A stretch of 64,000 bases of DNA from Tautonia marina (GTDB taxonomy: Bacteria; Planctomycetota; Planctomycetia; Isosphaerales; Isosphaeraceae), in contig NZ_WEZF01000025.1 of the NCBI RefSeq assembly GCF_009177065.1, positions 1 through 64,000 on the forward strand. Direction: 5' to 3'. This document shows, one piece after another, positions 1 to 64,000 of the stretch. How positions within the stretch are numbered: position 1 is the stretch's first letter; each line of letters begins with the position of its first letter. The notes below the pieces were generated by a model. That model made no database searches. It saw nothing but the letters and a program-made list of their open reading frames with translations, and was not told the DNA's origin. The translations under genes were made by a program, and so were the position numbers.

Positions 1-259
1 ACAGCGGATCCTACCAGGCCGGGCGGGTGCGACGAGCCCACAAAGTCGCACTCCCCGGCGTGGCCGGCGCGTTGCGGCACACCCGGCCAGACTCCCGACC
101 AAAATGGTCCGGATCCCCACCCCCGGCCCCGACAAATAGGGTGGCAGCGGCGCGGGTCTACGACTGCCGAGGGAAACTCGGCGGCCACTCTTCCTACACT
201 TTGAAGTAGACGCTTACTGACGCGGTGGCCGGTAACTCCCGCGGCATGCGGTGAAGTGG
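1..259. other. No supported gene
   Basis: The left edge holds only a short plus-strand open frame (27-209) of proline- and arginine-rich composition with no recognisable domain and no convincing ribosome binding site. I see no RNA gene or repeat here. Confidence 0.5.
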
Positions 260-814
260 CTACCACTCCGGCAGAGGCAAGAAATCTTCAGCGAGGGTCA
301 ATAGCGACATGAAAATCCAGAGCATCCCGAGCCACCAACCGAGCTGATCCTCCCAGGTCGGACGAGGACAACAGTCCCGGCGTATCATTGAGGGGAGCAA
401 CGCCCCGATGACGAAAAAACCCACCTTGCTGGGAAAACCGTATGCTACAAAATTCACATATATCGACATCAACTCAATCGATTTCGCCTGCGAAATCGCC
501 ATGCCGATGAAGAATGGAAGCATAACGAATACACCGAGGATACCGGCGGCATTCGCGACAAAGCCGGGCCATCTCGCCAGTCGCTTCAGAGGGGGGCGGG
601 GCCATCGCAAGCTCAATCCCAGCGTGGTCAGTGAGCAAAGCAATATTACAGGGGTGGCGTGGAGTCGGGCGTGGAAGAGAACGGACCACTTGCCAGATTG
701 GTCGTCGAGGTGCCTTGAGGCGGGCATAGCGAGGGCGAGACCGAGCGCGATCGCCGCGATCAGCAAGGCGATGGTTGAGAGAGTCAATCGCTGATGAACG
801 GCTCTTTGCCTCAT
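260..814 (-). CDS. Small multi-pass membrane protein, function unknown
   Basis: A 184-residue protein with about five hydrophobic segments: near residues 10-30 (LTLSTIALLIAAIALGLALA), 50-70, 88-112, 120-145 and 158-178. The open frame runs further upstream to 1045, but that part is Arg/Gly-rich with no membrane character. I chose the ATG at 814, which has GGTGAGG about ten bases upstream and puts the first membrane segment close to the N-terminus. No family is recognised and no active-site motif is seen. It is transcribed in the same direction as the downstream end of the M81 peptidase gene, 227 bases away, but nothing links them functionally. It may be a lineage-specific inner membrane protein. 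Confidence 0.6.
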   Translation of the reverse strand: MRQRAVHQRLTLSTIALLIAAIALGLALAMPASRHLDDQSGKWSVLFHARLHATPVILLCSLTTLGLSLRWPRPPLKRLARWPGFVANAAGILGVFVMLPFFIGMAISQAKSIELMSIYVNFVAYGFPSKVGFFVIGALLPSMIRRDCCPRPTWEDQLGWWLGMLWIFMSLLTLAEDFLPLPEW

Positions 815-1041
815 GAAAGACGATGCCTCACCTAGACGCACGACATGCCGGTCCGGCCCAGCGCCTGATTGCTGCAACCCCCGGAATCCCCTAGCAACCC
901 AGCCGACGTGACTCAACGCAACGATTGAAGGCCCGCTGACGTTCCTGACGTGATGCTTAAACCCACAAGCAGTCCGGCACCAGAGAACGCCTATCATCTT
1001 ATCGGTGATCGGGGAGCCCAGGAAGGAGAATCGTCTCTCAT

Positions 1042-2505
1042 TCACTGATCGATCGGGAACAACGGCCTTCGAATGTTCCGATACGCAAATCTCCCCGGGT
1101 CGATGGCGGTGAGGCCGGGGGTGTCGACTTCGAGGATGCGGCCGGCGATGGGGGCGTAGGCGGCCTTGTAGGCGACGGCGGCCTTGGCGACGAGGATGGA
1201 GGAGGAGGAGGGGTCGAGGCCGAGGCTGGTGAGCTGGCCGAGGCTGAAGGGGGGGGTGCGGAGGGTGTTGAGGACGAGGGTGATGGGGCCGGGGAGGTCG
1301 ATGACGGCGGTGGGCCCCTGGTCGTTGTGGCGACGGCCGCCGTGGCGGGGGGCGTCCTCGATCCAGGTGCCGTCGTGGAGCGATCGGACGACGCCACGGA
1401 CGGGGACCGGGCCGCCGTAGTCGGGGTGGCTCCGGCCGCCGACGGGGCGCTCGAAGGGCGCGCCGGGGCCGAGGCGAGCGGCCTCGGAGACGGCGTCGGG
1501 GTCGTGGATGACGACGACGGCGCCGCGGGCCTGCTGGCGGATGAGTTCGGAGAGGATCACGGTGCCGTCGCCGGGGGTGCCGCCGCCGATGTTGTCGCCG
1601 AGGTCGACAAGGACGACGGGCGTGCGGTCGGAGGCGATCGCCAGGCGGACGGCCTCGGCGGCGTCGGGGCGGCGGGCGTCGAGGTCGTGGCGGATCGACC
1701 AGAGGCGAGCGGCGAGTTCATCGGCGGCGGCTTGCGCGAGGGAGCGGTCGCCATCGGCCACGGCGATGACGGACGAGCCCATCTCGGGCACGTCGGCATA
1801 GGGGAAGCCGCCCATCAGGCTGACCGAGAGGAGGCCGGGGTGGCGTTCGAGGGATCGGGCCTCGTTCATGAGCAAGCGCATCGGCTCGGCGCTTGTGTCC
1901 TGGCCGAGCAGGTTGACGATCATCGGCGGCTGGGCGATCGCGGTGACGGGCCGGATTTCGCCGCGGACGGTGCGGGCGATCAACTCGGCGGCGAGGAGCC
2001 CGCGCTCGCGCTGATCGACGTGGGGATAGGTCTGATAACCGACCAGAGCATCGGCGTGTTCCGCCATGAGCGGGGAGACGTTGGCGTGGAAGTCGAGCGA
2101 GCAGACGAGGGGGCGGTCGGGGCCGAGGGCGGCGCGGAGGCGGCGGAGGACCTCGCCGTCGGCGTCGAGGTGGCGGGGCGTGACCATCGCGCCGTGGAGC
2201 GCCACCAGGAGGCCATCGACGGGGAGGCGGGCGAGGGCGTCGGCGATCCGGGCGGTCACTTCGTTGAGCACGGCGTCATCGACCGGCCCGCCGGGGGTGG
2301 CCCAGGCCATCGTCGTCGGCACGGCCTCGAAGCCGAAGCGCTCGGCCCCTTCGAGGAAGCCGCCGACCTCGTGGTGGGCCTCTCGCCAGACGGGGATCAG
2401 GTCGGGGCCGTCGGCGAGGCTGCCTTCGCGGAACTGCTCAAGGCCGGTCCGGTCGGGGCTGAAGGTGTTCGACTCGTGCATCAGGCCGGCGATGGCGATG
2501 CGCAT
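1042..2505 (-). CDS. M81 family metallopeptidase (MlrC/DUF1485-like)
   Basis: A 487-residue protein with the MlrC layout: an N-terminal DUF1485-type domain starting MRIAIAGLMHESNTF, followed by the MlrC C-terminal domain. Likely metal ligands are His10 of the HESNTF motif, the Asp/His of LDFHANVS and the His/Asp of YPHVD. The C-terminal half carries GDNIGGGTPGDGT, typical of the family. MlrC cleaves linearised microcystin in sphingomonads, but most family members are of unknown substrate and a role in peptide or amide turnover is all that can be said. The open frame extends to 2802 through a repeat element and low-quality sequence; the ATG at 2505 begins exactly at the conserved N-terminus and has GGAG upstream. 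Divergent from the hydrolase gene at 2783. No signal peptide is seen, so it is probably cytoplasmic. Confidence 0.88.
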   Translation of the reverse strand: MRIAIAGLMHESNTFSPDRTGLEQFREGSLADGPDLIPVWREAHHEVGGFLEGAERFGFEAVPTTMAWATPGGPVDDAVLNEVTARIADALARLPVDGLLVALHGAMVTPRHLDADGEVLRRLRAALGPDRPLVCSLDFHANVSPLMAEHADALVGYQTYPHVDQRERGLLAAELIARTVRGEIRPVTAIAQPPMIVNLLGQDTSAEPMRLLMNEARSLERHPGLLSVSLMGGFPYADVPEMGSSVIAVADGDRSLAQAAADELAARLWSIRHDLDARRPDAAEAVRLAIASDRTPVVLVDLGDNIGGGTPGDGTVILSELIRQQARGAVVVIHDPDAVSEAARLGPGAPFERPVGGRSHPDYGGPVPVRGVVRSLHDGTWIEDAPRHGGRRHNDQGPTAVIDLPGPITLVLNTLRTPPFSLGQLTSLGLDPSSSSILVAKAAVAYKAAYAPIAGRILEVDTPGLTAIDPGRFAYRNIRRPLFPIDQ

Positions 2506-2567
2506 GGGGGGAGGCTCCGATGAGGGATCGGGTAAGATCGAGCGCGGTTCTTGCGTGATTGCCGAGG

Positions 2568-2671
2568 CCCCCTCACCCCGGCCCTCTCCCCCGTTCGGGG
2601 GAGAGGGAGACACTTTCAACCTTCTCCCCCGCGTTACGGGGGAGAGGGTGGCCGCAGGCCGGATGAGGGGG
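2568..2671. repeat. REP-like double hairpin element
   Basis: About 104 bases made of two G/C-rich hairpins: CCCTCTCCCCC-GTTC-GGGGGAGAGGG and CTCCCCCGCGTTACGGGGGAG. They are bounded by an imperfect inverted pair, CCCCCTCACCCCGGCC on the left and GGCCGGATGAGGGGG on the right. It lies between the divergent genes at 2505 and 2783. A degenerate relative occurs at 34230-34327. The inverted termini and intergenic location suit a REP/MITE-like mobile repeat rather than a terminator, because no T-run follows. Confidence 0.7.
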
Positions 2672-2782
2672 GCGATCCGCAAAGGCGATTCGAGACGCGT
2701 ACGCAAGTATGGCGCTCGTCGGTGCGACGATCGCCCGAGTTTCCCCATTTGCCCGATCTCCGTCGAGGGGGAGCCGCCGACG

Positions 2783-3577
2783 ATGCCCCGCGTGGTGCTC
2801 AACGAAACGGACCTGCATTACGAGGACGAAGGGAGCGGACTCGCGTTGCTGTTCGTCCCCGGCCTGGGAGGGACGCACCGGATGTTCGCGCCGCAGGCGG
2901 TGGCGTTTCGGGAGTCCTACCGGGTGATTCGGCCCGATCTGCGAGGCAATGGCAGGTCGGGGAGGCTCGACGGACCGATCGGGACGGTGATCGACCGCCA
3001 ATGCGACGACCTGGCGAGCGTGCTGGATGCGGTCGGCGAGCGGTCGGTGGTGATGGTCGGCGTCTCGTATGGCGGGGCGGTCGCCTTGCAGTTCGCGCTG
3101 AGACACCCGGAGCGGCTCGCGGGGCTGGTGGTGGTCGATTCGTTCGGCGAGTTGCGGGCGAGCCGGCCGATGGAGGGGCTCTTGCTGCTCGGATCGTACC
3201 TGACGCTGGGGATGTACTACCTGCCCCGGCCGGTCCTGAAGGGACTGGCCGGCCTGTTCTTCCGGCGCTGGCCGACAGCGCAGGCGGCAATCCCCGAGCT
3301 GGTCGATGGCTTCCGGCCGACCGAGGCGGTCTTGCAAAGCATCGCCATGTGCCGGATCGACGCGGTTCGCCAGGCCGGGCAAATCACCTGCCCAACGCTC
3401 GGGATCGTCGGCGGGGCGACCCGCACGGCGATCCGACTGATGGAACGTGCGATCGGGCCGATTCCCGGTGCGCGGCTTGAGGTGATCCCCGAGTCGTTCG
3501 ACCCGAGCAACCTCTGTCAGCCGGAGGCGTTCAACCGCCTGCTCAGCGTCTTCCTGGCGGAGATCGACCAGACCTAA
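2783..3577 (+). CDS. Alpha/beta hydrolase-fold protein with altered catalytic triad
   Basis: A 264-residue alpha/beta-hydrolase-fold protein. Visible elements are the oxyanion region VPGLGG (residues 25-30), the PDLRGNGRSG strand-turn (51-60) and a normal nucleophile elbow GVSYGG with Ser95. The usual acid after strand six (GxxD) is replaced by GGATRT, and the segment normally reading GxGHxPxxEQPEAF here reads ESFDPSNLCQPEAF, so the expected catalytic His is an Asp. The protein may be a non-hydrolytic fold member or may use displaced residues. The ATG at 2783 matches the family N-terminus; upstream in-frame sequence belongs to the repeat element. No signal peptide, so cytoplasmic. Followed by a double hairpin. 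Confidence 0.85.
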   Translation: MPRVVLNETDLHYEDEGSGLALLFVPGLGGTHRMFAPQAVAFRESYRVIRPDLRGNGRSGRLDGPIGTVIDRQCDDLASVLDAVGERSVVMVGVSYGGAVALQFALRHPERLAGLVVVDSFGELRASRPMEGLLLLGSYLTLGMYYLPRPVLKGLAGLFFRRWPTAQAAIPELVDGFRPTEAVLQSIAMCRIDAVRQAGQITCPTLGIVGGATRTAIRLMERAIGPIPGARLEVIPESFDPSNLCQPEAFNRLLSVFLAEIDQT

Positions 3578-3620
3578 CGTCCTGAGGATTCAGGACGCTG
3601 GGGCACGAATGGCCCCAGCG
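3578..3620. terminator. Paired hairpins between convergent genes
   Basis: Two perfect, adjoining stem-loops directly after the hydrolase stop codon: CGTCCTGA-GGAT-TCAGGACG (3578-3597) and CGCTGGGGC-ACGAATG-GCCCCAGCG (3596-3620). They share two bases, so they may be alternatives. There is no T-run, so termination strength is uncertain; the place between convergent genes fits a bidirectional terminator. Confidence 0.6.
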
Positions 3621-3723
3621 TCCCCATCCAATCCCTTGCGGTCCTGTCCATGCCGGGGCGGTTACGAGCCGCTTCCCCCGGCATCGAGCGAATTCCTCTG
3701 GCCAGTGCGAGCGAGACGACCGA

Positions 3724-5091
3724 TCACGCGAGGATCGGGGCAATCGGCGAGCCGTAGGACACAGGGATCGGCCGGTTGAGCTGGTCGCGCAGCTCGGTCG
3801 AGGGGTCGATGCCGAGGCAGTGGAACATGGTGGCGGAGATGTCGTCGGGCGTGCAGGGGTCGGACTTGGGATAGGCCCCCGAGGCATCCGACGCGCCGTG
3901 GACATAGCCGCGCTTCAGCCCGCCGCCGGCCATGAGGATCGTGTAGCACTGCGGCCAGTGGTCGCGGCCGGCGTCCTTGTTGATGCGGGGGGTCCGGCCG
4001 AACTCGCCGGTCCAGACGACCATCGTGTCATCGAGCAGACCGCGCTCGTCGAGGTCTTCGAGCAGGGTGGGCAGGGTCTGATCGGTGATCGGCAGGCGCG
4101 AATTGCGGAGCGTGTTGAAGTTGTCCTTGTGCGTGTCCCAACCGCCGATGTTGGGGGAGTAGTAGACAGTGACGAATCGCACGCCGGCCTCGACCAGGCG
4201 GCGGGCCATCAACACGCTCTGGCCGTAGGTGGTGCGGCCGTAGCGTTCCCGGACAGAATCCGGCTCGGAGTGAATATCGAACGCCCGCTGGGTTTCGGGA
4301 GAGGTGAGCAGGTCGAAGGCCCGCTGCTGGTAGGCGTTCATCCCCTTCACGGCGGCCAGTTGGTCGCCGAGCCGGGCGAACTGGGTCAGCTCCGAGAGCA
4401 TCGCCCGCCGGTCGCCGGCGCGGTCGGTGGGGACTTCGAGCGGCAGGCTCAGTTCCTCGACCGAGAACTCCGGCTTGTTCGGATCTTTCAGAATGAACAG
4501 CGGGTCGTGCTGCTTGCCAAGAAAGCCGGCGAACTCGCCAGGGGTGCGGAACGGGCCGTCGGCGATCATCGTAGGCAAGGAGACGGCGGTGGGGATCGTC
4601 GGCGGGCTGGGGGCGAGCTTGTCGACGATCGACCCATAGGCCGGGAAGTCGGTCGCCGTGGCGTTGGCCGTCACAATATCAATGAGCGGCTTGTGACCAG
4701 TCAGGGAGTAATAGGTGGCCGAGTTGTGCGCCCCGGTCCGGTGATTGACCGATCGGACGAGACAGACCTTGTCCATCACGGTCGCCATCTTCGGCAGCAA
4801 TTCGCAAACCTGGACGCCAGGGAGGTTTGAGGCGATCGGGTTGAACTCCCCTCGAATCTCGGCCGGGGCGTCGGGCTTCATGTCGAACGTGTCGTGATGA
4901 CTCGCGCCGCCGAACTGGTGCAGGAAGATGACCGACTTCGCCTTGACCGGCAATCCCAGGCCCGAGCCCTCGGCCTTTAGCACATCGGCCAGGCCCAGCC
5001 CAAGCCATCCCAGAGCCCCAATCTGAAGGATCTGGCGGCGCGACGTGCGTGTCTCGAAAAACTCCCGGCAACCGATTGGCTCGTGGCGCAT
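3724..5091 (-). CDS. DUF1501 family secreted protein
   Basis: A 455-residue DUF1501 protein, a planctomycete-expanded family related to the sulfatase/alkaline phosphatase fold whose biochemical role is not established. The N-terminus has a twin-arginine-type export signal (TSRRQILQIGALGWLGLGL), so the folded protein is probably exported by Tat. Typical stretches are SVIFLHQFGGASHHDTFD near residue 62, TVYYSPNIGGWDTHKDNF, and VVWTGEFGRTPRIN followed by GRDHWP toward the C-terminus. The ATG at 5091 has a strong GGAGGAGAAAGG site; the open frame upstream to 5262 has no signal. DUF1501 genes usually sit beside a PSCyt/DUF1549-DUF1553 gene, and here the partner is the divergent gene at 5230. Confidence 0.92.
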   Translation of the reverse strand: MRHEPIGCREFFETRTSRRQILQIGALGWLGLGLADVLKAEGSGLGLPVKAKSVIFLHQFGGASHHDTFDMKPDAPAEIRGEFNPIASNLPGVQVCELLPKMATVMDKVCLVRSVNHRTGAHNSATYYSLTGHKPLIDIVTANATATDFPAYGSIVDKLAPSPPTIPTAVSLPTMIADGPFRTPGEFAGFLGKQHDPLFILKDPNKPEFSVEELSLPLEVPTDRAGDRRAMLSELTQFARLGDQLAAVKGMNAYQQRAFDLLTSPETQRAFDIHSEPDSVRERYGRTTYGQSVLMARRLVEAGVRFVTVYYSPNIGGWDTHKDNFNTLRNSRLPITDQTLPTLLEDLDERGLLDDTMVVWTGEFGRTPRINKDAGRDHWPQCYTILMAGGGLKRGYVHGASDASGAYPKSDPCTPDDISATMFHCLGIDPSTELRDQLNRPIPVSYGSPIAPILA

Positions 5092-5229
5092 CGCCTTTCT
5101 CCTCCATCGTTCGGGGAATCGGCCTCGCGTTTCGGGCCTCTGCGCGTTTAATATCTTATAAACAGTCAAGGCTCGGGAAACCACCCCGATCTGATTTCGA
5201 CCCGACCGACCGACCGTGAGGAGGTCATC

Positions 5230-7719
5230 ATGACCGACCGGCCGATCCCGCCCACTCATCAATGGCTGCAGGTTGCGCTCGCCATTCTGGTGCTGATGCT
5301 CGCCTCATCTTCCGTCATCGCCGATGAGCAAGAGGCACCGCTTCGCCTGACGATCGAACCGGCCTCCCTTCACCTGGACGGAGCCCGGAGCGAGGCACAA
5401 CTGATTGTCACCGGCCACTTTGCCGACGGTTCAGTGCGCGACCTGACCGCCGAAGCCGCGCTCGAAACAAGCGGGGATTCGGTGGTCAGCGTCGAGCGGG
5501 CCGGCCTCCTGCGGCCTCGGAGCAATGGCCGGTCGGAGGTCGTGGCCCGGGTCGGAGAGGTCGAAGCCTCGGCGATTGTGACGGTCGATCGGGCGGAGGT
5601 GGCCGACCCTCGGCGGTTCGAGCATGAGGTCTTGCCCGCCCTGACGAAGGCCGGGTGCAACGCGGGGGCCTGCCACGGCACCCCGACCGGCAAGGACGGC
5701 TTCCGCCTGAGCCTTCGCGGGTACGATCCGGTGCTCGATTACGCGAGCCTCGCCCGAGAGGTCGGCAACCGTCGGGTCAACCCGTTCGATCCGGAGCAAA
5801 GCCTGGTCTTGCTGAAAGGGTCGGGAGCCGTGCCGCATGAAGGAGGCGTCCGGTTCACGCCGGATGACCCGACCTATCAGATCGTCCGCGACTGGATCGC
5901 CGAGGGGCTTCGTCCCGAACCCGAGGGCTTGCCCAAACCGGTCGCCCTGGAAGTCTCGCCCGGCGACCGCGTGCTCGATCTGCCGAGCACGTCGCAACAA
6001 CTGTCGGCCCGGGTGGTCTTCGACGACGGATCGAGCCGCGATGTGACCCGACTGGCCCGGTACGAGTCGTCGGATGAAACCATCGCCACGATCGAACCGG
6101 GTGGCCTCGTCCGCAAGGTCGGCACGGGGGAAACGACCATTCTGGTCAACTTCGAAACTCAGGTCGCCACCGTCCGCCTCATCTTCCGAGAGCCGCTCGA
6201 CGGGTTCGCCTGGTCCGATCCTCCTGCAAACAACTTCATCGACGAGCACCTCGCCGCGAAGTGGGAACTGCTGAGGCTGACGCCCTCGGAGCTTTCTGAC
6301 GATACGACCTTCCTGAGGCGCGTGTCGCTCGGCGTGACCGGCCTCCCGCCGACCCCGGAGCAGATCCGGGCCTTTGTGAGCGATTCATCACCCGAGAAGC
6401 GGGAGCGGGTGGTCGACAACCTGCTCAACAGTACCGAGTATGTCGACTTCTGGACGATGAAGTGGGCCGACCGGCTCGGGTGCAATCAGCGCTACACGGG
6501 GCACAAGGGGGCGTTCAGCTATTACCGCTGGATCCGGGACCAGGTCGCCGAGAACACGCCCTTTGATGAATTCGTCCGTTCCATTGTGACCGCAAAGGGG
6601 CCGAACTACTCGAACCCGCCCGCCAGTTTCTACCGGCGCATCCGGAACCCGGAGGAGCGGGTCGAGACGGTCAGCCAGCTCTTTCTCGGCCTCCGGCTCC
6701 AGTGCGCCAAGTGCCACAACCACGTGGCCGACCGCTGGACCCAGGACGACTACTACGGCATGGCCGCCTTCTTCAGCGAGGTGAACTACAAGAACGGCCC
6801 GCAGTTCTTCGCCCAGTATAACAAGGAAGAAACCGTCTACCTCCGCCCCGGCCGCGAGGTCCGCCAGCCCCGTACCGGCCAGGTGATGGCCCCGAAGCCG
6901 CTAGGGGCTGAACCGTCCGACATCCCCGAGGGAGGTGACCGCCGCGAGGCCCTGGCCGACTGGATCACCTCACCCGACAACCCCTTCTTCGCCAGGGCGG
7001 CCGTCAACCGCATCTGGCATCACCTGATGGGCAAGGGGATTGTCGATCCGGTCGATGACCTCCGCGCCTCGAACCCTCCCATCTCCGAGGAATTGCTCGA
7101 TGCCCTGGCCGACGACTTCGTGGCCCACGGCTTCGACGTAAAGCGGACGATCCGCCTCATCTGCACGAGCCGCGCCTACCAGCTCTCGGCCGAGCCGAAC
7201 ACCTTCAACGCCGGGGACGACCGCTATTTCTCCCGGTCGCTCGTGGAGCTGCTCCCGGCTGAGGTCCTGCTCGACGCCATCTCCCAGGCCACCGGCGTGG
7301 ATGAACAGCTGTTCCACCTTCCCCCCGGGACGCGGGCGGTCGAGGTTCCCGACGGCGAGTTCAATCACCCGTTCCTGCGGACGTTCGGCCAGCCCTTGCG
7401 GTCGGAAGCGTGCGAATGTGAACGCGAGGAAGATTCCACGCTTGAACAGGCGTTGCAACTCGTCGGCGGTCGTACGGTCCACCGCAAGGTCAGCGCCGAG
7501 GAGAACCGGATCGGCCGCCTGATGGCCTCGGGGGCCGACGATGCAAGCGTGATCGAGGAACTCTTCCTCGCCACCCTCTGCCGCTTCCCGACCGAGAGCG
7601 AGACGGCCCTGGCCCTCGATCGGCTCGACGCCGTCACCGACGACGCCGACCGCCGCCGGGTGGCCGAGGACCTGCTCTGGTCGTTGCTCAACCACCCGGA
7701 ATTTTTGTTCCGGCATTGA
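5230..7719 (+). CDS. PSD1-type protein: Ig-like domains, heme-like motifs, DUF1549 and DUF1553
   Basis: An 829-residue exported protein. A signal peptide (residues 12-31) is followed by a Big2/Ig-like domain (about 38-120), a Cys/His segment CNAGACHG (C143, C148, H149), a second Ig-like domain (about 237-318), then DUF1549 (about 335-545) with CAKCH at 492-496, and DUF1553 (about 565-829). The CAKCH is a canonical CxxCH heme c site; the first motif has four residues between the cysteines and is the usual planctomycete variant. Function of the family is unknown; a periplasmic redox or polymer-handling role with DUF1501 partners is often proposed. Good ribosome site GTGAGGAGG before ATG 5230. 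Its tail nearly touches the convergent permease gene (stop 7719 versus 7724). Confidence 0.92.
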   Translation: MTDRPIPPTHQWLQVALAILVLMLASSSVIADEQEAPLRLTIEPASLHLDGARSEAQLIVTGHFADGSVRDLTAEAALETSGDSVVSVERAGLLRPRSNGRSEVVARVGEVEASAIVTVDRAEVADPRRFEHEVLPALTKAGCNAGACHGTPTGKDGFRLSLRGYDPVLDYASLAREVGNRRVNPFDPEQSLVLLKGSGAVPHEGGVRFTPDDPTYQIVRDWIAEGLRPEPEGLPKPVALEVSPGDRVLDLPSTSQQLSARVVFDDGSSRDVTRLARYESSDETIATIEPGGLVRKVGTGETTILVNFETQVATVRLIFREPLDGFAWSDPPANNFIDEHLAAKWELLRLTPSELSDDTTFLRRVSLGVTGLPPTPEQIRAFVSDSSPEKRERVVDNLLNSTEYVDFWTMKWADRLGCNQRYTGHKGAFSYYRWIRDQVAENTPFDEFVRSIVTAKGPNYSNPPASFYRRIRNPEERVETVSQLFLGLRLQCAKCHNHVADRWTQDDYYGMAAFFSEVNYKNGPQFFAQYNKEETVYLRPGREVRQPRTGQVMAPKPLGAEPSDIPEGGDRREALADWITSPDNPFFARAAVNRIWHHLMGKGIVDPVDDLRASNPPISEELLDALADDFVAHGFDVKRTIRLICTSRAYQLSAEPNTFNAGDDRYFSRSLVELLPAEVLLDAISQATGVDEQLFHLPPGTRAVEVPDGEFNHPFLRTFGQPLRSEACECEREEDSTLEQALQLVGGRTVHRKVSAEENRIGRLMASGADDASVIEELFLATLCRFPTESETALALDRLDAVTDDADRRRVAEDLLWSLLNHPEFLFRH

Positions 7720-7723
7720 TCGA

Positions 7724-10549
7724 TCAATCCGGCGCGGGCGACTCCAGGACCGGATCGCCCGGTTTCGCGGGGCGTGGTTGATCATCGGGCAGGGGGTAGA
7801 TGATGTCCCCCTGCCCGATTTGATTGCGCGGCAGGACGAAGGCCCCGCGCTGATCCACCGCATCGGGCCCGATGCTGTAGAGCACGATGACCGGCATCCC
7901 GCTCGGCGAGGGTCCGCGCGGGGCCCCCAGCAACCAGTTCAGCGAGCCGATGACGTGCAACGCATCGGTCGATGACCCGACGTAGCCGAACGACTGGCCG
8001 GGCTTGTACGGGTCGTCGGGCAGGCGGTCGAGTTCCGACGGCACGAGGTCCTGGAGCCGGTCGGGCCACTGGCCGTCGTGCTCAAGCTGCCAGGCCCGCA
8101 GGGCGAAGATCTGGACCAGGGCGCGCCGATCGACCTCGTTCTGGTCATTCGCCCGGATCATCGGGGCGAGCATCGGGGGGAGGAGTTGCTCGGCCAGGGG
8201 AGACGCCTCCAGCAGTTGCGCCTCGCGTTGCACACGGTATGGCTCGTAAATCACCGAGCGGAACGGCCCCCGATCCAACCCGATGCGCCAGTCGCCAAGC
8301 ACCGTCCGCAGCACCCGCCGCGCCCGCTCGATCTCCCAGGGGGTGCTGATGGCCCCCGTCCAGGCGGCGATTTCAGGGGTGACGCTCCCCTGAGATCGTG
8401 AAGGCGTGTTGCTCCGTGCCAGGCCATCCCGCAAGGTCTCGCGCGGGAGGTCGAGCGTCTGCTCGGCGACCACCTGCTCGGTCGCGATCACGAGCAGGGG
8501 ATCGGGCGGAGGATCGAGCGCTTGAAACGATTGGAGCGCGTTGCGAAGCAGCTCGGGCGTCTGTCGCTCGCTCATCGCCCAGTTCATCGCCCGGCGCAGA
8601 GTTTGTTCCTCGATGTGTAGGAGGAGGGACGCATTCCTTGCCGTCCGGGGTTCGAACGACTGGCGAGACATGCGAAAGAGGGTGAGCAAATCCTCCCACG
8701 CGCCGTCCATGTCGCCGATCTGCCGGCGTCGATCAGCCACCACTTGGAGGAGTTGGGCCGGTATCACCGGATCGAATTCCGAGTCGCTCCCCCCGAAGGC
8801 AGTGCGCCCGTCCAGCCAACCGAACCGGACGAACGGGCGATTACTGGCGCGTCGGGCAAATTCAATGGCTTCGGCATGAGCAGCGATCCAGGTCTGTGCA
8901 TCGGGTAGGCGATCGAGATCCTCGCTGCTGAGAATCATCGGCCGGCCCATCCCCTCGGCCATCACGCGATCCAACTGGACCGCCCTGAACGCGATCTCGG
9001 CCTTGCGGTAGAGTGGGCCGGCGTCATCCCCCTTGTCTGCCTGGGACACGGTGAGTTGAGAACGAAGATCCGCGGGTAAGGGGCCGGGGTCGGGCATCGA
9101 CCAGGCGCGCAGGCCGACGTACAGGGGGAGCAACGTCCCCACGAACAGAAGCACCAGTCCCCCCAGGCGAAGCCACCGCGACGCCCCCGGCCGGTCGAGC
9201 ATCCAGGGGCCCGTCCAGGCCCACGATACCGCGAGCAAGGCCAGGGGCAAGACGATCGTCCACCGGGGATCGAGCAACCGGATGTCGATCATGATCCCGA
9301 CCGGCACGATCAAGGCCACCAGCAGCACCACGCCGATCAGGGCCGCCGTGATCCCCCGCCGAATCGCCATGCCGCAGAGCAATCCCACCGAGAAGCTCGC
9401 CAGGGTCAGGCCCAGGTAGACCACCGTTGCATCGACCAATTCGAGAGTCGGCCTCGGTCCGACGGCGAGGAGAAACAAGCTTAGGAGAACCCAGATCATC
9501 ATGAGTCCCACCCCCCAGACCGCCAACTTGATCGGCCAGACGATGGCCGGGCGGACCCCGTGATGGGTCAGGAGCAGGAACGACCGGCCACGCTGCTCGG
9601 CGTGGAACACCCCCACGCCCGCCAGCAACGCCACCACGGGGCAGAGGAAGAGCGCCAGGCCGAACGGATCCAGGCCGTAGATCACATCGGCCGCGAGCCA
9701 CCCCAGCACCGGGACCCCCAGGCCCAGCAGCGCCAGGTACTGCCATGCCGATCGCGCCTCCCGCGATGCCTGCCAGGCAAGGCTGGCCAGGGTCCGGGTC
9801 CAGGACGACCCGGAGGAAGCACGAATGGACATGGGATCGCTCGGCGACGCGACGGAGTGTTCCATGCGCGGTGGTTCCGTTCGAACACCACCCCAGGAGC
9901 GATGCGGCGGCCCGGAGGCGAGGAAGATCACTCGGGAGAGTCCGGCAGTGGCAATCGCGATCCACAGTCGGATCGGCGTCGAGGCTGGCATCAAGATCGT
10001 CGGAGTCGATTCGCCAATCACCGGCGCCAGCGCGGGCAAGAGCAGGAGCAAGCAACATGCCGCTACCGCCGCCGCCGCCAGCACGTTCGGCACGAGGGCC
10101 GACCAGAACAATCCCCAACCGATCGCCTCCAGAATCAGAGCAAGCACCAGGGCCAGGGCTCCGAGCGTCGCTCCCATCCCTCCGAGTCGATCGAATGCCC
10201 CGGCACTCACCTGCGTGGCCGCGACCAGCAGCAAGACAAGCGTCAACGCCAGCGACGAGACGACCGCAAACGACGCCTTGGCATCCCAGAGGCGCGCCCT
10301 CGGCGCCGGAAGCGTATCCAGTAGGCGCAAGGTCCCGTTCTCGCGCTCGCCGGCGATCGCGGCCGTCGCAATGGCCAGGGCATACAGGCCGGAGAACAGG
10401 ATCGCGAAACCCCAGATGCTCGTATCGATCCCGTCCTCATTGGGCAAGTAGCGACCGGCCAGCAGAAAGCCGACCAGCGCCATCACCGCGATCGCCACCC
10501 AGGCCGGGCCGAACTGCCGGGCGTCTTTCCACCAGAGCCGAGCAAGCAT
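7724..10549 (-). CDS. ABC-2 type permease fused to a large soluble C-terminal domain
   Basis: A 941-residue protein. Residues 1-485 hold roughly a dozen membrane segments in two halves, with an ABC-2 style GERENGTLRLLDTLP segment after the second helix. Residues 486-941 are soluble, beginning PLPADLRSQLTVSQ, with an alpha-helical body and a C-terminal module (EHDGQWPDRLQDLVPSEL, DDPYKPGQSFGYVGSS) of a kind I associate with planctomycete proteins of unknown role. Start ATG 10549 has GAGGGAGG upstream. It is the third gene of the GntR-ATPase-permease operon (49 bases after the ATPase) and must be that ATPase's membrane partner. The substrate is unknown; drug, peptide or lipid export are all possible. 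The fusion puts a globular domain on a transporter subunit, possibly for sensing or cargo capture. Confidence 0.85.
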   Translation of the reverse strand: MLARLWWKDARQFGPAWVAIAVMALVGFLLAGRYLPNEDGIDTSIWGFAILFSGLYALAIATAAIAGERENGTLRLLDTLPAPRARLWDAKASFAVVSSLALTLVLLLVAATQVSAGAFDRLGGMGATLGALALVLALILEAIGWGLFWSALVPNVLAAAAVAACCLLLLLPALAPVIGESTPTILMPASTPIRLWIAIATAGLSRVIFLASGPPHRSWGGVRTEPPRMEHSVASPSDPMSIRASSGSSWTRTLASLAWQASREARSAWQYLALLGLGVPVLGWLAADVIYGLDPFGLALFLCPVVALLAGVGVFHAEQRGRSFLLLTHHGVRPAIVWPIKLAVWGVGLMMIWVLLSLFLLAVGPRPTLELVDATVVYLGLTLASFSVGLLCGMAIRRGITAALIGVVLLVALIVPVGIMIDIRLLDPRWTIVLPLALLAVSWAWTGPWMLDRPGASRWLRLGGLVLLFVGTLLPLYVGLRAWSMPDPGPLPADLRSQLTVSQADKGDDAGPLYRKAEIAFRAVQLDRVMAEGMGRPMILSSEDLDRLPDAQTWIAAHAEAIEFARRASNRPFVRFGWLDGRTAFGGSDSEFDPVIPAQLLQVVADRRRQIGDMDGAWEDLLTLFRMSRQSFEPRTARNASLLLHIEEQTLRRAMNWAMSERQTPELLRNALQSFQALDPPPDPLLVIATEQVVAEQTLDLPRETLRDGLARSNTPSRSQGSVTPEIAAWTGAISTPWEIERARRVLRTVLGDWRIGLDRGPFRSVIYEPYRVQREAQLLEASPLAEQLLPPMLAPMIRANDQNEVDRRALVQIFALRAWQLEHDGQWPDRLQDLVPSELDRLPDDPYKPGQSFGYVGSSTDALHVIGSLNWLLGAPRGPSPSGMPVIVLYSIGPDAVDQRGAFVLPRNQIGQGDIIYPLPDDQPRPAKPGDPVLESPAPD

Positions 10550-10598
10550 GAGCGGGCCTCCCTCAATCAGGTCAACGTTTGAACAAACAGGAACCCGA

Positions 10599-11561
10599 TC
10601 AGGCCACATGAACCTCGGACGGAGAACCGGTAGGCGTCGGCCGACGCGATCGCATGTAACCAAGATAAATGTCTTCGAGCGTGGGAACTTCGATTTCAAC
10701 CGACTCGACCCCCGGCAAGGCCCGCAGCGCTTCGCAGGCGGCCCGATCACGAGCCCGGACCAGCCAGTGAGCCTGGCGAGGAGCGTCGGCCGCGTCGATC
10801 AGTTCGATGGGCAGATGATCGGGAGGGGCGTCCGGATGGGAACGATCGCCAAAGGTCAGCGCCAGCAAGAAGGTCCGCGACCGAAGCTGATCGAGCGGCT
10901 CGGCCAGCAGCAGCTTCCCGCCGTGGATCAGGGCCACGTGGCTCGCCACCCGCTCCACCTCGGCAAGCTGATGGCTGGAGAGCAAGACCGTGCGGCCCGA
11001 CCCGGCCAGGTCCACCATCTGCTCCAAAAACTCGCGGCGGACCATCACATCCAGGCCCGAGGTCGGTTCGTCAAGGATCAACAACCCCGGATCGCCCGCC
11101 AGGGCGAGCGAGAGGCTGACCTTGGCCCGCATTCCCTTGGACAAGGTCTTGATCTTGCGAGTTGGGGGCAGGGCGAATCCCCGGATCAGGTCGTTGAACC
11201 GCGACTCATACCCGACCGACCCACCGGGGCCTTCGGTGTGGAACCCGGCGGCAAACCAGCCGATCTCGGCCGGGGTCATCCAGTCGTAAAGGGCCGGGAC
11301 CTCGGGCACGTAGCCAACGCGGCGCCGCACGGCCAGGCCCTCTCGGCTCGGGTCGAGCCCCAGCACGCGGGTCTGGCCGGCGTCGGGGGCGAGCAGGCCG
11401 AGCAGAACCTGAATGGTCGTCGTCTTGCCCGCGCCGTTCTCGCCCAGCAGGCCGAAGACCGCCCCCTCGGGCACGTCGAGCGAGAGGTCATAAACCGCCG
11501 TCACTCCTCGGAATTGCTTCACGAGGCGATCGATTCGGATGGCCGCATCCTGTTGCGTCAT
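10599..11561 (-). CDS. ABC transporter ATP-binding protein
   Basis: A 320-residue CcmA/YhaQ-like nucleotide-binding subunit. Walker A is GENGAGKTT (residues 40-48), the Q-loop region is VGYVPEVPALYDWMT, the signature is LSKGMRAKVSLSLAL, Walker B is LLILDEPTSGLD, and the H-loop is LLSSHQ. After the ATPase core (about 1-225) comes the usual ABC-2 C-terminal extension (about 225-320). Its start overlaps the end of the GntR gene by four bases (ATGA), indicating translational coupling, and the permease follows. It energises the permease encoded at 7724-10549. The GKT and DEP motifs are intact, so it should be active. Confidence 0.93.
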   Translation of the reverse strand: MTQQDAAIRIDRLVKQFRGVTAVYDLSLDVPEGAVFGLLGENGAGKTTTIQVLLGLLAPDAGQTRVLGLDPSREGLAVRRRVGYVPEVPALYDWMTPAEIGWFAAGFHTEGPGGSVGYESRFNDLIRGFALPPTRKIKTLSKGMRAKVSLSLALAGDPGLLILDEPTSGLDVMVRREFLEQMVDLAGSGRTVLLSSHQLAEVERVASHVALIHGGKLLLAEPLDQLRSRTFLLALTFGDRSHPDAPPDHLPIELIDAADAPRQAHWLVRARDRAACEALRALPGVESVEIEVPTLEDIYLGYMRSRRPTPTGSPSEVHVA

Positions 11562-11968
11562 GACTGTGCCCCCTCGTGTTTGGCCGCGATGCCGGACTCA
11601 CGCCACTGGTCGTGCAAGATCCGTTCAATTTCCGATGGTTCCAGCCCGCTCCGCCTCGCCTCGTCGATCGCCGCTCGGAGGCGATCGCGGACGTAGGCCC
11701 GGCGGGACGCCTGGCAACGCTCGGGAGCCTCGGCGGTCACGCTCAGGCCGGTGCCTCGAACCGCATCGAGCAGCCCTTCGGCCTGAAGCTCCCGATAGGC
11801 CCGCGCCACCGTGTTCGGATTGACCACCAACTGCTTCGCCAGTTCGCGGACGGAAGGGACCAGCTCACCCGGCCGCAAAGCCCCAGACGCCACCGCGAAC
11901 CGCACCCGATCGGCAATCTGAGCGTAAATTGCCCGATCATCCCCCGGGATCAGGCCGAGTAAGAGCAT
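11558..11968 (-). CDS. GntR family (YtrA-type) transcriptional regulator
   Basis: A 136-residue regulator with an N-terminal winged helix (about residues 8-75: YAQIADRVRFAVASG, LVPSVRELAKQLVVNPNTVARAYRELQAEGLL) and a short helical C-terminal part (about 85-130). The short effector region is typical of the YtrA subfamily, which controls adjacent ABC transporter genes and usually represses its own operon. It is the first gene of a three-gene operon and overlaps the ATPase gene by four bases. GGAGGG lies about eleven bases upstream of the ATG at 11968. A strong promoter match sits at 12009-12037 and the short leader carries a GTGT...ACAC pair that could be its operator. Confidence 0.92.
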   Translation of the reverse strand: MLLLGLIPGDDRAIYAQIADRVRFAVASGALRPGELVPSVRELAKQLVVNPNTVARAYRELQAEGLLDAVRGTGLSVTAEAPERCQASRRAYVRDRLRAAIDEARRSGLEPSEIERILHDQWRESGIAAKHEGAQS

Positions 11969-12008
11969 CGCTCAGGCCCTCCGTTCTGGTGTATTATTGA
12001 ACTCACAC

Positions 12009-12037
12009 ACTATAGCGCCGACGCGGCCGTGAATCAA
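12009..12037 (-). promoter_or_regulatory. Sigma70-like promoter of the GntR-ABC operon
   Basis: On the minus strand, TTGATT (12032-12037) is separated by exactly 17 bases from TATAGT (12009-12014), about 40 bases before the regulator start codon. Just downstream is GTGTGTGAGTTCAATAATAC then AC, a GTGT/ACAC pair around an AT-richer centre that is a plausible autoregulatory operator. Hexamers were matched by eye. Confidence 0.7.
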
Positions 12038-12109
12038 GGGGGAATTCGAGCGGGGGGTTTTCGTTACCCGGATCGAATCGGTTCGGAACAAAGGCTTATC
12101 TTCATTTTT

Positions 12110-12832
12110 TCAATCAAACGAGACCGGTGAATCCGGTGCAAGTTTCTGGGACGGAGGGAGCGACCGAGGGGATTCCTGGGCTGATCGGGGCGTTCGCTCG
12201 GTCAGAATACGCCCTTGCTCCAGCCGGAACCGACAGTCGGCGAGGAGGTCGGCTTCCTCTGGGTTGTGAGTCACATGCAGGGTGGTGACCCGTGTCGTGC
12301 GCTGGATGGTTTGAAGCAGTTCGATTTGTTGCGATCGCGTCTCGGCATCGAGCGCGCTGAGCGGTTCGTCAAGACACAACACCCGAGGTTGAAAGGAAAG
12401 GGCTCTCCCGATCGCGACGCGCTGACGTTCGCCACCGCTGAGCCCTCGGGGCAAGCGATCGAGCAGGTGGGCGATCCCCAGCAGTTCCGCCAGCAACTCC
12501 ACGCGCTGGCGGATCTGGATCGAACCGACTCGGCGGATCTGGAGCGCGAATTCCAGGTGTTCTCGAACCGTCATGCCGGCGAACAGGGCCCCATCCTGGG
12601 GAACATAGCCGACCCCCCTCGCGGCCGGATTCTGATAAGTCACCTCGGCCCCATGCAGCAGAATGCGCCCCCCATGAACCTTCCGCAGACCGATGATTGC
12701 CTCCAGGATCGTGGTTTTCCCGCATCCGGTTCGCCCCATCAACACCCCGTAATCTCCTGAGGGAACCTCAAGAGACACGTCCTGCAACCGAAAGGCTCCG
12801 GCACGAATGCAGAGGCGATCAATCGTAATCAT
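12110..12832 (-). CDS. ModC-like ABC importer ATPase
   Basis: A 240-residue ABC ATPase of the molybdate/tungstate/sulfate importer type. Walker A GRTGCGKTT lies near residue 33, followed by Q-loop VGYVPQDGALF, signature LSGGERQRVAIGRAL, Walker B VLCLDEPLSALD and H-loop LHVTHN. It ends about 30 residues after the ATPase core, so the C-terminal Mop-like regulatory domain of classical ModC is absent. It follows the ModB-like permease by 43 bases and is the last gene of the six-gene cluster that starts at 18868. It should power import of the ligand bound by the tandem binding protein. The ribosome site is weak, so coupling or leaderless re-initiation is possible. Confidence 0.9.
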   Translation of the reverse strand: MITIDRLCIRAGAFRLQDVSLEVPSGDYGVLMGRTGCGKTTILEAIIGLRKVHGGRILLHGAEVTYQNPAARGVGYVPQDGALFAGMTVREHLEFALQIRRVGSIQIRQRVELLAELLGIAHLLDRLPRGLSGGERQRVAIGRALSFQPRVLCLDEPLSALDAETRSQQIELLQTIQRTTRVTTLHVTHNPEEADLLADCRFRLEQGRILTERTPRSAQESPRSLPPSQKLAPDSPVSFD

Positions 12833-12875
12833 GCAACACCACGTCCGCGAACCAGAAAAAGGCCACCTCGCAAGC

Positions 12876-13799
12876 TCATCGCGTGAATCCGGCCGCGTTG
12901 TGGTCGCCCCAGAGCCGGGTCACGGCGAGGACGGCAATGGCCACCGCGACCATGATCAACGAGACGGCCACCGCCATTTCCAGGTCACCGACGTTCATCT
13001 CCAGGAAGACGGTCGTGGAGAGGACCTCGGTTTTCATCCGGGTCGCCCCGGCGAAAATCAGCAAGGGGCCGAACTCACCAAGCGATCGCGCCCACGCCAG
13101 CGTAAACGCCGTCATCATTCCGCGTCCGGCTTCGGGCAGGACCACCCGGCTGAATGCCTGGGCCCGGCTGCATCCCAGGGCAATCGCAACAGCCTCACAA
13201 CGCGGGTCAATTTGATCAAACGTTGCCTTCATCGTCCGCACGGCAAAGGCCGCGGCCACGGAAAATTGGGCCAGGATGACTGCGGGAATCTGATACACCA
13301 CCGATCGTGCCACGAGGGAAAATGGCGGAAACTGAAAAAGGATCAACAGGCTCAGTCCAATCACCAACGGGGGCAGAATAATCGGGATATCCAGAATTGC
13401 ATCCAACACCCGACGTCCCGGAAACCGATGCCGCGCGATCAAGTAACCCAGCGGCACCGCCACGAGGACCGACAGCACTGCGGACAGGGTGCAGGAGATC
13501 AGGCTCAGCCAGATCGAATAACGAATCTTCGGATCGGCCAGGGCCCTACCGATCGGTCCCTCACGCCAGAAGCCGTCCCAAAGACTTGAAGAATCCGTCA
13601 TCGCCCGCGATGTTTGCTGCGCCATGTAGGTGCCGTCAGCCAGCAGCATGGCAACAATCAGGATCACATACGTGGACCCGATGAAGCTCAGGGCGAGAAA
13701 AAAACCCAGGTTCGCCACGATCAGGCTCATCGCTCCCGGTTGCCGCCCCAGGGGTGAACCCTCCCCATGAACCCGAGCGGCCGTCGGCTCAATCGACAC
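12876..13799 (-). CDS. ModB/TupB-like ABC importer permease
   Basis: Up to 307 residues with about six membrane segments. The EAA loop (EAVAIALGCSRAQAFSRVVL) that docks on the ATPase is clear, and the IPIILPPLVIGLSLLILF segment is characteristic of molybdate/tungstate/sulfate permeases. The longest frame starts with GTG at 13799 and overlaps the binding-protein gene by 11 bases; the internal ATG at 13730, preceded by GGGAG and starting MSLIVANLGFFLAL, is an equally good start and would remove 23 hydrophilic residues. Partners are the binding protein upstream and the ATPase downstream. The substrate cannot be read from the permease; the odd binding protein suggests it may not be molybdate. Confidence 0.9.
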   Translation of the reverse strand: MSIEPTAARVHGEGSPLGRQPGAMSLIVANLGFFLALSFIGSTYVILIVAMLLADGTYMAQQTSRAMTDSSSLWDGFWREGPIGRALADPKIRYSIWLSLISCTLSAVLSVLVAVPLGYLIARHRFPGRRVLDAILDIPIILPPLVIGLSLLILFQFPPFSLVARSVVYQIPAVILAQFSVAAAFAVRTMKATFDQIDPRCEAVAIALGCSRAQAFSRVVLPEAGRGMMTAFTLAWARSLGEFGPLLIFAGATRMKTEVLSTTVFLEMNVGDLEMAVAVSLIMVAVAIAVLAVTRLWGDHNAAGFTR

Positions 13800-15444
13800 G
13801 AGCAGCGTCCTCGGCTTCAGGGGTGGTGGCGATCGGTGAGGGGCGATTCAGCAGGAACTCGAACCCGGCCGCCGTGAAGGCTTCGGGGCTGGACGTCACC
13901 CGATTGTAGAGGCGCCGGGAGAGGGCCTTGTGATCGCTGTTCCGAGCAATGCTCAGGGGTTGAATCGCCTGGTTCAACGTGGAATCGATCCGAACCACGT
14001 CGATGGCATCCTGGCTTGCCAGGGTGTCGCAATGATAGGCAATGGCGGCATCGACGTGGCCGGTCACCACATCGGGAACAAGCAAGGCGGACGACGACTT
14101 CTCGACGACGACCTCGCCCGGCTGCCCTTGCTTCTCCTTGAGCCGATCGTAGAGTCCTTCCCTGGCGAGCAGGCGGCGAGTCAAGGCGCCGATGGTACAC
14201 TGGTCGGGCTGGCCGACGGCAACGCGAACCCCAGGCTCAAGCAGGTTGTCAAGCGTGGAGACCTTCGTGTTTCCTTTCGGAACGACGATCACGATCTCAG
14301 TCGACGACACCGAAGCGGCATCCTGAAACCATTCCTTGACGTTTTCCAGATAGTACTCATCGCACGCCATGTAAATATCAGGAAAGCCAAGATCAGTCCG
14401 CTGATCGTCGATCGTCTTCATGCGGCCGGTGAGAATGCCACAACCGTCGTAGATCGTGTTCACCTCGACCCCTTCCCGGGCGGCAAACTCCTGAACGATC
14501 GTCTCAACGGCCTTGCGATTCACGGCGCCGCAGAAAAAGGTAATTTGCGGCCGATCGGCCCAGACGTCTCCCTCAACGGGTTGCAAACCGGCCTCCTTGA
14601 ACACCGGCAAGCCGCGATCGCGGGCCGTCAGATACCGAGCGAACTTCAGGGCAGCGGTTGGCTGTCGAGAGGCGTGCAAAACGGCCACACTGACGAGGTT
14701 GGGCGGCCCATCCAGCTCGGGCAGGGAAATCGGGTCCAAATCGTCGCGATAGCCGGAGGCCTTTGCGGTGAAGTCCCAGACGATCCCCACATCGGCCGCG
14801 CCCACTTTCACGTCGTTGGCCACGTCGTTTACTGTCGGCTTGAAGACGCCAGAGCGTGTGACCTGCTCCTCCAGACGATCCCACCGCGTCCCTTCGCCGT
14901 CGGCCTGTCCTTCGAGGACCTGACGTACTGCTCGACCAACCGCGGCCTGATCGGGGCTGGGCATCGAAACGGTCAGATCGTCCCGGAGGAGGTCGTCGAA
15001 CGACTCGACCCCCTTGGGGTTTCCTTCACGCACGACGACCACGAGACGCATCTCGGCGATCGGCAGCACCTCGGCCGCCAGACCACGATCGACCGCCTCT
15101 TGCGTGTAGAAATCATCACCCGCGAGATAGAGGTCGGCGGAGTCGAATTTGTTGATCTCGATCTGATTGAGCAAGGTATTCGAGCCGCCGTACTGCAAGT
15201 CCACCTCGACCCCGGTTTCGTCGGTATAGGCTCGGGCAACGCGTTCGACGGGCTCTCGGAGTCCGGCGGCGCAGAACATGGTGATGCGATCGGCGGCGGG
15301 TTCCTCGCCCGGCCCACCCATCCAGAGAAGGCCGATCAGGGCGGCAATCAGGGCCACGGCTCCCAGTACCAACCCCCAGAGACTGCTGATTCGACCCCAT
15401 CGACCGCGATGACCAGCATCAGAACGGCATCTCACAGGACCCAT
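13789..15444 (-). CDS. Membrane-anchored tandem solute-binding protein with Cys-lined second domain
   Basis: A 551-residue protein: an N-terminal membrane anchor or uncleaved signal (residues 19-42), then two complete ModA-like type II binding domains, about 53-290 and 300-535. In both, the five ligand-loop regions can be aligned to ModA. Domain 1 has FCAAG, YGGSNT, LAGDD, SPDQAA and VWDFT. Domain 2 has cysteine in every loop: FFCGAV (C305), DGCGIL (C335), MACDEY (C361), PDQCTIG (C416) and YHCDTL (C472), and no other cysteine. That suggests a thiolate ligand site or disulfide chemistry. It overlaps the permease gene downstream and follows the LolD-type ATPase gene by 58 bases. The ATG at 15444, after GAGTGAGG, avoids overlap with the preceding gene. 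Confidence 0.85.
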   Translation of the reverse strand: MGPVRCRSDAGHRGRWGRISSLWGLVLGAVALIAALIGLLWMGGPGEEPAADRITMFCAAGLREPVERVARAYTDETGVEVDLQYGGSNTLLNQIEINKFDSADLYLAGDDFYTQEAVDRGLAAEVLPIAEMRLVVVVREGNPKGVESFDDLLRDDLTVSMPSPDQAAVGRAVRQVLEGQADGEGTRWDRLEEQVTRSGVFKPTVNDVANDVKVGAADVGIVWDFTAKASGYRDDLDPISLPELDGPPNLVSVAVLHASRQPTAALKFARYLTARDRGLPVFKEAGLQPVEGDVWADRPQITFFCGAVNRKAVETIVQEFAAREGVEVNTIYDGCGILTGRMKTIDDQRTDLGFPDIYMACDEYYLENVKEWFQDAASVSSTEIVIVVPKGNTKVSTLDNLLEPGVRVAVGQPDQCTIGALTRRLLAREGLYDRLKEKQGQPGEVVVEKSSSALLVPDVVTGHVDAAIAYHCDTLASQDAIDVVRIDSTLNQAIQPLSIARNSDHKALSRRLYNRVTSSPEAFTAAGFEFLLNRPSPIATTPEAEDAARVD

Positions 15445-15502
15445 GACCTCACTCACCAGGAGAAGGAATATCAAGATGAAAACGCGGACGCCTGCCGATC
15501 CA

Positions 15503-16177
15503 TCAGGCGATCGCCGACTCGGAGACTCGGGAGCCATCTTGCATTCGGATCTCGAGATCCGCGTGTTCCGCCGCCAGCGGGTCGTGAGTGACCAGCAAGA
15601 CCCCGCCGCCTTGCTTGGCGAAATCGACCAGCACACTGAGCACGATGTCGGCGTTCTCTCGGTCGAGGTTGCCGGTCGGCTCGTCGGCCAGAATCAGGCT
15701 TGGGCGATTCAGCAACGCACGAGCCAGAGCGGTGCGCTGGCGTTCTCCGCTACTCAGCTCGACGGGCAGGTGATCGCGACGAGAAGCAAGGCCGAAGCGC
15801 TCGATCAACTCCTCGGCCCGACCACGAGCCCCCTCGGTGGCGTTGGCAAGCGTCGGGGCGAGCACATTGTCGAGGACGCTCAGATACGGCACCAGGTGAA
15901 ACTGCTGGAAGACGAACCCGAGATGACGCGCCCGGAACACGGCCCTCGCGTCAGGCGAAAGGGCGTACGGATCCTCTCCGTTCACCAGAACCGAGCCACG
16001 ATCCGGGCGCAGCAAGCCGCCGGCCATCAACAACAAGGTCGATTTGCCGCAGCCGCTTGGGCCGCGAACGGCGAGGAACTGGCCGGGCTCGATCGCGAGC
16101 GAGACCTCCTGGACGGCCCGGACGGTCCCCTGCGGCCCTCGAAACGACTTGCTGACATCGGTCATGGAAAGCAACAT
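15503..16177 (-). CDS. LolD/MacB-type ABC ATPase
   Basis: A 224-residue ATPase of the LolD/MacB/FtsE class: Walker A GPSGCGKST near residue 40, LGFVFQQFHLVPYLSV Q-loop with the class-specific QQF, signature LSSGERQRTALARAL, Walker B LILADEPTGNLD, and H-loop LLVTHD. This class works with FtsX-like permeases by mechanotransmission (lipoprotein release, efflux or cell-wall control) rather than classic substrate translocation. The FtsX-type permease gene is immediately upstream and ends one base before an alternative GTG start at 16186; I prefer the ATG at 16177, which follows GAGTGG. The binding-protein gene comes next. Confidence 0.92.
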   Translation of the reverse strand: MLLSMTDVSKSFRGPQGTVRAVQEVSLAIEPGQFLAVRGPSGCGKSTLLLMAGGLLRPDRGSVLVNGEDPYALSPDARAVFRARHLGFVFQQFHLVPYLSVLDNVLAPTLANATEGARGRAEELIERFGLASRRDHLPVELSSGERQRTALARALLNRPSLILADEPTGNLDRENADIVLSVLVDFAKQGGGVLLVTHDPLAAEHADLEIRMQDGSRVSESAIA

Positions 16178-16186
16178 GAGCACCAC

Positions 16187-17542
16187 TCAATCAGCGTGAA
16201 GCACGGTGGCCGGGTCTCGACGGCTGACGAGAATCGCCGGGAGCCAGCTGGCGACGACCGACAGCAAGGGGGCGAACAGCAACGAGAACACCAGCACCAC
16301 GGCAAACGAGCCCGTTCCGTTCAGCTCTCGAAGGCCGACCGTCGTCGAGGTCCCTTGCCCGACCCAAAGCCCGATCACCAGACCGAGCAAGGCCCCGAGG
16401 ATCGCCCCTCCCAGCCCAACCAACACCGCCTTGGTCAGAAATGCCGTGAGAATTTGACGCGACCGCAGGCCGATGGCCCGGAGAATGCCGATCTCGCCGC
16501 TACGCTGGCGGGCATTGCCGAACGCAAGCAACCCGACCCAGACCGCCGCGGCCAGCACAGCAAAAGGGACGAGTACGCCCGCAAATTGTTCCCTCCTGCG
16601 CTCGATCTCGGCCCGGCCAGCGGCCTCGTGTTGCAAGGCGTCGTCTCCGGCGCGTAATTCCTGTTCGAGCGCCTGCTCGGCGGTCTCCTTGGCCTGGGTG
16701 CGAGCCTCGGCCCGAGCCAGGGCCTGTGAGTACCGTTCGATCACCTTCGTGCCGGGCAAGATCGCGCTGATCTCCGCCCGAATCATGGCCAGACGATCCC
16801 CTGCGCAATCACATTCGAGCGCCAGGATTGCGTGAATCAGATTCTCCAGCCCAAGCAGCTCCTGGGCCTGGCCCAGATCGATCCAGATTGTCACGTCGTC
16901 ACTCGATCCGCGCGGAGGGTGCAAGGTCGAGATGGTGAACTCCTTGCCCATCAAGGTGACGCGGTCCCCTTCCGAAAGGCCGAGACGCTGGTGAATCTCG
17001 GAACCGACCACCATCTTGCCGGGCTCGACGGCATCAAGGAGTGGTTTCTTGAGCCCTCGATGCATGATCGGCACCTCGCCTCGTGTGCCGGTGAGAATCA
17101 CGTCGAGGTCGTGTTCGTCCCAGTGAATCCGCTGCGTGACGCTCGGCAAGAGATGGTTGACGGTCACGATATCGGAATTGGCCAGGCGATCGACGTAGTT
17201 CTCGGGCATCGTCTCGGACAGGGTGCCGTCGAGGTGGAGTTCGGTCAGGTCCTGACCTTCGGGAAGAATCAGGACGTTGAAGCCGAGCCCGAGCATCGAC
17301 TTGCGGATCTCGTCCTGCAAGGCCGCGCCGGCCTGTTCGACCTCGGCCCGGCGATCGGCCACCCGCTGCTCGATCTCGGCCTGCTTGCGGCCGAGGATGT
17401 CGGCTGTGACCACGCGATCGAGTCTCAGCAGGGTTTCGGAACCAACCACGCACGCCACGGCGACCGCCACCGAAACCATCGACAGCACGAAATTGAGCTT
17501 CCGATGGCCGATCTCACGAAGCACCAGATGATGAAGGGTCAT
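16187..17542 (-). CDS. FtsX/LolC-type ABC permease with a CxC motif
   Basis: A 451-residue MacB/FtsX-family permease: one N-terminal membrane segment (about 17-35), a large periplasmic MacB-PCD-like domain with a coiled segment (about 48-320), then three membrane segments (about 325-345, 368-392, 415-440) with the family's RSGEIGILRAIG cytoplasmic loop. The periplasmic domain has Cys244 and Cys246 in ILALECDCAGD, plus an HWDEHDLDVIL segment. The pair could bind a metal or form redox contacts; it recalls the ECQC motif in the secreted protein encoded just upstream. The gene lies 51 bases after that gene and is followed directly by its ATPase. Substrate unknown. Confidence 0.88.
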   Translation of the reverse strand: MTLHHLVLREIGHRKLNFVLSMVSVAVAVACVVGSETLLRLDRVVTADILGRKQAEIEQRVADRRAEVEQAGAALQDEIRKSMLGLGFNVLILPEGQDLTELHLDGTLSETMPENYVDRLANSDIVTVNHLLPSVTQRIHWDEHDLDVILTGTRGEVPIMHRGLKKPLLDAVEPGKMVVGSEIHQRLGLSEGDRVTLMGKEFTISTLHPPRGSSDDVTIWIDLGQAQELLGLENLIHAILALECDCAGDRLAMIRAEISAILPGTKVIERYSQALARAEARTQAKETAEQALEQELRAGDDALQHEAAGRAEIERRREQFAGVLVPFAVLAAAVWVGLLAFGNARQRSGEIGILRAIGLRSRQILTAFLTKAVLVGLGGAILGALLGLVIGLWVGQGTSTTVGLRELNGTGSFAVVLVFSLLFAPLLSVVASWLPAILVSRRDPATVLHAD

Positions 17543-17593
17543 GACCGTTCAATCCTCACAATCGACCAAACCATTCGAGAGACCATGACACGT

Positions 17594-18868
17594 TTAACCG
17601 TTTCCCCGCATCAAGACCACGCCGACAAGCACCACCACGACCCCGATGGCCCCGACGATGAGCATGGCACTGAGCCCCGGCCCGGCCCTTGTGGCGGAGC
17701 GTGACGTCACAGGAGCGACCGCCCGGTGATCGTCGGTCGCTTCGTAAGCATGGTCATGAATCGCATCCGACGACTCCGAATCCGAATCAGGTTCGAGGGC
17801 ATCCGGAGCAGGAGCGGCGACGGTGGTGAGGATCTCGGGTTCGACCGGGTCGGCCGATAGCTCCGGGGTGGCGGCGAAGGGCAGGGGAGGAGCGTCCGCC
17901 ACGTCGGCAAAGCTCGCGAGGCCGCCCAGGGCGGGCATGTGGCCGTCCTCTTGAATCGTCGGCACGATCCAGCGGTCCCAGTCGACGGCCATCACCAGGT
18001 CAGCGCCGGGGTTCTCGGCCTTGACCGTGCACTGACACTCGCCGGTCAAATAGCGCGCGGCCTCCTCGATCGTGGTCGGCACGATCCCCTGACCGACGAG
18101 GGCGTACAGGGCCCGGCCTCGGCCGAAGATGGGGAAGATCATCGGCTCGTTGGCGAACTCGGGGTCGTTGAGGTCGGGCTCAACGTTCAAAAGCATGGCG
18201 ACAAGAGCACGTTCGGCCGGATCGTCACGACGGACCCGGATTGACGAAAACCTCAGCTTAAGGGGTTCCGACTCGGCCGAGAGCAAGTCTTCCGCCGCGA
18301 GTTCGGGCAGTTCCAGGGTCTCTTCCAACCGGGCAATCTCGGCCGAGAGGGTCAGAAACGCCTTCTCGTCCTGTTCGGCCTGGCCGCTTTCGAGCAGGAC
18401 CCAGACGACGGAGTGATCTTCGAGCAACCGCCGGGAAATCTCCTTCCGCGCGGGAGAGTCGAGCAGGTGATCGACGTGCTCCTCCGACAGCTCCAGGGTC
18501 AAGACGGTCGCCGTCGGCCCGAGCCGGGCGGGAGTTTGCAAGACGAGCAAAGGGCGATCGAGGGGCGGTTGACCGAGGGACTCCCAGACGGCGGTTTCAA
18601 GCGGATCAAGCGATCCCTCGACATCCACCGTCATCACCCGCAGGTTGGCCTCGTTGGCAAGGTTCGATTGCCGGAGCCGATCCACGAGCGCCTGGTCCGA
18701 GTCGCTCAGCTCCCCCCGATGCACCACGGCCAGCGGGAAGTGATCGGGTGGCCACAGCTCAAGGGCATAGCGAAAAACGGGGACCGAGCAGGCCGAGCCG
18801 AGCGACCCGACGCCGACGGACAGGGCAACCGCCACCATCGCCGCAAGAAACCGTTGTGAACGTCTCAT
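17594..18868 (-). CDS. Secreted, membrane-tethered protein with CSVPVFRYAL start and CxC motif
   Basis: A 424-residue exported protein, first gene of the six-gene cluster. After a signal sequence (residues 6-26) it reads CSVPVFRYALELWPPDHFPL; Cys27 could be lipidated, although the preceding LGSA is an imperfect lipobox. The middle (about 45-300) looks like a compact mixed alpha/beta domain rich in acidic residues with ECQCTVKAENPGADLVMAVD (C279, C281). A disordered Pro/Asp/Ser-rich linker (about 330-400) leads to a C-terminal membrane helix (about 400-420). I believe similar proteins recur next to FtsX/LolD genes in planctomycetes, but cannot search. A role as periplasmic partner of the FtsX-type transporter is inference. 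ATG 18868 has GAGG ten bases upstream; longer frames to 19036 lack a signal peptide at the start. Confidence 0.75.
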   Translation of the reverse strand: MRRSQRFLAAMVAVALSVGVGSLGSACSVPVFRYALELWPPDHFPLAVVHRGELSDSDQALVDRLRQSNLANEANLRVMTVDVEGSLDPLETAVWESLGQPPLDRPLLVLQTPARLGPTATVLTLELSEEHVDHLLDSPARKEISRRLLEDHSVVWVLLESGQAEQDEKAFLTLSAEIARLEETLELPELAAEDLLSAESEPLKLRFSSIRVRRDDPAERALVAMLLNVEPDLNDPEFANEPMIFPIFGRGRALYALVGQGIVPTTIEEAARYLTGECQCTVKAENPGADLVMAVDWDRWIVPTIQEDGHMPALGGLASFADVADAPPLPFAATPELSADPVEPEILTTVAAPAPDALEPDSDSESSDAIHDHAYEATDDHRAVAPVTSRSATRAGPGLSAMLIVGAIGVVVVLVGVVLMRGNG

Positions 18869-19545
18869 GGAGAGCCTCGGCGGGGGGGCGGAGGGCCGGT
18901 CAGTACGACCCTTGGGCAAGCGAACGATCACGGTCGGTTCGCTGCCAGACGTCCTCATCCCCTGGAAATTACCTGACAAACGGAAGGTACTCGCGCGGGT
19001 TGAACGTCCTCGATCCGTGGAGAATCCGTGAAGCAACCTTGAATCAGGTTCAGTGAAACGCCAATCATCATGACCGAATTGATTCTTCCACTTGTGTGAA
19101 TTCGGAAACCTTCAAAGTCGGCAACGAGTGTCAGCGGAACCCTCAATCACGGCAAAGGAAGATCGTGTGAAAATGAGCCTGACGACACTTTTTCATCACC
19201 CTCGGGATCGACGGTCATGATACGGTAAGCGATCTCGTTCGCCAAGCACAATCAGGCCGCACGACAGACGTTGCGTCGCTTGCGAGGCGGGTTCAGGCCA
19301 TCGCCATCGGCTCGTTCCTTCGATCGTCCCATGTCGATTGATTGTCGATCTCCCTTTGGACGGGAATCCGAAACCTCGTGAGTGATTGTAATGCCCCGAC
19401 AGCCTGAGCGACATTCTCCGGACAAGCTTCTTCAAGGTTCCGGCCGTGCAAATCGACGAGCACCCCTCGTCGCTGGTATCATTCACTCGTCGCCTGTAAG
19501 TCCTGGAAAACATGCCGTGCCGTCGTCTCGCTCGCAGGAGGAATC
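18869..19545. other. Divergent intergenic region without a supported gene
   Basis: This 677-base stretch separates the minus-strand transporter cluster from the plus-strand propeller gene and should hold both promoters. I see a 7-base inverted pair CCGAATT...AATTCGG with 18 bases between (19074-19105) and a perfect small hairpin CGACGAG-CACCC-CTCGTCG (19454-19472). No convincing -35/-10 pair was found by eye. Open frames on either strand lack domains. Confidence 0.5.
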
Positions 19546-22500
19546 ATGCCGAGGTTGATTCATCATCATGGAAGATGGCTCGTTGCCAGCCTTCTGTTCA
19601 TCGTCGGAGTTCCAAGTGTTTGCCTGGCCAACGACTGGCCGATGTGGCGGCACGATGCCGGACGAAGCGCCACAACCACCGCCGGATTGCCCGACGACCT
19701 GACCTTGAGCTGGTCACGCGAACTGGGGCCACCGGCTCCCGCCTGGCCCCCCGAGCAAGACTATCACGGCAAACTCGAATTCGACCGCACCTATCAACCC
19801 ATCGTTCTCGGTCAGCGCATCATTGTTCCCTCGATGGCGTCCGATTCGGTCACGGCCTACGACACCCGAACCGGCCAGGAGCTGTGGCGGTTCTATGCCG
19901 ATGGCCCCGTCCGCTTCGCCCCGGTCGGCCACAACGGCAGGGTCTCGTTCGTGTCCGATGATGGGCACCTTTACTGCGTCTCGGCCGACGACGGCTCCCT
20001 CATCTGGAAGGTGCGCGGCGGTCCTGACCAGCGGGCGATCCTTGGGAACGAACGGCTCATTTCCTCCTGGCCGGCTCGGGGAGCCCCGGTCCTGTCCGAC
20101 GACGGCCTGATCTACTTCGGCGCGGGCATCTGGCCCTTCATGGGCATCTTTCTGCACGCCGTCGATGCCGCCTCGGGCGAGATCGTCTGGACCAACAGCG
20201 GCACCGGCGCCATCTACAACCTGCACCAGCACGGCGGAGCCGACGCCTTTGGCGGCATCGCTCCACAGGGTTACATGGCCATCTCGGGCGATCATCTGGT
20301 CGTCGGTGGTGGTCTGACCGTCCCCGCCTTGTTCAACCGAAAAACAGGGGAATTCCTGGCGTTCGAGCAGTCGCATGCCGCGGTTGGCAAAGGGACTGGC
20401 GGGTTCGACCTGGCCGCCTTGGGCGACTATTACTTCAACGCCGGTTTGCTCTTTCATACCGAAGACGGCATGCCCCGGCTCTCGATCGGCACCGGACTCC
20501 CGCTTTTGGGAGACAACGAGATCACCATCGTCACTCAAGGCGAGCTGATTCGTTTCTCCACCGACATGACCACGGTCGAGGTCCAAACCACCGATCGCCG
20601 CGGCAAACCGGTCACGCAGCAAAAGCACTCCCTCGCCGAACTCGGTCGGGCAAAACTCCCGGTTGCGGTCGATCGCTTGCTCCTGCAGGCCGAATCTCGG
20701 ATCGTCGTCCTCACCCAGGACGGCACCATCGCCCTCCTCGATTGGACCGACACCGCCAACCCCCTTTCCCTGGTCAGCGAACACACCATCTCCGGCACCG
20801 TTGACCATGTCCTCGCCGCCGACAATCGTCTGTTCGTCGTCACCGAGGAAGGCTGGTTGCACAGTTTGTCGGCCGACACGCAGGACGCGAAGCCCCAGCA
20901 GCACCGGCTCGCCTCAACCCCGGCACCCGAGCAGGATTCGCCCGCCGCTCGACGAGCTGGCACCCTCCTCGACCAGACCGGCAAGCGCGACGGCATCGCC
21001 CTGGTCTGGGGAATCGACGACGGCATGCTTGTTGAAGCCCTGATTGCTCAATCGAACCTTCGGATCATCGCCGTCGATGCCGACCCGGCCCGCGTTTCCT
21101 CGTTGCGCCGACGCCTCGACGACGCTCGCGTTTACGGTCATCGCGCTCACGTCCTCAATGCCCCGCCTCACGAATTCCCGTTTCCGCCTTACCTGGCCGA
21201 GCTGGTCGTCTCAGAGCGGCTCGACGGGTCCATCTGGAGCCCCGAGGCGAATCCGGATCAGTCCATCGCCTTCCTCCAGCGTCTCTTTCACACGCTCCGC
21301 CCCTACGGCGGCGTGGCCGCGCTTCCCCTCGCTCCCGAAACGCATTCCCGGCTCGCCGAGCACGTCTCGACCGCCGAACTGGCCAATGCGTCGGTCGAAT
21401 CGTTCGGCGCATTCGTCACGCTCACTCGCGTGGGCCCCTTGCCGGGGGCCGGGCAGTGGACCCACCAGTACGGAAGTTCGGCCAACACGGTCGATTCCGG
21501 AGACAAACTCGTCAAGGCTCCGCTCGGGATGCTCTGGTTCGGCGGCCCGACAAACTTCGACGCCCTCCCGCGCCACGGCCAGGGACCGATCCCTCAGGTC
21601 GCCGGTGGTCGCCTCATCATCGAGGGAGTCAACTCGATCAGCGCCCGATGCGTCTACACCGGCCGCACTCTTTGGCGTCACGAGTTCCCCGACATCGGGT
21701 TCCCCTATAAGGCCAACAACCATACGTTCTCGGGAACCGTTTATATCAACAACCAACCCGGTGCGAACTTCATCGGCAGTAACTACGTCTCCTTGCCCGA
21801 CGCCATCTATGTGGTCTACAAAAACGAGTGCCACCGACTCGATCCGACCAATGGCGAGACCGTCGCCACGTTCCGATTGCCCTCAAGCTCCGACGACGAC
21901 ACGCCCGACGGCTGGGGCTACATCGGTGTGACGGGAGATTACCTTGTCGCCGGAGCATCTCCTCAAATCTTCGATCAAAACGCCCGCCTGGGCGAGAAAA
22001 ACTGGAACGCCACCAGCAGCCAGCGCGTGGTGGTGATGAACCGGCACTCGGGCAAGGTCCTCTGGTCCCGCACCGCGACCTACGGCTTCCGCCACAACGC
22101 CATCGTCCCGGTGGGTGAGATGGTGTTCCTCATTGATCGTCTCTCCGATGGCGCTCTGGATCTGCTCGCTCGCCGAGGCCGCAAAAGCAACGATCTGCCC
22201 GTGCTTTCCGCTCACAACCTGGCGACCGGCGAGGAACTTTGGAGCAGCGCCGAGAGCATTTTCGGCACCTGGCTCGGCTACTCCGAGGCCCACGACATCC
22301 TCATCCAGGGCGGACGCACCGGCGGCCGCGAACACCTGCCGGACGAACCCTCCGAACGAATCGTTGCCTTTCGCGGCACCACCGGCAAGATTCTCTGGGA
22401 CAATCCGATCCGATACACCGGCCCCCTGGTCATCCGAGGGAATCAAATCATCTCCTCCGGTCGAAACGATGGCGCGGTCGATCTGCTCACCGGTGAAATC

Positions 22501-23379
22501 CAGACCCGCTTCCATCCCATCACTGGCGCGGAACTTCCCTGGACCCACACCCGAACCTACGGTTGCGGCACGGTTCTGGCTTGCGAAAATTTGCTGACCT
22601 TCCGATCCGGTGCGGCCGGGTTTTTCGACCTGAAGAACGACGGCGGCACCGGCAATTTCGGCGGGTTCAAGGCCGGTTGCACCCCGAACCTCGTTCCGGC
22701 CGACGGCATTCTCAACGCCCCCGACTACACCCGCACTTGCAGTTGCTCGTATCAAAACCAGACCTCGCTGGCGATGATTCACATGCCCGATGTCGAAACC
22801 TGGACCTACAGTACCGTCCCCGCTCCCAGGGAGGACGAGGACGTTCAACGCATCGGCATCAATTTCAATGCGCCCGGCGACCGCCTGGCCGAAAGTGGCA
22901 CCCTCTGGGTCGACTATCCGAGCATCGCCGGCCCCTCGCCCGACATCCCGGTCAAACTCGTGGCTGGTGAGATGACCGACACCTTCCGCAATCACTCCGC
23001 CCTCCTGGCATCGACCGATGGAACCAGTGCGCTCGCCGGTCAAACCCTGCCGTGGGTCGCGGCCTCGGGCTTCCAGGGCAATGTTTCCCTCGAACTGACC
23101 CTACGGACGGGTGATGACCTGCCCGAATCGTCGTATACCGTTCGCCTCCACTTCCTCGAACCCGACGATGTTGCCCCCGGCCGTCGCGTGTTCGACGTGG
23201 CCCTGCAGGGCGAGACCAGGGAATCCGGCCTCGATGTCGTTGCAACCGCCGGAGGCCGACTCCGCCCCCTCGTTCGTGAGTACCCGAACATCACCGTTAC
23301 CGACGTCCTTCGTCTCGACCTCAAAGGGACCGATGGCAGCCTGCCCCCGGTCCTCTCCGGCATCGAGATTCTCAAGTAA
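19546..23379 (+). CDS. Secreted PQQ-type beta-propeller protein with embedded methyltransferase-like domain and malectin end
   Basis: A 1277-residue exported protein. Signal peptide (residues 10-28), first group of PQQ/WD-like propeller repeats (about 30-465, e.g. TAYDTRTGQELWRF), then a Rossmann-like insert (about 470-630: IALVWGIDDG, IIAVDADPARV) resembling a SAM-dependent methyltransferase, then a second propeller group (about 640-1090) with a Cys-rich CTRTCSCSYQNQTS segment that may be replaced here by TRTCSCSY, and a C-terminal malectin-like carbohydrate-binding domain (about 1100-1277). The Rossmann glycine motif is degenerate (GIDDG instead of GCGDG), so activity is doubtful. Ribosome site GCAGGAGG precedes ATG 19546. 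A role in polysaccharide binding or dehydrogenation at the cell surface is inference. Confidence 0.82.
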   Translation: MPRLIHHHGRWLVASLLFIVGVPSVCLANDWPMWRHDAGRSATTTAGLPDDLTLSWSRELGPPAPAWPPEQDYHGKLEFDRTYQPIVLGQRIIVPSMASDSVTAYDTRTGQELWRFYADGPVRFAPVGHNGRVSFVSDDGHLYCVSADDGSLIWKVRGGPDQRAILGNERLISSWPARGAPVLSDDGLIYFGAGIWPFMGIFLHAVDAASGEIVWTNSGTGAIYNLHQHGGADAFGGIAPQGYMAISGDHLVVGGGLTVPALFNRKTGEFLAFEQSHAAVGKGTGGFDLAALGDYYFNAGLLFHTEDGMPRLSIGTGLPLLGDNEITIVTQGELIRFSTDMTTVEVQTTDRRGKPVTQQKHSLAELGRAKLPVAVDRLLLQAESRIVVLTQDGTIALLDWTDTANPLSLVSEHTISGTVDHVLAADNRLFVVTEEGWLHSLSADTQDAKPQQHRLASTPAPEQDSPAARRAGTLLDQTGKRDGIALVWGIDDGMLVEALIAQSNLRIIAVDADPARVSSLRRRLDDARVYGHRAHVLNAPPHEFPFPPYLAELVVSERLDGSIWSPEANPDQSIAFLQRLFHTLRPYGGVAALPLAPETHSRLAEHVSTAELANASVESFGAFVTLTRVGPLPGAGQWTHQYGSSANTVDSGDKLVKAPLGMLWFGGPTNFDALPRHGQGPIPQVAGGRLIIEGVNSISARCVYTGRTLWRHEFPDIGFPYKANNHTFSGTVYINNQPGANFIGSNYVSLPDAIYVVYKNECHRLDPTNGETVATFRLPSSSDDDTPDGWGYIGVTGDYLVAGASPQIFDQNARLGEKNWNATSSQRVVVMNRHSGKVLWSRTATYGFRHNAIVPVGEMVFLIDRLSDGALDLLARRGRKSNDLPVLSAHNLATGEELWSSAESIFGTWLGYSEAHDILIQGGRTGGREHLPDEPSERIVAFRGTTGKILWDNPIRYTGPLVIRGNQIISSGRNDGAVDLLTGEIQTRFHPITGAELPWTHTRTYGCGTVLACENLLTFRSGAAGFFDLKNDGGTGNFGGFKAGCTPNLVPADGILNAPDYTRTCSCSYQNQTSLAMIHMPDVETWTYSTVPAPREDEDVQRIGINFNAPGDRLAESGTLWVDYPSIAGPSPDIPVKLVAGEMTDTFRNHSALLASTDGTSALAGQTLPWVAASGFQGNVSLELTLRTGDDLPESSYTVRLHFLEPDDVAPGRRVFDVALQGETRESGLDVVATAGGRLRPLVREYPNITVTDVLRLDLKGTDGSLPPVLSGIEILK

Positions 23380-23521
23380 GGCTCGCTGGCACCTCGTCCC
23401 AAAGAACGTGTGAAGGCACCCCGTGCCGGGGCGATTCCGCCGGACTTCACCGGGAAAATCGCCCCGGCCGTTTTCGTTCGCTCACCTTGACTGGCCCCAA
23501 GAGGCCAAGGAACCTGAACTC

Positions 23522-25387
23522 ATGACGCAATTCCGATGGATCACCGCTGTTCCGTTCATCGTTCTCCTGGGGACGGTTTCCACTGCCGAGCCTCCGGCGT
23601 CAACTCCCCCCAAGGCGAGCCGGATCGTCGCCCTCGGTGATTCCATCACCAAAGGGGTCCGAGAGGGAGTCGCGCCCGACGAGACCTTCATCGCCCTCGT
23701 CGAATCGGCCCTCAACGCCGACGGCGTTTCGGCCGAGGGGATCAACCTCGGCATCGGTGGCGAACGAACCGACCAGGCCCTCGCTCGGCTCGACGACCTG
23801 ATCGCATTGCAGCCTCGAATCGTCACCGTGATGTACGGCGCCAACGACAGTTATGTTGACAAGGGAGCGACCGCCAGCCGTCTCTCACTTGATGACTTCA
23901 CCCGCAATCTCCGAACGATCGTCGAGCGTCTCTTGCTCCAAGGCATCGAGCCCATCCTGATGACCGAACCGCGCTGGGCCGACGACGCCTCGCCCGACGG
24001 CCTCGGCCGCAATCCGAACCTCCAGCTCGAACCCTACATCCAGGCATGCCGACAGGTTGCCGACGCCACCGGCGTGGCACTCGTCGATCACTACGCCCAC
24101 TGGACCGAGGCCAGGGCAAACGGCCAGAACCTCCGAGACTGGACGACCGACGGCCTTCACCCCAACCCTCGCGGCCATCAGGAACTGGCCAATCTCATGA
24201 TGCCCGCGCTTGAACGGTTGCTTGAGTCTCCCCCAATCATCCCCTTCGAAACGCAGCTCCAGACGGTCCTGGAGCACGACGACGGCCAGTTTCTCTGGTA
24301 TCACCCGAGGGCCACCATCCTTCCCCCCTCAGACGATCATCAGCGTCCGAATGTTCTCATCACCTTGCAACAACACTTGCACACCTCCGACCATTACTCC
24401 GGCCTCAGCATGCTCACCAGCACCGACCTCGGCCAGACCTGGGCCGGCCCCGAACCGGTCAAGGAACTCGACTGGATCCGCGAGCCGGAAGGGGTGGATG
24501 TGGCCGTCGCCGATGTCACGCCCATGTTGCACCCGCCATCGGGCAAGGTGATCGCCGTGGGGGCTCAGGTCCGCTACAGCGCGACCGGCGAACAACTCGA
24601 AGATCAGCCCCGGGCCCATCAGACCGCTTTTGCCGTTTTCGACCCCGAAACAGGCGAGTGGACCCACTGGCAACGCCTGGAAATGCCCGACGACCCCTTC
24701 TTCAACTTCGCCCGCAGCGCCTGTGCTCAGTTCGTGATCGAGGACGACGGAACCGTTCTCTTGCCCTTTTACATCGGTCGATCGGCCGGAGAGCCTTTCA
24801 GCGTCATCGTGGTTCGCTGTGCCTTCGACGGCGAAAGCCTCTCCTACCGAGAACACGGGAACATTCTCGCACTCGATCAGGCTCGCGGGCTGTACGAGCC
24901 CTCCTTGATCCGCTGTGCCGACCGTTACTATCTCACGATTCGCAACGACCTCAAAGGATACGCCAGTGTCAGCTCCGATGGTCTGAACTACCGCCCAGCC
25001 AAGGCCTGGACCTTCGACGACGGCACCGACCTCGGCAGCTACAACACGCAACAGCACTGGCTGACGCATCAAGGAGGTCTGTTCCTCGTTTACACCCGTC
25101 GCGGCGCCGACAACGACCACATCATGCGGCACCGCGCCCCGCTGTTCCTCGCCCAGGTCGATCCCGATTTGCTCCAGGTCATTCGCAGGACCGAGCGCGT
25201 GATCATCCCTGAGCGCGGCGGCGAACTCGGCAATTTCGGCGCGAACGCCATCAGCGACCGCGAGTCCTGGGTCACCGTCTCCGAGGGTGTCTGGAACGAG
25301 GACGCTCGACGCCGAGGGGCCACCGGCGCCCTGTTCATCGGCCGCGTCCTTTGGGGCGATCCGGCCGCCGACTCCCCCACCCCTTGA
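23522..25387 (+). CDS. Secreted SGNH hydrolase fused to sialidase-like propeller
   Basis: A 621-residue exported protein. Signal peptide (about residues 5-22), SGNH/GDSL hydrolase domain (about 32-230) with all diagnostic blocks: GDS at 39-41 (nucleophile Ser41), GIGGERT (block II Gly), GAND (oxyanion Asn108) and DGLHPN (catalytic Asp and His near 210 and 213). The remaining part (about 235-621) is a sialidase/BNR-like propeller with repeats such as STDLGQTWAGPEPV and SYNTQQHWLTHQGG. The combination suggests deacetylation plus binding or cleavage of a decorated polysaccharide such as a sialylated or acetylated glycan. It lies 142 bases after the propeller/malectin gene, same strand. The ATG at 23522 starts the signal peptide; upstream in-frame sequence is Arg/Pro-rich non-signal. 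Confidence 0.85.
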   Translation: MTQFRWITAVPFIVLLGTVSTAEPPASTPPKASRIVALGDSITKGVREGVAPDETFIALVESALNADGVSAEGINLGIGGERTDQALARLDDLIALQPRIVTVMYGANDSYVDKGATASRLSLDDFTRNLRTIVERLLLQGIEPILMTEPRWADDASPDGLGRNPNLQLEPYIQACRQVADATGVALVDHYAHWTEARANGQNLRDWTTDGLHPNPRGHQELANLMMPALERLLESPPIIPFETQLQTVLEHDDGQFLWYHPRATILPPSDDHQRPNVLITLQQHLHTSDHYSGLSMLTSTDLGQTWAGPEPVKELDWIREPEGVDVAVADVTPMLHPPSGKVIAVGAQVRYSATGEQLEDQPRAHQTAFAVFDPETGEWTHWQRLEMPDDPFFNFARSACAQFVIEDDGTVLLPFYIGRSAGEPFSVIVVRCAFDGESLSYREHGNILALDQARGLYEPSLIRCADRYYLTIRNDLKGYASVSSDGLNYRPAKAWTFDDGTDLGSYNTQQHWLTHQGGLFLVYTRRGADNDHIMRHRAPLFLAQVDPDLLQVIRRTERVIIPERGGELGNFGANAISDRESWVTVSEGVWNEDARRRGATGALFIGRVLWGDPAADSPTP

Positions 25388-25393
25388 CCCTCT

Positions 25394-25429
25394 CTTGGGC
25401 CGCGAGTTCCCACGGAACCGCGGCCCGAG
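25394..25429. terminator. Long hairpin between convergent genes
   Basis: A near-perfect stem: CTTGGGCCGCG pairs with CGCGGCCCGAG (one G-T), extended by an inner GTTCC-CAC-GGAAC. It is followed by TTCTTCTT on the plus strand. It lies six bases after the SGNH-sialidase stop and just before the stop of the convergent ceramidase-like gene, as expected of a bidirectional terminator. Confidence 0.75.
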
Positions 25430-25436
25430 TTCTTCT

Positions 25437-26831
25437 TCACTCCCTCACCTCGCTCACCAGCCGCTCCACCGTCGCCGCGATCCGGTCCTCGACATCGCCC
25501 GCCCATCGAAACGCGGGCCGCCCATACTCATACAAAAACGATCCCCCCTCATATCCGCCTTCTTCCCAGACCCGCCGTGAGGGAATATAGGCGATCATAT
25601 CATCGACGTATCCGCACACCCACGTCTTCGAGCCGTATTCCCGCTTGAACCGAAGGGCGTAATCCACCACCGTCTCGGCTCCCATTCCAATCATCAGCGT
25701 GTCCTCACCCATTCGCCAGGCATGAACGGGATAGGGGTATGCCGATTCGAACTGCTCCCCCGCGTCCAGCTTTGCCAGTAGCCGAGCCGCCCACCGGGAG
25801 CGGATCGCGTTCGAATCAGTCAATCGTTCGCTCAATTGGTCGCGGGTCACTACTTCGAGATACGGCAGATCGACCATCTCGAACGCTGTCCGAAGAATCG
25901 GCGCAATGGGTTCGAGCGGGTGTTGAAGGGTCTCCTCGACCGCGTTGGCCAGTTCGTTGCCGTAGCGCTCGCAAAGCTCGACCGATCGACGGGGCAGGGG
26001 GTTCTGATCCCCCCCGCACGTATTGACGAACATCGCCGCGGTCCCGGGATACAACCGTTCCAGCTCAAGCTGCGCAAACCCGGGATAATCACCGCACCAG
26101 GTTGTGAAGCTCAAGGTTGTCGGGTGACAGGCATACCCGAACAGCACGGCAGCAAGAGCGCCATCGGGTCGTTCGACGGTCAAGACCGGCACCGAATGAT
26201 CGACCGGCCCGGCCAGTGGTTCGCCGCGCTCGATCATGGCGGGCACCTCGGCTTCCGCATTGTTCCGGCGGTTCACCGCAAAGGTCGCCGTTCCCTGCCC
26301 TGTCTTCAGCATCGCCGGGGCCAGCGATTGAATCGAGTCACCCACCAGGTTGACCAGGGTTCCAACCATCTCCTCGGTATAACGCTCGACCCGCGCAACC
26401 TGTTCCTCCTCAACCGGGTAGTAATCCACCAGGTCTTCCCCCAGTCGAGGCCCACAATGATTATGCGAGAAGGTCAGCATGACCTGATGACGCTCGATTC
26501 CGAACCGCTCGTTCAGGCGATCGAACACCCGATCGCTCATCCCCTTCGGCACCCCTTGAAAATCGGACGTGATCAGCACGGCCCGATTGCCGTCGACATC
26601 TTCCAGACAGATCGCCTTGGCCCACAGGTCGTGCAGTTTCCCGTCGGGAACCCGCTTCGTGCCGTAACCGGCAAGCCAGACGTCCTCCTTTGGCGTGATC
26701 ACAACCCGAGCAACTCCCACGTTCCACGAGTCGGGGCCTGCGTCCTCCTCCGCGATGACCGAGTACGGATAAACCAGCATCGCCGCCACCAGGCAGCCCA
26801 TTCCGCCACAAACACTCGCAAGGCGCATCAT
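25437..26831 (-). CDS. Neutral/alkaline ceramidase-like secreted protein (copy 1)
   Basis: A 464-residue protein with a signal peptide (about 5-25) and the N-terminal domain of the neutral/alkaline non-lysosomal ceramidase family. Likely zinc ligands are the histidines of FSHNHCGP and GYACHPTT. Other family-like stretches are GVARVVITPKEDVWLAGYG, VLITSDFQGVP and MFVNTCGGDQNP. Real ceramidases are larger and have a C-terminal Ig-like domain; here only the core is present, so substrate is uncertain and could be another amide. Two adjacent ATGs (26831 and 26828) follow TTGGAGCC; the upstream frame to 26984 lacks a signal. It is divergent from a second family member 183 bases away. Confidence 0.83.
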   Translation of the reverse strand: MMRLASVCGGMGCLVAAMLVYPYSVIAEEDAGPDSWNVGVARVVITPKEDVWLAGYGTKRVPDGKLHDLWAKAICLEDVDGNRAVLITSDFQGVPKGMSDRVFDRLNERFGIERHQVMLTFSHNHCGPRLGEDLVDYYPVEEEQVARVERYTEEMVGTLVNLVGDSIQSLAPAMLKTGQGTATFAVNRRNNAEAEVPAMIERGEPLAGPVDHSVPVLTVERPDGALAAVLFGYACHPTTLSFTTWCGDYPGFAQLELERLYPGTAAMFVNTCGGDQNPLPRRSVELCERYGNELANAVEETLQHPLEPIAPILRTAFEMVDLPYLEVVTRDQLSERLTDSNAIRSRWAARLLAKLDAGEQFESAYPYPVHAWRMGEDTLMIGMGAETVVDYALRFKREYGSKTWVCGYVDDMIAYIPSRRVWEEGGYEGGSFLYEYGRPAFRWAGDVEDRIAATVERLVSEVRE

Positions 26832-27014
26832 CACAAGGCTCCAAGATTGGTCAATCCATTGTTGAAGAACCGCGGCTTCCTTACCATAGCGGCAGGCCGA
26901 GCCGTTCACCAGCATGCACCGTGCGCGGCCCCTGGAACGTCGATGGCGAGTGGACTGGCTCTGCCACGCTCGCCGGCCACCCACCGATCCGCCCGTGTTT
27001 CAAGAGGACTCGAC

Positions 27015-28556
27015 ATGCTCCGATCACTCGTCCCCCTGGGGCTTCTTCTCGGCCTGCTTTCGGCGAACGCTCCGATTCGCGCCGATGACACACCGGAAGC
27101 CCCCGCGCCGGTCTTCAAGGCCGGGTTTGCGGTCCGCGACATCACGCCGGAGATCGGCATGGAAGCACCGGGAGGCTACGGCAAATCGTACCACCGGTCG
27201 CTGCACGACCCCTGTAAAGTCCGCGCGGCGGTCTTTGACGATGGCCAATCCCGCGTGGCCGTTGTCGGGGTCGATGCGCTGGGCATCCGCCGAGAAACGG
27301 TGATGAAGGTCCGGCAGGCGGTCGAGGAGCGCACCGGGATTCCCGGCGATTCCATTCTCATCGGCGCCTCTCATTCGCACTCGTCCGGCCCGATCGTCTG
27401 GATCATGCCCGACGAATATGACCATGCTCCGCAAAATGTGCAGGAGCTTGCGTATGAACACTCCACCTGTGTCAATCCTGTTTACCTCGAAGAAACCGAG
27501 CAAGCCCTCATCGACGCCATTTGCGAGGCGAACGACCAGCGCATCGTGGCCAAGGGGGGCGTCGGGTCAGGGATTGAAGACCAGGTCGCCTTCAACCGAC
27601 GCTTCCTGATGAACGACGGGCGCACGGTCACCCATCCGGGTCTGGGCAACCCCGACATCGTCGAACCCGCCGGTCCGGTCGATCCGGAGGTCGGCGTCGT
27701 TGGGGCCTGGGACGCGGAAAACCCCAACCGATTGCTCGGCTGCATCGTCAACTTCGCCTGCCACGCCACGACGAGCCCGGGAGGAATCTCCGCGAACTAC
27801 ATCTTTTATCTTGAAAAGGTGATTCAGGGGTATTACGGCGAAGACGCCGTCGTCGTCTTCCTGGCTGGGGCCTCGGCCGACATCACCCAGGTCAACAATC
27901 AAAGCCCTTATGTGTATCCCAACGGCGAGCGCTGGGCTCAACAGGTCGGCGGTCGCGTCGGAGCCGAGGCGGTCAAGGTCTTGCTCAGCATGGAGCCGGG
28001 CGACCTGCTACCGGTTGATGCGAACCTGAAGGTCTGGGACATTGATCGACGTGTGCCTGCGCCCGATCGCGTCCGAGAAAGCCAGGACATCCTCGCCCGA
28101 GAGCGTTCGGAGGTCGATCCGACCGAGTGGACCTTCGCCAAGGAAACCGTCATGCTCGACGCCTTGCTCCAGAAGGAGCCGGCGGCCGAGGTCGAGGTCC
28201 AGGCCGTGCAGGTCGGCCCGGCCGTTTTTGTCACGACTCCGGCCGAGTACTTCTGTCAGCTCGGACTCGACATTAAGGCCGCGAGCGCCTTCCCGTTCAC
28301 CTTCCCCGTCTCGCTCGCCAACGGCTGCGTCGGCTACGTCCCCGATGAGGCCGCCTTCGGTCCCAACGGCGGCGGCTACGAAACCCGACTGACCAGCTAC
28401 AGCAACCTCGAAATCACGGCCGGAACCCAGATGCGCGACGTCGGTATCGACCTCATCCGACAGCTCACCCCCGGCATCACTCCCGAGCCTCCCCGTCGTC
28501 CGCCGTTCACCGGCAAACCCTGGTCGTACGGCAACAACCGTCCTCAGCGCGATTGA
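27015..28556 (+). CDS. Neutral/alkaline ceramidase-like secreted protein (copy 2)
   Basis: A 513-residue paralogue in family, not in close sequence, of the protein encoded at 25437-26831. Signal peptide (residues 4-23), then FAVRDITPEIGMEAPGGYG, zinc-site motif GASHSHSSGP, NFACHATTS and VVFLAGASADITQVN, typical of the ceramidase-like N-terminal domain. The C-terminal part (about 400-513) has the expected QAVQVGPAVFVTTPAEYFCQ and NGCVGYVPDEAAF strands. The ATG at 27015 has GAGG ten bases upstream and begins the signal peptide; an open frame extends far upstream to 25836 but is the antisense of copy 1. A rho-independent-like hairpin follows. Substrate unknown; amide hydrolysis of lipids or envelope polymers is a family-based guess. 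Confidence 0.85.
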   Translation: MLRSLVPLGLLLGLLSANAPIRADDTPEAPAPVFKAGFAVRDITPEIGMEAPGGYGKSYHRSLHDPCKVRAAVFDDGQSRVAVVGVDALGIRRETVMKVRQAVEERTGIPGDSILIGASHSHSSGPIVWIMPDEYDHAPQNVQELAYEHSTCVNPVYLEETEQALIDAICEANDQRIVAKGGVGSGIEDQVAFNRRFLMNDGRTVTHPGLGNPDIVEPAGPVDPEVGVVGAWDAENPNRLLGCIVNFACHATTSPGGISANYIFYLEKVIQGYYGEDAVVVFLAGASADITQVNNQSPYVYPNGERWAQQVGGRVGAEAVKVLLSMEPGDLLPVDANLKVWDIDRRVPAPDRVRESQDILARERSEVDPTEWTFAKETVMLDALLQKEPAAEVEVQAVQVGPAVFVTTPAEYFCQLGLDIKAASAFPFTFPVSLANGCVGYVPDEAAFGPNGGGYETRLTSYSNLEITAGTQMRDVGIDLIRQLTPGITPEPPRRPPFTGKPWSYGNNRPQRD

Positions 28557-28572
28557 TCTCCACCCCCCGCCA

Positions 28573-28604
28573 GGGGGAGCCGCATCCCCATCCGCGGCTC
28601 CCCC
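28573..28604 (+). terminator. Hairpin terminator after ceramidase-like gene
   Basis: A perfect 11-base stem, GGGGGAGCCGC pairing with GCGGCTCCCCC around a 10-base loop, 16 bases after the stop codon at 28556. No T-run follows, so the strength is uncertain. Confidence 0.65.
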
Positions 28605-29320
28605 GAGTGATTCCTCCGATCATCTCCCTTCCCCTCACCCAGACCTGGGCCTTTTGTCTCAATCGCAAGGCGGCCGCCATCCCGTCGGCCTCCCTGAGTG
28701 ATTTTCTGAGACTTCCCACCATCCCAGCGAAAGCAACCTAGGTTTCAATATCCGGGCCTTTCGAACCGTTTCCGCTGGATCGTCGAGCATCGGTCGGGGA
28801 ACGAAGCCCCTTCCTCCGTACTTGCCGTTGGAGGATGGGCCCATCCCGCTCCGCTCGATGGAAGATTCAGACCATTGGAAACCGCTCCGGGGCCGATCGA
28901 TCGGGAATTGAACGCGTCGCAAGACAGCACGAGCTGAAACCTTCGGGAGCCTCCAGGACCAGCTTCCAGATTCGTCCGACCGTCGCCTCCGGCGGTTCCG
29001 AACGGAGGGCTGCTGGGGGCGGCGGGCCTCCGCTGAGGTTGGTGTCAGGATCGCTCCTCGTGTGAAGGCCGGTTGTCGCTCGGTGGCTTGCTCGCTGATC
29101 GAGCAGTCAGAGCGCGACTCGTCGTTTCGTCAGGATGGTCAAGGTGCAAGACGATCAATTTGATGTGAGATGGCAGGCCGACCCCGGCCGAGGCCACCCC
29201 AGCCGTCTCCACTCCTGGATCAACGTGCCACCACGCTCCCAGGGATGCGGTGATCCGGTCGCCAGCCCGAGCCCAACGGAACTCTCCCCCGAGCCCAAAC
29301 CCGAGATCAGGGGGTTCGAC
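28605..29320. other. Intergenic region before the giant sensor gene
   Basis: About 700 bases with no supported gene. Open frames on both strands are short or Arg-rich and lack motifs. The last part (29135-29320) is in frame with the sensor gene but has proline/serine-rich sequence unlike a domain. Confidence 0.45.
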
Positions 29321-32300
29321 GTGCAACCCCTCTGCTCTGATTGTTCGACAAGCACCGCGGAGACGCGATGGAGCCAGCACGACCTCTTTCGCCTGATCGC
29401 CGACACGACGTCGGACTGGGAAAGCTGGATCGACGCCGACGGCGTGACCCGATGGATCAACCCGGCCGTCGAGCGCTTCACGGGATACTCCGTTACCGAT
29501 TGCCTGGAGCGTCACGACTACCCGATCGGCTTTGTCCACCCCGAAGACCAGGCAACCTTTGCCGAGATCCTCCGCACTGCTCTTGCCGGCCGTTCCGGAA
29601 ACGACGTCGAGTTCCGAATCCTTCATCGAGACGGATCGATCCGATGGGCCGCGATCTCCTGGCAGTCGATGGTCGATTCCCACGACCAGCCCATGGGATT
29701 TCGCACCAGCATCCGCGACATCTCCGTTCGCAAGCGGCTGGAAGCCGAGCTCAGGGCCGAACGCGACGCGCTGGAAGCTCACGTCGCCGATCGCACCGCC
29801 GCCCTCGAAACCGCCTACGAAGCCCTTCGCAACCGCGAGGCCCTGCTCCGGGGATTCCTCGATCACGTTCCGGCCGGCGTGGCCCTCAAGGGGCTCGACG
29901 GCCATTGCCTCATGGCCAATGCGCGCTACAGCGTCCCCTTCGGCCTCGATCCCGAGGCGCTGATCGGCCGATCGGTCGAGGAGCTGCTCGCTCCGGACCA
30001 GGCCGCCGAGGCTCGCCGTCGTGAGCAACTCGTGCTCGAGCAAGACGCTCCGCGGCAGTTCGAAGATCGCCACGGGCCCATCGAGCACCCCACGGTCACC
30101 AGTACCCTCGTCTTCCCGATCCGGGAGGCCGATGGCACTCCCTGCGCCCTGGGTCTCATCGTCCGGGATGTGACCCGGCAACGCCTCGCCGAGCAGGTGC
30201 AGGCCGAGTGGAAGACCCGATACGAAGAAGCCGCTTCGGCCGCCGGGCTGGTGCTCTACGAGTGGGACTGCCAGGCGGATCACCTCACCTTCGGCGGAGC
30301 CTGCGAGCAGGTCTTCGGCTACTCCCCCAAGGAGCTGGAAGGCGGCATCGACCGTTGGATCGAGCTGATTCACCCCGACGACCGAGAGGCGTTCGTCGAA
30401 GACCTCCGCATTTCCTCTCAACCCGGCAATGCCTTCCACGGCGCCTACCGCGTGCTCACCCGACAAGGAGGTTCCATCGTCCTGCAAGACGATGGGAGTT
30501 ACTTCCCCGAGGAATCGGACCGGCCCGCTCGGTTCATCGGCTTTTTGGCCGACATCACCCAGCAGGCTCAGGCCAGTGAAGCACTCCGAACCGGAGAGCA
30601 GCGTTTCCGGGCCATCTTCGATCAGACCTTCCAGTTTGCGGCCATTCTCCTGCCCGACGGCACCGTGCTGCAAGCCAACGACCATGCCCTGGAGTTCGGC
30701 GGCCTGACCCCCGACGACGTCATCGGCAAACCGTTCTGGGAATGCCGCTGGTGGACCATCTCGCCCGAGGTCCAGCAACGGCTCCAATCGGCCATTGCCC
30801 AGGCCGCAGCCGGTGCCTCCGTTCGGTACGAGGAGCAGGTCCGCGGCGCCGGCGATGCGACCGCCTTCATCGACTTCTCGATCAAGCCGATTTGCGACGC
30901 CTCGGGCGCCGTCACCCTGCTCATTCCTGAAGCCACCGATATCACCGAACGGAAACAAAGTGAGCGTCAACTCGAGGCGGCCCTCGGCGAACTTCAGGCC
31001 ATCATGGAGGCGGTCCCTGATATCCTCTTTGTCCTCGATCTCGACGGCCGGCTCATCCGCTGGAATCATCGGCTCGAACAGCTCACCGGCCTGACTCCCA
31101 ACGAGCTTGACGGCCGCCAGAGCGTCGACTTTTTCCCCCCGGAGGAGGAGGAGCAAGTCATCGAGGCCATGTCCAGGGTCTACGCCGAGGGAGCCGCCAC
31201 CTACCAGGGCCATCTGTTGCGCCGGCTCGGCGATCCGTGCCCCGTCCATATCACCGCCGCCCCTCTCCGCGATCCCTCCGGAGCGGTGATCGGGATGGCC
31301 GGCGTTACCCGGGACATGAGCGACCGCCTGGAGCTGGAGGCCGAACTCCGCGAGCAGGCCGAGGCGGTCGAGGCCATCAATCGGGTCGGCCTGATGCTCG
31401 CCTCCGAGCTCGACCTCGGCTCCCTCGTCCAGGCGATCGCCGACGCCGCCGTCAGCCTGACCGGAGCCGGGTTCGCCGTGCTGTTTACCGAGGCCCCCAA
31501 CGAGGACGAACGCATCTATCGCATGTTCACCAGCTCCGGCTCCGACCACCTCGAATCCGCCGAGGTCCCGGGCCTGAGCTGGATCGAATTGCTCCGCCCA
31601 ATGTTCCGAGGCCAGGGAATCATCCGCCTCGACGATGCCCGGCTCGATCCGCACTTTCAGCGGGTAGCCGGCGGCTCGTCTGATGGGCCTTCCCTGGTCA
31701 GTTGCATGGCCCTGCCGCTGGTCGGCCCTTCCGGAGCCATCCTTGGCGCCATTCTTCTCGGCCACGAGCGCCCCGGCGTCTTCACCGAGCGCTCCGAACG
31801 GCTCGTCGCCGGGCTCACCGCTCAGGCGGCCATCGCCCTCGAAAACGCCCGGCTTGTCGCCGGCCTGGAACACGCGAACACCGAGCTGGAGGCCGCCTAC
31901 GACGCCACCATCGCCGGCTGGTCGCGCGCCCTCGATTTCCGCGATCACGAGACCGAGGGGCATTCCCGAAGGGTCACGGCCCTGACCCTCCAGCTCGCCC
32001 AGCGCATGGGAGTCTCCGAGGCCGAGCTTGTCCACCTCCGACGCGGTGCCCTGCTGCACGACATCGGCAAAATGGCCATTCCCGACCGCATCCTCAACAA
32101 ACCCGGCCCCCTCGACGAGAGTGAGCGAGCGGTGATGGAGCGCCATCCCGTGCTCGCCCACGCCATGCTCGCCCCCATCCCCTTCCTTCAGTCAGCCCTC
32201 GATATCCCCTATTGCCACCACGAACGCTGGGACGGCAACGGCTACCCCCGCGGCCTGGTCGGTGAACAGATCCCCCTGGCCGCTCGCATCTTCGCCGCCG

Positions 32301-34216
32301 TCGACATCTACGACGCCCTCCGATCCGATCGCCCCTACCGATCCGCCTGGACCGAGTGCCGCACCCGAAACCACCTGCGACGCCTCTCCGGCTCGCACCT
32401 CGACCCCGAGGTCGTCCGCGCCTTGATCCAGATGCTCGAAGAGATCGAAGGCTCCTGTCATCAGGTCGCTCAGGACCGCGGCCACTCGGCCATCGAGTGC
32501 CAGGGCGAAGCCGCTCCTCCGCAGCTCATCCCATCCCGCCATTCCTTCGAGGCCTGGGCCGTTCCGGGAGCCACGCCGGGGGCCGGTGCCGGCTGGCTCA
32601 ACCTCTTGATGGAGCAAATCTCCAACTTGCTCACCATCGTCGAGGTCGATGGCACCATCCGATGGGAAAGCCCCTCCCTCGACCACCTGCTCGGCTACCA
32701 ATCTCACGAGGTGATCGGCACCAACGTCTTCTCCTATGTCCACGAAGACGACCTTCCTGGCATCCGGGCCGCCTTCGAAGACCTCCTGCGTGATCCGTCG
32801 TATCACCCGGCCCTCACCCTTCGCATTCGACACAGGGACGGCTCCTGGCGCGTGCTGGAGGCCGTCGGCTCCAATCTCCTGAATCACCCCACCTTCCGCG
32901 GCCTGCTGTTCACCTCCCGAGACGTGACCGACCACGTCCAGGCCGAGACCGCCCTCCGCGAGGGGGAAGAAACCCTCCGCAGCTTCTTCGACAGCGTCCC
33001 GATGATGATGGCCATCGTCGAGGTTCAGGACGACGAGCCCCGCCTCGTCAAACTCAACACCTCGGCCGCGCAGCACCTCGGCCTCGATCCCGCAAGCCTG
33101 CGCGAGGAGCCGCGCCCGCGGTTCTACCTCAGTCCCGAACACCGAACACTCTGGAACGAGGCCTTCCGCTCCACCCAACCCGGTCAAGGTCCGGCCCACT
33201 TCGAATACCTGGATCAGGTCAACCCAAACGGCCCTCGGTGGCTCGATGTCTCGATCAGCGCCATTGCCTCCGCTGGCCAGGGCAGACAACGCTACGCCTG
33301 TGTCGTTCAGGACACCACCGAACGCAAACGTGCGGAACTGGCCCTCAGCCGGAGCGAAGACCGCTTCCGCCAGTTATTCCTCGGCGCGTCCATCGGTATT
33401 GCCATCATCGACAAACAAGGGTTGATCGAAGCCGTCAATCCCCGCTGTGCCTTCCTGCTCGGCGAAACCTCAGCCCGGCTCACGGGCCTTCGCTTCTCCT
33501 CGCTCCTTCGAGAACCCCTGCAACCCCTCGTGCAAGATATCTTCGAAGACTGCCCCTCCGGCAAATTGGTTTATGGGGGCACGCTGGAAGTCACCGACGC
33601 GAACGGCCAGCTGCGCCACGTTCAGCTCGACGCGACCCGGATCATGGGGTTTGATGGCTGCCACCGCTGGGCCGCCTTCATGATCGACGTGACCGACCGG
33701 GTTCGAGCCGAGCAACAACTGGCCCGGCTGGCCTCGGTCGATGCCCTGACGGGCCTGGCAAACCGGCACGCGCTCGACGCCAAACTCAACGCGGCCATCG
33801 CGCAGTCCGAGCGGCTGGGCGGCTCGATCTCGCTCGTCATGCTCGACGTCGATCGGTTCAAACGGTTCAACGACGACTTCGGCCATCCCGCCGGCGACGA
33901 GGTCTTGCGCTCCCTGGCTTCGATCCTGGGCCAAATCCTTCGCCCGTACGATTGCGCCATTCGCTACGGGGGGGAGGAATTCCTGATCATCTTGCCCGGT
34001 GCCGACGCCGAAGCCGGACTCCAGATCGCCGAGCGCCTTCGTGAGGCCATCGCCGCCCGATCCTGGCCCCTCCGACCCATCACCGCCAGCCTCGGCGTCT
34101 CGACCGGCCTGGCCGGCACCTCAGCCCGCGACCTCCTGATCGGCCAGGCCGACCAGGCCCTCTATCAGGCCAAGCGATCCGGCCGCAATCGCGTCATCCT
34201 CCACCACGCCCCCTGA
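29321..34216 (+). CDS. Giant multi-PAS/GAF protein with HD-GYP and GGDEF output domains
   Basis: A 1631-residue soluble signalling protein. Order: PAS domains near residues 22, 170, 300, 428 and 557, GAF (about 690-845), HD-GYP (about 850-1030), PAS domains near 1095, 1221 and 1348, then GGDEF (about 1465-1631). HD-GYP motifs are complete (GHSRRV, HDIGK, HHERWDGNGYPRGL), as is the cyclase site GGEEF with the inhibitory I-site RPYD five residues before it. It should both make and break cyclic di-GMP. No membrane segment is visible, so input is cytoplasmic. Start: ATG 29135 has no spaced ribosome site and gives a nondescript leader; GTG 29321 has AGGGGG eight bases upstream and lies shortly before the first PAS domain, so I prefer it. 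The gene stands alone. Confidence 0.88.
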   Translation: MQPLCSDCSTSTAETRWSQHDLFRLIADTTSDWESWIDADGVTRWINPAVERFTGYSVTDCLERHDYPIGFVHPEDQATFAEILRTALAGRSGNDVEFRILHRDGSIRWAAISWQSMVDSHDQPMGFRTSIRDISVRKRLEAELRAERDALEAHVADRTAALETAYEALRNREALLRGFLDHVPAGVALKGLDGHCLMANARYSVPFGLDPEALIGRSVEELLAPDQAAEARRREQLVLEQDAPRQFEDRHGPIEHPTVTSTLVFPIREADGTPCALGLIVRDVTRQRLAEQVQAEWKTRYEEAASAAGLVLYEWDCQADHLTFGGACEQVFGYSPKELEGGIDRWIELIHPDDREAFVEDLRISSQPGNAFHGAYRVLTRQGGSIVLQDDGSYFPEESDRPARFIGFLADITQQAQASEALRTGEQRFRAIFDQTFQFAAILLPDGTVLQANDHALEFGGLTPDDVIGKPFWECRWWTISPEVQQRLQSAIAQAAAGASVRYEEQVRGAGDATAFIDFSIKPICDASGAVTLLIPEATDITERKQSERQLEAALGELQAIMEAVPDILFVLDLDGRLIRWNHRLEQLTGLTPNELDGRQSVDFFPPEEEEQVIEAMSRVYAEGAATYQGHLLRRLGDPCPVHITAAPLRDPSGAVIGMAGVTRDMSDRLELEAELREQAEAVEAINRVGLMLASELDLGSLVQAIADAAVSLTGAGFAVLFTEAPNEDERIYRMFTSSGSDHLESAEVPGLSWIELLRPMFRGQGIIRLDDARLDPHFQRVAGGSSDGPSLVSCMALPLVGPSGAILGAILLGHERPGVFTERSERLVAGLTAQAAIALENARLVAGLEHANTELEAAYDATIAGWSRALDFRDHETEGHSRRVTALTLQLAQRMGVSEAELVHLRRGALLHDIGKMAIPDRILNKPGPLDESERAVMERHPVLAHAMLAPIPFLQSALDIPYCHHERWDGNGYPRGLVGEQIPLAARIFAAVDIYDALRSDRPYRSAWTECRTRNHLRRLSGSHLDPEVVRALIQMLEEIEGSCHQVAQDRGHSAIECQGEAAPPQLIPSRHSFEAWAVPGATPGAGAGWLNLLMEQISNLLTIVEVDGTIRWESPSLDHLLGYQSHEVIGTNVFSYVHEDDLPGIRAAFEDLLRDPSYHPALTLRIRHRDGSWRVLEAVGSNLLNHPTFRGLLFTSRDVTDHVQAETALREGEETLRSFFDSVPMMMAIVEVQDDEPRLVKLNTSAAQHLGLDPASLREEPRPRFYLSPEHRTLWNEAFRSTQPGQGPAHFEYLDQVNPNGPRWLDVSISAIASAGQGRQRYACVVQDTTERKRAELALSRSEDRFRQLFLGASIGIAIIDKQGLIEAVNPRCAFLLGETSARLTGLRFSSLLREPLQPLVQDIFEDCPSGKLVYGGTLEVTDANGQLRHVQLDATRIMGFDGCHRWAAFMIDVTDRVRAEQQLARLASVDALTGLANRHALDAKLNAAIAQSERLGGSISLVMLDVDRFKRFNDDFGHPAGDEVLRSLASILGQILRPYDCAIRYGGEEFLIILPGADAEAGLQIAERLREAIAARSWPLRPITASLGVSTGLAGTSARDLLIGQADQALYQAKRSGRNRVILHHAP

Positions 34217-34229
34217 CCGCGACTTCTTC

Positions 34230-34327
34230 AACCTTCTCCCCCCGCTCGTTCCCGGTGCAAGCGTACCAGCTCCCAACCCTCTCCCCCGCCTGCGGGGAGA
34301 GGGTGGCCGAAGGCCGGGTGAGTGGGC
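34230..34327. repeat. Degenerate REP-like element
   Basis: Contains a perfect 11-base hairpin ACCCTCTCCCC/GGGGAGAGGGT (34276-34304) followed by GGCCGAAGGCCGGGTGAGTGGG-like sequence, matching the right half of the element at 2568-2671. The left hairpin has decayed. It sits between the convergent genes ending at 34216 and 34386 and could also end transcripts from both sides. Confidence 0.65.
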
Positions 34328-34385
34328 CAGGGACCATCTCAAACCGCTCGAACCCCGGCGAAGAACGCTACCGGGCGACCGCGAT

Positions 34386-35666
34386 CTACTGTTCGTTCCA
34401 CGGTCGGCCGGGCGGCGACGGCGGCGGTTCTTTCCATCGCCAGGTGGGTTGATAGCGCACGTCCAGATAAGGGGTTTCGATCGGCTCGCCCCCCCTGGTC
34501 AACGACAGAAGCAGGGCGTCGAGCGTCCCGCTCGTCAACAAGGTCCGCTCGACCGGCCAGGACGGCTCACCGGTGAGCATCATCCGCTCGATGCCGTTGA
34601 GCAAGAGCGTGAAATGCGCCGCCGGCCGGGCCTCCTGGGTCCAGAACAGGGTCGATTCGATCGCCCGATCCTCCTCGTACCGCCAGGCGGCCGTCCAGTT
34701 GGCCACCGCGCCGTTGAGCTCGAACACGAACAGGCGCAGGCCGTCGATGTAATTGACAATCATGAGCTTCGGGTCCCGCACCGCCTCTCGGGCAATCGCC
34801 TTCCCCTCCTGATACGCGGGCACCCGGCGCAGGGCCGCCTCGAACAGCTCCGGATCGCACCGCCCCTCATCCAGCGCCTGCCAGACCGCGTCTCCGCTCA
34901 GGCACTGCACCGATTGCACGCCCGACTCTCCCCCCGCTCGCTGCTCGGCCAGCGATTGCACCGCTTCCAGCGCATGAAACCCATACGCATCGGTCGACCC
35001 ATATGTAAAGGCCACAATCTCCGTCAGCTTCGCCCCCCGTTCCACGTCGGCCGGCGGGTGTCTCCACGTTCCGGGAATCGACGAACCGGCCATCAACGGA
35101 ATCTTCAGCTCGCGGGCCGTCTCATAAATGAAGGAGGCATCTTCCCAGTTGTCCGACAGGTGCTTATCAATGAACACCGGCACCACCCGACCACTCTTGC
35201 GAAAGACCTCCAGCGTCTCATCCCAGAACCGACGCTTGGGATACTGATGGTTCCCCGTTGCGGAGAACGGATAGTCCCCATGCTCGGCAACGAGCAGGAC
35301 CCCATCCACCGCCAGTTCCTCCGTCCCCAACGTCAGCGCCTCGCCGATCGTCGGCGCAATCGGGAACCGATGCGACGCCGCCAGCAACCGGCTGATGTCG
35401 TTCGCCGGCCGCTGATCGGTATACAACGAGGCCAGGGTCAACGGCGAGTCCTTGCCCGTCCCGTCGAGCATGTCCGTCAACAACAATCGGCTGACAATCA
35501 CATCCGCATGCGAATTGTGCCGATACTCGGTCACCACCGCCGCCACCCGAGGCCCGCTCGGCTCCTCGGCCGGTGCCGGAGCGCTCCCCCCGATCACCAG
35601 CACCCCGAGCCACCCCAACACGAGCGCCCAACCGCGCCCGATCGCCTCGTCTCGCATCCGACGCAT
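34386..35666 (-). CDS. Secreted protein of unknown function, planctomycete type
   Basis: A 426-residue exported protein. Signal peptide about residues 10-33 (WALVLGWLGVLVIGGSAPAPA), then an alpha/beta domain starting RVAAVVTEYRHNSHADVIVS and containing DGVLLVAEHGDYP, VPVFIDKHLSDNWEDA and PLMAGSSIPGTWR. The mature part looks like a Rossmann-type fold that could bind a nucleotide or sugar, but I recognise no catalytic motif and give no function. I believe similar proteins are common in planctomycete genomes. ATG 35666 follows GGAGGAGGAGG; the upstream frame to 35783 is not signal-like. Its neighbours are not functionally linked. Confidence 0.72.
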   Translation of the reverse strand: MRRMRDEAIGRGWALVLGWLGVLVIGGSAPAPAEEPSGPRVAAVVTEYRHNSHADVIVSRLLLTDMLDGTGKDSPLTLASLYTDQRPANDISRLLAASHRFPIAPTIGEALTLGTEELAVDGVLLVAEHGDYPFSATGNHQYPKRRFWDETLEVFRKSGRVVPVFIDKHLSDNWEDASFIYETARELKIPLMAGSSIPGTWRHPPADVERGAKLTEIVAFTYGSTDAYGFHALEAVQSLAEQRAGGESGVQSVQCLSGDAVWQALDEGRCDPELFEAALRRVPAYQEGKAIAREAVRDPKLMIVNYIDGLRLFVFELNGAVANWTAAWRYEEDRAIESTLFWTQEARPAAHFTLLLNGIERMMLTGEPSWPVERTLLTSGTLDALLLSLTRGGEPIETPYLDVRYQPTWRWKEPPPSPPGRPWNEQ

Positions 35667-36641
35667 CACGATTCGCCTCCTCCTCCGAAAAACGCCTTCG
35701 CCCCTTGACGACCCGAGCCGATCCTCGAAGCCCGATTCACCAACCCGCTCGTCCCCTTCGATCGCGAGGTCAGGACCACCCACCGGCCCCTTCTCCCAAG
35801 CTCAAGGAGCGATCACTCCCTTGATGCTAGCGCCCCCCACTCTGTTCAACAAGCGTTTGACGCCGATTCTTCCGCAGCTCCGCGTTTCTCCTCCCCTCGA
35901 ACCGTTTGTGACTGAACCTCCCCGTTTTCCCGAAACTAACAGAGAGACGCCTTCATCCCCTCGCTTCCACCCCTCCTCCTCCCATGAACCCGCAACCCCC
36001 TCTGAACCCGTCCTGCATCTCTGCTCGAATTGCTCTGTCCAGCAATTTCCAGCGGAAACACACACATCCAAGCACACAATTGCCCCGTGTCGCCGCTCTC
36101 TCTGCCATTGCCTCTCCAGAAGAATCCGTCACCCGATCCCGCTCGATGGTCCGATCCCTCCTCCCAATCCTCACTCCTTCCAGAAGCCGCCCCGCGCCCT
36201 CAATGTTCGAAACGAACGAGCGCAAATTGCCCAAACCGCTTCTCAGCAAGCACTTCCATTCCACCTCCCCGGCGCACCTCAGCGCACCCCGACCGCGCAC
36301 CGAGGCGCACCGCCCCGACGCTCCCTCCGCAACTCCTCCCGAACCAAACAAAGCCAATCGCCATTCTGGCAGTCCCCCGCGACTCACCCCTCGTCACCAA
36401 ACAAAGCCAATTGCCAATCTGACAGAGTGCAAGGACTCCCGCCTCCCGGACCGAACAAAGCCAATTGCCAATCTGGCAGTCGATTCCCCTGACGACCGAA
36501 GGGCACGCTCCGCCGCTTCCGGCCCCCCCTTGACTCAAGACGGTTGCCCCGCCGGCTCCCCGACGTTGTCGTGTCGAGAATCGAGCGATACCCTCAAGCA
36601 CCCCGTTGAGCCTTCTCCCCCGCAAACCCCGGAGTCATGAG
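35667..36641. other. Gene-poor region with spaced repeats
   Basis: Almost 1 kb between divergent genes. Open frames occur on both strands but consist of Pro/Ser/Arg-rich sequence without domains and overlap one another. The only structured feature is the set of three spaced repeats at 36339-36486. It should also contain the promoters of the genes at 35666 and 36642. Confidence 0.5.
36339..36486. repeat. Three spaced copies of an AACAAAGCCAAT repeat
   Basis: Three copies of a roughly 27-base unit built on AACAAAGCCAATTGCCAATC then TGGCAG, with core starts at 36347, 36400 and 36454, so the period is 53 and 54 bases. Copies 2 and 3 are nearly identical; copy 1 has CGCCATTC in the middle. Each unit holds a small GCCA...TGGC inverted pair. 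The non-repeat parts between units are about 25 bases and unrelated. Confidence 0.75.
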
Positions 36642-37724
36642 ATGCCCTGGCGTCCCCTCTCGCTCATCCTCCTCACCGTTGGTCTGGCAGCGCTCGGCGC
36701 GGCCCCTGCCGACGCCATCGCCGCCGACGACCCGCCCAGCCGGATCGCCTTCGGCTCGTGTGCCGACCAGAACCGACCCCAGCCGATCTGGGATGCCGTC
36801 GTTGCCGCCCAGCCCGACCTGTTCCTCTTCATCGGCGACAACATCTACGCCGACACCGAAGACATGGGCCTGATGAAGGCCAAGTACGACCGCCTCGCCG
36901 CCATTCCCGGCTATCAGCGCCTCCGTGCCACCTGCCCGATCCTGGCCACCTGGGACGACCACGACTTCGGCGTGAACGACGGCGGCCGAACCTACTCGAA
37001 ACGCGAGGACTCGCAGCAGCAGTTCCTCGACTTCTTCGAGGTGCCGACCGACTCACCGAGACGCGATCGTGAGGGGGTCTACCACGCCGTGACGTTCGGC
37101 CCCGAGGGGCGTCGGCTCCAGATCATCCTGCTCGACACCCGATACCACCGCAGCCCCCTGGAGGTTTCCGACCAGCCCGACGCCTTCTTTCCCCACATTC
37201 GACCCTACTTGCCCAACACCGCCCCCGACGCCACCATCCTCGGCGAGGAGCAGTGGGCCTGGCTCGAAACCCAGCTCCGCGAGCCGGCCGACGTGCGGAT
37301 CATCGCCTCCAGCATCCAGTGCGTCGCCGAAGACCACCCCTTCGAGAAGTGGACCAACATCCCCCGCGAACGTGATCGCCTGTTTGCCCTCCTCCGAGAC
37401 ACCGGGGCAAACGGCGTCGTGCTGATCAGCGGCGACCGCCACCACGCCGAGCTGTCGGTCATGGACGCCGGCATCGGCTACCCGCTCTACGACCTGACCT
37501 CGAGCGGCCTGAACCAGGCCTCCAAGCGCTATCAGCCGCTGGAACCGAATCGCCACCGCCTGGCCACCATGAACCGCGGCGACAACTTCGGCCTCATCAC
37601 CATCGACTGGAACCGCGACGATCCGCTCCTTCGCCTCCAGATCCGAGACGACGAGGGGGAAGTCACCATCCAGCACAAGGTCCCGCTCAGCCTGCTCCAA
37701 CCCGGAGCCCTGCCGACTCAGTGA
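36642..37724 (+). CDS. PhoD-like alkaline phosphatase/phosphodiesterase, secreted
   Basis: A 360-residue exported metallophosphatase of the PhoD family. Signal peptide about residues 5-28, then [18 protein letters not shown], the metal-binding motifs [22 protein letters not shown] and [10 protein letters not shown], and a final [16 protein letters not shown] strand segment. It lacks the separate PhoD N-terminal domain of Bacillus PhoD and is close to the compact planctomycete/plant-like form. Probable role: periplasmic phosphate monoester or diester hydrolysis, calcium- and iron-dependent in the known family. ATG 36642 has GGAG upstream and starts the signal. A strong hairpin follows, shared with the convergent DUF1501 gene. 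No phosphate-regulon box could be identified by eye. Confidence 0.87.
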
Positions 37725-37731
37725 CCTCCGG

Positions 37732-37764
37732 TTTCGAGGGAAAGGTTTGACCTTTCCCTCGAAA
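37732..37764. terminator. Bidirectional hairpin terminator
   Basis: A perfect 14-base stem, TTTCGAGGGAAAGG pairing with CCTTTCCCTCGAAA around TTTGA, seven bases after the PhoD-like stop and 23 before the stop of the convergent DUF1501 gene. The stem ends in A/T runs on both sides, so it can terminate both transcripts. Confidence 0.8.
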
Positions 37765-37787
37765 GTCTCAAACGCTCTTTGACAATC

Positions 37788-39254
37788 TTATGCGATGACA
37801 TCCTCAATCGGCGATCCGTGATCGATCTCCAATCGCTTGCGGCCCGGCAGTTCCAGCTTCCTGGAGTCGAGCCCCAGTTGCTTGAGGATCGTGGCGTGAA
37901 CGTCGGTCACGTAGTGGCGGTTCTCGACCGCGTGGAAGCCGATCTCGTCGGTCGCCCCGTGCACGACGCCCCCCTTGATGCCGCCGCCGGCCATCCAGAC
38001 GCTGAAGCCGAAGATGTGGTGGTCGCGGCCGTCGGCCCCTTGCGAGCCGGGCGTGCGGCCGAACTCGGTGGCGAAGACCACCAACGTCTCATCAAGCAAC
38101 CCGCGCCGAGCCAGGTCCTCGATCAGGCCGCCGATCGGCCGATCAACCGCCAGGGCGTTCTGCTCGTGGTTCGCCCGAAGGCCCCCGTGAGCGTCCCAGC
38201 GCCCGGCCCCTCCGGCCCCGTGCTGGACCTGGATGAACCGCACCCCTCGCTCGACCAAGCGACGGGCCGCCAGCATCTGCATACCGAACTCGCGGCAGTG
38301 CGGCAGATCGAGCCCATAGAGGGACTTTGTTTCGTCCGACTCCTGTGAGAAGTCGACCGCCTCGGGCACCGACTGCTGCATCCGGAAGGCTAGCTCGTAC
38401 GAGGCCACCCGCGCGGCAATGGCCGCATCGCGCGGCGATTCCGCCAGCCGTTCCGCATGAAGCTGTTCGAGCAGGTCGATCCCGACCGACCGGGCCTGGT
38501 CCGAGATCGGGCGTTGCGGTCGGCCGAAATCGAGCGGGTTGTCCGGATCGACCCGCATCGGGACGGCGTCGTGAGCCGGGCCGAGGTAATGGCCGTCCTT
38601 CAGGTTCCAGTATTCACGATTGCCGATGGAAATGTACTGCGGCAAGTTGTCGTTCAGCGACCCCAGGCCGTAGTGAACCCAGGCCCCGAGGTTCGGGAAG
38701 TCGCCGTCGTTCAGGTGCCGGCCCGAGTGGAACTGCGTCTGGGCGCCGTGGTTGCTGTCGGTCGTCCACATGGACCTGATGATCGCCAGGCGGTCCACAT
38801 GCCGGGCAATGTGCGGGAACCAGTCGCTGACCTCAATCCCGCTCTCACCGTGCTTGCGAAAGCCGACTTGAAGGGGGTAGAGCGTGTTCCGCTGGTTGCC
38901 GTTCCCGTCGGGCACAACCAGGCGTTCGAGGGCCAGTTTCTCCGGGTCCTGCGCATCGGCGAACGGCGTCTCGGCAATCGTCTTGCCGCCGTAGCGGGTC
39001 AGCATCGGCTTCGGGTCGAAGCTCTCCATGTGGCTAACGCCGCCGTTCATGAACAGCCAGATCACGCTCTTGGCCTTCGGCGGGAAGTGCGGCTTCCCAT
39101 CAGGAGGTGCCCATCCGCCGTCGCGAGCCACGCCATCCCGATGCAGCATGGCCCCGACCGCGAGCGAGGCGAATCCCGAGAGGAACGTCCTCCGCGATGG
39201 TACCAGAAGTCCTGATGCGGCGGGCCATCCTGAGCGTTGAGGCAAGTGAATCAT
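37788..39254 (-). CDS. DUF1501 family secreted protein
   Basis: A 488-residue DUF1501 protein with a twin-arginine signal ([18 protein letters not shown], about residues 20-37). Typical stretches are [55 protein letters not shown] and [22 protein letters not shown], which contain the His/Asp residues that would occupy the alkaline-phosphatase-like site. It is immediately downstream of the DUF1549/DUF1553 gene (39 bases between them), the standard pairing for these families. Exported as a folded protein, role unknown. It differs clearly from the DUF1501 protein encoded at 3724-5091 (a separate branch with the longer [11 protein letters not shown] form). Confidence 0.92.
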
Positions 39255-39293
39255 CTCTCAGCATCCCGAGTTCGGTTCGATCGCCGGTCGCGT

Positions 39294-42077
39294 TCAGCGA
39301 AGGGTCACGAAGTCATTGTGATTCAGGAGCACCCAGATCAGTTGCTCACGCGCAAAGACGCCAGAATCTTCACCCTTTGATGCCTCAGACAGATGGTACC
39401 AGTCGTCAAGTGCCCGCAGGCCGGCGGCCGCTTCGGTCGCGCTCGGCTCGCTCCCCAGGACCAGCACAAAGGCCAGGCGGAGGAACGCCTCGTCATCGTC
39501 GGCCTCATGGCCCTGAGCGGTCATGGCGTCGGTGATCCGAGCGACGACCAGGGGAGACGCATCCAGAACAAGGCGACTGTTGCTGAGTGCCAGGGCCTGC
39601 TGCGGGACGATGCTCTGTTGCCTCCGGTAGCATTCCTTGACGAGCGCCTCATCGAACATGGTCAGGAACAGGTTCCGCTCGTTGTTCGAGTGGAAGAAGT
39701 AGAGGCTGCGGCGGTTCGACTCCTCCTGAGCGGCTCTCGGGACCGGGGGGCCTCCGAAGCTCGGGTCGAGCGTGCCCGCCAGGCTCAGGACCGTATCGCG
39801 GACCGCCTGCGACTCAATCCGGATCGGGGTCCGACGCCAGAGGAATCGATTGTCCGGGTCGATCGCCAGGTTCTCCTCCGCATCCGCCATCGAGGACGAA
39901 CGCCGGTAGGCCGCCGACCGAACGATCAATCGATGAAGATGCTTGAGACTCCAATCATGCTCGATCAGCTCGGCGGCCAGCCAGTCGAGCAGTTCCGGAT
40001 GAGTCGGCGGCTGGCCGTTGCGGCCGAAGTCGAAGACGGTCGGCACGAGCGGCGTCCCGAAGTGCCGGGTCCAGACGTGGTTGACCGCCACCCGAGCCGT
40101 CAAGGGATTGCGAGGGTCGGTGATCCAATCCGCCAGGGCCTTGCGACGGCCGGTACTCTGGGGCGGGAAGGCAACGGTCGGATCGTCCTGGCCCGAGTTC
40201 AGGAACCGCGTCGGGGTCCAGCGTGCCCCGATCAGCGGGGTGAACTGGTCGCCCGGTTCCTCGGTTGCCTTGATGGCCTCGTCGAGAGCCGTGCGGGCCG
40301 TCTCCACCGCCTTGCCGGCGCCGTCTCGATCGGCCTCGGCGGCGCGGGATAGCTGCAGCTCGGCCTCGGCCAGGGTCAGCCGGGCCTGAGCGGCCTTCGC
40401 CTCGCGTTCGGCCCGAGCGGCCTCGCGGGCCGAGGAAAGAGCCTGCTCGGCCAGGGCGACGGCCTCTGCTCCCTCGGCTTCGGACCGATCGTCCCGTTCC
40501 CAGGAGGTCTGCAAGGCGGCGATCCGCAGCTCGACACTCCGTAGCTCGGCCTCGGCCGCATCCCGGCTTCGTTCGGCCACGAGGAGGGCAAGACGAGCCT
40601 CTTCTGAGGCCGCGTCGGGGGTCGAGGGATCGCCGGGCGAGGCTTCGGCGGTCCCCGCATCGTCCTGGCACGAGGCGTCGAACGAGGCCCGAGCGGTCGC
40701 CAGCCGGTCCTCGGCGGCCTTCAGAGTTGCAACGGCGGCGAGGCGGTAGGCCTCGGCCACCCAGGGGCGGCGCTCGGGTTTCCAGGCCGCGACCGGCAGG
40801 TCCACCGGCTCGATCTCCAAGGGCTTGAACCGCAGGACCTCGGGCAGGTTCGGGGAGAGGGGTGTGGAGGTGTCGGGGTTGCTCTCCTCGCCCCGGATGA
40901 ACCGATAGGTGGGTGCCTCCAGGAGCCCATCGAAGGCACGCGGGATGCCGTCGCGGGCAAGGTCCGCCTCGCCCGGTCGGACATCGAGCCGCACATGATA
41001 CGGCTCGAAGAAGGCCCGCAAGCGGTAATAGTCGGCCTGCGAGATGGGATCGTACTTGTGATCGTGGCACTTGGCACAGTTGGTGGTCAGGCCGAGGAAG
41101 GCCTTCGACACATGCTCAACCGTTTCGTCCATCCACTGATGCCGATTGAACAGGAAGTAGTTGCGTGCGAGGAAGCCCGAGGCCCGCAGGCGGTCGAGGT
41201 CGTTCGGGTACAGCTCGTCGGCGGCGAGCATCGACCGGACCATCTCGTCGTACGGCAGGTCGGCGTTGAGAGACTCGACGATCCAGTCGCGCCAGTGCCA
41301 GATGTGCGGCTGGCTGTTGCGCAACTGCTCACCCAGCCCCCACCAATCACTGTATCGCCAGATGTCCATCCAGTGCCGCGCCCAGCGCTCGCCGTGGCGA
41401 GGGTCGTCGAGCAGGCGATCGACGGTGCGATCGTACCACTCGGGCGAGGGGTCGCGCTGAGCTTCGTCGATCTCCTCCAGGGTCGGCGGCAGGCCGATCA
41501 GGTCGATCGAGAGCCGACGGAGCAGGAGCAGACGGTCGGCCTCTCCCTGGGGAACGAGTCCAAGGTCATCCTGCTTCCGGGCGATGAACGCATCAATCGG
41601 GTTGGTCGCCCCTTCGACCTCGGGGACGGGAGGTCGAACGATCGCCTGGAAGGCCCAGTGCTCGGCGGGGTCGCGTTCGGGGGCTTCGTCCGGAGGAGCA
41701 GGGGCCCCGGCGAGAATCCAGTCGCGGAGCAAGACCACCTGCTCGTCGGTGAACAGCTCCCCTTCGTGTTCGGGAGGCATGCGGTCGAAGGGTTCGTCGG
41801 TCGAGACTCGGGCCAGCAGCTCGCTCTCATCGGCGCTGCCCGAAACGACCACGGGGCCGGCGTCGCCACCCTGGAGCATCAAATCGACCGTGTCGAGCCG
41901 CAACCCGGCCTCTTGCTTCAGGGCGCCGTGGCAGGAGTAGCAACGCTCCCGGAGCAAGGGCTTGATCCGGGTCAGGTAGACGTCGTCTGCCCGAGCCGAG
42001 GGCCCCCCATCGATGGCCCCGCAAACCATCAAGACAAGGAAAATGGAACTGCTGATACGAATCATCCGAATACTCAT
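39294..42077 (-). CDS. PSCyt1-DUF1549-DUF1553 protein with coiled-coil insert
   Basis: A 927-residue exported protein. Signal peptide (about 8-30), a planctomycete cytochrome c-like domain with CYSCH (C46, C49, H50) and distal MPP near residue 104, DUF1549 (about 150-375) with CAKCH near residue 330, then DUF1553 (about 620-920). Between the two DUFs is an unusual stretch of about 150 residues (roughly 445-600) that is Ala/Glu/Arg-rich with clear heptads (AEAELRSVELRIAAL, AREAARAEREAKAAQARLTL), a long coiled coil. It should be periplasmic; it pairs with the downstream DUF1501 gene. The frame opens with TTG at 42116; the ATG at 42077 fits the signal peptide better, though its ribosome site is weak. 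Confidence 0.9.
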   Translation of the reverse strand: MSIRMIRISSSIFLVLMVCGAIDGGPSARADDVYLTRIKPLLRERCYSCHGALKQEAGLRLDTVDLMLQGGDAGPVVVSGSADESELLARVSTDEPFDRMPPEHEGELFTDEQVVLLRDWILAGAPAPPDEAPERDPAEHWAFQAIVRPPVPEVEGATNPIDAFIARKQDDLGLVPQGEADRLLLLRRLSIDLIGLPPTLEEIDEAQRDPSPEWYDRTVDRLLDDPRHGERWARHWMDIWRYSDWWGLGEQLRNSQPHIWHWRDWIVESLNADLPYDEMVRSMLAADELYPNDLDRLRASGFLARNYFLFNRHQWMDETVEHVSKAFLGLTTNCAKCHDHKYDPISQADYYRLRAFFEPYHVRLDVRPGEADLARDGIPRAFDGLLEAPTYRFIRGEESNPDTSTPLSPNLPEVLRFKPLEIEPVDLPVAAWKPERRPWVAEAYRLAAVATLKAAEDRLATARASFDASCQDDAGTAEASPGDPSTPDAASEEARLALLVAERSRDAAEAELRSVELRIAALQTSWERDDRSEAEGAEAVALAEQALSSAREAARAEREAKAAQARLTLAEAELQLSRAAEADRDGAGKAVETARTALDEAIKATEEPGDQFTPLIGARWTPTRFLNSGQDDPTVAFPPQSTGRRKALADWITDPRNPLTARVAVNHVWTRHFGTPLVPTVFDFGRNGQPPTHPELLDWLAAELIEHDWSLKHLHRLIVRSAAYRRSSSMADAEENLAIDPDNRFLWRRTPIRIESQAVRDTVLSLAGTLDPSFGGPPVPRAAQEESNRRSLYFFHSNNERNLFLTMFDEALVKECYRRQQSIVPQQALALSNSRLVLDASPLVVARITDAMTAQGHEADDDEAFLRLAFVLVLGSEPSATEAAAGLRALDDWYHLSEASKGEDSGVFAREQLIWVLLNHNDFVTLR

Positions 42078-42173
42078 CAGCTCATTGCCTTTGGCTCGCT
42101 GACACCGCTCTCCCAACGGGCCGGGGATGACGATGCAAGGGTATCCCCGGCCAAGAGAGATCCAGCCCGCATC

Positions 42174-43532
42174 TCAAAGGTTCGCCAGCCGTTCGTCGGC
42201 ATCGCCGAAGGAGTCGAGTTCCACGCCCATGCGGTCCATGATGCCGAGGTAGAGGGAGCAGAGGCGTCGGTCGTCGTCGGAGCGGTCGGAGTAGTCGAGC
42301 ACGCGGCCGGTCTGAAGGGTGCCGCCGAGGCCACCGGCGAGGACGACCGGCACCTTGCGGGCGTCGTGCTGGGTGCCCGACCAGAGGCTGTTGATGAACA
42401 GGAGGCAGGAGTGGTCGAGCACGGTCCCTTCGCCTTCGGGCATGGCGTCGAGCCGCGAAGCGAGGTAGGCAAGCTGGCTGACGTAGAACTGCGTGACCCG
42501 CCCGTAAGCTTCGGAGGTATCGTCGTGCGAGGCCCCGTGGTGGGCGGCGCTGACGTCGAGGAACGGATAAAAGAGGCCCGAGATGTCTCGACAAAGCAGA
42601 AGCGAGGCAATCCGGGTCTTGTCGGTCTGGAAGCCGAGGGCGATGAGGTCGCACATCAGGCGCATGTGCTCGCGGATGTCCTCGGGCAGACCGTTATCGG
42701 GCCGGGGCATGGCGAGCGTGGGGCGGTCGCCGCCCTGGGCACGTTCGTCGGCGGCGAGCTTCGAGGCACGCATGGCGGCGGCCCGCTGCTCGACGTCGCG
42801 GACGCTGGTGAGATACTCGTCGAGCTTTGCGCGGTCGGCCACGCTGACGCGGCGGCTCAAGGTGGCGGCTTCCTCGCGGACGCGGTCGAGGATGCTTCGG
42901 TTGCGGAGGCTGCCGCGGTTGTCGAACAGGCTGTCGAAGGCGAGGGAGGGGTAGACCTCCATCGGGACCGGAGAGGTCGCACTCTGCCAGGAGATGTGCG
43001 AGCTGTAGGCCATCGAGAAGTTCGTCTCGTGGTAGCCGGTGATCGGCTGCTCGCAGCCCAGGACGATGCTCGGCTGGATCGTGTCCTCGCCCAGGTGGCG
43101 GGCAAGCATCTGATCGACACTGATGCCCCCCTTCAGTTCGGCCCCGCGCTGGAGGGCGGCGCCGGAGAGGATGTTGCCGGTCTGGCCGGGATGGATGCCG
43201 ACGCCGAGGGCATGCTGATTAAAGAGACCGTTGATGACGTTAATCTTGGATTTCACGTCCGAGAGCGGTTCGAGCGACGGCCCCAGCTCGATCTCGGAGC
43301 CGGACTGCTTCGCCCACCACTGATCGGGGTTCACGCCGCAACCCATGAACATGGCGGCGAACCGCTTTGGGCTGGGCGCGATCTCGCCGGAGGCGGCGGC
43401 CCCCCAGGCGGGGATCGATTCGAGCCAGGGGAGGGCCATTGTCACGCCGGCCCCCCGGAGGAACATGCGCCGGGAGGTCGAGAGGCGATCGCCTGGATTC
43501 GAGTCGGCCGCCGGGTTCGAAGGTCGCTTCAT
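42174..43532 (-). CDS. DUF1552 family secreted protein
   Basis: A 452-residue DUF1552 protein. The N-terminus has a twin-arginine signal (SRRMFLRGAGVTMALPWLES). Family-like stretches are KRFAAMFMGCGVNPDQWW, SGAALQRGAELKGGISVDQ, LGCEQPITGYHETNFSMAYSS and a C-terminal FINSLWSGTQHDARKVPVVLAGG. The family is related in theme to DUF1501 and is nearly always adjacent to a DUF1592/DUF1588/DUF1587 protein, here the gene just upstream with only five bases between. The ATG at 43532 has GGAG upstream; a GTG nine bases earlier is less likely because it would start at the preceding stop without a ribosome site. Role unknown. Confidence 0.92.
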   Translation of the reverse strand: MKRPSNPAADSNPGDRLSTSRRMFLRGAGVTMALPWLESIPAWGAAASGEIAPSPKRFAAMFMGCGVNPDQWWAKQSGSEIELGPSLEPLSDVKSKINVINGLFNQHALGVGIHPGQTGNILSGAALQRGAELKGGISVDQMLARHLGEDTIQPSIVLGCEQPITGYHETNFSMAYSSHISWQSATSPVPMEVYPSLAFDSLFDNRGSLRNRSILDRVREEAATLSRRVSVADRAKLDEYLTSVRDVEQRAAAMRASKLAADERAQGGDRPTLAMPRPDNGLPEDIREHMRLMCDLIALGFQTDKTRIASLLLCRDISGLFYPFLDVSAAHHGASHDDTSEAYGRVTQFYVSQLAYLASRLDAMPEGEGTVLDHSCLLFINSLWSGTQHDARKVPVVLAGGLGGTLQTGRVLDYSDRSDDDRRLCSLYLGIMDRMGVELDSFGDADERLANL

Positions 43533-43537
43533 CGGCT

Positions 43538-46516
43538 TCACTCCGCGAGATCGCGCTCGACGCGCGTGTTCCGGAACTGGGGGCTGAGAACGATGGCCTC
43601 GACCAGGGCGCTGAACCGCCCGCCTTCGGCCGAGAGACGGGCCTGCATGTTTTGAATCGTAGCGTCGTCGGAGGGGATCAAGGTTCGGCCGAGGGCGTAG
43701 GCGAGCAGCTTTCGGCAGAGGTTCTCGACGAACTCGTCCCGGCGTGCCTGTTCGAGGTAGGCCCGCAACCCTTCGACCCCGGTTCCCTGGCCGCCGCGTG
43801 GGAATTCGGCCTCGGTTTCGACAGGTCGGCCGCCGAGATCAACCGTCCGAAGTTCACCGACCGGCCCGAAGCCTTCGAAGGCGACACCGATGCCGTCGAA
43901 GCGGTCGTGGCAGACGGCACAGGCCGGGTCGGCCCGATGGCGGGCGAGGGCCTCGCGGAGGGTCAAGGCACCGAGATCGGCCTCGTCGTCGGGCAGGTCG
44001 GGCACGTCGGGGGGAGGGGGGGGAATGTGCTCGCCGAGCAGGCGGCGGACGACCCAGTATCCGCGTTTGACGGGACTGGTCCGAAGGCCGGGGGAGTTCT
44101 GGGTGAGGAAGACGGCCATCGGCAAGAGTCCGCCGCGACCGAAGGGGGTGGCGTCGGCGATCTCGACCCAGGTGTCGGGGCCGCCCTCGGGCTCGGGGAT
44201 GCCGTAGTGGCGGGCGAGGGGGGGGTTGACGAACGTTCGGGTGCCGGCGAGCAGCTCGTCGACCGGGCGGTCGTGCTGGACGAGGTCGAGGAACAGGCGG
44301 ATCGGCTCCTCGAACATCGCCCGCCGCAGCTCGTCGTCGAAGGCCGGGAAGCGGGAGCGATCGACGCTGTTGTGCGCCTCGAAGCGGCGGAAGTCGAGCC
44401 AGTTGCCGGCGAACTCGGTGGCCAGGCCGCGAACGCGATCGTCGCGGAGCATCCGGCGGGCCTGGGCGACGAGGATCTCGGGGTCCTGCAAATCCCCCGA
44501 ATCGGCCAGGGTCATCAGTTCGTCGTCGGGCATGCTCGCCCAGAGGAAGTAGCTGAGGCGGCTGGCCAGGTCGTTCGGGGAGAGGGGCTGGATGCCCGAG
44601 CCTTCCTCAAGCGGCAGGTCCACGCGGTAGAGGACGTGGGGAGACATGAGAATGCTGACCACCGTGTCGCGAACGGCGTCTTCATGGTCCAGACCGTCCT
44701 CGTCGCGGAGGCCTAGGTAGAAGGCGGCCACCCCGTCGCGTTCGGCGGTCGAGAGGCGGCGGCGGTAGGCGCGTTCGGCGAAGTCGGCGAGGGCGGCGAC
44801 GTGGTGGGGTTCGGCCTCGGCGCGGACGTGTTCGACGTGGCGGATCTGCTCGGCGATGATGGCGAACTGGTCTTCGATGGCCTGGATCGCCTGGTCGCCG
44901 GCACCGATGCGGCGGGCCTTGGCAAGGTAGACCTCGGCCAGACGGGTCATCTTGGCCTCGGAGGCAGCGTCGCGGTCCTCGGCGCGGACGAAGTCGAAGT
45001 CGGGGTCGCCGCGCATGAAGCCGGTCTCGGCCCGCTCGTACCAGAGATAGCTGGAGAACTGCCGCATGGGCAGATCGCTGATGAGGTTGAACTCGGTCCA
45101 GAGGCGGTCCAGTTCCTGCCGTTGCGCGTCGTCGAGGACCAGGTCATACAGAGGCTGATCGTCCCGAAAGTAGCCGGTCATGCTGTGGAAACCGGCGCTT
45201 AGAAGACGCCCGGTGTTGTTCTTGTCCTGATCGGGATCGAGGTAGACCCTGGCCCGCTCGGTGACGACGAAGGCATCGGGGAAGACCCGGCAGAAGGGGT
45301 CGAAGGTGGCCTCGAAACGGGCGAAGGCGTCGGGGTCGGTCGGGACGGCAAGGGCCTGGGCGGCGGGGCTGTCAGGGTCGAGGTCAGCGGGCCGAAGGTC
45401 GGCCGCGCCGCCGGCGTAACGCATGCGGTTGGCGGCCATTTGCCGGTTCTTCCAGAGGACGAAGGGCTGGGTGCCGTTGCTGATGCCTCGGGCGGTGAGG
45501 TTCTCGACCTCCGGGGTGAGCTGTTTGCGGAGATCGACCACGAGATCCCGGAGCCGCTCGCAGGCTGGTCGAGCCGCCGATACCGGGTCGGCTCCCTCGG
45601 GCGGGGGAAGTTCGTTCCAGAGACATTGAAGGGCGACGATGGGGCCAAACTCGGCCTCGGGCGGATCGTTGAGCAGGTCCCAGACGATTTCCAGATATCG
45701 AAGGCTGATTCCCCGATCGGCCGCGACGTCGGTGAGGGAGGCATCGGGTTGGCCAAGGGCCTCGCGGTGGCGGTAGTGCCAGGCGGCGAGGAAGACCTCG
45801 GCCAGGTCGACGTCGTGGCGGGCGTAGAAGTCGATGATGCGGTTGACGGAGTACTTGTCGCGGTCGGTGGCGGCGATGACCGGGTGGGGGGCGAAGGCGA
45901 GGCCGTCGGGGGTGAGGACGAGGTGATCGGCGACCTCTCGGGCGGCGTCGAGGTACTTCTTGACCAGGGCGGGGGACATCATGAGCGATTCGGCCGAGTT
46001 GTCGAACCCGGCCTCGTTGGCCGGATCGACGGGAAAGGTGCGGGTCGGCCGGAGATCGACGCCGGTCAGGTCGCGGATCGTGTGGTCGTACTCAGCGTTG
46101 CTGAGGCGTCGGGCAGGAACGGGACCGGGGTCTCCCGCGTTGCGATCAGCCTCGAGGCGACGCAGGTCGTTGATCCAGGTGATGACCCGATGCCGGGCCG
46201 TTGCGTCCGGGTGGGCGTCGGCCGAAGGCGGGGGCATGGCCTCGGCGTCAAGCTGGTCGAGAACGATCTCCCAGAGGGCGAGGTCTTCAAGGACGGAGGC
46301 GGTCGAGTCGTAACCGCTCAGGTCAAGGCCCGCCTTCGGGGCGTCGGCTCCGTGACATCGCAGGCAGTAGGATTCGAGGAACGGCCGGACCTCCGCGGCG
46401 AAGCGGGCATCGACCGTGTTGGGCTGCGAGACCGGCACCTCGTCGGGAGACTCCTGGCGGGTGAGGGCCAGCAAGGGGCTCATGCCCGCGATCATCAGCA
46501 GGATCGTCCGCAACAC
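43538..46516 (-). CDS. PSCyt3-type protein with DUF1587, DUF1592, DUF1588 and DUF1585 domains
   Basis: A 992-residue exported protein. A short hydrophobic signal (residues 2-18), a CLRCH heme site (C51, C54, H55) with distal MPP near residue 90, DUF1587 (about 127-190: RRLSNAEYDHTIRDLTGVDL), a long middle region, then DUF1592, DUF1588 and DUF1585 in the C-terminal 400 residues (LASRLSYFLWASMPDDEL, RTSPVKRGYWVVRRLLGEHI, a second CAVCH near 870 followed by DRFDGIGVAFEGFGPVG). The GTG at 46516 is the start: GGAGGGG lies seven to twelve bases upstream, far better than the TTG at 46552. It forms a two-gene unit with the DUF1552 gene. A periplasmic cytochrome-containing assembly is likely; the reaction is unknown. 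Confidence 0.92.
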   Translation of the reverse strand: MLRTILLMIAGMSPLLALTRQESPDEVPVSQPNTVDARFAAEVRPFLESYCLRCHGADAPKAGLDLSGYDSTASVLEDLALWEIVLDQLDAEAMPPPSADAHPDATARHRVITWINDLRRLEADRNAGDPGPVPARRLSNAEYDHTIRDLTGVDLRPTRTFPVDPANEAGFDNSAESLMMSPALVKKYLDAAREVADHLVLTPDGLAFAPHPVIAATDRDKYSVNRIIDFYARHDVDLAEVFLAAWHYRHREALGQPDASLTDVAADRGISLRYLEIVWDLLNDPPEAEFGPIVALQCLWNELPPPEGADPVSAARPACERLRDLVVDLRKQLTPEVENLTARGISNGTQPFVLWKNRQMAANRMRYAGGAADLRPADLDPDSPAAQALAVPTDPDAFARFEATFDPFCRVFPDAFVVTERARVYLDPDQDKNNTGRLLSAGFHSMTGYFRDDQPLYDLVLDDAQRQELDRLWTEFNLISDLPMRQFSSYLWYERAETGFMRGDPDFDFVRAEDRDAASEAKMTRLAEVYLAKARRIGAGDQAIQAIEDQFAIIAEQIRHVEHVRAEAEPHHVAALADFAERAYRRRLSTAERDGVAAFYLGLRDEDGLDHEDAVRDTVVSILMSPHVLYRVDLPLEEGSGIQPLSPNDLASRLSYFLWASMPDDELMTLADSGDLQDPEILVAQARRMLRDDRVRGLATEFAGNWLDFRRFEAHNSVDRSRFPAFDDELRRAMFEEPIRLFLDLVQHDRPVDELLAGTRTFVNPPLARHYGIPEPEGGPDTWVEIADATPFGRGGLLPMAVFLTQNSPGLRTSPVKRGYWVVRRLLGEHIPPPPPDVPDLPDDEADLGALTLREALARHRADPACAVCHDRFDGIGVAFEGFGPVGELRTVDLGGRPVETEAEFPRGGQGTGVEGLRAYLEQARRDEFVENLCRKLLAYALGRTLIPSDDATIQNMQARLSAEGGRFSALVEAIVLSPQFRNTRVERDLAE

Positions 46517-46995
46517 GCGATGCCCCTCCGCTTCCGTCGTCCGTCCGCGCAAAATTCAACAAAGGATTACACTAGCCGGTCGAGACGGATGGGGCAATCG
46601 CTTTGGGCGTTCGACCCGGCGGGGGTGGAGCTGCCGACGCGCCGAATCCCGACTTGGAGCCCCTCGACAACTGCTCGGGAACGGTTCGGATCGCGCCGAG
46701 AGACCCCGGACGAGCTCCGACCTGAGCCATTGACAGGTGCCCACGGGAGGCAATCGACGAGGGCACGGATCGGCGAAAGTCGTGAATTGGATTCGGCTTG
46801 CGAGGGAATTGGCTCGGACACGCGCACGGGGCAAGACCATCTCGACCAGCCCGACTCACGAACGAGATTTCGCGGAATTCTCCGGAACGACTGAATCAAC
46901 CTCAGGAATTTGTCCGATTTTCAAGGTTGAACCATTCGACCGGATCGACTGGCGTCGGTCGCATCTGCCGGGTGGATCGGATCGTGAGGAACGTG
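46517..46995. other. Divergent intergenic region
   Basis: About 480 bases between the divergent PSCyt3 and TolC-like genes. It must hold two promoters. A consensus TTGACA occurs at 46731-46736 on the plus strand but no -10 match lies 17 bases later, so it is not called. No gene is seen. Confidence 0.45.
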
Positions 46996-48585
46996 ATGAA
47001 ACTCGGTCTGATCCATGTGCAAATGAGCGGAATCGTTGTCGCGGTTGTGCTGCTGGTGGGGAGCGAGGCCCCAGCACAAGGGGGCGAGCGTTCCATTCCG
47101 TCGGTCACGCCGGGTGATCCCTCATCGTCGGCCCTGGGAGATGCACCGGGGGCGACCGGGACGGTGGATCTGGGGGGCTCGGGGGGAATCGAGCAGGTGA
47201 TTCCGGCTGGTCCAGGGCCGAGCTACCCTCGGGTGCCGCGAGGGATCACCCAGCCTCCGGAACCATTCGGGCCGCAGGAAGGGTTGGGAATTGAGTCGAT
47301 CTCGCCCCTGACCGAGTCGTCCTTGCCGATCGGTGGTCGGCTTGGCACCGTTCCACTCGAGGATCTGGAAGGCCCGCCCAACGGCCTGACGATTGACCAG
47401 GCGATTGATCGGCTTCTGGGGCTGAACCTTGAGCTGCGGTCTCAGGCGATGGAGATTTCCAAGGCTCGGGCCGATGTGCTCACGGCCGGATTGCGTGGAA
47501 ATCCGTTGATCTATACCGACGCCTCGCAGGTGCCCTACGGAGATTTCGAGGGGAGCGCGGGGGGGCCGACCCAGTACGACCTGAACATCACCTTGCCGAT
47601 CGATCTGAACGGTAAACGGAAGCGTCGGATCGAGGTCGCCGTTCGGGCTCAGGAAGTGACCGAGGCGCTGTACCAGGATTCCATCCGGTTGCAGATCGAC
47701 AACCTTTATACCGCCTGGATCGACGTGCTGGCGGCGCAGGCGACGATTCAATTTCTCAAGGCGGGGATGGAAAGTCTGGAATCGCAGAAGCGGATCATCG
47801 AGCAACGGGTCCGCGAAGGGACCATGAGCCGAACCGAATTCAACAATCTGGAAATTCTCATCGACTCGACCGACCTGACGCTTCTGGAAGCCGTCGAAAC
47901 CTACGAAGACGCCAAGCGGACCCTCGCGGCATTGCTGCTGATTCCGCTCAATGAGGCCGAGACGTTTCCGATTCGGGGAACGCTGCGAGGGCTCGACCTG
48001 CCGTCTCCGCCCATTGAGTTCCTGATCGAGCAAGCCAGGGCGATTCGCCCCGATCTTGCCGCGTTTCGCCTCGGAGTTCACCGGGCTCAGTCCGAGGTTC
48101 GCCTGGCTCGGGCCAATCGGATCGACGATGTCTTCTTGCTTTATCAACCGTTCACGGCTCAGGAGGCGTTGATGCCGGGCGAACGGGTTGCGACCTCCTG
48201 GGCGATGGGGGTGACGATTCCCGTGCCCATCTTCAACCGCAACCAGGGGAACATCGCTCGGGCGCAGCATACGGTCGTGCAGACGCAGACCCAGTTGGAG
48301 AACCTGGAGCGCCAGATCATTCTCGAAGTCCAGCGGGCGGAGGCTGCCTATTCGGTGACCCTCGCCACGATCAAGCGGCTTCAGGAGGAGACGTTGCCGG
48401 CGGCTCGGGAAAACCTCGAACTGAGCCTCGCCCAACGCGGCCCGGAGGAACCCGACTCCATTTCCCGGATTGAGGCGCAACGGGCCTTTGGTGAGATCGC
48501 ACGTCAGTACCTCGATGCCCTGGTCCGTCATCGCCGGTCGATGTTCCGCCTGAATACGGCTGTCGGAACCCGAGTTTTTCCCTGA
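46996..48585 (+). CDS. TolC family outer-membrane efflux protein
   Basis: A 529-residue protein: signal peptide (about 9-30), a Gly/Pro/Ser-rich leader (about 31-125) and a TolC/OEP-type helical barrel domain (about 130-525) with two repeats. Recognisable parts are LTIDQAIDRLLGLNLELRSQ, QYDLNITLPIDLNGKRKRRI, IDNLYTAWIDVLAAQAT and the second-repeat MGVTIPVPIFNRNQGNIARA. The long linker before the barrel is frequent in planctomycete members. It would be the outer-membrane channel of an RND or ABC efflux system, yet no inner-membrane partner or adaptor is next to it. ATG 46996 has GTGAGGA upstream and begins the signal; the longer frame to 46798 is not signal-like. Confidence 0.9.
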   Translation: MKLGLIHVQMSGIVVAVVLLVGSEAPAQGGERSIPSVTPGDPSSSALGDAPGATGTVDLGGSGGIEQVIPAGPGPSYPRVPRGITQPPEPFGPQEGLGIESISPLTESSLPIGGRLGTVPLEDLEGPPNGLTIDQAIDRLLGLNLELRSQAMEISKARADVLTAGLRGNPLIYTDASQVPYGDFEGSAGGPTQYDLNITLPIDLNGKRKRRIEVAVRAQEVTEALYQDSIRLQIDNLYTAWIDVLAAQATIQFLKAGMESLESQKRIIEQRVREGTMSRTEFNNLEILIDSTDLTLLEAVETYEDAKRTLAALLLIPLNEAETFPIRGTLRGLDLPSPPIEFLIEQARAIRPDLAAFRLGVHRAQSEVRLARANRIDDVFLLYQPFTAQEALMPGERVATSWAMGVTIPVPIFNRNQGNIARAQHTVVQTQTQLENLERQIILEVQRAEAAYSVTLATIKRLQEETLPAARENLELSLAQRGPEEPDSISRIEAQRAFGEIARQYLDALVRHRRSMFRLNTAVGTRVFP

Positions 48586-48661
48586 TTCGAGTCGAAGGCG
48601 CATCGGGCCTGGAATCGCCGGTGGTCCTCGGGTAGGCTGTCGGCCGAAGGCTGACGGCACG

Positions 48662-50110
48662 ATGCTGTCCGACGAACGCCCGGGGGTGACCTCGGCTCGG
48701 TCGGCGATCGCCCGCCCCCTTCTCGAACCGGCCGAGACCATGCCCCGTCTTCGCTTCCTCGATCGCGATCGCACGGTTGCCCCTGCGGGATACAACCGCT
48801 GGCTCATTCCGCCGGCCGCGCTGGCGGTGCATCTTTGCATTGGTCAGGTGTACGGATTTAGTGTCTTTAATGAGCCCTTGACCCGCGTTCTCGGGATCGA
48901 TGAGCCGATTCCGGGGAAGGACTGGACGATCCCGCAGGTCGGCTGGGCCTACTCGATTGCGCTGGTGATGCTCGGGCTGTCGGCGGCCGTCCTCGGCCGA
49001 TGGGTCGAACGGGCAGGACCGCGGAAGACCATGTTTGCCGCGGCGTGCTGCTTTTGTGGCGGTCTGTGGCTCTCAGGATTGGCGGTGGAGTGGCACAGCC
49101 TCGGGTTGCTTTACCTTGGGTATGGGGTGATCGGCGGGTTCGGGCTTGGCCTCGGCTACATCGCGCCGGTTTCGACGCTGGTTCGCTGGTTCCCCGACCG
49201 TCCCGGCATGGCGACGGGCCTGGCGATCATGGGCTTCGGCGGGGGAGCGTTGATCGGTGCTCCGCTTGGGGTCAAGTTGATGGGAACCTTTGCGTCGGAG
49301 ACCTCGGTGGGGGTCAGGGAAGCGTTCCTGGTGATGGGAACGGTCTACTTTGCCTACATGATCTTCGGCGCCGCGACCGTCAGAGTTCCCGCGCCGGACT
49401 GGCAACCGAAGGGGTATGATCCGGCAATCCGACGCAAGAGCATGATGGCTCGCTCGGACATTCCCGTGGATCTTGCCTGGCGGACCCGGCCGTTCTGGCT
49501 GCTCTGGCTGGTGCTCTGCCTGAACGTGACGGCGGGCATTGGGATTCTCGGGCAGGCGTCGTTGATGTGCCAGGATATGTTTGCGGTGAGCGCGGCCGTC
49601 GGCGGAGGATTCGCGGGCCTGTTGAGCCTAGCCAACATGGGGGGCCGGCTGGCGTGGTCGTCACTCTCTGACCTGACCGGGCGCAAGGCGGTATACGGGG
49701 TCTACTTCCTGCTCGGAGCCGTGCTTTACACCCTCATACCCTTGAGTCAGAAGACCGGGAGCGTGGCGCTGTTCGTGGGCCTGACCGCCCTGATCATCTC
49801 CATGTATGGGGGTGGCTTTGCGACCATCCCGGCCTATCTGCGTGATCTGTTCGGGACGCTGCACCTGGGGGCGATTCATGGGAGGTTGATCACCGCCTGG
49901 TCGGTGGCCGCTGTTCTGGGACCGCAGTTGGTCAATTACATCTCGACGTATCGGATCGCGCAGGGTGTCCCGAGGGCCGAAGCGTACAATCTGACGATGT
50001 ACCTGATGGCCGGACTCTTGGTGATCGGGCTGGTTTGCAACCTGCTTGTTCGACCGGTCGAACGACGATTCGCGGGGCACTCGCTCGACTCATCCGCGGA
50101 CGAGGCCTGA
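48662..50110 (+). CDS. OFA-type MFS transporter (oxalate/formate antiporter family)
   Basis: An MFS protein of up to 482 residues with about 12 membrane segments. The N-terminal NRWLIPPAALAVHLCIGQVYGFSVFN is the OFA-family signature. MFS loop motif A-like GRWVERAGPRKTM and the second-half SLSDLTGRKAVYGVYFLLG are present. OFA proteins exchange small carboxylates such as oxalate, formate or pyruvate-like anions. The first ATG is 48662; ATG 48740 (27th codon) would leave a more usual short N-terminus, and neither has a strong ribosome site. A 52-residue single-helix protein is encoded 37 bases downstream, as is typical of this subfamily. Cargo is unknown. Confidence 0.9.
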   Translation: MLSDERPGVTSARSAIARPLLEPAETMPRLRFLDRDRTVAPAGYNRWLIPPAALAVHLCIGQVYGFSVFNEPLTRVLGIDEPIPGKDWTIPQVGWAYSIALVMLGLSAAVLGRWVERAGPRKTMFAAACCFCGGLWLSGLAVEWHSLGLLYLGYGVIGGFGLGLGYIAPVSTLVRWFPDRPGMATGLAIMGFGGGALIGAPLGVKLMGTFASETSVGVREAFLVMGTVYFAYMIFGAATVRVPAPDWQPKGYDPAIRRKSMMARSDIPVDLAWRTRPFWLLWLVLCLNVTAGIGILGQASLMCQDMFAVSAAVGGGFAGLLSLANMGGRLAWSSLSDLTGRKAVYGVYFLLGAVLYTLIPLSQKTGSVALFVGLTALIISMYGGGFATIPAYLRDLFGTLHLGAIHGRLITAWSVAAVLGPQLVNYISTYRIAQGVPRAEAYNLTMYLMAGLLVIGLVCNLLVRPVERRFAGHSLDSSADEA

Positions 50111-50147
50111 ACCGGAATCGGAAGCCTTTTGCCTTGGAGGCGGATCA

Positions 50148-50306
50148 ATGACCAGCACTGAGTCCGGTGGCTCGCTGATCAGACTTGTCGTCTACTGGAC
50201 CCTCGTGCTGATCCCGCTGGGCTGGGGAATCTCGCGGAGCGTTGTCACGTCGCTGCCACTGTTCTCCGCGACGGAGTCCCCGGTTTTTTCACCCAGCGAG
50301 GAATGA
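50148..50306 (+). CDS. Small single-helix partner of the MFS transporter
   Basis: A 52-residue protein with one membrane helix (about residues 11-33: RLVVYWTLVLIPLGWGISRS) followed by SLPLF and a short acidic tail. The helix with PLGWG and the terminal LF resembles the MFS transporter small subunit found after OFA-type carriers. A textbook ribosome site, TTGGAGG, lies eight bases before the ATG and the gene starts 37 bases after the transporter stop, so co-expression is likely. Role inferred: stabilises or localises the transporter. Confidence 0.78.
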   Translation: MTSTESGGSLIRLVVYWTLVLIPLGWGISRSVVTSLPLFSATESPVFSPSEE

Positions 50307-50343
50307 CCGGGGTGGTGCTCCGAACGCCGCCCGTCGGCTCGGT

Positions 50344-52479
50344 TCACAAAGAGCCCGAGGCGGCGACCCGGATTCGGGCGTCGACCACGACGCAGGACCC
50401 ATCGGGGTGAATCCGGATCGGATTCAGATCGACCTCCGCAATCTCCGGGATCACCGTCACGAGGGCAGAGAGGCGCATCAGGATGCTCTGCAGGGTCTTT
50501 ATTGCATCCGATCGGCCGGCGGTTCGGTCCAGCATGACGGCGAGGGGGCCGGACCGGACAAGATCCTCGGCATCCCGATCCGTCAACGGGTGAAGGCGGA
50601 ACGCGAGGAGGTTGAGAGCCTCGACCGCAGAGCCACCCAGGCCCAGGCCGATCGCGTGGCCGAACTGCGGGTCTCGGGCCACGCCGACCAGGACCTCGAT
50701 CCCCTCGTCCACCATTTCCTGAACGAAGGCGCCCCGGGCGTCGGCCGCAGCGGCGGTCACGCGGGCGAAGGCGTGGCGCACGGCATCGGCGCCGAGGAGA
50801 CCAAGGGCGATCCCGCCGGCGGCCCGCTTGTGGACCACGGTTGGCGCGTCAACCTTCAGCGCGACCGGCCCGTTGATCCGGTCGGCCGCCTCGACAGCGG
50901 CTTCGGCCGATGCCACGACCTCCCAGCGGGGCACGGGCATTCGGCATGTCGAGAGGATCGACTGGGTGTCCCTCGGGACAAGCCACGTCCCGGAATCGTC
51001 TCCACCCACACGTGCCGCATCGATGATGCGACGAAGTGCCGACCGATCGAGCCCGAGATCCTCGGGAACCGCACCCGGGCCGCCCGATCGACACCATTCG
51101 CCGTAGCGGACGACCCGAGCCAGCGCCCGAACCGCCCGACCCGGATCGGAGAGCAAGGGAATGCGGCAGCCCTCGACGCGATCGGGCAGGGGAGAGTCGA
51201 TGAGCGGCAAGACGGCCAGCAGCGGGGGGTGATCAGGCGTGGCGGCGGCAACTTCGTCGATTGCCCGGACGATCGGCAGCGAGTCGCCGGGCCTGAGCGG
51301 CACGAACGACGCAATCACGGTATCCGCCTCGCCCGATTCGAGGAGCAGTCGGAGGCACCCGGCGAAGAGGACCGGATCGGTCGAGCCGATCAGATCAACC
51401 GGGTTCGCCACCTGGGACTCGGGTCGAACCAAGGTTCTGAGCCGGCCTTGCAAGCTCGGGGAAAACGTTGGCAAGAGCAGGCCGCCGGCTTCCAGGGCAT
51501 CGGCACAGAGCACGGCCGGCCCGCCGGCGTTGGTCAGTACTGCAACGCGGTGTCCCTCGGGAATCGGCTGAGACGCGAGCAGCGCAGCGATGTCGATGAG
51601 CTCATCCAGATCGTCAACCCGGATCGTCCCAGCCTGCCGGAGCAAGCCGTCGGCCAGGGCATCGGGGCTGGCCAGCGCTGCCGTATGGCCGCCGGCGGCC
51701 CGAGAACCGGCCTCGGTACGACCGGCCTTGAGGACCACGACCGGTTTCCGAGACGCGACCTCCCGGGCGATCCGGAGGAAGTTCCGGGGTTCCTGGAATG
51801 ATTCGAGGTAGAGCAGCACGAGCTCGGTTCGGAGGTCATCGCGCCACCAGGCCAAGAGGTCATTCTCGCCCACGTCGGCCTTGTTGCCGATGGCGACCAT
51901 CGCCGAAAGGCCGACCCCGGCTCGTCGGAGTCGCTCGGGGATGACCACCCCGAACGCGCCGCTCTGCGCCCCGAGCCCCGCGTTACCGGGAATCATTGGG
52001 AAGTCGGCAAACGTGCCATTCATCGGCGCACGCGGATCGGTGCCGGCGATCCCCACGCAGTTCGGTCCGATCAGGCGAGCGCCGGACGATCGGATCAAGG
52101 CCGCCAGCTCTCCCTGGCGGGTCTTTCCCTCGCGGCCGACCTCGGAAAACCCCGCGGTGATCATCACGATCCCGCGCACACCGGCCCGAAGACATGCGGT
52201 CACCGCCTCCAGCGCCACGGCCGCCGGCACGGCGACGAAGGCCAGGTCGGCCGGCTCGGGCAGGTCGTCGATCGAGGCATACGCTGGGACCGAAGCGATG
52301 ATCCCGGCCCGGGGGTTGATCGGGTAGACCGGTCCCGGGAAGGTCGCCAGCAAGTTCCGCACAAGGCGGCCGCTCATCGAGTCAGGATCGCGGCCCGCCC
52401 CGACGACCGCGATCGACCGAGGACGGAAGAAGACATCGAGGGTCTCGGGGTCTGGGGAGTCGTCGGGCGACATGGCCAT
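50344..52479 (-). CDS. NDP-forming acyl-CoA synthetase (acetate-CoA ligase family), fused alpha-beta
   Basis: A 711-residue ADP-forming acyl-CoA synthetase with both subunits in one chain: CoA-binding domain (about 15-115; RSIAVVGAGRDPDSMSG), succinyl-CoA-ligase-like domains (about 150-430) and a C-terminal ATP-grasp domain (about 490-705; PVALKVDAPTVVHKRAAGGI). The phospho-histidine is His265 in GGHTAALA, and the catalytic cysteine-region GPNCVGI is intact. The enzyme makes ATP or GTP from acyl-CoA, the energy-yielding last step of sugar or amino-acid fermentation in archaea and some bacteria. It is the last gene of the operon after glutamate/leucine dehydrogenase (80 bases between). Ribosome site CAGGAGGGAG. 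Substrate range unknown (acetyl, branched or aryl acyl). Confidence 0.93.
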   Translation of the reverse strand: MAMSPDDSPDPETLDVFFRPRSIAVVGAGRDPDSMSGRLVRNLLATFPGPVYPINPRAGIIASVPAYASIDDLPEPADLAFVAVPAAVALEAVTACLRAGVRGIVMITAGFSEVGREGKTRQGELAALIRSSGARLIGPNCVGIAGTDPRAPMNGTFADFPMIPGNAGLGAQSGAFGVVIPERLRRAGVGLSAMVAIGNKADVGENDLLAWWRDDLRTELVLLYLESFQEPRNFLRIAREVASRKPVVVLKAGRTEAGSRAAGGHTAALASPDALADGLLRQAGTIRVDDLDELIDIAALLASQPIPEGHRVAVLTNAGGPAVLCADALEAGGLLLPTFSPSLQGRLRTLVRPESQVANPVDLIGSTDPVLFAGCLRLLLESGEADTVIASFVPLRPGDSLPIVRAIDEVAAATPDHPPLLAVLPLIDSPLPDRVEGCRIPLLSDPGRAVRALARVVRYGEWCRSGGPGAVPEDLGLDRSALRRIIDAARVGGDDSGTWLVPRDTQSILSTCRMPVPRWEVVASAEAAVEAADRINGPVALKVDAPTVVHKRAAGGIALGLLGADAVRHAFARVTAAAADARGAFVQEMVDEGIEVLVGVARDPQFGHAIGLGLGGSAVEALNLLAFRLHPLTDRDAEDLVRSGPLAVMLDRTAGRSDAIKTLQSILMRLSALVTVIPEIAEVDLNPIRIHPDGSCVVVDARIRVAASGSL

Positions 52480-52559
52480 CTCCTCTCCCTCCTGGGACGG
52501 TCAGGCGGGTCGATGGGACCGGGCGGCCCGGACGCCCGACCACTCCCCCTTCGATTCCG

Positions 52560-53666
52560 CTAGCAAGGCATCCGGTAAGACATCGCTTCCCGGACGCGAT
52601 CGGTGGCCAGGGCGACCGCAGCGCGACGGGGCTCGATCCGCTCGTCCCGAGCGCGCTGGAGGACCTCCCGGGTGTTCCGGCTGATCTGATTGGCGATCCG
52701 GCGCAGGGCGTCGGCCTCGGTCCCGCCGTGGTACTCGACAGAGGCGCAGATCACACCACCGGCGTTGGCGATGAAGTCCGGCACGTTGACAATCCCGCGC
52801 TCGTGCAAGATCGCTTCGGCCTCGGGAGTGGCGGGGATGTTCGCCCCCTGAAGGACGAGCCTGGCCTTGATCGCTCCGGCGTTGTCGGCCCGGATGCAGT
52901 CGGGCCGGGCGGCGGGAATCAGGATGTCGCAGTCGACCAGGAAAAGCTCGGCCTGGGAGAGGCGACGGCCCCCCTCGAAGGCGGCGACGGTCCCGGCCTT
53001 GCGCTTGGTTTCCGCAAGCCGATCGAGATCCAGCCCCTCCGAGCAAGATACGGCACCGCCCCGATCGCTGGCCGCCACCAGAATAACACCGAGTTCGGCC
53101 AGAAACCGCGCGGCATGGCGGCCGACGTTTCCCAGCCCCTCGACGGCCAGCCGAGCCCCCTTCAGGTGGATGCCGGCGAACTCGGCGGCCACCTCGGCAG
53201 AGCGGGCCAGGCCGAAGCCGGTGGCGCCAATCTCGTCGAGCGGAATGCCACCGAGAACCCTGGGCAAGCCGACAGCCCGTCCGGTTTCTGAGCGGACGAT
53301 CGCCATGCTTCGCTCGTTGGTCCCCATGTCGGGGCCTGGGATATACTCGGCCAGATCCCGGATGGCACGGGCAAAGGCGAGGACGAGGCGAGAGGCGTCG
53401 GCCGTCTTCGGATCGGCCTGGATCCCGGCCTTGCCGCCACCGTGCGGCAACCCCGCCGCGGCGTTCTTCAAGGTCATAGCCCGCGCCAGGCGAGCGACCT
53501 CGTCGGTCGAGACATCGGCAGCCATCCGAACGCCACCGATCGCCGGACCCGCCGCGACGTTATCGACAACCACGACCCCCTTCATCCCGGACCCGGGATC
53601 GTACAGGTGGACAACCTTCGATGGACCCAGCTCGTCGAACACGGCAAACTCGGGGAAAGCAGCCAC
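52560..53666 (-). CDS. Glu/Leu/Phe/Val dehydrogenase family enzyme
   Basis: A 368-residue oxidative deaminase of the GDH/LeuDH family. Lys67 (MTLKNA) and Lys79 (GGGKAGI) are the substrate and catalytic lysines, followed by PDMGTNERSMAIV, and the Rossmann VEGLGNVGRHAARFL binds NAD(P). The length and sequence are nearer to leucine/phenylalanine/valine dehydrogenases than to classical hexameric GDH (about 410-450). The GTG at 53666 has AAGGGGGG at seven bases; the frame extends to 53864 but overlaps the oxidoreductase beta gene. It converts an amino acid to its 2-oxo acid, the substrate for the oxidoreductase encoded just upstream in the operon. C-terminal AMSYRMP region is intact. Confidence 0.9.
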   Translation of the reverse strand: MAAFPEFAVFDELGPSKVVHLYDPGSGMKGVVVVDNVAAGPAIGGVRMAADVSTDEVARLARAMTLKNAAAGLPHGGGKAGIQADPKTADASRLVLAFARAIRDLAEYIPGPDMGTNERSMAIVRSETGRAVGLPRVLGGIPLDEIGATGFGLARSAEVAAEFAGIHLKGARLAVEGLGNVGRHAARFLAELGVILVAASDRGGAVSCSEGLDLDRLAETKRKAGTVAAFEGGRRLSQAELFLVDCDILIPAARPDCIRADNAGAIKARLVLQGANIPATPEAEAILHERGIVNVPDFIANAGGVICASVEYHGGTEADALRRIANQISRNTREVLQRARDERIEPRRAAVALATDRVREAMSYRMPC

Positions 53667-53742
53667 GTCGGCCCCCCTTTCTTGTCGAGGCCAGAGGCGG
53701 TCGGCCCGGCCGGGTTCCGACCCGACCGGCCCACCGTTCGAA

Positions 53743-54672
53743 TCAAGGTCGTTCGGACGCGATGGTGGCGTCCCAGTAACGGTCGACGGCCTCCTGAATC
53801 GCAGCGATCGCCTCGGGCCGGCGCTCGGGTTGGAACAGGTGGCGGTAGCGGCGCTGGGGCTCAAGGTACGCCTCGACCGGCCGGCGGCGCTCGGGGATGA
53901 AGGTATGGCGGATCGAGCCCTCGACCGCCTCTTTCAGAGGCCAGATGCCGGTTTCGACCGCCAGCTTCGCCAGGTCGTCGCCCATCGCGGGCTCGAAGCC
54001 CCAGCCTGGTGGGCAGGTCGCCAGCGCGACGAAGAGCTTCGCGCCTCGCAGGGGCCGAGCCCGCTCGACCTTCTCGGCCAGGTCAACGGCGTCGTGGGCC
54101 GAGATCGTCGCGACATATGGCGGCCGGTGCGACCGCCAGATCTCGAAGATGTCCTTCTTCACCCACGGCGTTCCCAACGGGGAGGTCGCCGTGTGGGAGT
54201 TGAGCGGCGAGGCCGACGAGGCCTGGAAGCCGGTGTTGCCATAGGCTTCGTTGTCGTAGCAGAGGTACCAGAAGTCGAGCCCGCGGTGGATTGCCCCAGA
54301 GGTCGACGACAGGCCCATGTCGAGCGTGGAACCGTCGCCGGCCAGAACCAGGACATTCAGGTTCTCGTCCTTCGGAAGCCGGCCCGACTCCATGAGAATG
54401 TCAAGCGCGTCGCGGAGCCCCTGAGCCCCGGCCGAAGGGCTGGCCATGGTCGTGTACAGCCACGATGACCGGAGCGGGGTGAACGGGTAGGTCGCCATCA
54501 AGGTCATGCAGCCGGCCGCGTTGACGACCACGGCGTTGCCGCCGAGAACTTTGTGGAAGAGCCGGAGCGTGGTCAGGGCGCCGCAGCCGGCGCAGAGCGG
54601 CGAACCGGGGGCGATGATCTCGTCGGCCGGCAGATCCTTCACACTGCGATAGTGCTCGCGGGCGACCTTCAT
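53743..54672 (-). CDS. 2-oxoacid:ferredoxin oxidoreductase, beta subunit
   Basis: A 309-residue TPP-binding subunit of a pyruvate/2-oxoacid:ferredoxin oxidoreductase. Cys27, Cys30 and Cys55 (LCAGC, NAAGCMT) plus a fourth cysteine in LATCPPGWG (about 218) form a [4Fe-4S] site. The TPP motif GDGSTLDMGLSST ends in YDNEAYGNTG. The stop of the alpha gene and this start overlap by four bases (ATGA). Together with the alpha and fused gamma-delta subunits it oxidises a 2-oxo acid with CoA to acyl-CoA, CO2 and reduced ferredoxin. It is nearest in style to PorB/VorB; the substrate cannot be fixed by inspection. Confidence 0.93.
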   Translation of the reverse strand: MKVAREHYRSVKDLPADEIIAPGSPLCAGCGALTTLRLFHKVLGGNAVVVNAAGCMTLMATYPFTPLRSSWLYTTMASPSAGAQGLRDALDILMESGRLPKDENLNVLVLAGDGSTLDMGLSSTSGAIHRGLDFWYLCYDNEAYGNTGFQASSASPLNSHTATSPLGTPWVKKDIFEIWRSHRPPYVATISAHDAVDLAEKVERARPLRGAKLFVALATCPPGWGFEPAMGDDLAKLAVETGIWPLKEAVEGSIRHTFIPERRRPVEAYLEPQRRYRHLFQPERRPEAIAAIQEAVDRYWDATIASERP

Positions 54673-55910
54673 GACACCACCTCCTCCGGGACATGCCCGG
54701 CGATTCGGAGCCGTTGCCCGACCTGTTCGGCCTCTCGGGCGGTCATGAGCAGCACCGGCCCCACCGGGCCCTCGTCCGGCCTGGCGTGCTCGGTGATGTT
54801 CAGGAGATGATCAAATTCGCCTCGGCTGATCTCCTTGCCTCCAAGCCCACCGACAAACGACCGGAGGACGGGAGGATGCCCCGGGCACTGAGCGAGCACG
54901 GCGGCAACTTCCTGGAACAGGATGCCGCCCAGACCGGGCGCAAGGTTCTGATCGAGGACCGCCACCGCCTTCCGACCCGAAAGGGCGGCCGCAAGGTCGG
55001 CCGCAGGCCAGGGCCGGATCATTCGCAGGCGTAGCAGGCCGACGCGGCGGCCCTTCGATCGCCAGCGGTCGACCGCGGCCCGACCCTTGGTCGCAAACGA
55101 CCCGGCCATGATCAGCACCGTCTCGGCGTCGTCCAGGCGGTAGCCGTCGATTGCCCCGTACCGGCGACCGAAGCGGCGTTCGAACTCCTCGGCCGCCTCG
55201 TCGTGGACGGCCCGGGCCTGTTCAACGGCGAGGTGGAGCTGATAGCGGAAATAGCTATACGTCGGCCCTTCCAGCACGGCGACCCCCCTCGCCGCCGGGC
55301 GGGAGGCTGTGAAGCCCAGAGGTCTCGCCTCGGGGGACGGGAGAAACCGGCGCACCTCCTCGGGGTCGGGCAGTTCGACCGGCTCTCGGGTGAACGAGAG
55401 GAAGAAGCCGTCGAGGTTTACGAGCACCGGGGCCGAAACACGGTCGTCCTCCGCGATTCGGTAGGCCATCAGGACGGAATCGAGTACCTCCTGACAGGTC
55501 TCCGCATGGAGCTGGACGAAGCCCGAATCACGCGCGGCCAGCACGTCGTTGTGGTCTGGACCGAGGGTGATTGGGGCAGAAAGCCCCCGAGAGACGTTCA
55601 CCAGAACGAAGGGCACGCGCCAGCCGGCGACCGTATACAGGACCTCCATCGCGTAGAGCAAGCCCTGGCTGGACGTGGCGGCGAAGGTGCGGACCCCGGC
55701 CGCGGCGGCGGCACCGGCGGCGGTCATCATCGAGTGTTCGCTGTCGAGGGTCACGAACCGTCCAGACATCGACCCGTCGGCAAACCACCCCGCGAGGCTC
55801 TCGATGATCTCGGTCTGCGGGGTGATCGGAAACGCGGGCACGTAGCGAGCCTCGGCAAGCCGGGCCCCCCAGGCTGCCGAGGCATTCCCGGTAAGCATGG
55901 TCGTGGTCAT
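54669..55910 (-). CDS. 2-oxoacid:ferredoxin oxidoreductase, alpha subunit
   Basis: A 413-residue alpha subunit. It starts TTMLTGNASAAWGARLAEAR then PAFPITPQTEIIESLA, the standard domain I of PorA/VorA with the TPP-pyrimidine-end Glu, followed by SEHSMMTAAGAAAAAGVRTF and SSQGLLYAMEVLY, and domain II with VGLLRLRMIRPWP and the AVLDQNLAPGLGGILFQE C-terminal core. ATG 55910 follows GGAGG. Its 3' end overlaps the beta gene and its start overlaps the gamma-delta gene by four bases each, an arrangement for translational coupling and stoichiometric subunits. No cluster-binding cysteines are expected here. Confidence 0.92.
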   Translation of the reverse strand: MTTTMLTGNASAAWGARLAEARYVPAFPITPQTEIIESLAGWFADGSMSGRFVTLDSEHSMMTAAGAAAAAGVRTFAATSSQGLLYAMEVLYTVAGWRVPFVLVNVSRGLSAPITLGPDHNDVLAARDSGFVQLHAETCQEVLDSVLMAYRIAEDDRVSAPVLVNLDGFFLSFTREPVELPDPEEVRRFLPSPEARPLGFTASRPAARGVAVLEGPTYSYFRYQLHLAVEQARAVHDEAAEEFERRFGRRYGAIDGYRLDDAETVLIMAGSFATKGRAAVDRWRSKGRRVGLLRLRMIRPWPAADLAAALSGRKAVAVLDQNLAPGLGGILFQEVAAVLAQCPGHPPVLRSFVGGLGGKEISRGEFDHLLNITEHARPDEGPVGPVLLMTAREAEQVGQRLRIAGHVPEEVVS

Positions 55911-56887
55911 GTCCGTGCCTCCTCTTCGAGGCCGATGCCGTGGATCGGGCAAATCTGGCGGCAGATGAGACACCCCTTGCAGTGCTGCTCGTCGATGACC
56001 GGCAACCCCTCCTCATCCCAGGAGATCGCCCCATCGGGACAGCGAATCAGGCAGAGTCCGCATCGGGTGCAGCGGTCGCGATCGATGACGGGCCGTTCCA
56101 GTCGCCAGGCGCCGGTGTTTCGCAGGATTGCGTTGCCGGGGCTGATCACGTTCGGCCCGCCGGTAAGGGGGTCGGCCGCGAGGATCGGGATCACCGAATC
56201 GCCCGGCCGCTCCTCGGTTTCGGTGGCGCTTCGGAACGAGACGACCGGCAAGGCGTGGAAGACGTCGAGGCCGAAGGCAACATTCGCCTCAACTTCACCA
56301 GGCGACAGCCCGAGATGGGAGAACTCTGATCGGATCGCTTCAACGAGCCGGTCCTCGGTGACGAGTCCGACGAGTCGAGCAGCCGCCGCACCGAGGCCGG
56401 CGCTGAGGGCTCCGGCCCGGCCAAGGCGCTCGATGGCCGCGCCAGTCAGGTCCCATCGGATCAGGGGAGGTATGATCTCAGCCCGAGGGAGCGGGGCGTC
56501 AGGGGCGGCGTTGAGGAAGACCGCCGAGGCGCATTGTTGCCCGTCGAGCACCCCGGTGGCGGGATCGTCGAGCAAGGTCGCATCGGCCACGATGATGAGG
56601 TCCGGCTCCGAGATCACGCCCCGCTCGTCGATCGGCTGGCTGCCGATCCGCGCGAAGGCCGCCACCGGGGCGCCCCGGCGCTCGGCACCATAAACCGGGA
56701 AGTCCTGGCAGTGAGAGCCGGAGAGGAACGCCCCGGTACCGAGGATGCGACCGGCGGTCTTGACCCCCTGACCGCCTCGACCGTGGAGACGAACCCGGAT
56801 CCGGGAGGGTGGGCCCGCTCGCTCGGGGCTGTCCGGATCGACCGACCGATGCTCAAGCCCTGCGCCCTGGGCCGTCCGAGTCGACAT
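55907..56887 (-). CDS. 2-oxoacid:ferredoxin oxidoreductase, fused gamma-delta subunit
   Basis: A 326-residue fusion. Residues about 25-230 are the gamma domain (RVRLHGRGGQGVKTAGRIL, PVYGAERRGAPVAAFARI, QPIDERGVISEPDLII). After a linker (about 235-262) the C-terminal delta part is a two-cluster ferredoxin: CTRCGLCLIRCP and CKGCLICRQICP, eight cysteines. In many archaea gamma and delta are separate proteins. ATG 56887 has GGAGG eight bases upstream; a longer frame runs to 57052 and includes the leader hairpin. First gene of the five-gene operon; it overlaps the alpha gene. The delta part hands electrons from the alpha-beta core to ferredoxin. Confidence 0.92.
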   Translation of the reverse strand: MSTRTAQGAGLEHRSVDPDSPERAGPPSRIRVRLHGRGGQGVKTAGRILGTGAFLSGSHCQDFPVYGAERRGAPVAAFARIGSQPIDERGVISEPDLIIVADATLLDDPATGVLDGQQCASAVFLNAAPDAPLPRAEIIPPLIRWDLTGAAIERLGRAGALSAGLGAAAARLVGLVTEDRLVEAIRSEFSHLGLSPGEVEANVAFGLDVFHALPVVSFRSATETEERPGDSVIPILAADPLTGGPNVISPGNAILRNTGAWRLERPVIDRDRCTRCGLCLIRCPDGAISWDEEGLPVIDEQHCKGCLICRQICPIHGIGLEEEART

Positions 56888-56984
56888 GGCCCGGCCTCCG
56901 TGGGGCTCACCCGAACGTTCCGAGCGCTCCCAGGGCTCAAATCGTCCCCGAAGAAGATCGAAGGGATTCGGGTAAGTGGAAATG

Positions 56985-57031
56985 AAAAAAGCCCCGATCT
57001 CACACGCGCAAGCAGCGGTGCGAGCCGGGGC
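56985..57031 (-). terminator. Terminator-like hairpin in the leader of the oxidoreductase operon
   Basis: On the minus strand: GCCCCG, GC, TCGCAC, 12-base loop, GTGTGA, GA, TCGGGGC with wobble, then six T. It begins about 41 bases after the start point predicted from the promoter at 57080-57108 and ends 98 bases before the first codon of the gamma-delta gene. It is either an attenuator of that operon or the end of the HMG-CoA reductase transcript. Confidence 0.65.
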
Positions 57032-57079
57032 CGTCACGACCAGGCGATTCACCTGTCAGAAGTGAACCGCTGATACCCA

Positions 57080-57108
57080 AGTATAGGCGGATCGCAGGTC
57101 TTTCTCAA
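57080..57108 (-). promoter_or_regulatory. Sigma70-like promoter for the oxidoreductase operon
   Basis: Minus-strand TTGAGA (57103-57108), exactly 17 bases, TATACT (57080-57085). Start would be near 57073, giving a leader of about 186 bases to ATG 56887 that contains a TTCAC-N9-GTGAA hairpin and the terminator-like hairpin. Matched by eye. Confidence 0.65.
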
Positions 57109-57281
57109 GCGATCATCGGTCTGAAACGTCGGGACATGTCTGGAGATCCTCGCTGCGGTGTGAAGAGAAGGTCGACAGCCATCGAGAAGACGAAGACGCG
57201 TCAGGGCACCAGGTGGCCGCGACTAGACCAGGGACCGCCGCAAGGCAAGGGAGGCCATTCAGGTGATCCCGGGCTCCTCGG

Positions 57282-58553
57282 TCATCGTTTCCCCCGGGCG
57301 AGAGTGCGGTGAGCCTTCGAGAACTCACCGGTCGCCATGGCCGCGGAGATGGAGAGCTCGCCAGAGAGGCAGAGCCCCGCGGCCACCTCGGCCAGCGCGT
57401 GGGCGTGGCCCTGACCCGAGAGCCCGAGGATTTCCAGGCAAGCGCGCTGGCTCGGGAGCTGAGTCCCGCCTCCAATCGTGCCCACCATGAGGTTCGGGAG
57501 CGTTACACACCCGTAAAGCTCGCCCTCCGGGGTCACCTCAAATCGAGAGACACCCACGGCTGACTCGGCCACGCAGGCGACATCCTGGCCGCATGCGAGG
57601 TAGAGCGCGGCCAGCCCATTGGCGAAGTGGCCCTGGATCCCAATCGTCCCGGTGAGCACACTCCCGATGGCTCCCATGCCCCAGCACTCGAAGATCTCCT
57701 GGGGAGAGGCCCGGAGCTTTAATTCGACAAGGGACGGGGCGAGGAGGAATTCCGCCGTCACCTTCTTTCCTCGGACGAAAAGGTACGACTGGGCCGACGC
57801 CTTCTTGTCACCGGAGAGATTGGCCTCGACATACGATCGTCGCGGGCGGATCGGAGAATGCGCAAGGATGTAATCGTGGATCGCCTGCGTGGCGAACGTC
57901 GCGAGGTTCTGGCCCGAGGCGTCGCCGGTGAGGTACTCGAAGATCAGATAGACGTGGTTCCCCTCGACCGTGATCCGCATGTCAATGAGTCGACCGTGCC
58001 TCGTCGTTGCCTCGGCGCATTGGCGGAACGCCTCCATCTGGCCTGTCACCCAGACGAGGAACCGGCCGCACTCCCGGAGGTCGCGGAAAACGAATCCCGG
58101 AGCGCGCGTGAGCCCCTCGTTGAGCAGCATTGCCGAGCAGCCGCCAGCCGCGCTGATGACCTGGGCCCCCCGGCTGTAGGACGCAACGAGCGCGGCTTCC
58201 GAGGTCGCCAGCGGGATGTAATAGTCCCCCTGAGCGAAAAGGCCGTTCATGCGGAGCGGCCCCGCAATGCCAACCGGGACTTTGACCGTGCCCACAAAGT
58301 TCTCAATGTTTCTCCGGTAGCGCTCACGATACTCGTTCGAGCGATCGTCGAGCAGCTCCGAGCGACACTCCTGGCTGGTCCCAAGGATTTCCCAACGCCG
58401 ATTGATGGCGCGATCGGTCATCCGGGCGGAGTTCCGGATTTTGGGAGCGGCAGAGCCTGGCTTCGGCTCAAGCCGCTGGTTCCACTCGCTCTCGGTGTGG
58501 TCGTGGAGGAGGCGTTCGGCATAGCGTCTGGCACGTTCCTGTTCGATTGCCAT
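57282..58553 (-). CDS. Hydroxymethylglutaryl-CoA reductase
   Basis: A 423-residue HMG-CoA reductase. Visible landmarks are ENFVGTVKVPVGIAGPL, catalytic Glu119 in LATSEAAL, Asp211 in LTGDASGQNL, Lys250 in SGDKKAS, GTIGGGTQLPSQ and His near 416 in EFSKAHR. These match the class I (eukaryote/archaeal-like) scheme; there is no extra membrane domain. It makes mevalonate, entry to the mevalonate route, which is uncommon in Planctomycetes, so transfer is possible; no other pathway gene is in this window. ATG 58553 has GCGAGG upstream, preceded by a GTG codon that is less likely. It follows the malic enzyme gene by 173 bases on the same strand. Confidence 0.88.
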   Translation of the reverse strand: MAIEQERARRYAERLLHDHTESEWNQRLEPKPGSAAPKIRNSARMTDRAINRRWEILGTSQECRSELLDDRSNEYRERYRRNIENFVGTVKVPVGIAGPLRMNGLFAQGDYYIPLATSEAALVASYSRGAQVISAAGGCSAMLLNEGLTRAPGFVFRDLRECGRFLVWVTGQMEAFRQCAEATTRHGRLIDMRITVEGNHVYLIFEYLTGDASGQNLATFATQAIHDYILAHSPIRPRRSYVEANLSGDKKASAQSYLFVRGKKVTAEFLLAPSLVELKLRASPQEIFECWGMGAIGSVLTGTIGIQGHFANGLAALYLACGQDVACVAESAVGVSRFEVTPEGELYGCVTLPNLMVGTIGGGTQLPSQRACLEILGLSGQGHAHALAEVAAGLCLSGELSISAAMATGEFSKAHRTLARGKR

Positions 58554-58726
58554 CACGGCCTCGCTACCCGATGGGCGGTTGAATGGGACTCGCCTCGACC
58601 TGGAGCAAACTCCTCGCGTCGATCAGGGTCAATCGGAGCTGCTGGGGGGGGCAATCGGTCAGATCGTCTCCAAGACCAAACGTTCTTCGAACGAAGAGGG
58701 TTCGAGTCGAGGGGAACGTGTTCCGA

Positions 58727-60094
58727 TCACGACGGCAAGCCTCCGGGCTCGTCCGTCTCGGTATCGTTCGGATCGGGGATCAGGCGATCTCTCAGGAGCA
58801 TCTCGGTTGCCTGGCGAGTGAGCCGAATTCGTTCGGTGGCTTGTCGCTCGACTTCCTCAGAAGTGATGGGATTCCGCGCCAGCCCTTGCTGAACGGCGAC
58901 TGCGGCAACCGCGGCAGCGATTTTCGGGGCGACCTCGGGATCGTCCATCCGAGGGACGATTGCCTCGGGGGAGAGGCCCCTCGCCCGGCCGCATTGGGCC
59001 AATGCCCGTGCCGCAGCGAACGCCATCTCGTCGCTGATTCGACGAGCCCGGACGTCAAGCACCCCGCGGAAGAGACCGGGAAAGACGAGGGAATTGTTGA
59101 CCTGATTGGGGAAGTCGCTCCGGCCAGTCGCGACGATTCGGGCTCCGGCCCTTTTCGCGAGATCGGGCCAGATCTCGGGGACGGGGTTGGCACAGGCAAA
59201 GATGACGGCATCGCGGGCCATGGACTGGACCCACTCGGGCCGGATCACCTCGGGCCCCGGGGTCGCGAAGGCAATGCAGACGTCTGCGCCGCGCATCGCC
59301 TCGGCGATCCCGCCGACAACCGCCTCGGTGTTCGACTCTCGGCAGATACGCCACTTGTCCACGAACTCGGAGCAGCGGGCCTCGATGTCGGAGCGCCCGG
59401 GGTGGAGGATTCCGGTCGAGTCGCAGGCGATCACTCCGGCTGGATCGAGGCCCCAGGCCGTCAGGAGGCGATAGGACGCCACGTTCGCCGCCCCCATGCC
59501 GATCATCGCGACCTTCAGGCCGGCGATCGACTTCCCGACCACTTCCAATGCGTTGGTCAGCCCGGCGAGTAAGGCCGTGGCTGTCCCTTGCTGGTCGTCG
59601 TGCCAGACGGGAATGTCCATCGCGTCTCGGAGCGTGTCCAGGATGCGGAAGCATTTGGGCTGAGCGATGTCCTCCAGATTGATCCCGCCGAAGGTCGGTT
59701 CCAGAGCGTGGACCACGTCGATCAGGGCGTCGGCATCGGCCACCGAGAGGCACAGGGGTACGGCATCGACGCCGCCCAGGTACTTGAAAAGCAACGCCTT
59801 GCCTTCCATGACCGGCAGGCCCGCGGCCGGCCCGATGTTGCCAAGACCGAGGACCCGCGACCCGTCCGAGACGATCGCCACGGTATTGCCACGATTGGTC
59901 TGTTCGAACACCCGATCGGGATCGGAGGCGATGGCGCGGCACGAGGCCGCCACGCCGGGGGTGTACCAGATGGCGAAGTCGCCGAAGCCCCGAATCGGGC
60001 ACTTCGGCATCATCTGGACCGTTCCTCGGTGGCGGGCGTGGAGCCGCACCGCCTCACTCATGGGATCGTGTTCCCGATGCTTCACCTCGGCCAT
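58727..60094 (-). CDS. Malic enzyme (NAD(P)-dependent, bacterial type)
   Basis: A 455-residue malic enzyme. N-terminal half has FAIWYTPGVAASCRAI with the catalytic Tyr, then VMEGKALLFKYLGGVDAVPL with the catalytic Lys; the metal site is FGGINLEDI and IPVWHDDQQGTA. The NAD(P)-binding half starts VAMIGMGAANVASYRLL, with ATGRSDFPNQVNNSLVFPG downstream. No C-terminal phosphotransacetylase domain is present, so this is the short form. It links malate with pyruvate, the substrate of the oxidoreductase operon. ATG 60094 has a textbook AAAGGAGG, seven bases upstream. Longer frames to 60313 are not domain-like. Confidence 0.92.
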   Translation of the reverse strand: MAEVKHREHDPMSEAVRLHARHRGTVQMMPKCPIRGFGDFAIWYTPGVAASCRAIASDPDRVFEQTNRGNTVAIVSDGSRVLGLGNIGPAAGLPVMEGKALLFKYLGGVDAVPLCLSVADADALIDVVHALEPTFGGINLEDIAQPKCFRILDTLRDAMDIPVWHDDQQGTATALLAGLTNALEVVGKSIAGLKVAMIGMGAANVASYRLLTAWGLDPAGVIACDSTGILHPGRSDIEARCSEFVDKWRICRESNTEAVVGGIAEAMRGADVCIAFATPGPEVIRPEWVQSMARDAVIFACANPVPEIWPDLAKRAGARIVATGRSDFPNQVNNSLVFPGLFRGVLDVRARRISDEMAFAAARALAQCGRARGLSPEAIVPRMDDPEVAPKIAAAVAAVAVQQGLARNPITSEEVERQATERIRLTRQATEMLLRDRLIPDPNDTETDEPGGLPS

Positions 60095-60221
60095 TGGTGG
60101 ACCTCCTTTGGGGTCGACAAGGGCTGGCCGACGTTGGGTGGTCCGACAGAGGACGGGGCAGCGGGCCGTTCCAGGTGGGTGAGGCCAGGCTCGATCGGCT
60201 CCGAAGGTTTGCCCAGGTCCT

Positions 60222-60644
60222 TTACTTCGGCATCTCCTTCTCGATGAGCGTGCCGATCTCCCGGAACTCTTCGGCCAGCAAGCTGAGGATGTCATCCAGG
60301 CTGACCAGGCCAATCAGAACGCCGTCGCTCCCCACCACTGGCAGGCGGCGGACGGCATGGGTGCGCATCAGTGCGAGAGCGCGCTCGATGGGAGTCTCCT
60401 CATCGACCGTGGACGGGGCTCTGGTCATCACCTCGATCACGGTTGTCTCGTCGCCCGACTTCCCCTCGGCCAGGACTCGGGCGACGAGGTCCCGATCCGT
60501 CACCACGCCGATCGGACGCCGGGACGCATCGGCAACAACGAGGGTACCGACCCTACGCCCGACCATCCTGCTGGCAACGGAACGGACGGACTCATCGGGG
60601 TCGGCCAGTTCGACGATCCGTGTGCAGATCCTTCCTACCGACAT
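60222..60644 (-). CDS. CBS-domain pair protein
   Basis: A 140-residue protein with two CBS motifs and little else: the first about residues 8-66 (VRSVASRMVGRRVGTLVV, RPIGVVTDRDLV), the second about 75-135 (MTRAPSTVDEETPIERALAL, VRRLPVVGSDGVLIGLVSLDDI). Such stand-alone pairs bind adenine nucleotides (AMP, ATP, SAM) and regulate other proteins. ATG 60644 has GAGGAGGG at ten bases; the longer frame to 60779 is not domain-like. It lies between two small genes and the malic enzyme, all on one strand. The target is unknown. Confidence 0.9.
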   Translation of the reverse strand: MSVGRICTRIVELADPDESVRSVASRMVGRRVGTLVVADASRRPIGVVTDRDLVARVLAEGKSGDETTVIEVMTRAPSTVDEETPIERALALMRTHAVRRLPVVGSDGVLIGLVSLDDILSLLAEEFREIGTLIEKEMPK

Positions 60645-60823
60645 GATGGCAGTCCCTCCTCGCAAGCGAGAATCTCTGGCGATGATCATGCCTGGCACAT
60701 CGGACCCCGAGGCCGTTCCGTCCTCATCGGAACGCTCCGGATCGGACCGGAATTCGGCATCGGGACACCATCCTTGCACGAGGCGTCGGTCACAACGGCC
60801 AAGCCGTCATCGGAGAGAGGGGA

Positions 60824-61042
60824 TCATTCCCCCTGTCGCCCGGCTTGCTGACCACCACGGCCGATGTCGACCATTCGCTCACGGCGCGACGGCACCGAAC
60901 CGCGCGCTTGCTGGTTTTCCGCGACCTCTCGGGTTTGTTCAGCAACGGTCTGGGCAGTGTCCTGGGGCTTGCCCTTCCTGCCTCCCATCCGGAGCGGCCT
61001 GGGAATCAGGTCGACAAACTTAAACTTGCTTGTGCCGCTCAT
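60824..61042 (-). CDS. Small basic protein, function unknown
   Basis: A 72-residue protein with a very strong ribosome site, GGAGGAGG, six bases before the ATG, which is the main reason to believe it. The first 25 residues (MSGTSKFKFVDLIPRPLRMG) contain hydrophobic and basic residues, the rest is Arg/Gln/Gly-rich and probably disordered. No domain recognised. It sits 50 bases after the 103-residue gene and 179 before the CBS gene, same strand, so it is part of that small-protein cluster. Confidence 0.6.
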   Translation of the reverse strand: MSGTSKFKFVDLIPRPLRMGGRKGKPQDTAQTVAEQTREVAENQQARGSVPSRRERMVDIGRGGQQAGRQGE

Positions 61043-61092
61043 TGTGGCCTCCTCCGGTTCTCACCGGACCACTGATGCCCGCATCTTCAAAC

Positions 61093-61404
61093 TCAGGATT
61101 CGTTTCCGGGCTCTGAACGAGACGATGACTCACCCACCGTGCGAACCGATCCTTCCGCTAGATTGGCCAAGGCATTTCGCACGTCAACGATCGCCCGCTG
61201 AACAAGCTCTCGATGACGGTCGCTCCCGACGGAGTCGAGGGCGGCGGTCAGATGGTGGAGCAATTCGCCGATCGCCTGTTCGGCGGTCTCACCCTCGCTC
61301 CGGATCTCGGGAAAGTCGCGATGGTGAGCGAACAGGGCATAGACCGACGGGCAAACCTCCAGTTTACTAATCTTCACAATCATGGAGGTTGAATCAGTTA
61401 ACAT
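61093..61404 (-). CDS. Small protein with HicB-like N-terminal part
   Basis: A 103-residue protein. Residues about 8-60 (MIVKISKLEVCPSVYALFAH, then HRDFPEIRSEGETAEQAIGE) recall the beta-alpha pattern of HicB-like antitoxin domains, though no HicA toxin gene is adjacent. The C-terminal 40 residues are helical then Ser/Glu-rich. The ribosome site AGGAGGTGATC is almost perfect before ATG 61404. A terminator-like hairpin lies 95 bases upstream, so expression may be attenuated. No function is claimed. Confidence 0.65.
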   Translation of the reverse strand: MLTDSTSMIVKISKLEVCPSVYALFAHHRDFPEIRSEGETAEQAIGELLHHLTAALDSVGSDRHRELVQRAIVDVRNALANLAEGSVRTVGESSSRSEPGNES

Positions 61405-61498
61405 GATCACCTCCTCTCTTTCATTGGGGTCGGCTTCGCTCAAGTGGACTCGGAGTCAACCTTCGTGCCACCGATTGGCTAGCCTGCCCGCTCCGCAT

Positions 61499-61537
61499 AA
61501 AAAAACCCCGCCCCTGCGGTTGAGCGCAGGTCGGGGC
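61499..61537 (-). terminator. Rho-independent terminator or attenuator
   Basis: Minus strand: CCCCG-ACCTGCG-CTCAAC-CGCAGGGG-CGGGG followed by seven T, a strong intrinsic terminator. It lies between the Lon-like gene (stop at 61696) and the small gene starting at 61404. A TAGAAT -10-like box lies 52 bases upstream (61589-61594) with a weak -35, so it could be the terminator of the Lon-like gene, an attenuator of the small gene, or both. Confidence 0.85.
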
Positions 61538-61695
61538 CACCATAGCCATCGTGGTTCCGCCCTTCATGAGCGTCACAACACGACCCTCATTCTAGCTGAA
61601 CTTTCAAGGAAATGGAAGCAGGAACTTCAAGAACTTCTGAATATCACCAGACGTCGAACCGGCCTCCGTTGGAAGGAGGGGTGGCGGTGGACCGG

Positions 61696-64000
61696 TCATC
61701 CTCGCTCGCCGGGCAACGGGGGAGGAGCAGGGGCGGGAGTTCCCCCCACGACGGCCTGCCGCACATGGGGAACGACTGCCGGAGTCGGTTGCGATTCGAG
61801 AAGGCTCAAGATTTCCTGTTGCCGACGGTCAAGCCGGTAGTGAAACGTCTCCTCCTGATCGAGATCGCCCGCCGGCAGCCCCGTCAACAACTCGATTCCC
61901 TCGTCGATGGTGTCGACGGCCCAGACGTGGAAGCGGCCCTCGGAGACTGCTCGGATCACATCGGGCCGGAGAACCAGGTTGGAGACGTTCCCCCTGGGAA
62001 TGCATACGCCCTGAGTTCCAGTCAAGCCGGTGAGCCGGCAGGCGTCGAAGAATCCCTCGATCTTCTCGTTAATCCCGCCGACAACCTGGACCTCGCCATG
62101 CTGGTTCACCGATCCGGTGACGGCGATGTCCTGCCGGAGCGGCACGTCGGCCAGAGCGCTGAGGAGGCAATACAACTCGGCCGACGAGGCGCTGTCTCCC
62201 TCAATCCAGCCGTAGGATTGCTCAAAGGTCAGGCTGGCGGACAAGGCCAGCGGGTGCTGCCGGGCGTAGCGGTGAAGCAGATACCCCCCGAGAATCAGCA
62301 CGCCCTTGTTGTGGATGTCTCCGCTGAGCTCGACCTCGCGTTCGATGCTCACCACCCCTTCCTGTCCGATTCCCGCCGCGGCCGTGATCCGGCTCGGCCA
62401 GCCGAAGCGCAGCTCGCCCATTTGCAGCAGCGGCAGCCCATTGATCTGGCCGACGCGTTGGCCTCGCAGCGCGATGCGCAGGGTCCCCTCGCGAATCAGC
62501 TCCCGGATCTTGGCGGCGATCCGATCGCCGCGATAGACCCGCTCGTCCAGCGCCCGTCGGACGTGCTCGCCGCTGACGGACGTCTTGCCGTCGGCTCGGG
62601 CCCAGTAACCGGCTTCACGGACCAGGTCGGCCACCTCGCCGAACTCGACCGAGAGCTTCTCCCGATGCCCGGCGGCGCGAGCGCCGAAGCAGATTACCTC
62701 GGCGACGGCGGCGGCGGTGAAGGGCGGCAGCCCCTCCTTGCGAGCCACCCGAGCGACGAAGCGAGCGTAGGCGTGCTCGCCCTGCTCGTCGCGAGGGGTC
62801 TCGTCTCCAAAGTCGGCCCGGATCTTGAACAGGGCGGCGAACTCCTCATCGACCTCACGGAGGAGGTAGTAAAGCTGAACCGGGCCGAGGGCGACAACCT
62901 TGGTGTCGATCGGGATTGGCTGCGGTCGGAGGGCCGCCGCAGAGAAAAGGGACAGGGGATCGTAGGCCTCGGTCAGCAGTTGGCCGGAACGGAGCGCCCG
63001 CTTGAGCTGCTTCCAGACCAGCGGCTCAGTCAGCGCGTCCTCCAGATCGAGGACCAGATAGCCCCCGCTGGCGCGCAGCAGGCTGCCCGGCTTGATCCGG
63101 GTGAAGTCGGTGGTGACACGGCCGAAGAGGTTGACGTCGTGCTCGACGGTGCCAAAGAGATTCTTGTAGCTGGGGGCAAGCTCCACGACGAGGGGTGCCC
63201 CCTCGGCATGGGAGTGATCGGCAACGACGTTGACACGGCAAGCAAGCCAGGGGTCCGCTCGCCGGATTTGGGCGTTCAGGTCGCCGGGTGGGGGCTCATC
63301 CTCCTGCTTGAGCCGATCCAGGTGGTCGAGCAGATGGTCCCGCAGGCGGTCGAGCCAGGTGGCCAGAGGCGCGGCGGGGAAGTCGGCCTTGACCCGATCG
63401 AAAAGCGGGTCGAGGATGCGGCGGGCGAAACCACGGACGATCTCCTCGATCGCCTCGTGCAGCTCGGCCATCAGCTCCTGCTGCCGGGCCATGGTCGCGG
63501 CGACGTGTTCGCCCATCTCCTTCTGGCGCCGCTCGACGTCGGCCCGCTCCGACTCGCCAAGCTGCTCGAAGTCTCGGGCCTCCATCGGCCGACCATCCTT
63601 GAGCGGGATGATGTTCAGCACACCGTTGGGGAGCCGCTGGACGTTCAGGTTCAGCCGTTTTGCCTGGTCGAGCAGGTCGTCGAACAACGCCTCGCTCCGC
63701 TGGCCGAAGGACGCGCCCAGGCGGTCGCGCTCGGCGGAGAAGTCCTTGGCCTTGAGGGCCTCGGGCAGGTCATGACGGAGCCGATCCAGAAGCTGCTCCA
63801 GGGCGTCGCGGAGCCGGACCCCGTGACCACCGGGCAGGCGTAGCGCGAGCGGACGATCGGGCTCGTCGAAGTTGTGGACATAGGCCCAATCGTCCGGCGT
63901 GGGCTCGAGGCGAGCCCGCACCTCCAACAGCCGTCGAATCAGCTCTTTGGTGTCTGTTCCGCTCAGGCCGGAGGCAAAGACGTTGTATCCCCGGTGTCGG
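61696..64000 (-). CDS. Lon-like S16 protease with degenerate P-loop, partial at right edge
   Basis: At least 768 residues; the frame continues off the right edge with no start codon, so the N-terminus is missing. The visible part begins RHRGYNVFASGLSGTDTKEL, equivalent to the P-loop of LonB-like/YcbZ-like ATPases, but GTDTKE replaces the GKT/S lysine motif. A helical region follows, then GGYLVLDLEDAL (Walker B-like) and the C-terminal S16 protease domain with the Ser/Lys dyad: GDSASSAE and GGINEKIEGFF. Membrane segments are absent. ATPase function is doubtful, proteolysis is likely. The proline-rich tail VVGGTPAPAPPPLPG is typical of low-complexity ends. Strand and order match the cluster downstream. 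Confidence 0.88.
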   Translation of the reverse strand, partial: RHRGYNVFASGLSGTDTKELIRRLLEVRARLEPTPDDWAYVHNFDEPDRPLALRLPGGHGVRLRDALEQLLDRLRHDLPEALKAKDFSAERDRLGASFGQRSEALFDDLLDQAKRLNLNVQRLPNGVLNIIPLKDGRPMEARDFEQLGESERADVERRQKEMGEHVAATMARQQELMAELHEAIEEIVRGFARRILDPLFDRVKADFPAAPLATWLDRLRDHLLDHLDRLKQEDEPPPGDLNAQIRRADPWLACRVNVVADHSHAEGAPLVVELAPSYKNLFGTVEHDVNLFGRVTTDFTRIKPGSLLRASGGYLVLDLEDALTEPLVWKQLKRALRSGQLLTEAYDPLSLFSAAALRPQPIPIDTKVVALGPVQLYYLLREVDEEFAALFKIRADFGDETPRDEQGEHAYARFVARVARKEGLPPFTAAAVAEVICFGARAAGHREKLSVEFGEVADLVREAGYWARADGKTSVSGEHVRRALDERVYRGDRIAAKIRELIREGTLRIALRGQRVGQINGLPLLQMGELRFGWPSRITAAAGIGQEGVVSIEREVELSGDIHNKGVLILGGYLLHRYARQHPLALSASLTFEQSYGWIEGDSASSAELYCLLSALADVPLRQDIAVTGSVNQHGEVQVVGGINEKIEGFFDACRLTGLTGTQGVCIPRGNVSNLVLRPDVIRAVSEGRFHVWAVDTIDEGIELLTGLPAGDLDQEETFHYRLDRRQQEILSLLESQPTPAVVPHVRQAVVGGTPAPAPPPLPGERG

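Follow-up and report, generated by a model that had tools for sequence, protein, structure and literature searches.

In the DNA analysed here (a window of 64,000 nucleotides from Tautonia marina), the substrate-binding protein (SBP) of a Mod/Wtp-type ABC importer possesses two ModA-like domains, and comparison with homologous sequences lends good support to a predicted thiol pocket in the second of them, to which three cysteines rather than five would contribute. We tentatively propose that this domain 2 may hold a molybdenum- or tungsten-type cargo through cysteine sulfur, which we regard as a realistic possibility somewhat short of probable. The gene and its two domains are located as follows.

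13789..15444, minus strand: tandem ModA-like SBP, open reading frame of 551 aa with two SBP_bac_11 domains
14575..15285, minus strand: domain 1, oxyanion-like, with Ser at the S39 position and one conserved cysteine in loop 1 (C58)
13852..14544, minus strand: domain 2 with the cysteine pocket, predicted from alignment and conservation

Against Pfam, the SBP matched PF13531 in two stretches (234 bits), and the whole protein scored 113.9 bits with the modA model TIGR01256 (cut-off 62.5), the strongest stretch lying in domain 1. A hydrophobic membrane anchor was predicted from the sequence at the N-terminus. In the AlphaFold2 model comprising both domains (pLDDT 94.4, pTM 0.89), residues 3-243 and 251-484 matched ModA structures with Z scores of 24.9-25.7, and both domains thus have the ModA/PBP-II fold; the matches of domain 2 included 2h5y (Z 24.9) and WtpA 3cfz (Z 23.5). 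Cysteines occur in the SBP only at residues 6, 58, 305, 335, 361, 416 and 472. The last five had been given in the initial annotation as the full complement of domain 2, which agrees exactly with the translation of the open reading frame. Their codons, aligned positions in E. coli ModA and conservation among 108 distinct homologous sequences are listed here.

14440..14442, minus strand: C335, equivalent to E. coli ModA S39 (molybdate ligand), conserved in 108/108
14362..14364, minus strand: C361, equivalent to E. coli ModA A58 (P. aeruginosa A79, a listed pocket contact), conserved in 108/108
14197..14199, minus strand: C416, equivalent to E. coli ModA V123 (P. aeruginosa A139, a listed pocket contact), conserved in 91/108
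14530..14532, minus strand: C305, equivalent to E. coli ModA A9, a non-contact by the listing, conserved in 56/108
14029..14031, minus strand: C472, equivalent to E. coli ModA S172, a non-contact by the listing, found in 1/108 (the window only)

In accordance with the earlier observation that each of these cysteines falls into a loop resembling a ModA ligand loop, all five are located at most three residues from the five ModA ligand-loop anchors. The windows around these anchors make up 15% of domain 2, so that such a placement is hardly due to chance (p ~8e-5 in a simple binomial calculation; the anchors were chosen by the analyst). In P. aeruginosa ModA, the ligands are N33, T60, Y141 and I168, and the listed pocket contacts include A79 and A139 (PMC9171197). 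The four ligands correspond to S12, S39, A125 and V152 of E. coli ModA, and mapping by the same offsets would place A79 and A139 at A58 and V123. This mapping is consistent with the ligands listed for A. baumannii ModA (PMC11734730). Profile alignment to E. coli ModA further equated V308 with S12 and Y470 with Y170. Accordingly, domain 2 is devoid of the oxyanion serines of ModA (S12 is replaced by V308 and S39 by C335), and the column of Y470, the counterpart of the ligand Tyr170, is invariant.

Homologues were collected by searching related genomes with the protein and 392 planctomycete genomes with a profile, and by scanning 84,980 species genomes for patterns; the scan returned 397 relatives. 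The 108 distinct domain 2 sequences comprise 79 from the pattern scan and 29 from the protein and profile searches. As two of the scan patterns contain C335 and C361, the 79 sequences are biased with respect to these residues; in the sequences from outside the scan, both cysteines were present in 29 out of 29, and three further divergent members (L169, L170 and L171) retain them as well. C416 is replaced by Ser in 14 and by Ala in 3 of the 108 sequences, so that only C335 and C361 are universal. At the position of C305, the replacements include Ala (25) and Ser (22). Conservation therefore tracks the pocket: the three conserved cysteines sit at ligand or contact positions, whereas the two that are not conserved lie elsewhere. 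The three also come from both lobes, C335 and C361 from lobe 1 and C416 from lobe 2. The thiol site suggested in the initial annotation is hence supported for C335, C361 and C416, which are conserved at pocket positions and among which C335 takes the place of a molybdate-binding serine. A site formed by all five cysteines is not supported, because C472 is private to the window, C305 is freely replaced and neither is found at a listed contact.

Domain 1 indeed lacks four of the five cysteines, as had been pointed out, and the remaining one, C58, is itself conserved in 90 of 104 homologues. Domain 1 has Ser at ModA position 39 and Ala or Gly at 58, and most rows show Trp at 170. When the pocket columns were left out of the tree, domain 2 formed a single clade (100/100); domain 1 was placed apart from it, in a cluster with single-domain binding proteins from other planctomycetes (96/94). 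Since the two domains are not sisters in this tree, a duplication within the gene followed by specialisation of one domain is not supported; the topology is better explained if two older paralogues were fused. Distant relatives of the operon possess two binding proteins, which are either adjacent or fused.

Related binding proteins carry other residues at the pocket. One SBP type has a His at position 58. A sister relationship between domain 2 and this type was rejected because the grouping is absent from the tree, and Cys and His at position 58 therefore arose separately on the tree. In another type, which has a single domain, positions 124 and 152 of the pocket are Cys in all five rows (L153, L154, L156, L158 and L164). 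In the operons of L153 and L154, this SBP is accompanied by genes for a ModE-like HTH protein and a Mop/TOBE protein; the L154 products scored 84 bits (ModE-like, below the cut-off of 98.5) and 89 bits (Mop, above the cut-off). Given this gene content, at least one binding protein with pocket cysteines belongs to a clear molybdenum operon. That the soft ligands vary in kind and position within a single pocket argues, in our view, for a ligand-directed role.

The remaining components of the importer are encoded next to the SBP.

12876..13799, minus strand: ModB/WtpB-type permease, 186 bits with TIGR01581 (cut-off 210.3) and 147.7 with TIGR02141, overlapping the end of the SBP gene
12110..12832, minus strand: ModC/WtpC-type ATPase, top NCBIfam match WtpC with 208 bits (cut-off 440)

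Both proteins are of the Mod/Wtp type, each scoring below the NCBIfam equivalog cut-offs. Among 88 loci with a homologous SBP, whose contigs are often cut, a Mod/Wtp permease adjoins the SBP at 85 and a ModC/WtpC-type ATPase is present at 62. About 30 SBP loci have a gene for a MoeB/ThiF-type E1 protein nearby, and in about 25 of these 30 a small ThiS/MoaD-like open reading frame ending in GG directly precedes it; no ThiS/MoeB pair is found beside the operon in the window. In L040, L051, L053, L086 and others, the ThiS/MoaD-like open reading frame and then the MoeB/ThiF-like gene are located beside ModC or the SBP and belong to the transporter operon.

Two candidate partner enzymes were set aside. 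The tungsten aldehyde oxidoreductase (AFOR) is absent from the window's own genome and showed no association across the 392 genomes (10/49 versus 11.0 expected). A gene for formylmethanofuran dehydrogenase subunit B occurs near the SBP in two loci (L077:9836-11164 and L054:5209-6624); this subunit is nearly universal in the window's class, and its co-occurrence is therefore uninformative. Nine other planctomycete genomes (G170, G199, G314, G353, G354, G367, G389, G390 and G399) encode a homologue of subunit B that scores above the cut-off and bears one in-frame TGA, which perhaps specifies selenocysteine.

We favour molybdenum or tungsten as cargo because the permease and the ATPase as well as the ThiS/MoeB, ModE and Mop neighbours are of the Mo/W type. 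According to this proposal, two distinct ModA-fold domains would serve a membrane-anchored SBP of a Mod/Wtp-type ABC importer. Upon closure of the cleft, the three thiols of domain 2 would bond the cargo directly via their sulfur. This cargo would most likely be molybdenum or tungsten in oxo or thio form, with a soft cation such as Cu(I) as the next choice, and domain 1 would take the plain oxyanion or a second substrate. In WtpA, tungstate is bonded directly via Asp and Glu side chains, and bound molybdate can be reduced (PMC4139814, PMC10221389); this carboxylate-held tungstate is the nearest known chemistry to which a sulfur-held cargo in domain 2 can be likened. Several points speak against the proposal. 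An oxidising periplasm could pair the cysteines as disulfides, and C335 and C361 share a lobe; only two cysteines are universal; the window operon lacks an adjacent ThiS/MoeB pair; and AFOR is absent from the genome and shows no association with the SBP.

Upstream of the SBP gene lie genes for an ATPase, an FtsX-type permease, the exported protein 'VPVF' and a divergently transcribed propeller protein, which recur among the 88 loci.

15503..16186, minus strand: LolD/MacB-type ATPase, 196 bits with TIGR02211, at 33/88 loci
16187..17542, minus strand: FtsX/MacB-type permease (PF02687) with a CxC motif, C244/C246 (codons 16805-16813), and H130
17594..19036, minus strand: exported thioredoxin-fold protein 'VPVF' with a predicted signal peptide, C83 and a CxC motif, C334/C336
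19546..23379, plus strand: PQQ-type propeller protein, divergent (PF13360, PF11721), at 26/88 loci

The CxC motif and H130 of the FtsX-type permease are invariant in all 32 aligned rows. VPVF, whose open reading frame probably starts further downstream than annotated, gave no match in Pfam or NCBIfam. Its three cysteines are invariant in 32/32 rows and again in 26/26, and C83 directly follows the predicted signal peptide. The VPVF model (pLDDT 89.2) matched thioredoxin with a Z score of 9.8 and also PDI-type proteins; the protein belongs to an unnamed family and appears as a membrane-anchored protein with two thioredoxin-like folds. VPVF and the cysteine-bearing domain, with 49 and 51 carriers among the 392 genomes, occur together in 39 of them, compared to 6.4 expected (p ~1e-33, without phylogenetic correction), and are unlinked in some, e.g. 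G058 and G354. In the propeller protein, cysteines 1007, 1045, 1065 and 1067 are kept in 21-24 of 24 rows, and 1065/1067 form a CxC motif. This protein of 1277 aa also contains a Malectin domain and, as judged by eye, a Rossmann-like stretch near residues 470-560.

The main rival ligand would be a soft metal cation, with Cu(I) as the most likely one: the partners carry CxC motifs and a thioredoxin fold, and these features suit copper or redox chemistry no less than Mo/W. Domain 2 would then capture the cation in a two- or three-thiolate site, and the exported thioredoxin-fold and CxC proteins would form a thiolate relay. Invariant cysteines are present in every exported partner, and VPVF, the FtsX domain and the propeller each have a CxC motif among them. 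There are precedents in the thioredoxin-fold copper chaperones Sco1 and TlpA and in the CxC motif of Cox11, and the pairing of the thioredoxin-fold gene with the cysteine-bearing domain in 39 genomes, sometimes unlinked, fits such a relay. However, the ABC components are Mod/Wtp-like, and relatives are located near ModE, Mop, ThiS and MoeB-like genes, so that we consider copper capture unlikely.

Alternatively, a disulfide between C335 and C361, both universal and both in lobe 1, could alter oxyanion affinity as a redox switch maintained by the thioredoxin-fold partner; VPVF has the PDI/thioredoxin fold, and a redox-sensitive disulfide between C141 and C189 of A. baumannii ModA lowers molybdate affinity by about two orders of magnitude (PMC11734730). 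Nevertheless, offsets from the ligands would place that pair at about residues 116 and 164 in E. coli ModA, not at 39, 58 or 123. In addition, C335 takes the position of a ligand serine, a disulfide within lobe 1 needs no cross-lobe C416, and a CxxC motif is lacking in VPVF, so a switch of this kind does not seem likely to us either. The cysteines could also be passive substitutions, the pocket accommodating a small organic ligand or a thio-anion and the sulfur remaining unbonded. Ser to Cys is a small change, C416 varies with Ser, and Y170 of ModA is retained in domain 2; two invariant cysteines across Planctomycetota, Verrucomicrobiota and others, however, would not be expected if they were neutral, and we regard this explanation as quite improbable.

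Returning to a Mo/W-type cargo held by domain 2, the thioredoxin-fold and FtsX-type partners, both with an invariant CxC motif, may serve to maintain the thiols of the pocket in the reduced state or to relay the metal. The operon might thus represent a previously undescribed metal system of planctomycetes and Verrucomicrobia, in which a Mod-type importer combining an oxyanion and a thiolate domain would cooperate with three partners bearing invariant cysteines (the exported VPVF, the propeller protein and an exporter of the FtsX type) to capture, reduce or hand over metal via sulfur ligands outside the cytoplasm; in this full extent, the idea is rather doubtful. No paper on the operon was found in the open-access literature. 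In the Mod/Wtp binding proteins known so far, molybdate or tungstate is held by hydrogen bonds or by carboxylate groups, and a grip through sulfur has, to our knowledge, not been reported. If true, the conserved-cysteine pocket would therefore be a third chemistry for the ModA fold, and the molybdate annotation of hundreds of proteins would become doubtful (397 relatives in one scan). The genome-wide pairing also gives a thioredoxin-fold family without a Pfam model a testable role.

At the search strength used, none of the 36 other family members searched has the operon (12110-23379), and this absence hints at transfer or loss. Its closest relatives are found in other planctomycete families, and the cultured Thalassoglobus neptunius (L067) carries it as well. 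Its GC content is 61-64% versus about 65% in the surroundings, and acquisition by horizontal transfer is possible. No relatives occurred in viral contigs. Misbinning of the contig was rejected, as a neighbouring gene is 81% identical to a relative in the same genus and the difference in GC is small; judged by these features, the contig is most likely a genuine part of the genome.

Among known systems, GlnPQ is an amino acid importer with binding domains fused to the permease. Like the SBP, GlnPQ SBD1-SBD2 (6h30) has two type-II binding domains per chain, and Foldseek matches extend across both, but the identity amounts to only 11%. ModA (E. coli 1amf, P. aeruginosa and A. baumannii 8zj6) shares the fold, the five ligand loops, Tyr170 and the ModB/ModC-type partners. 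In contrast to ModA, the SBP has two domains per chain and a membrane anchor, and its domain 2 carries Val for S12, Cys for S39 and further Cys at positions 58 and 123. A. baumannii ModA likewise has functional cysteines (PMC11734730); C141 and C189, however, are reported to be unique to this species and, by ligand offsets, would occupy other positions than the cysteines of domain 2. The WtpA/WtpC tungstate importer resembles the operon, whose ATPase scores highest with WtpC, and the WtpA ligands Asp160 and Glu218 would find their counterpart in the cysteines of domain 2, likened by ligand type and not by aligned position.
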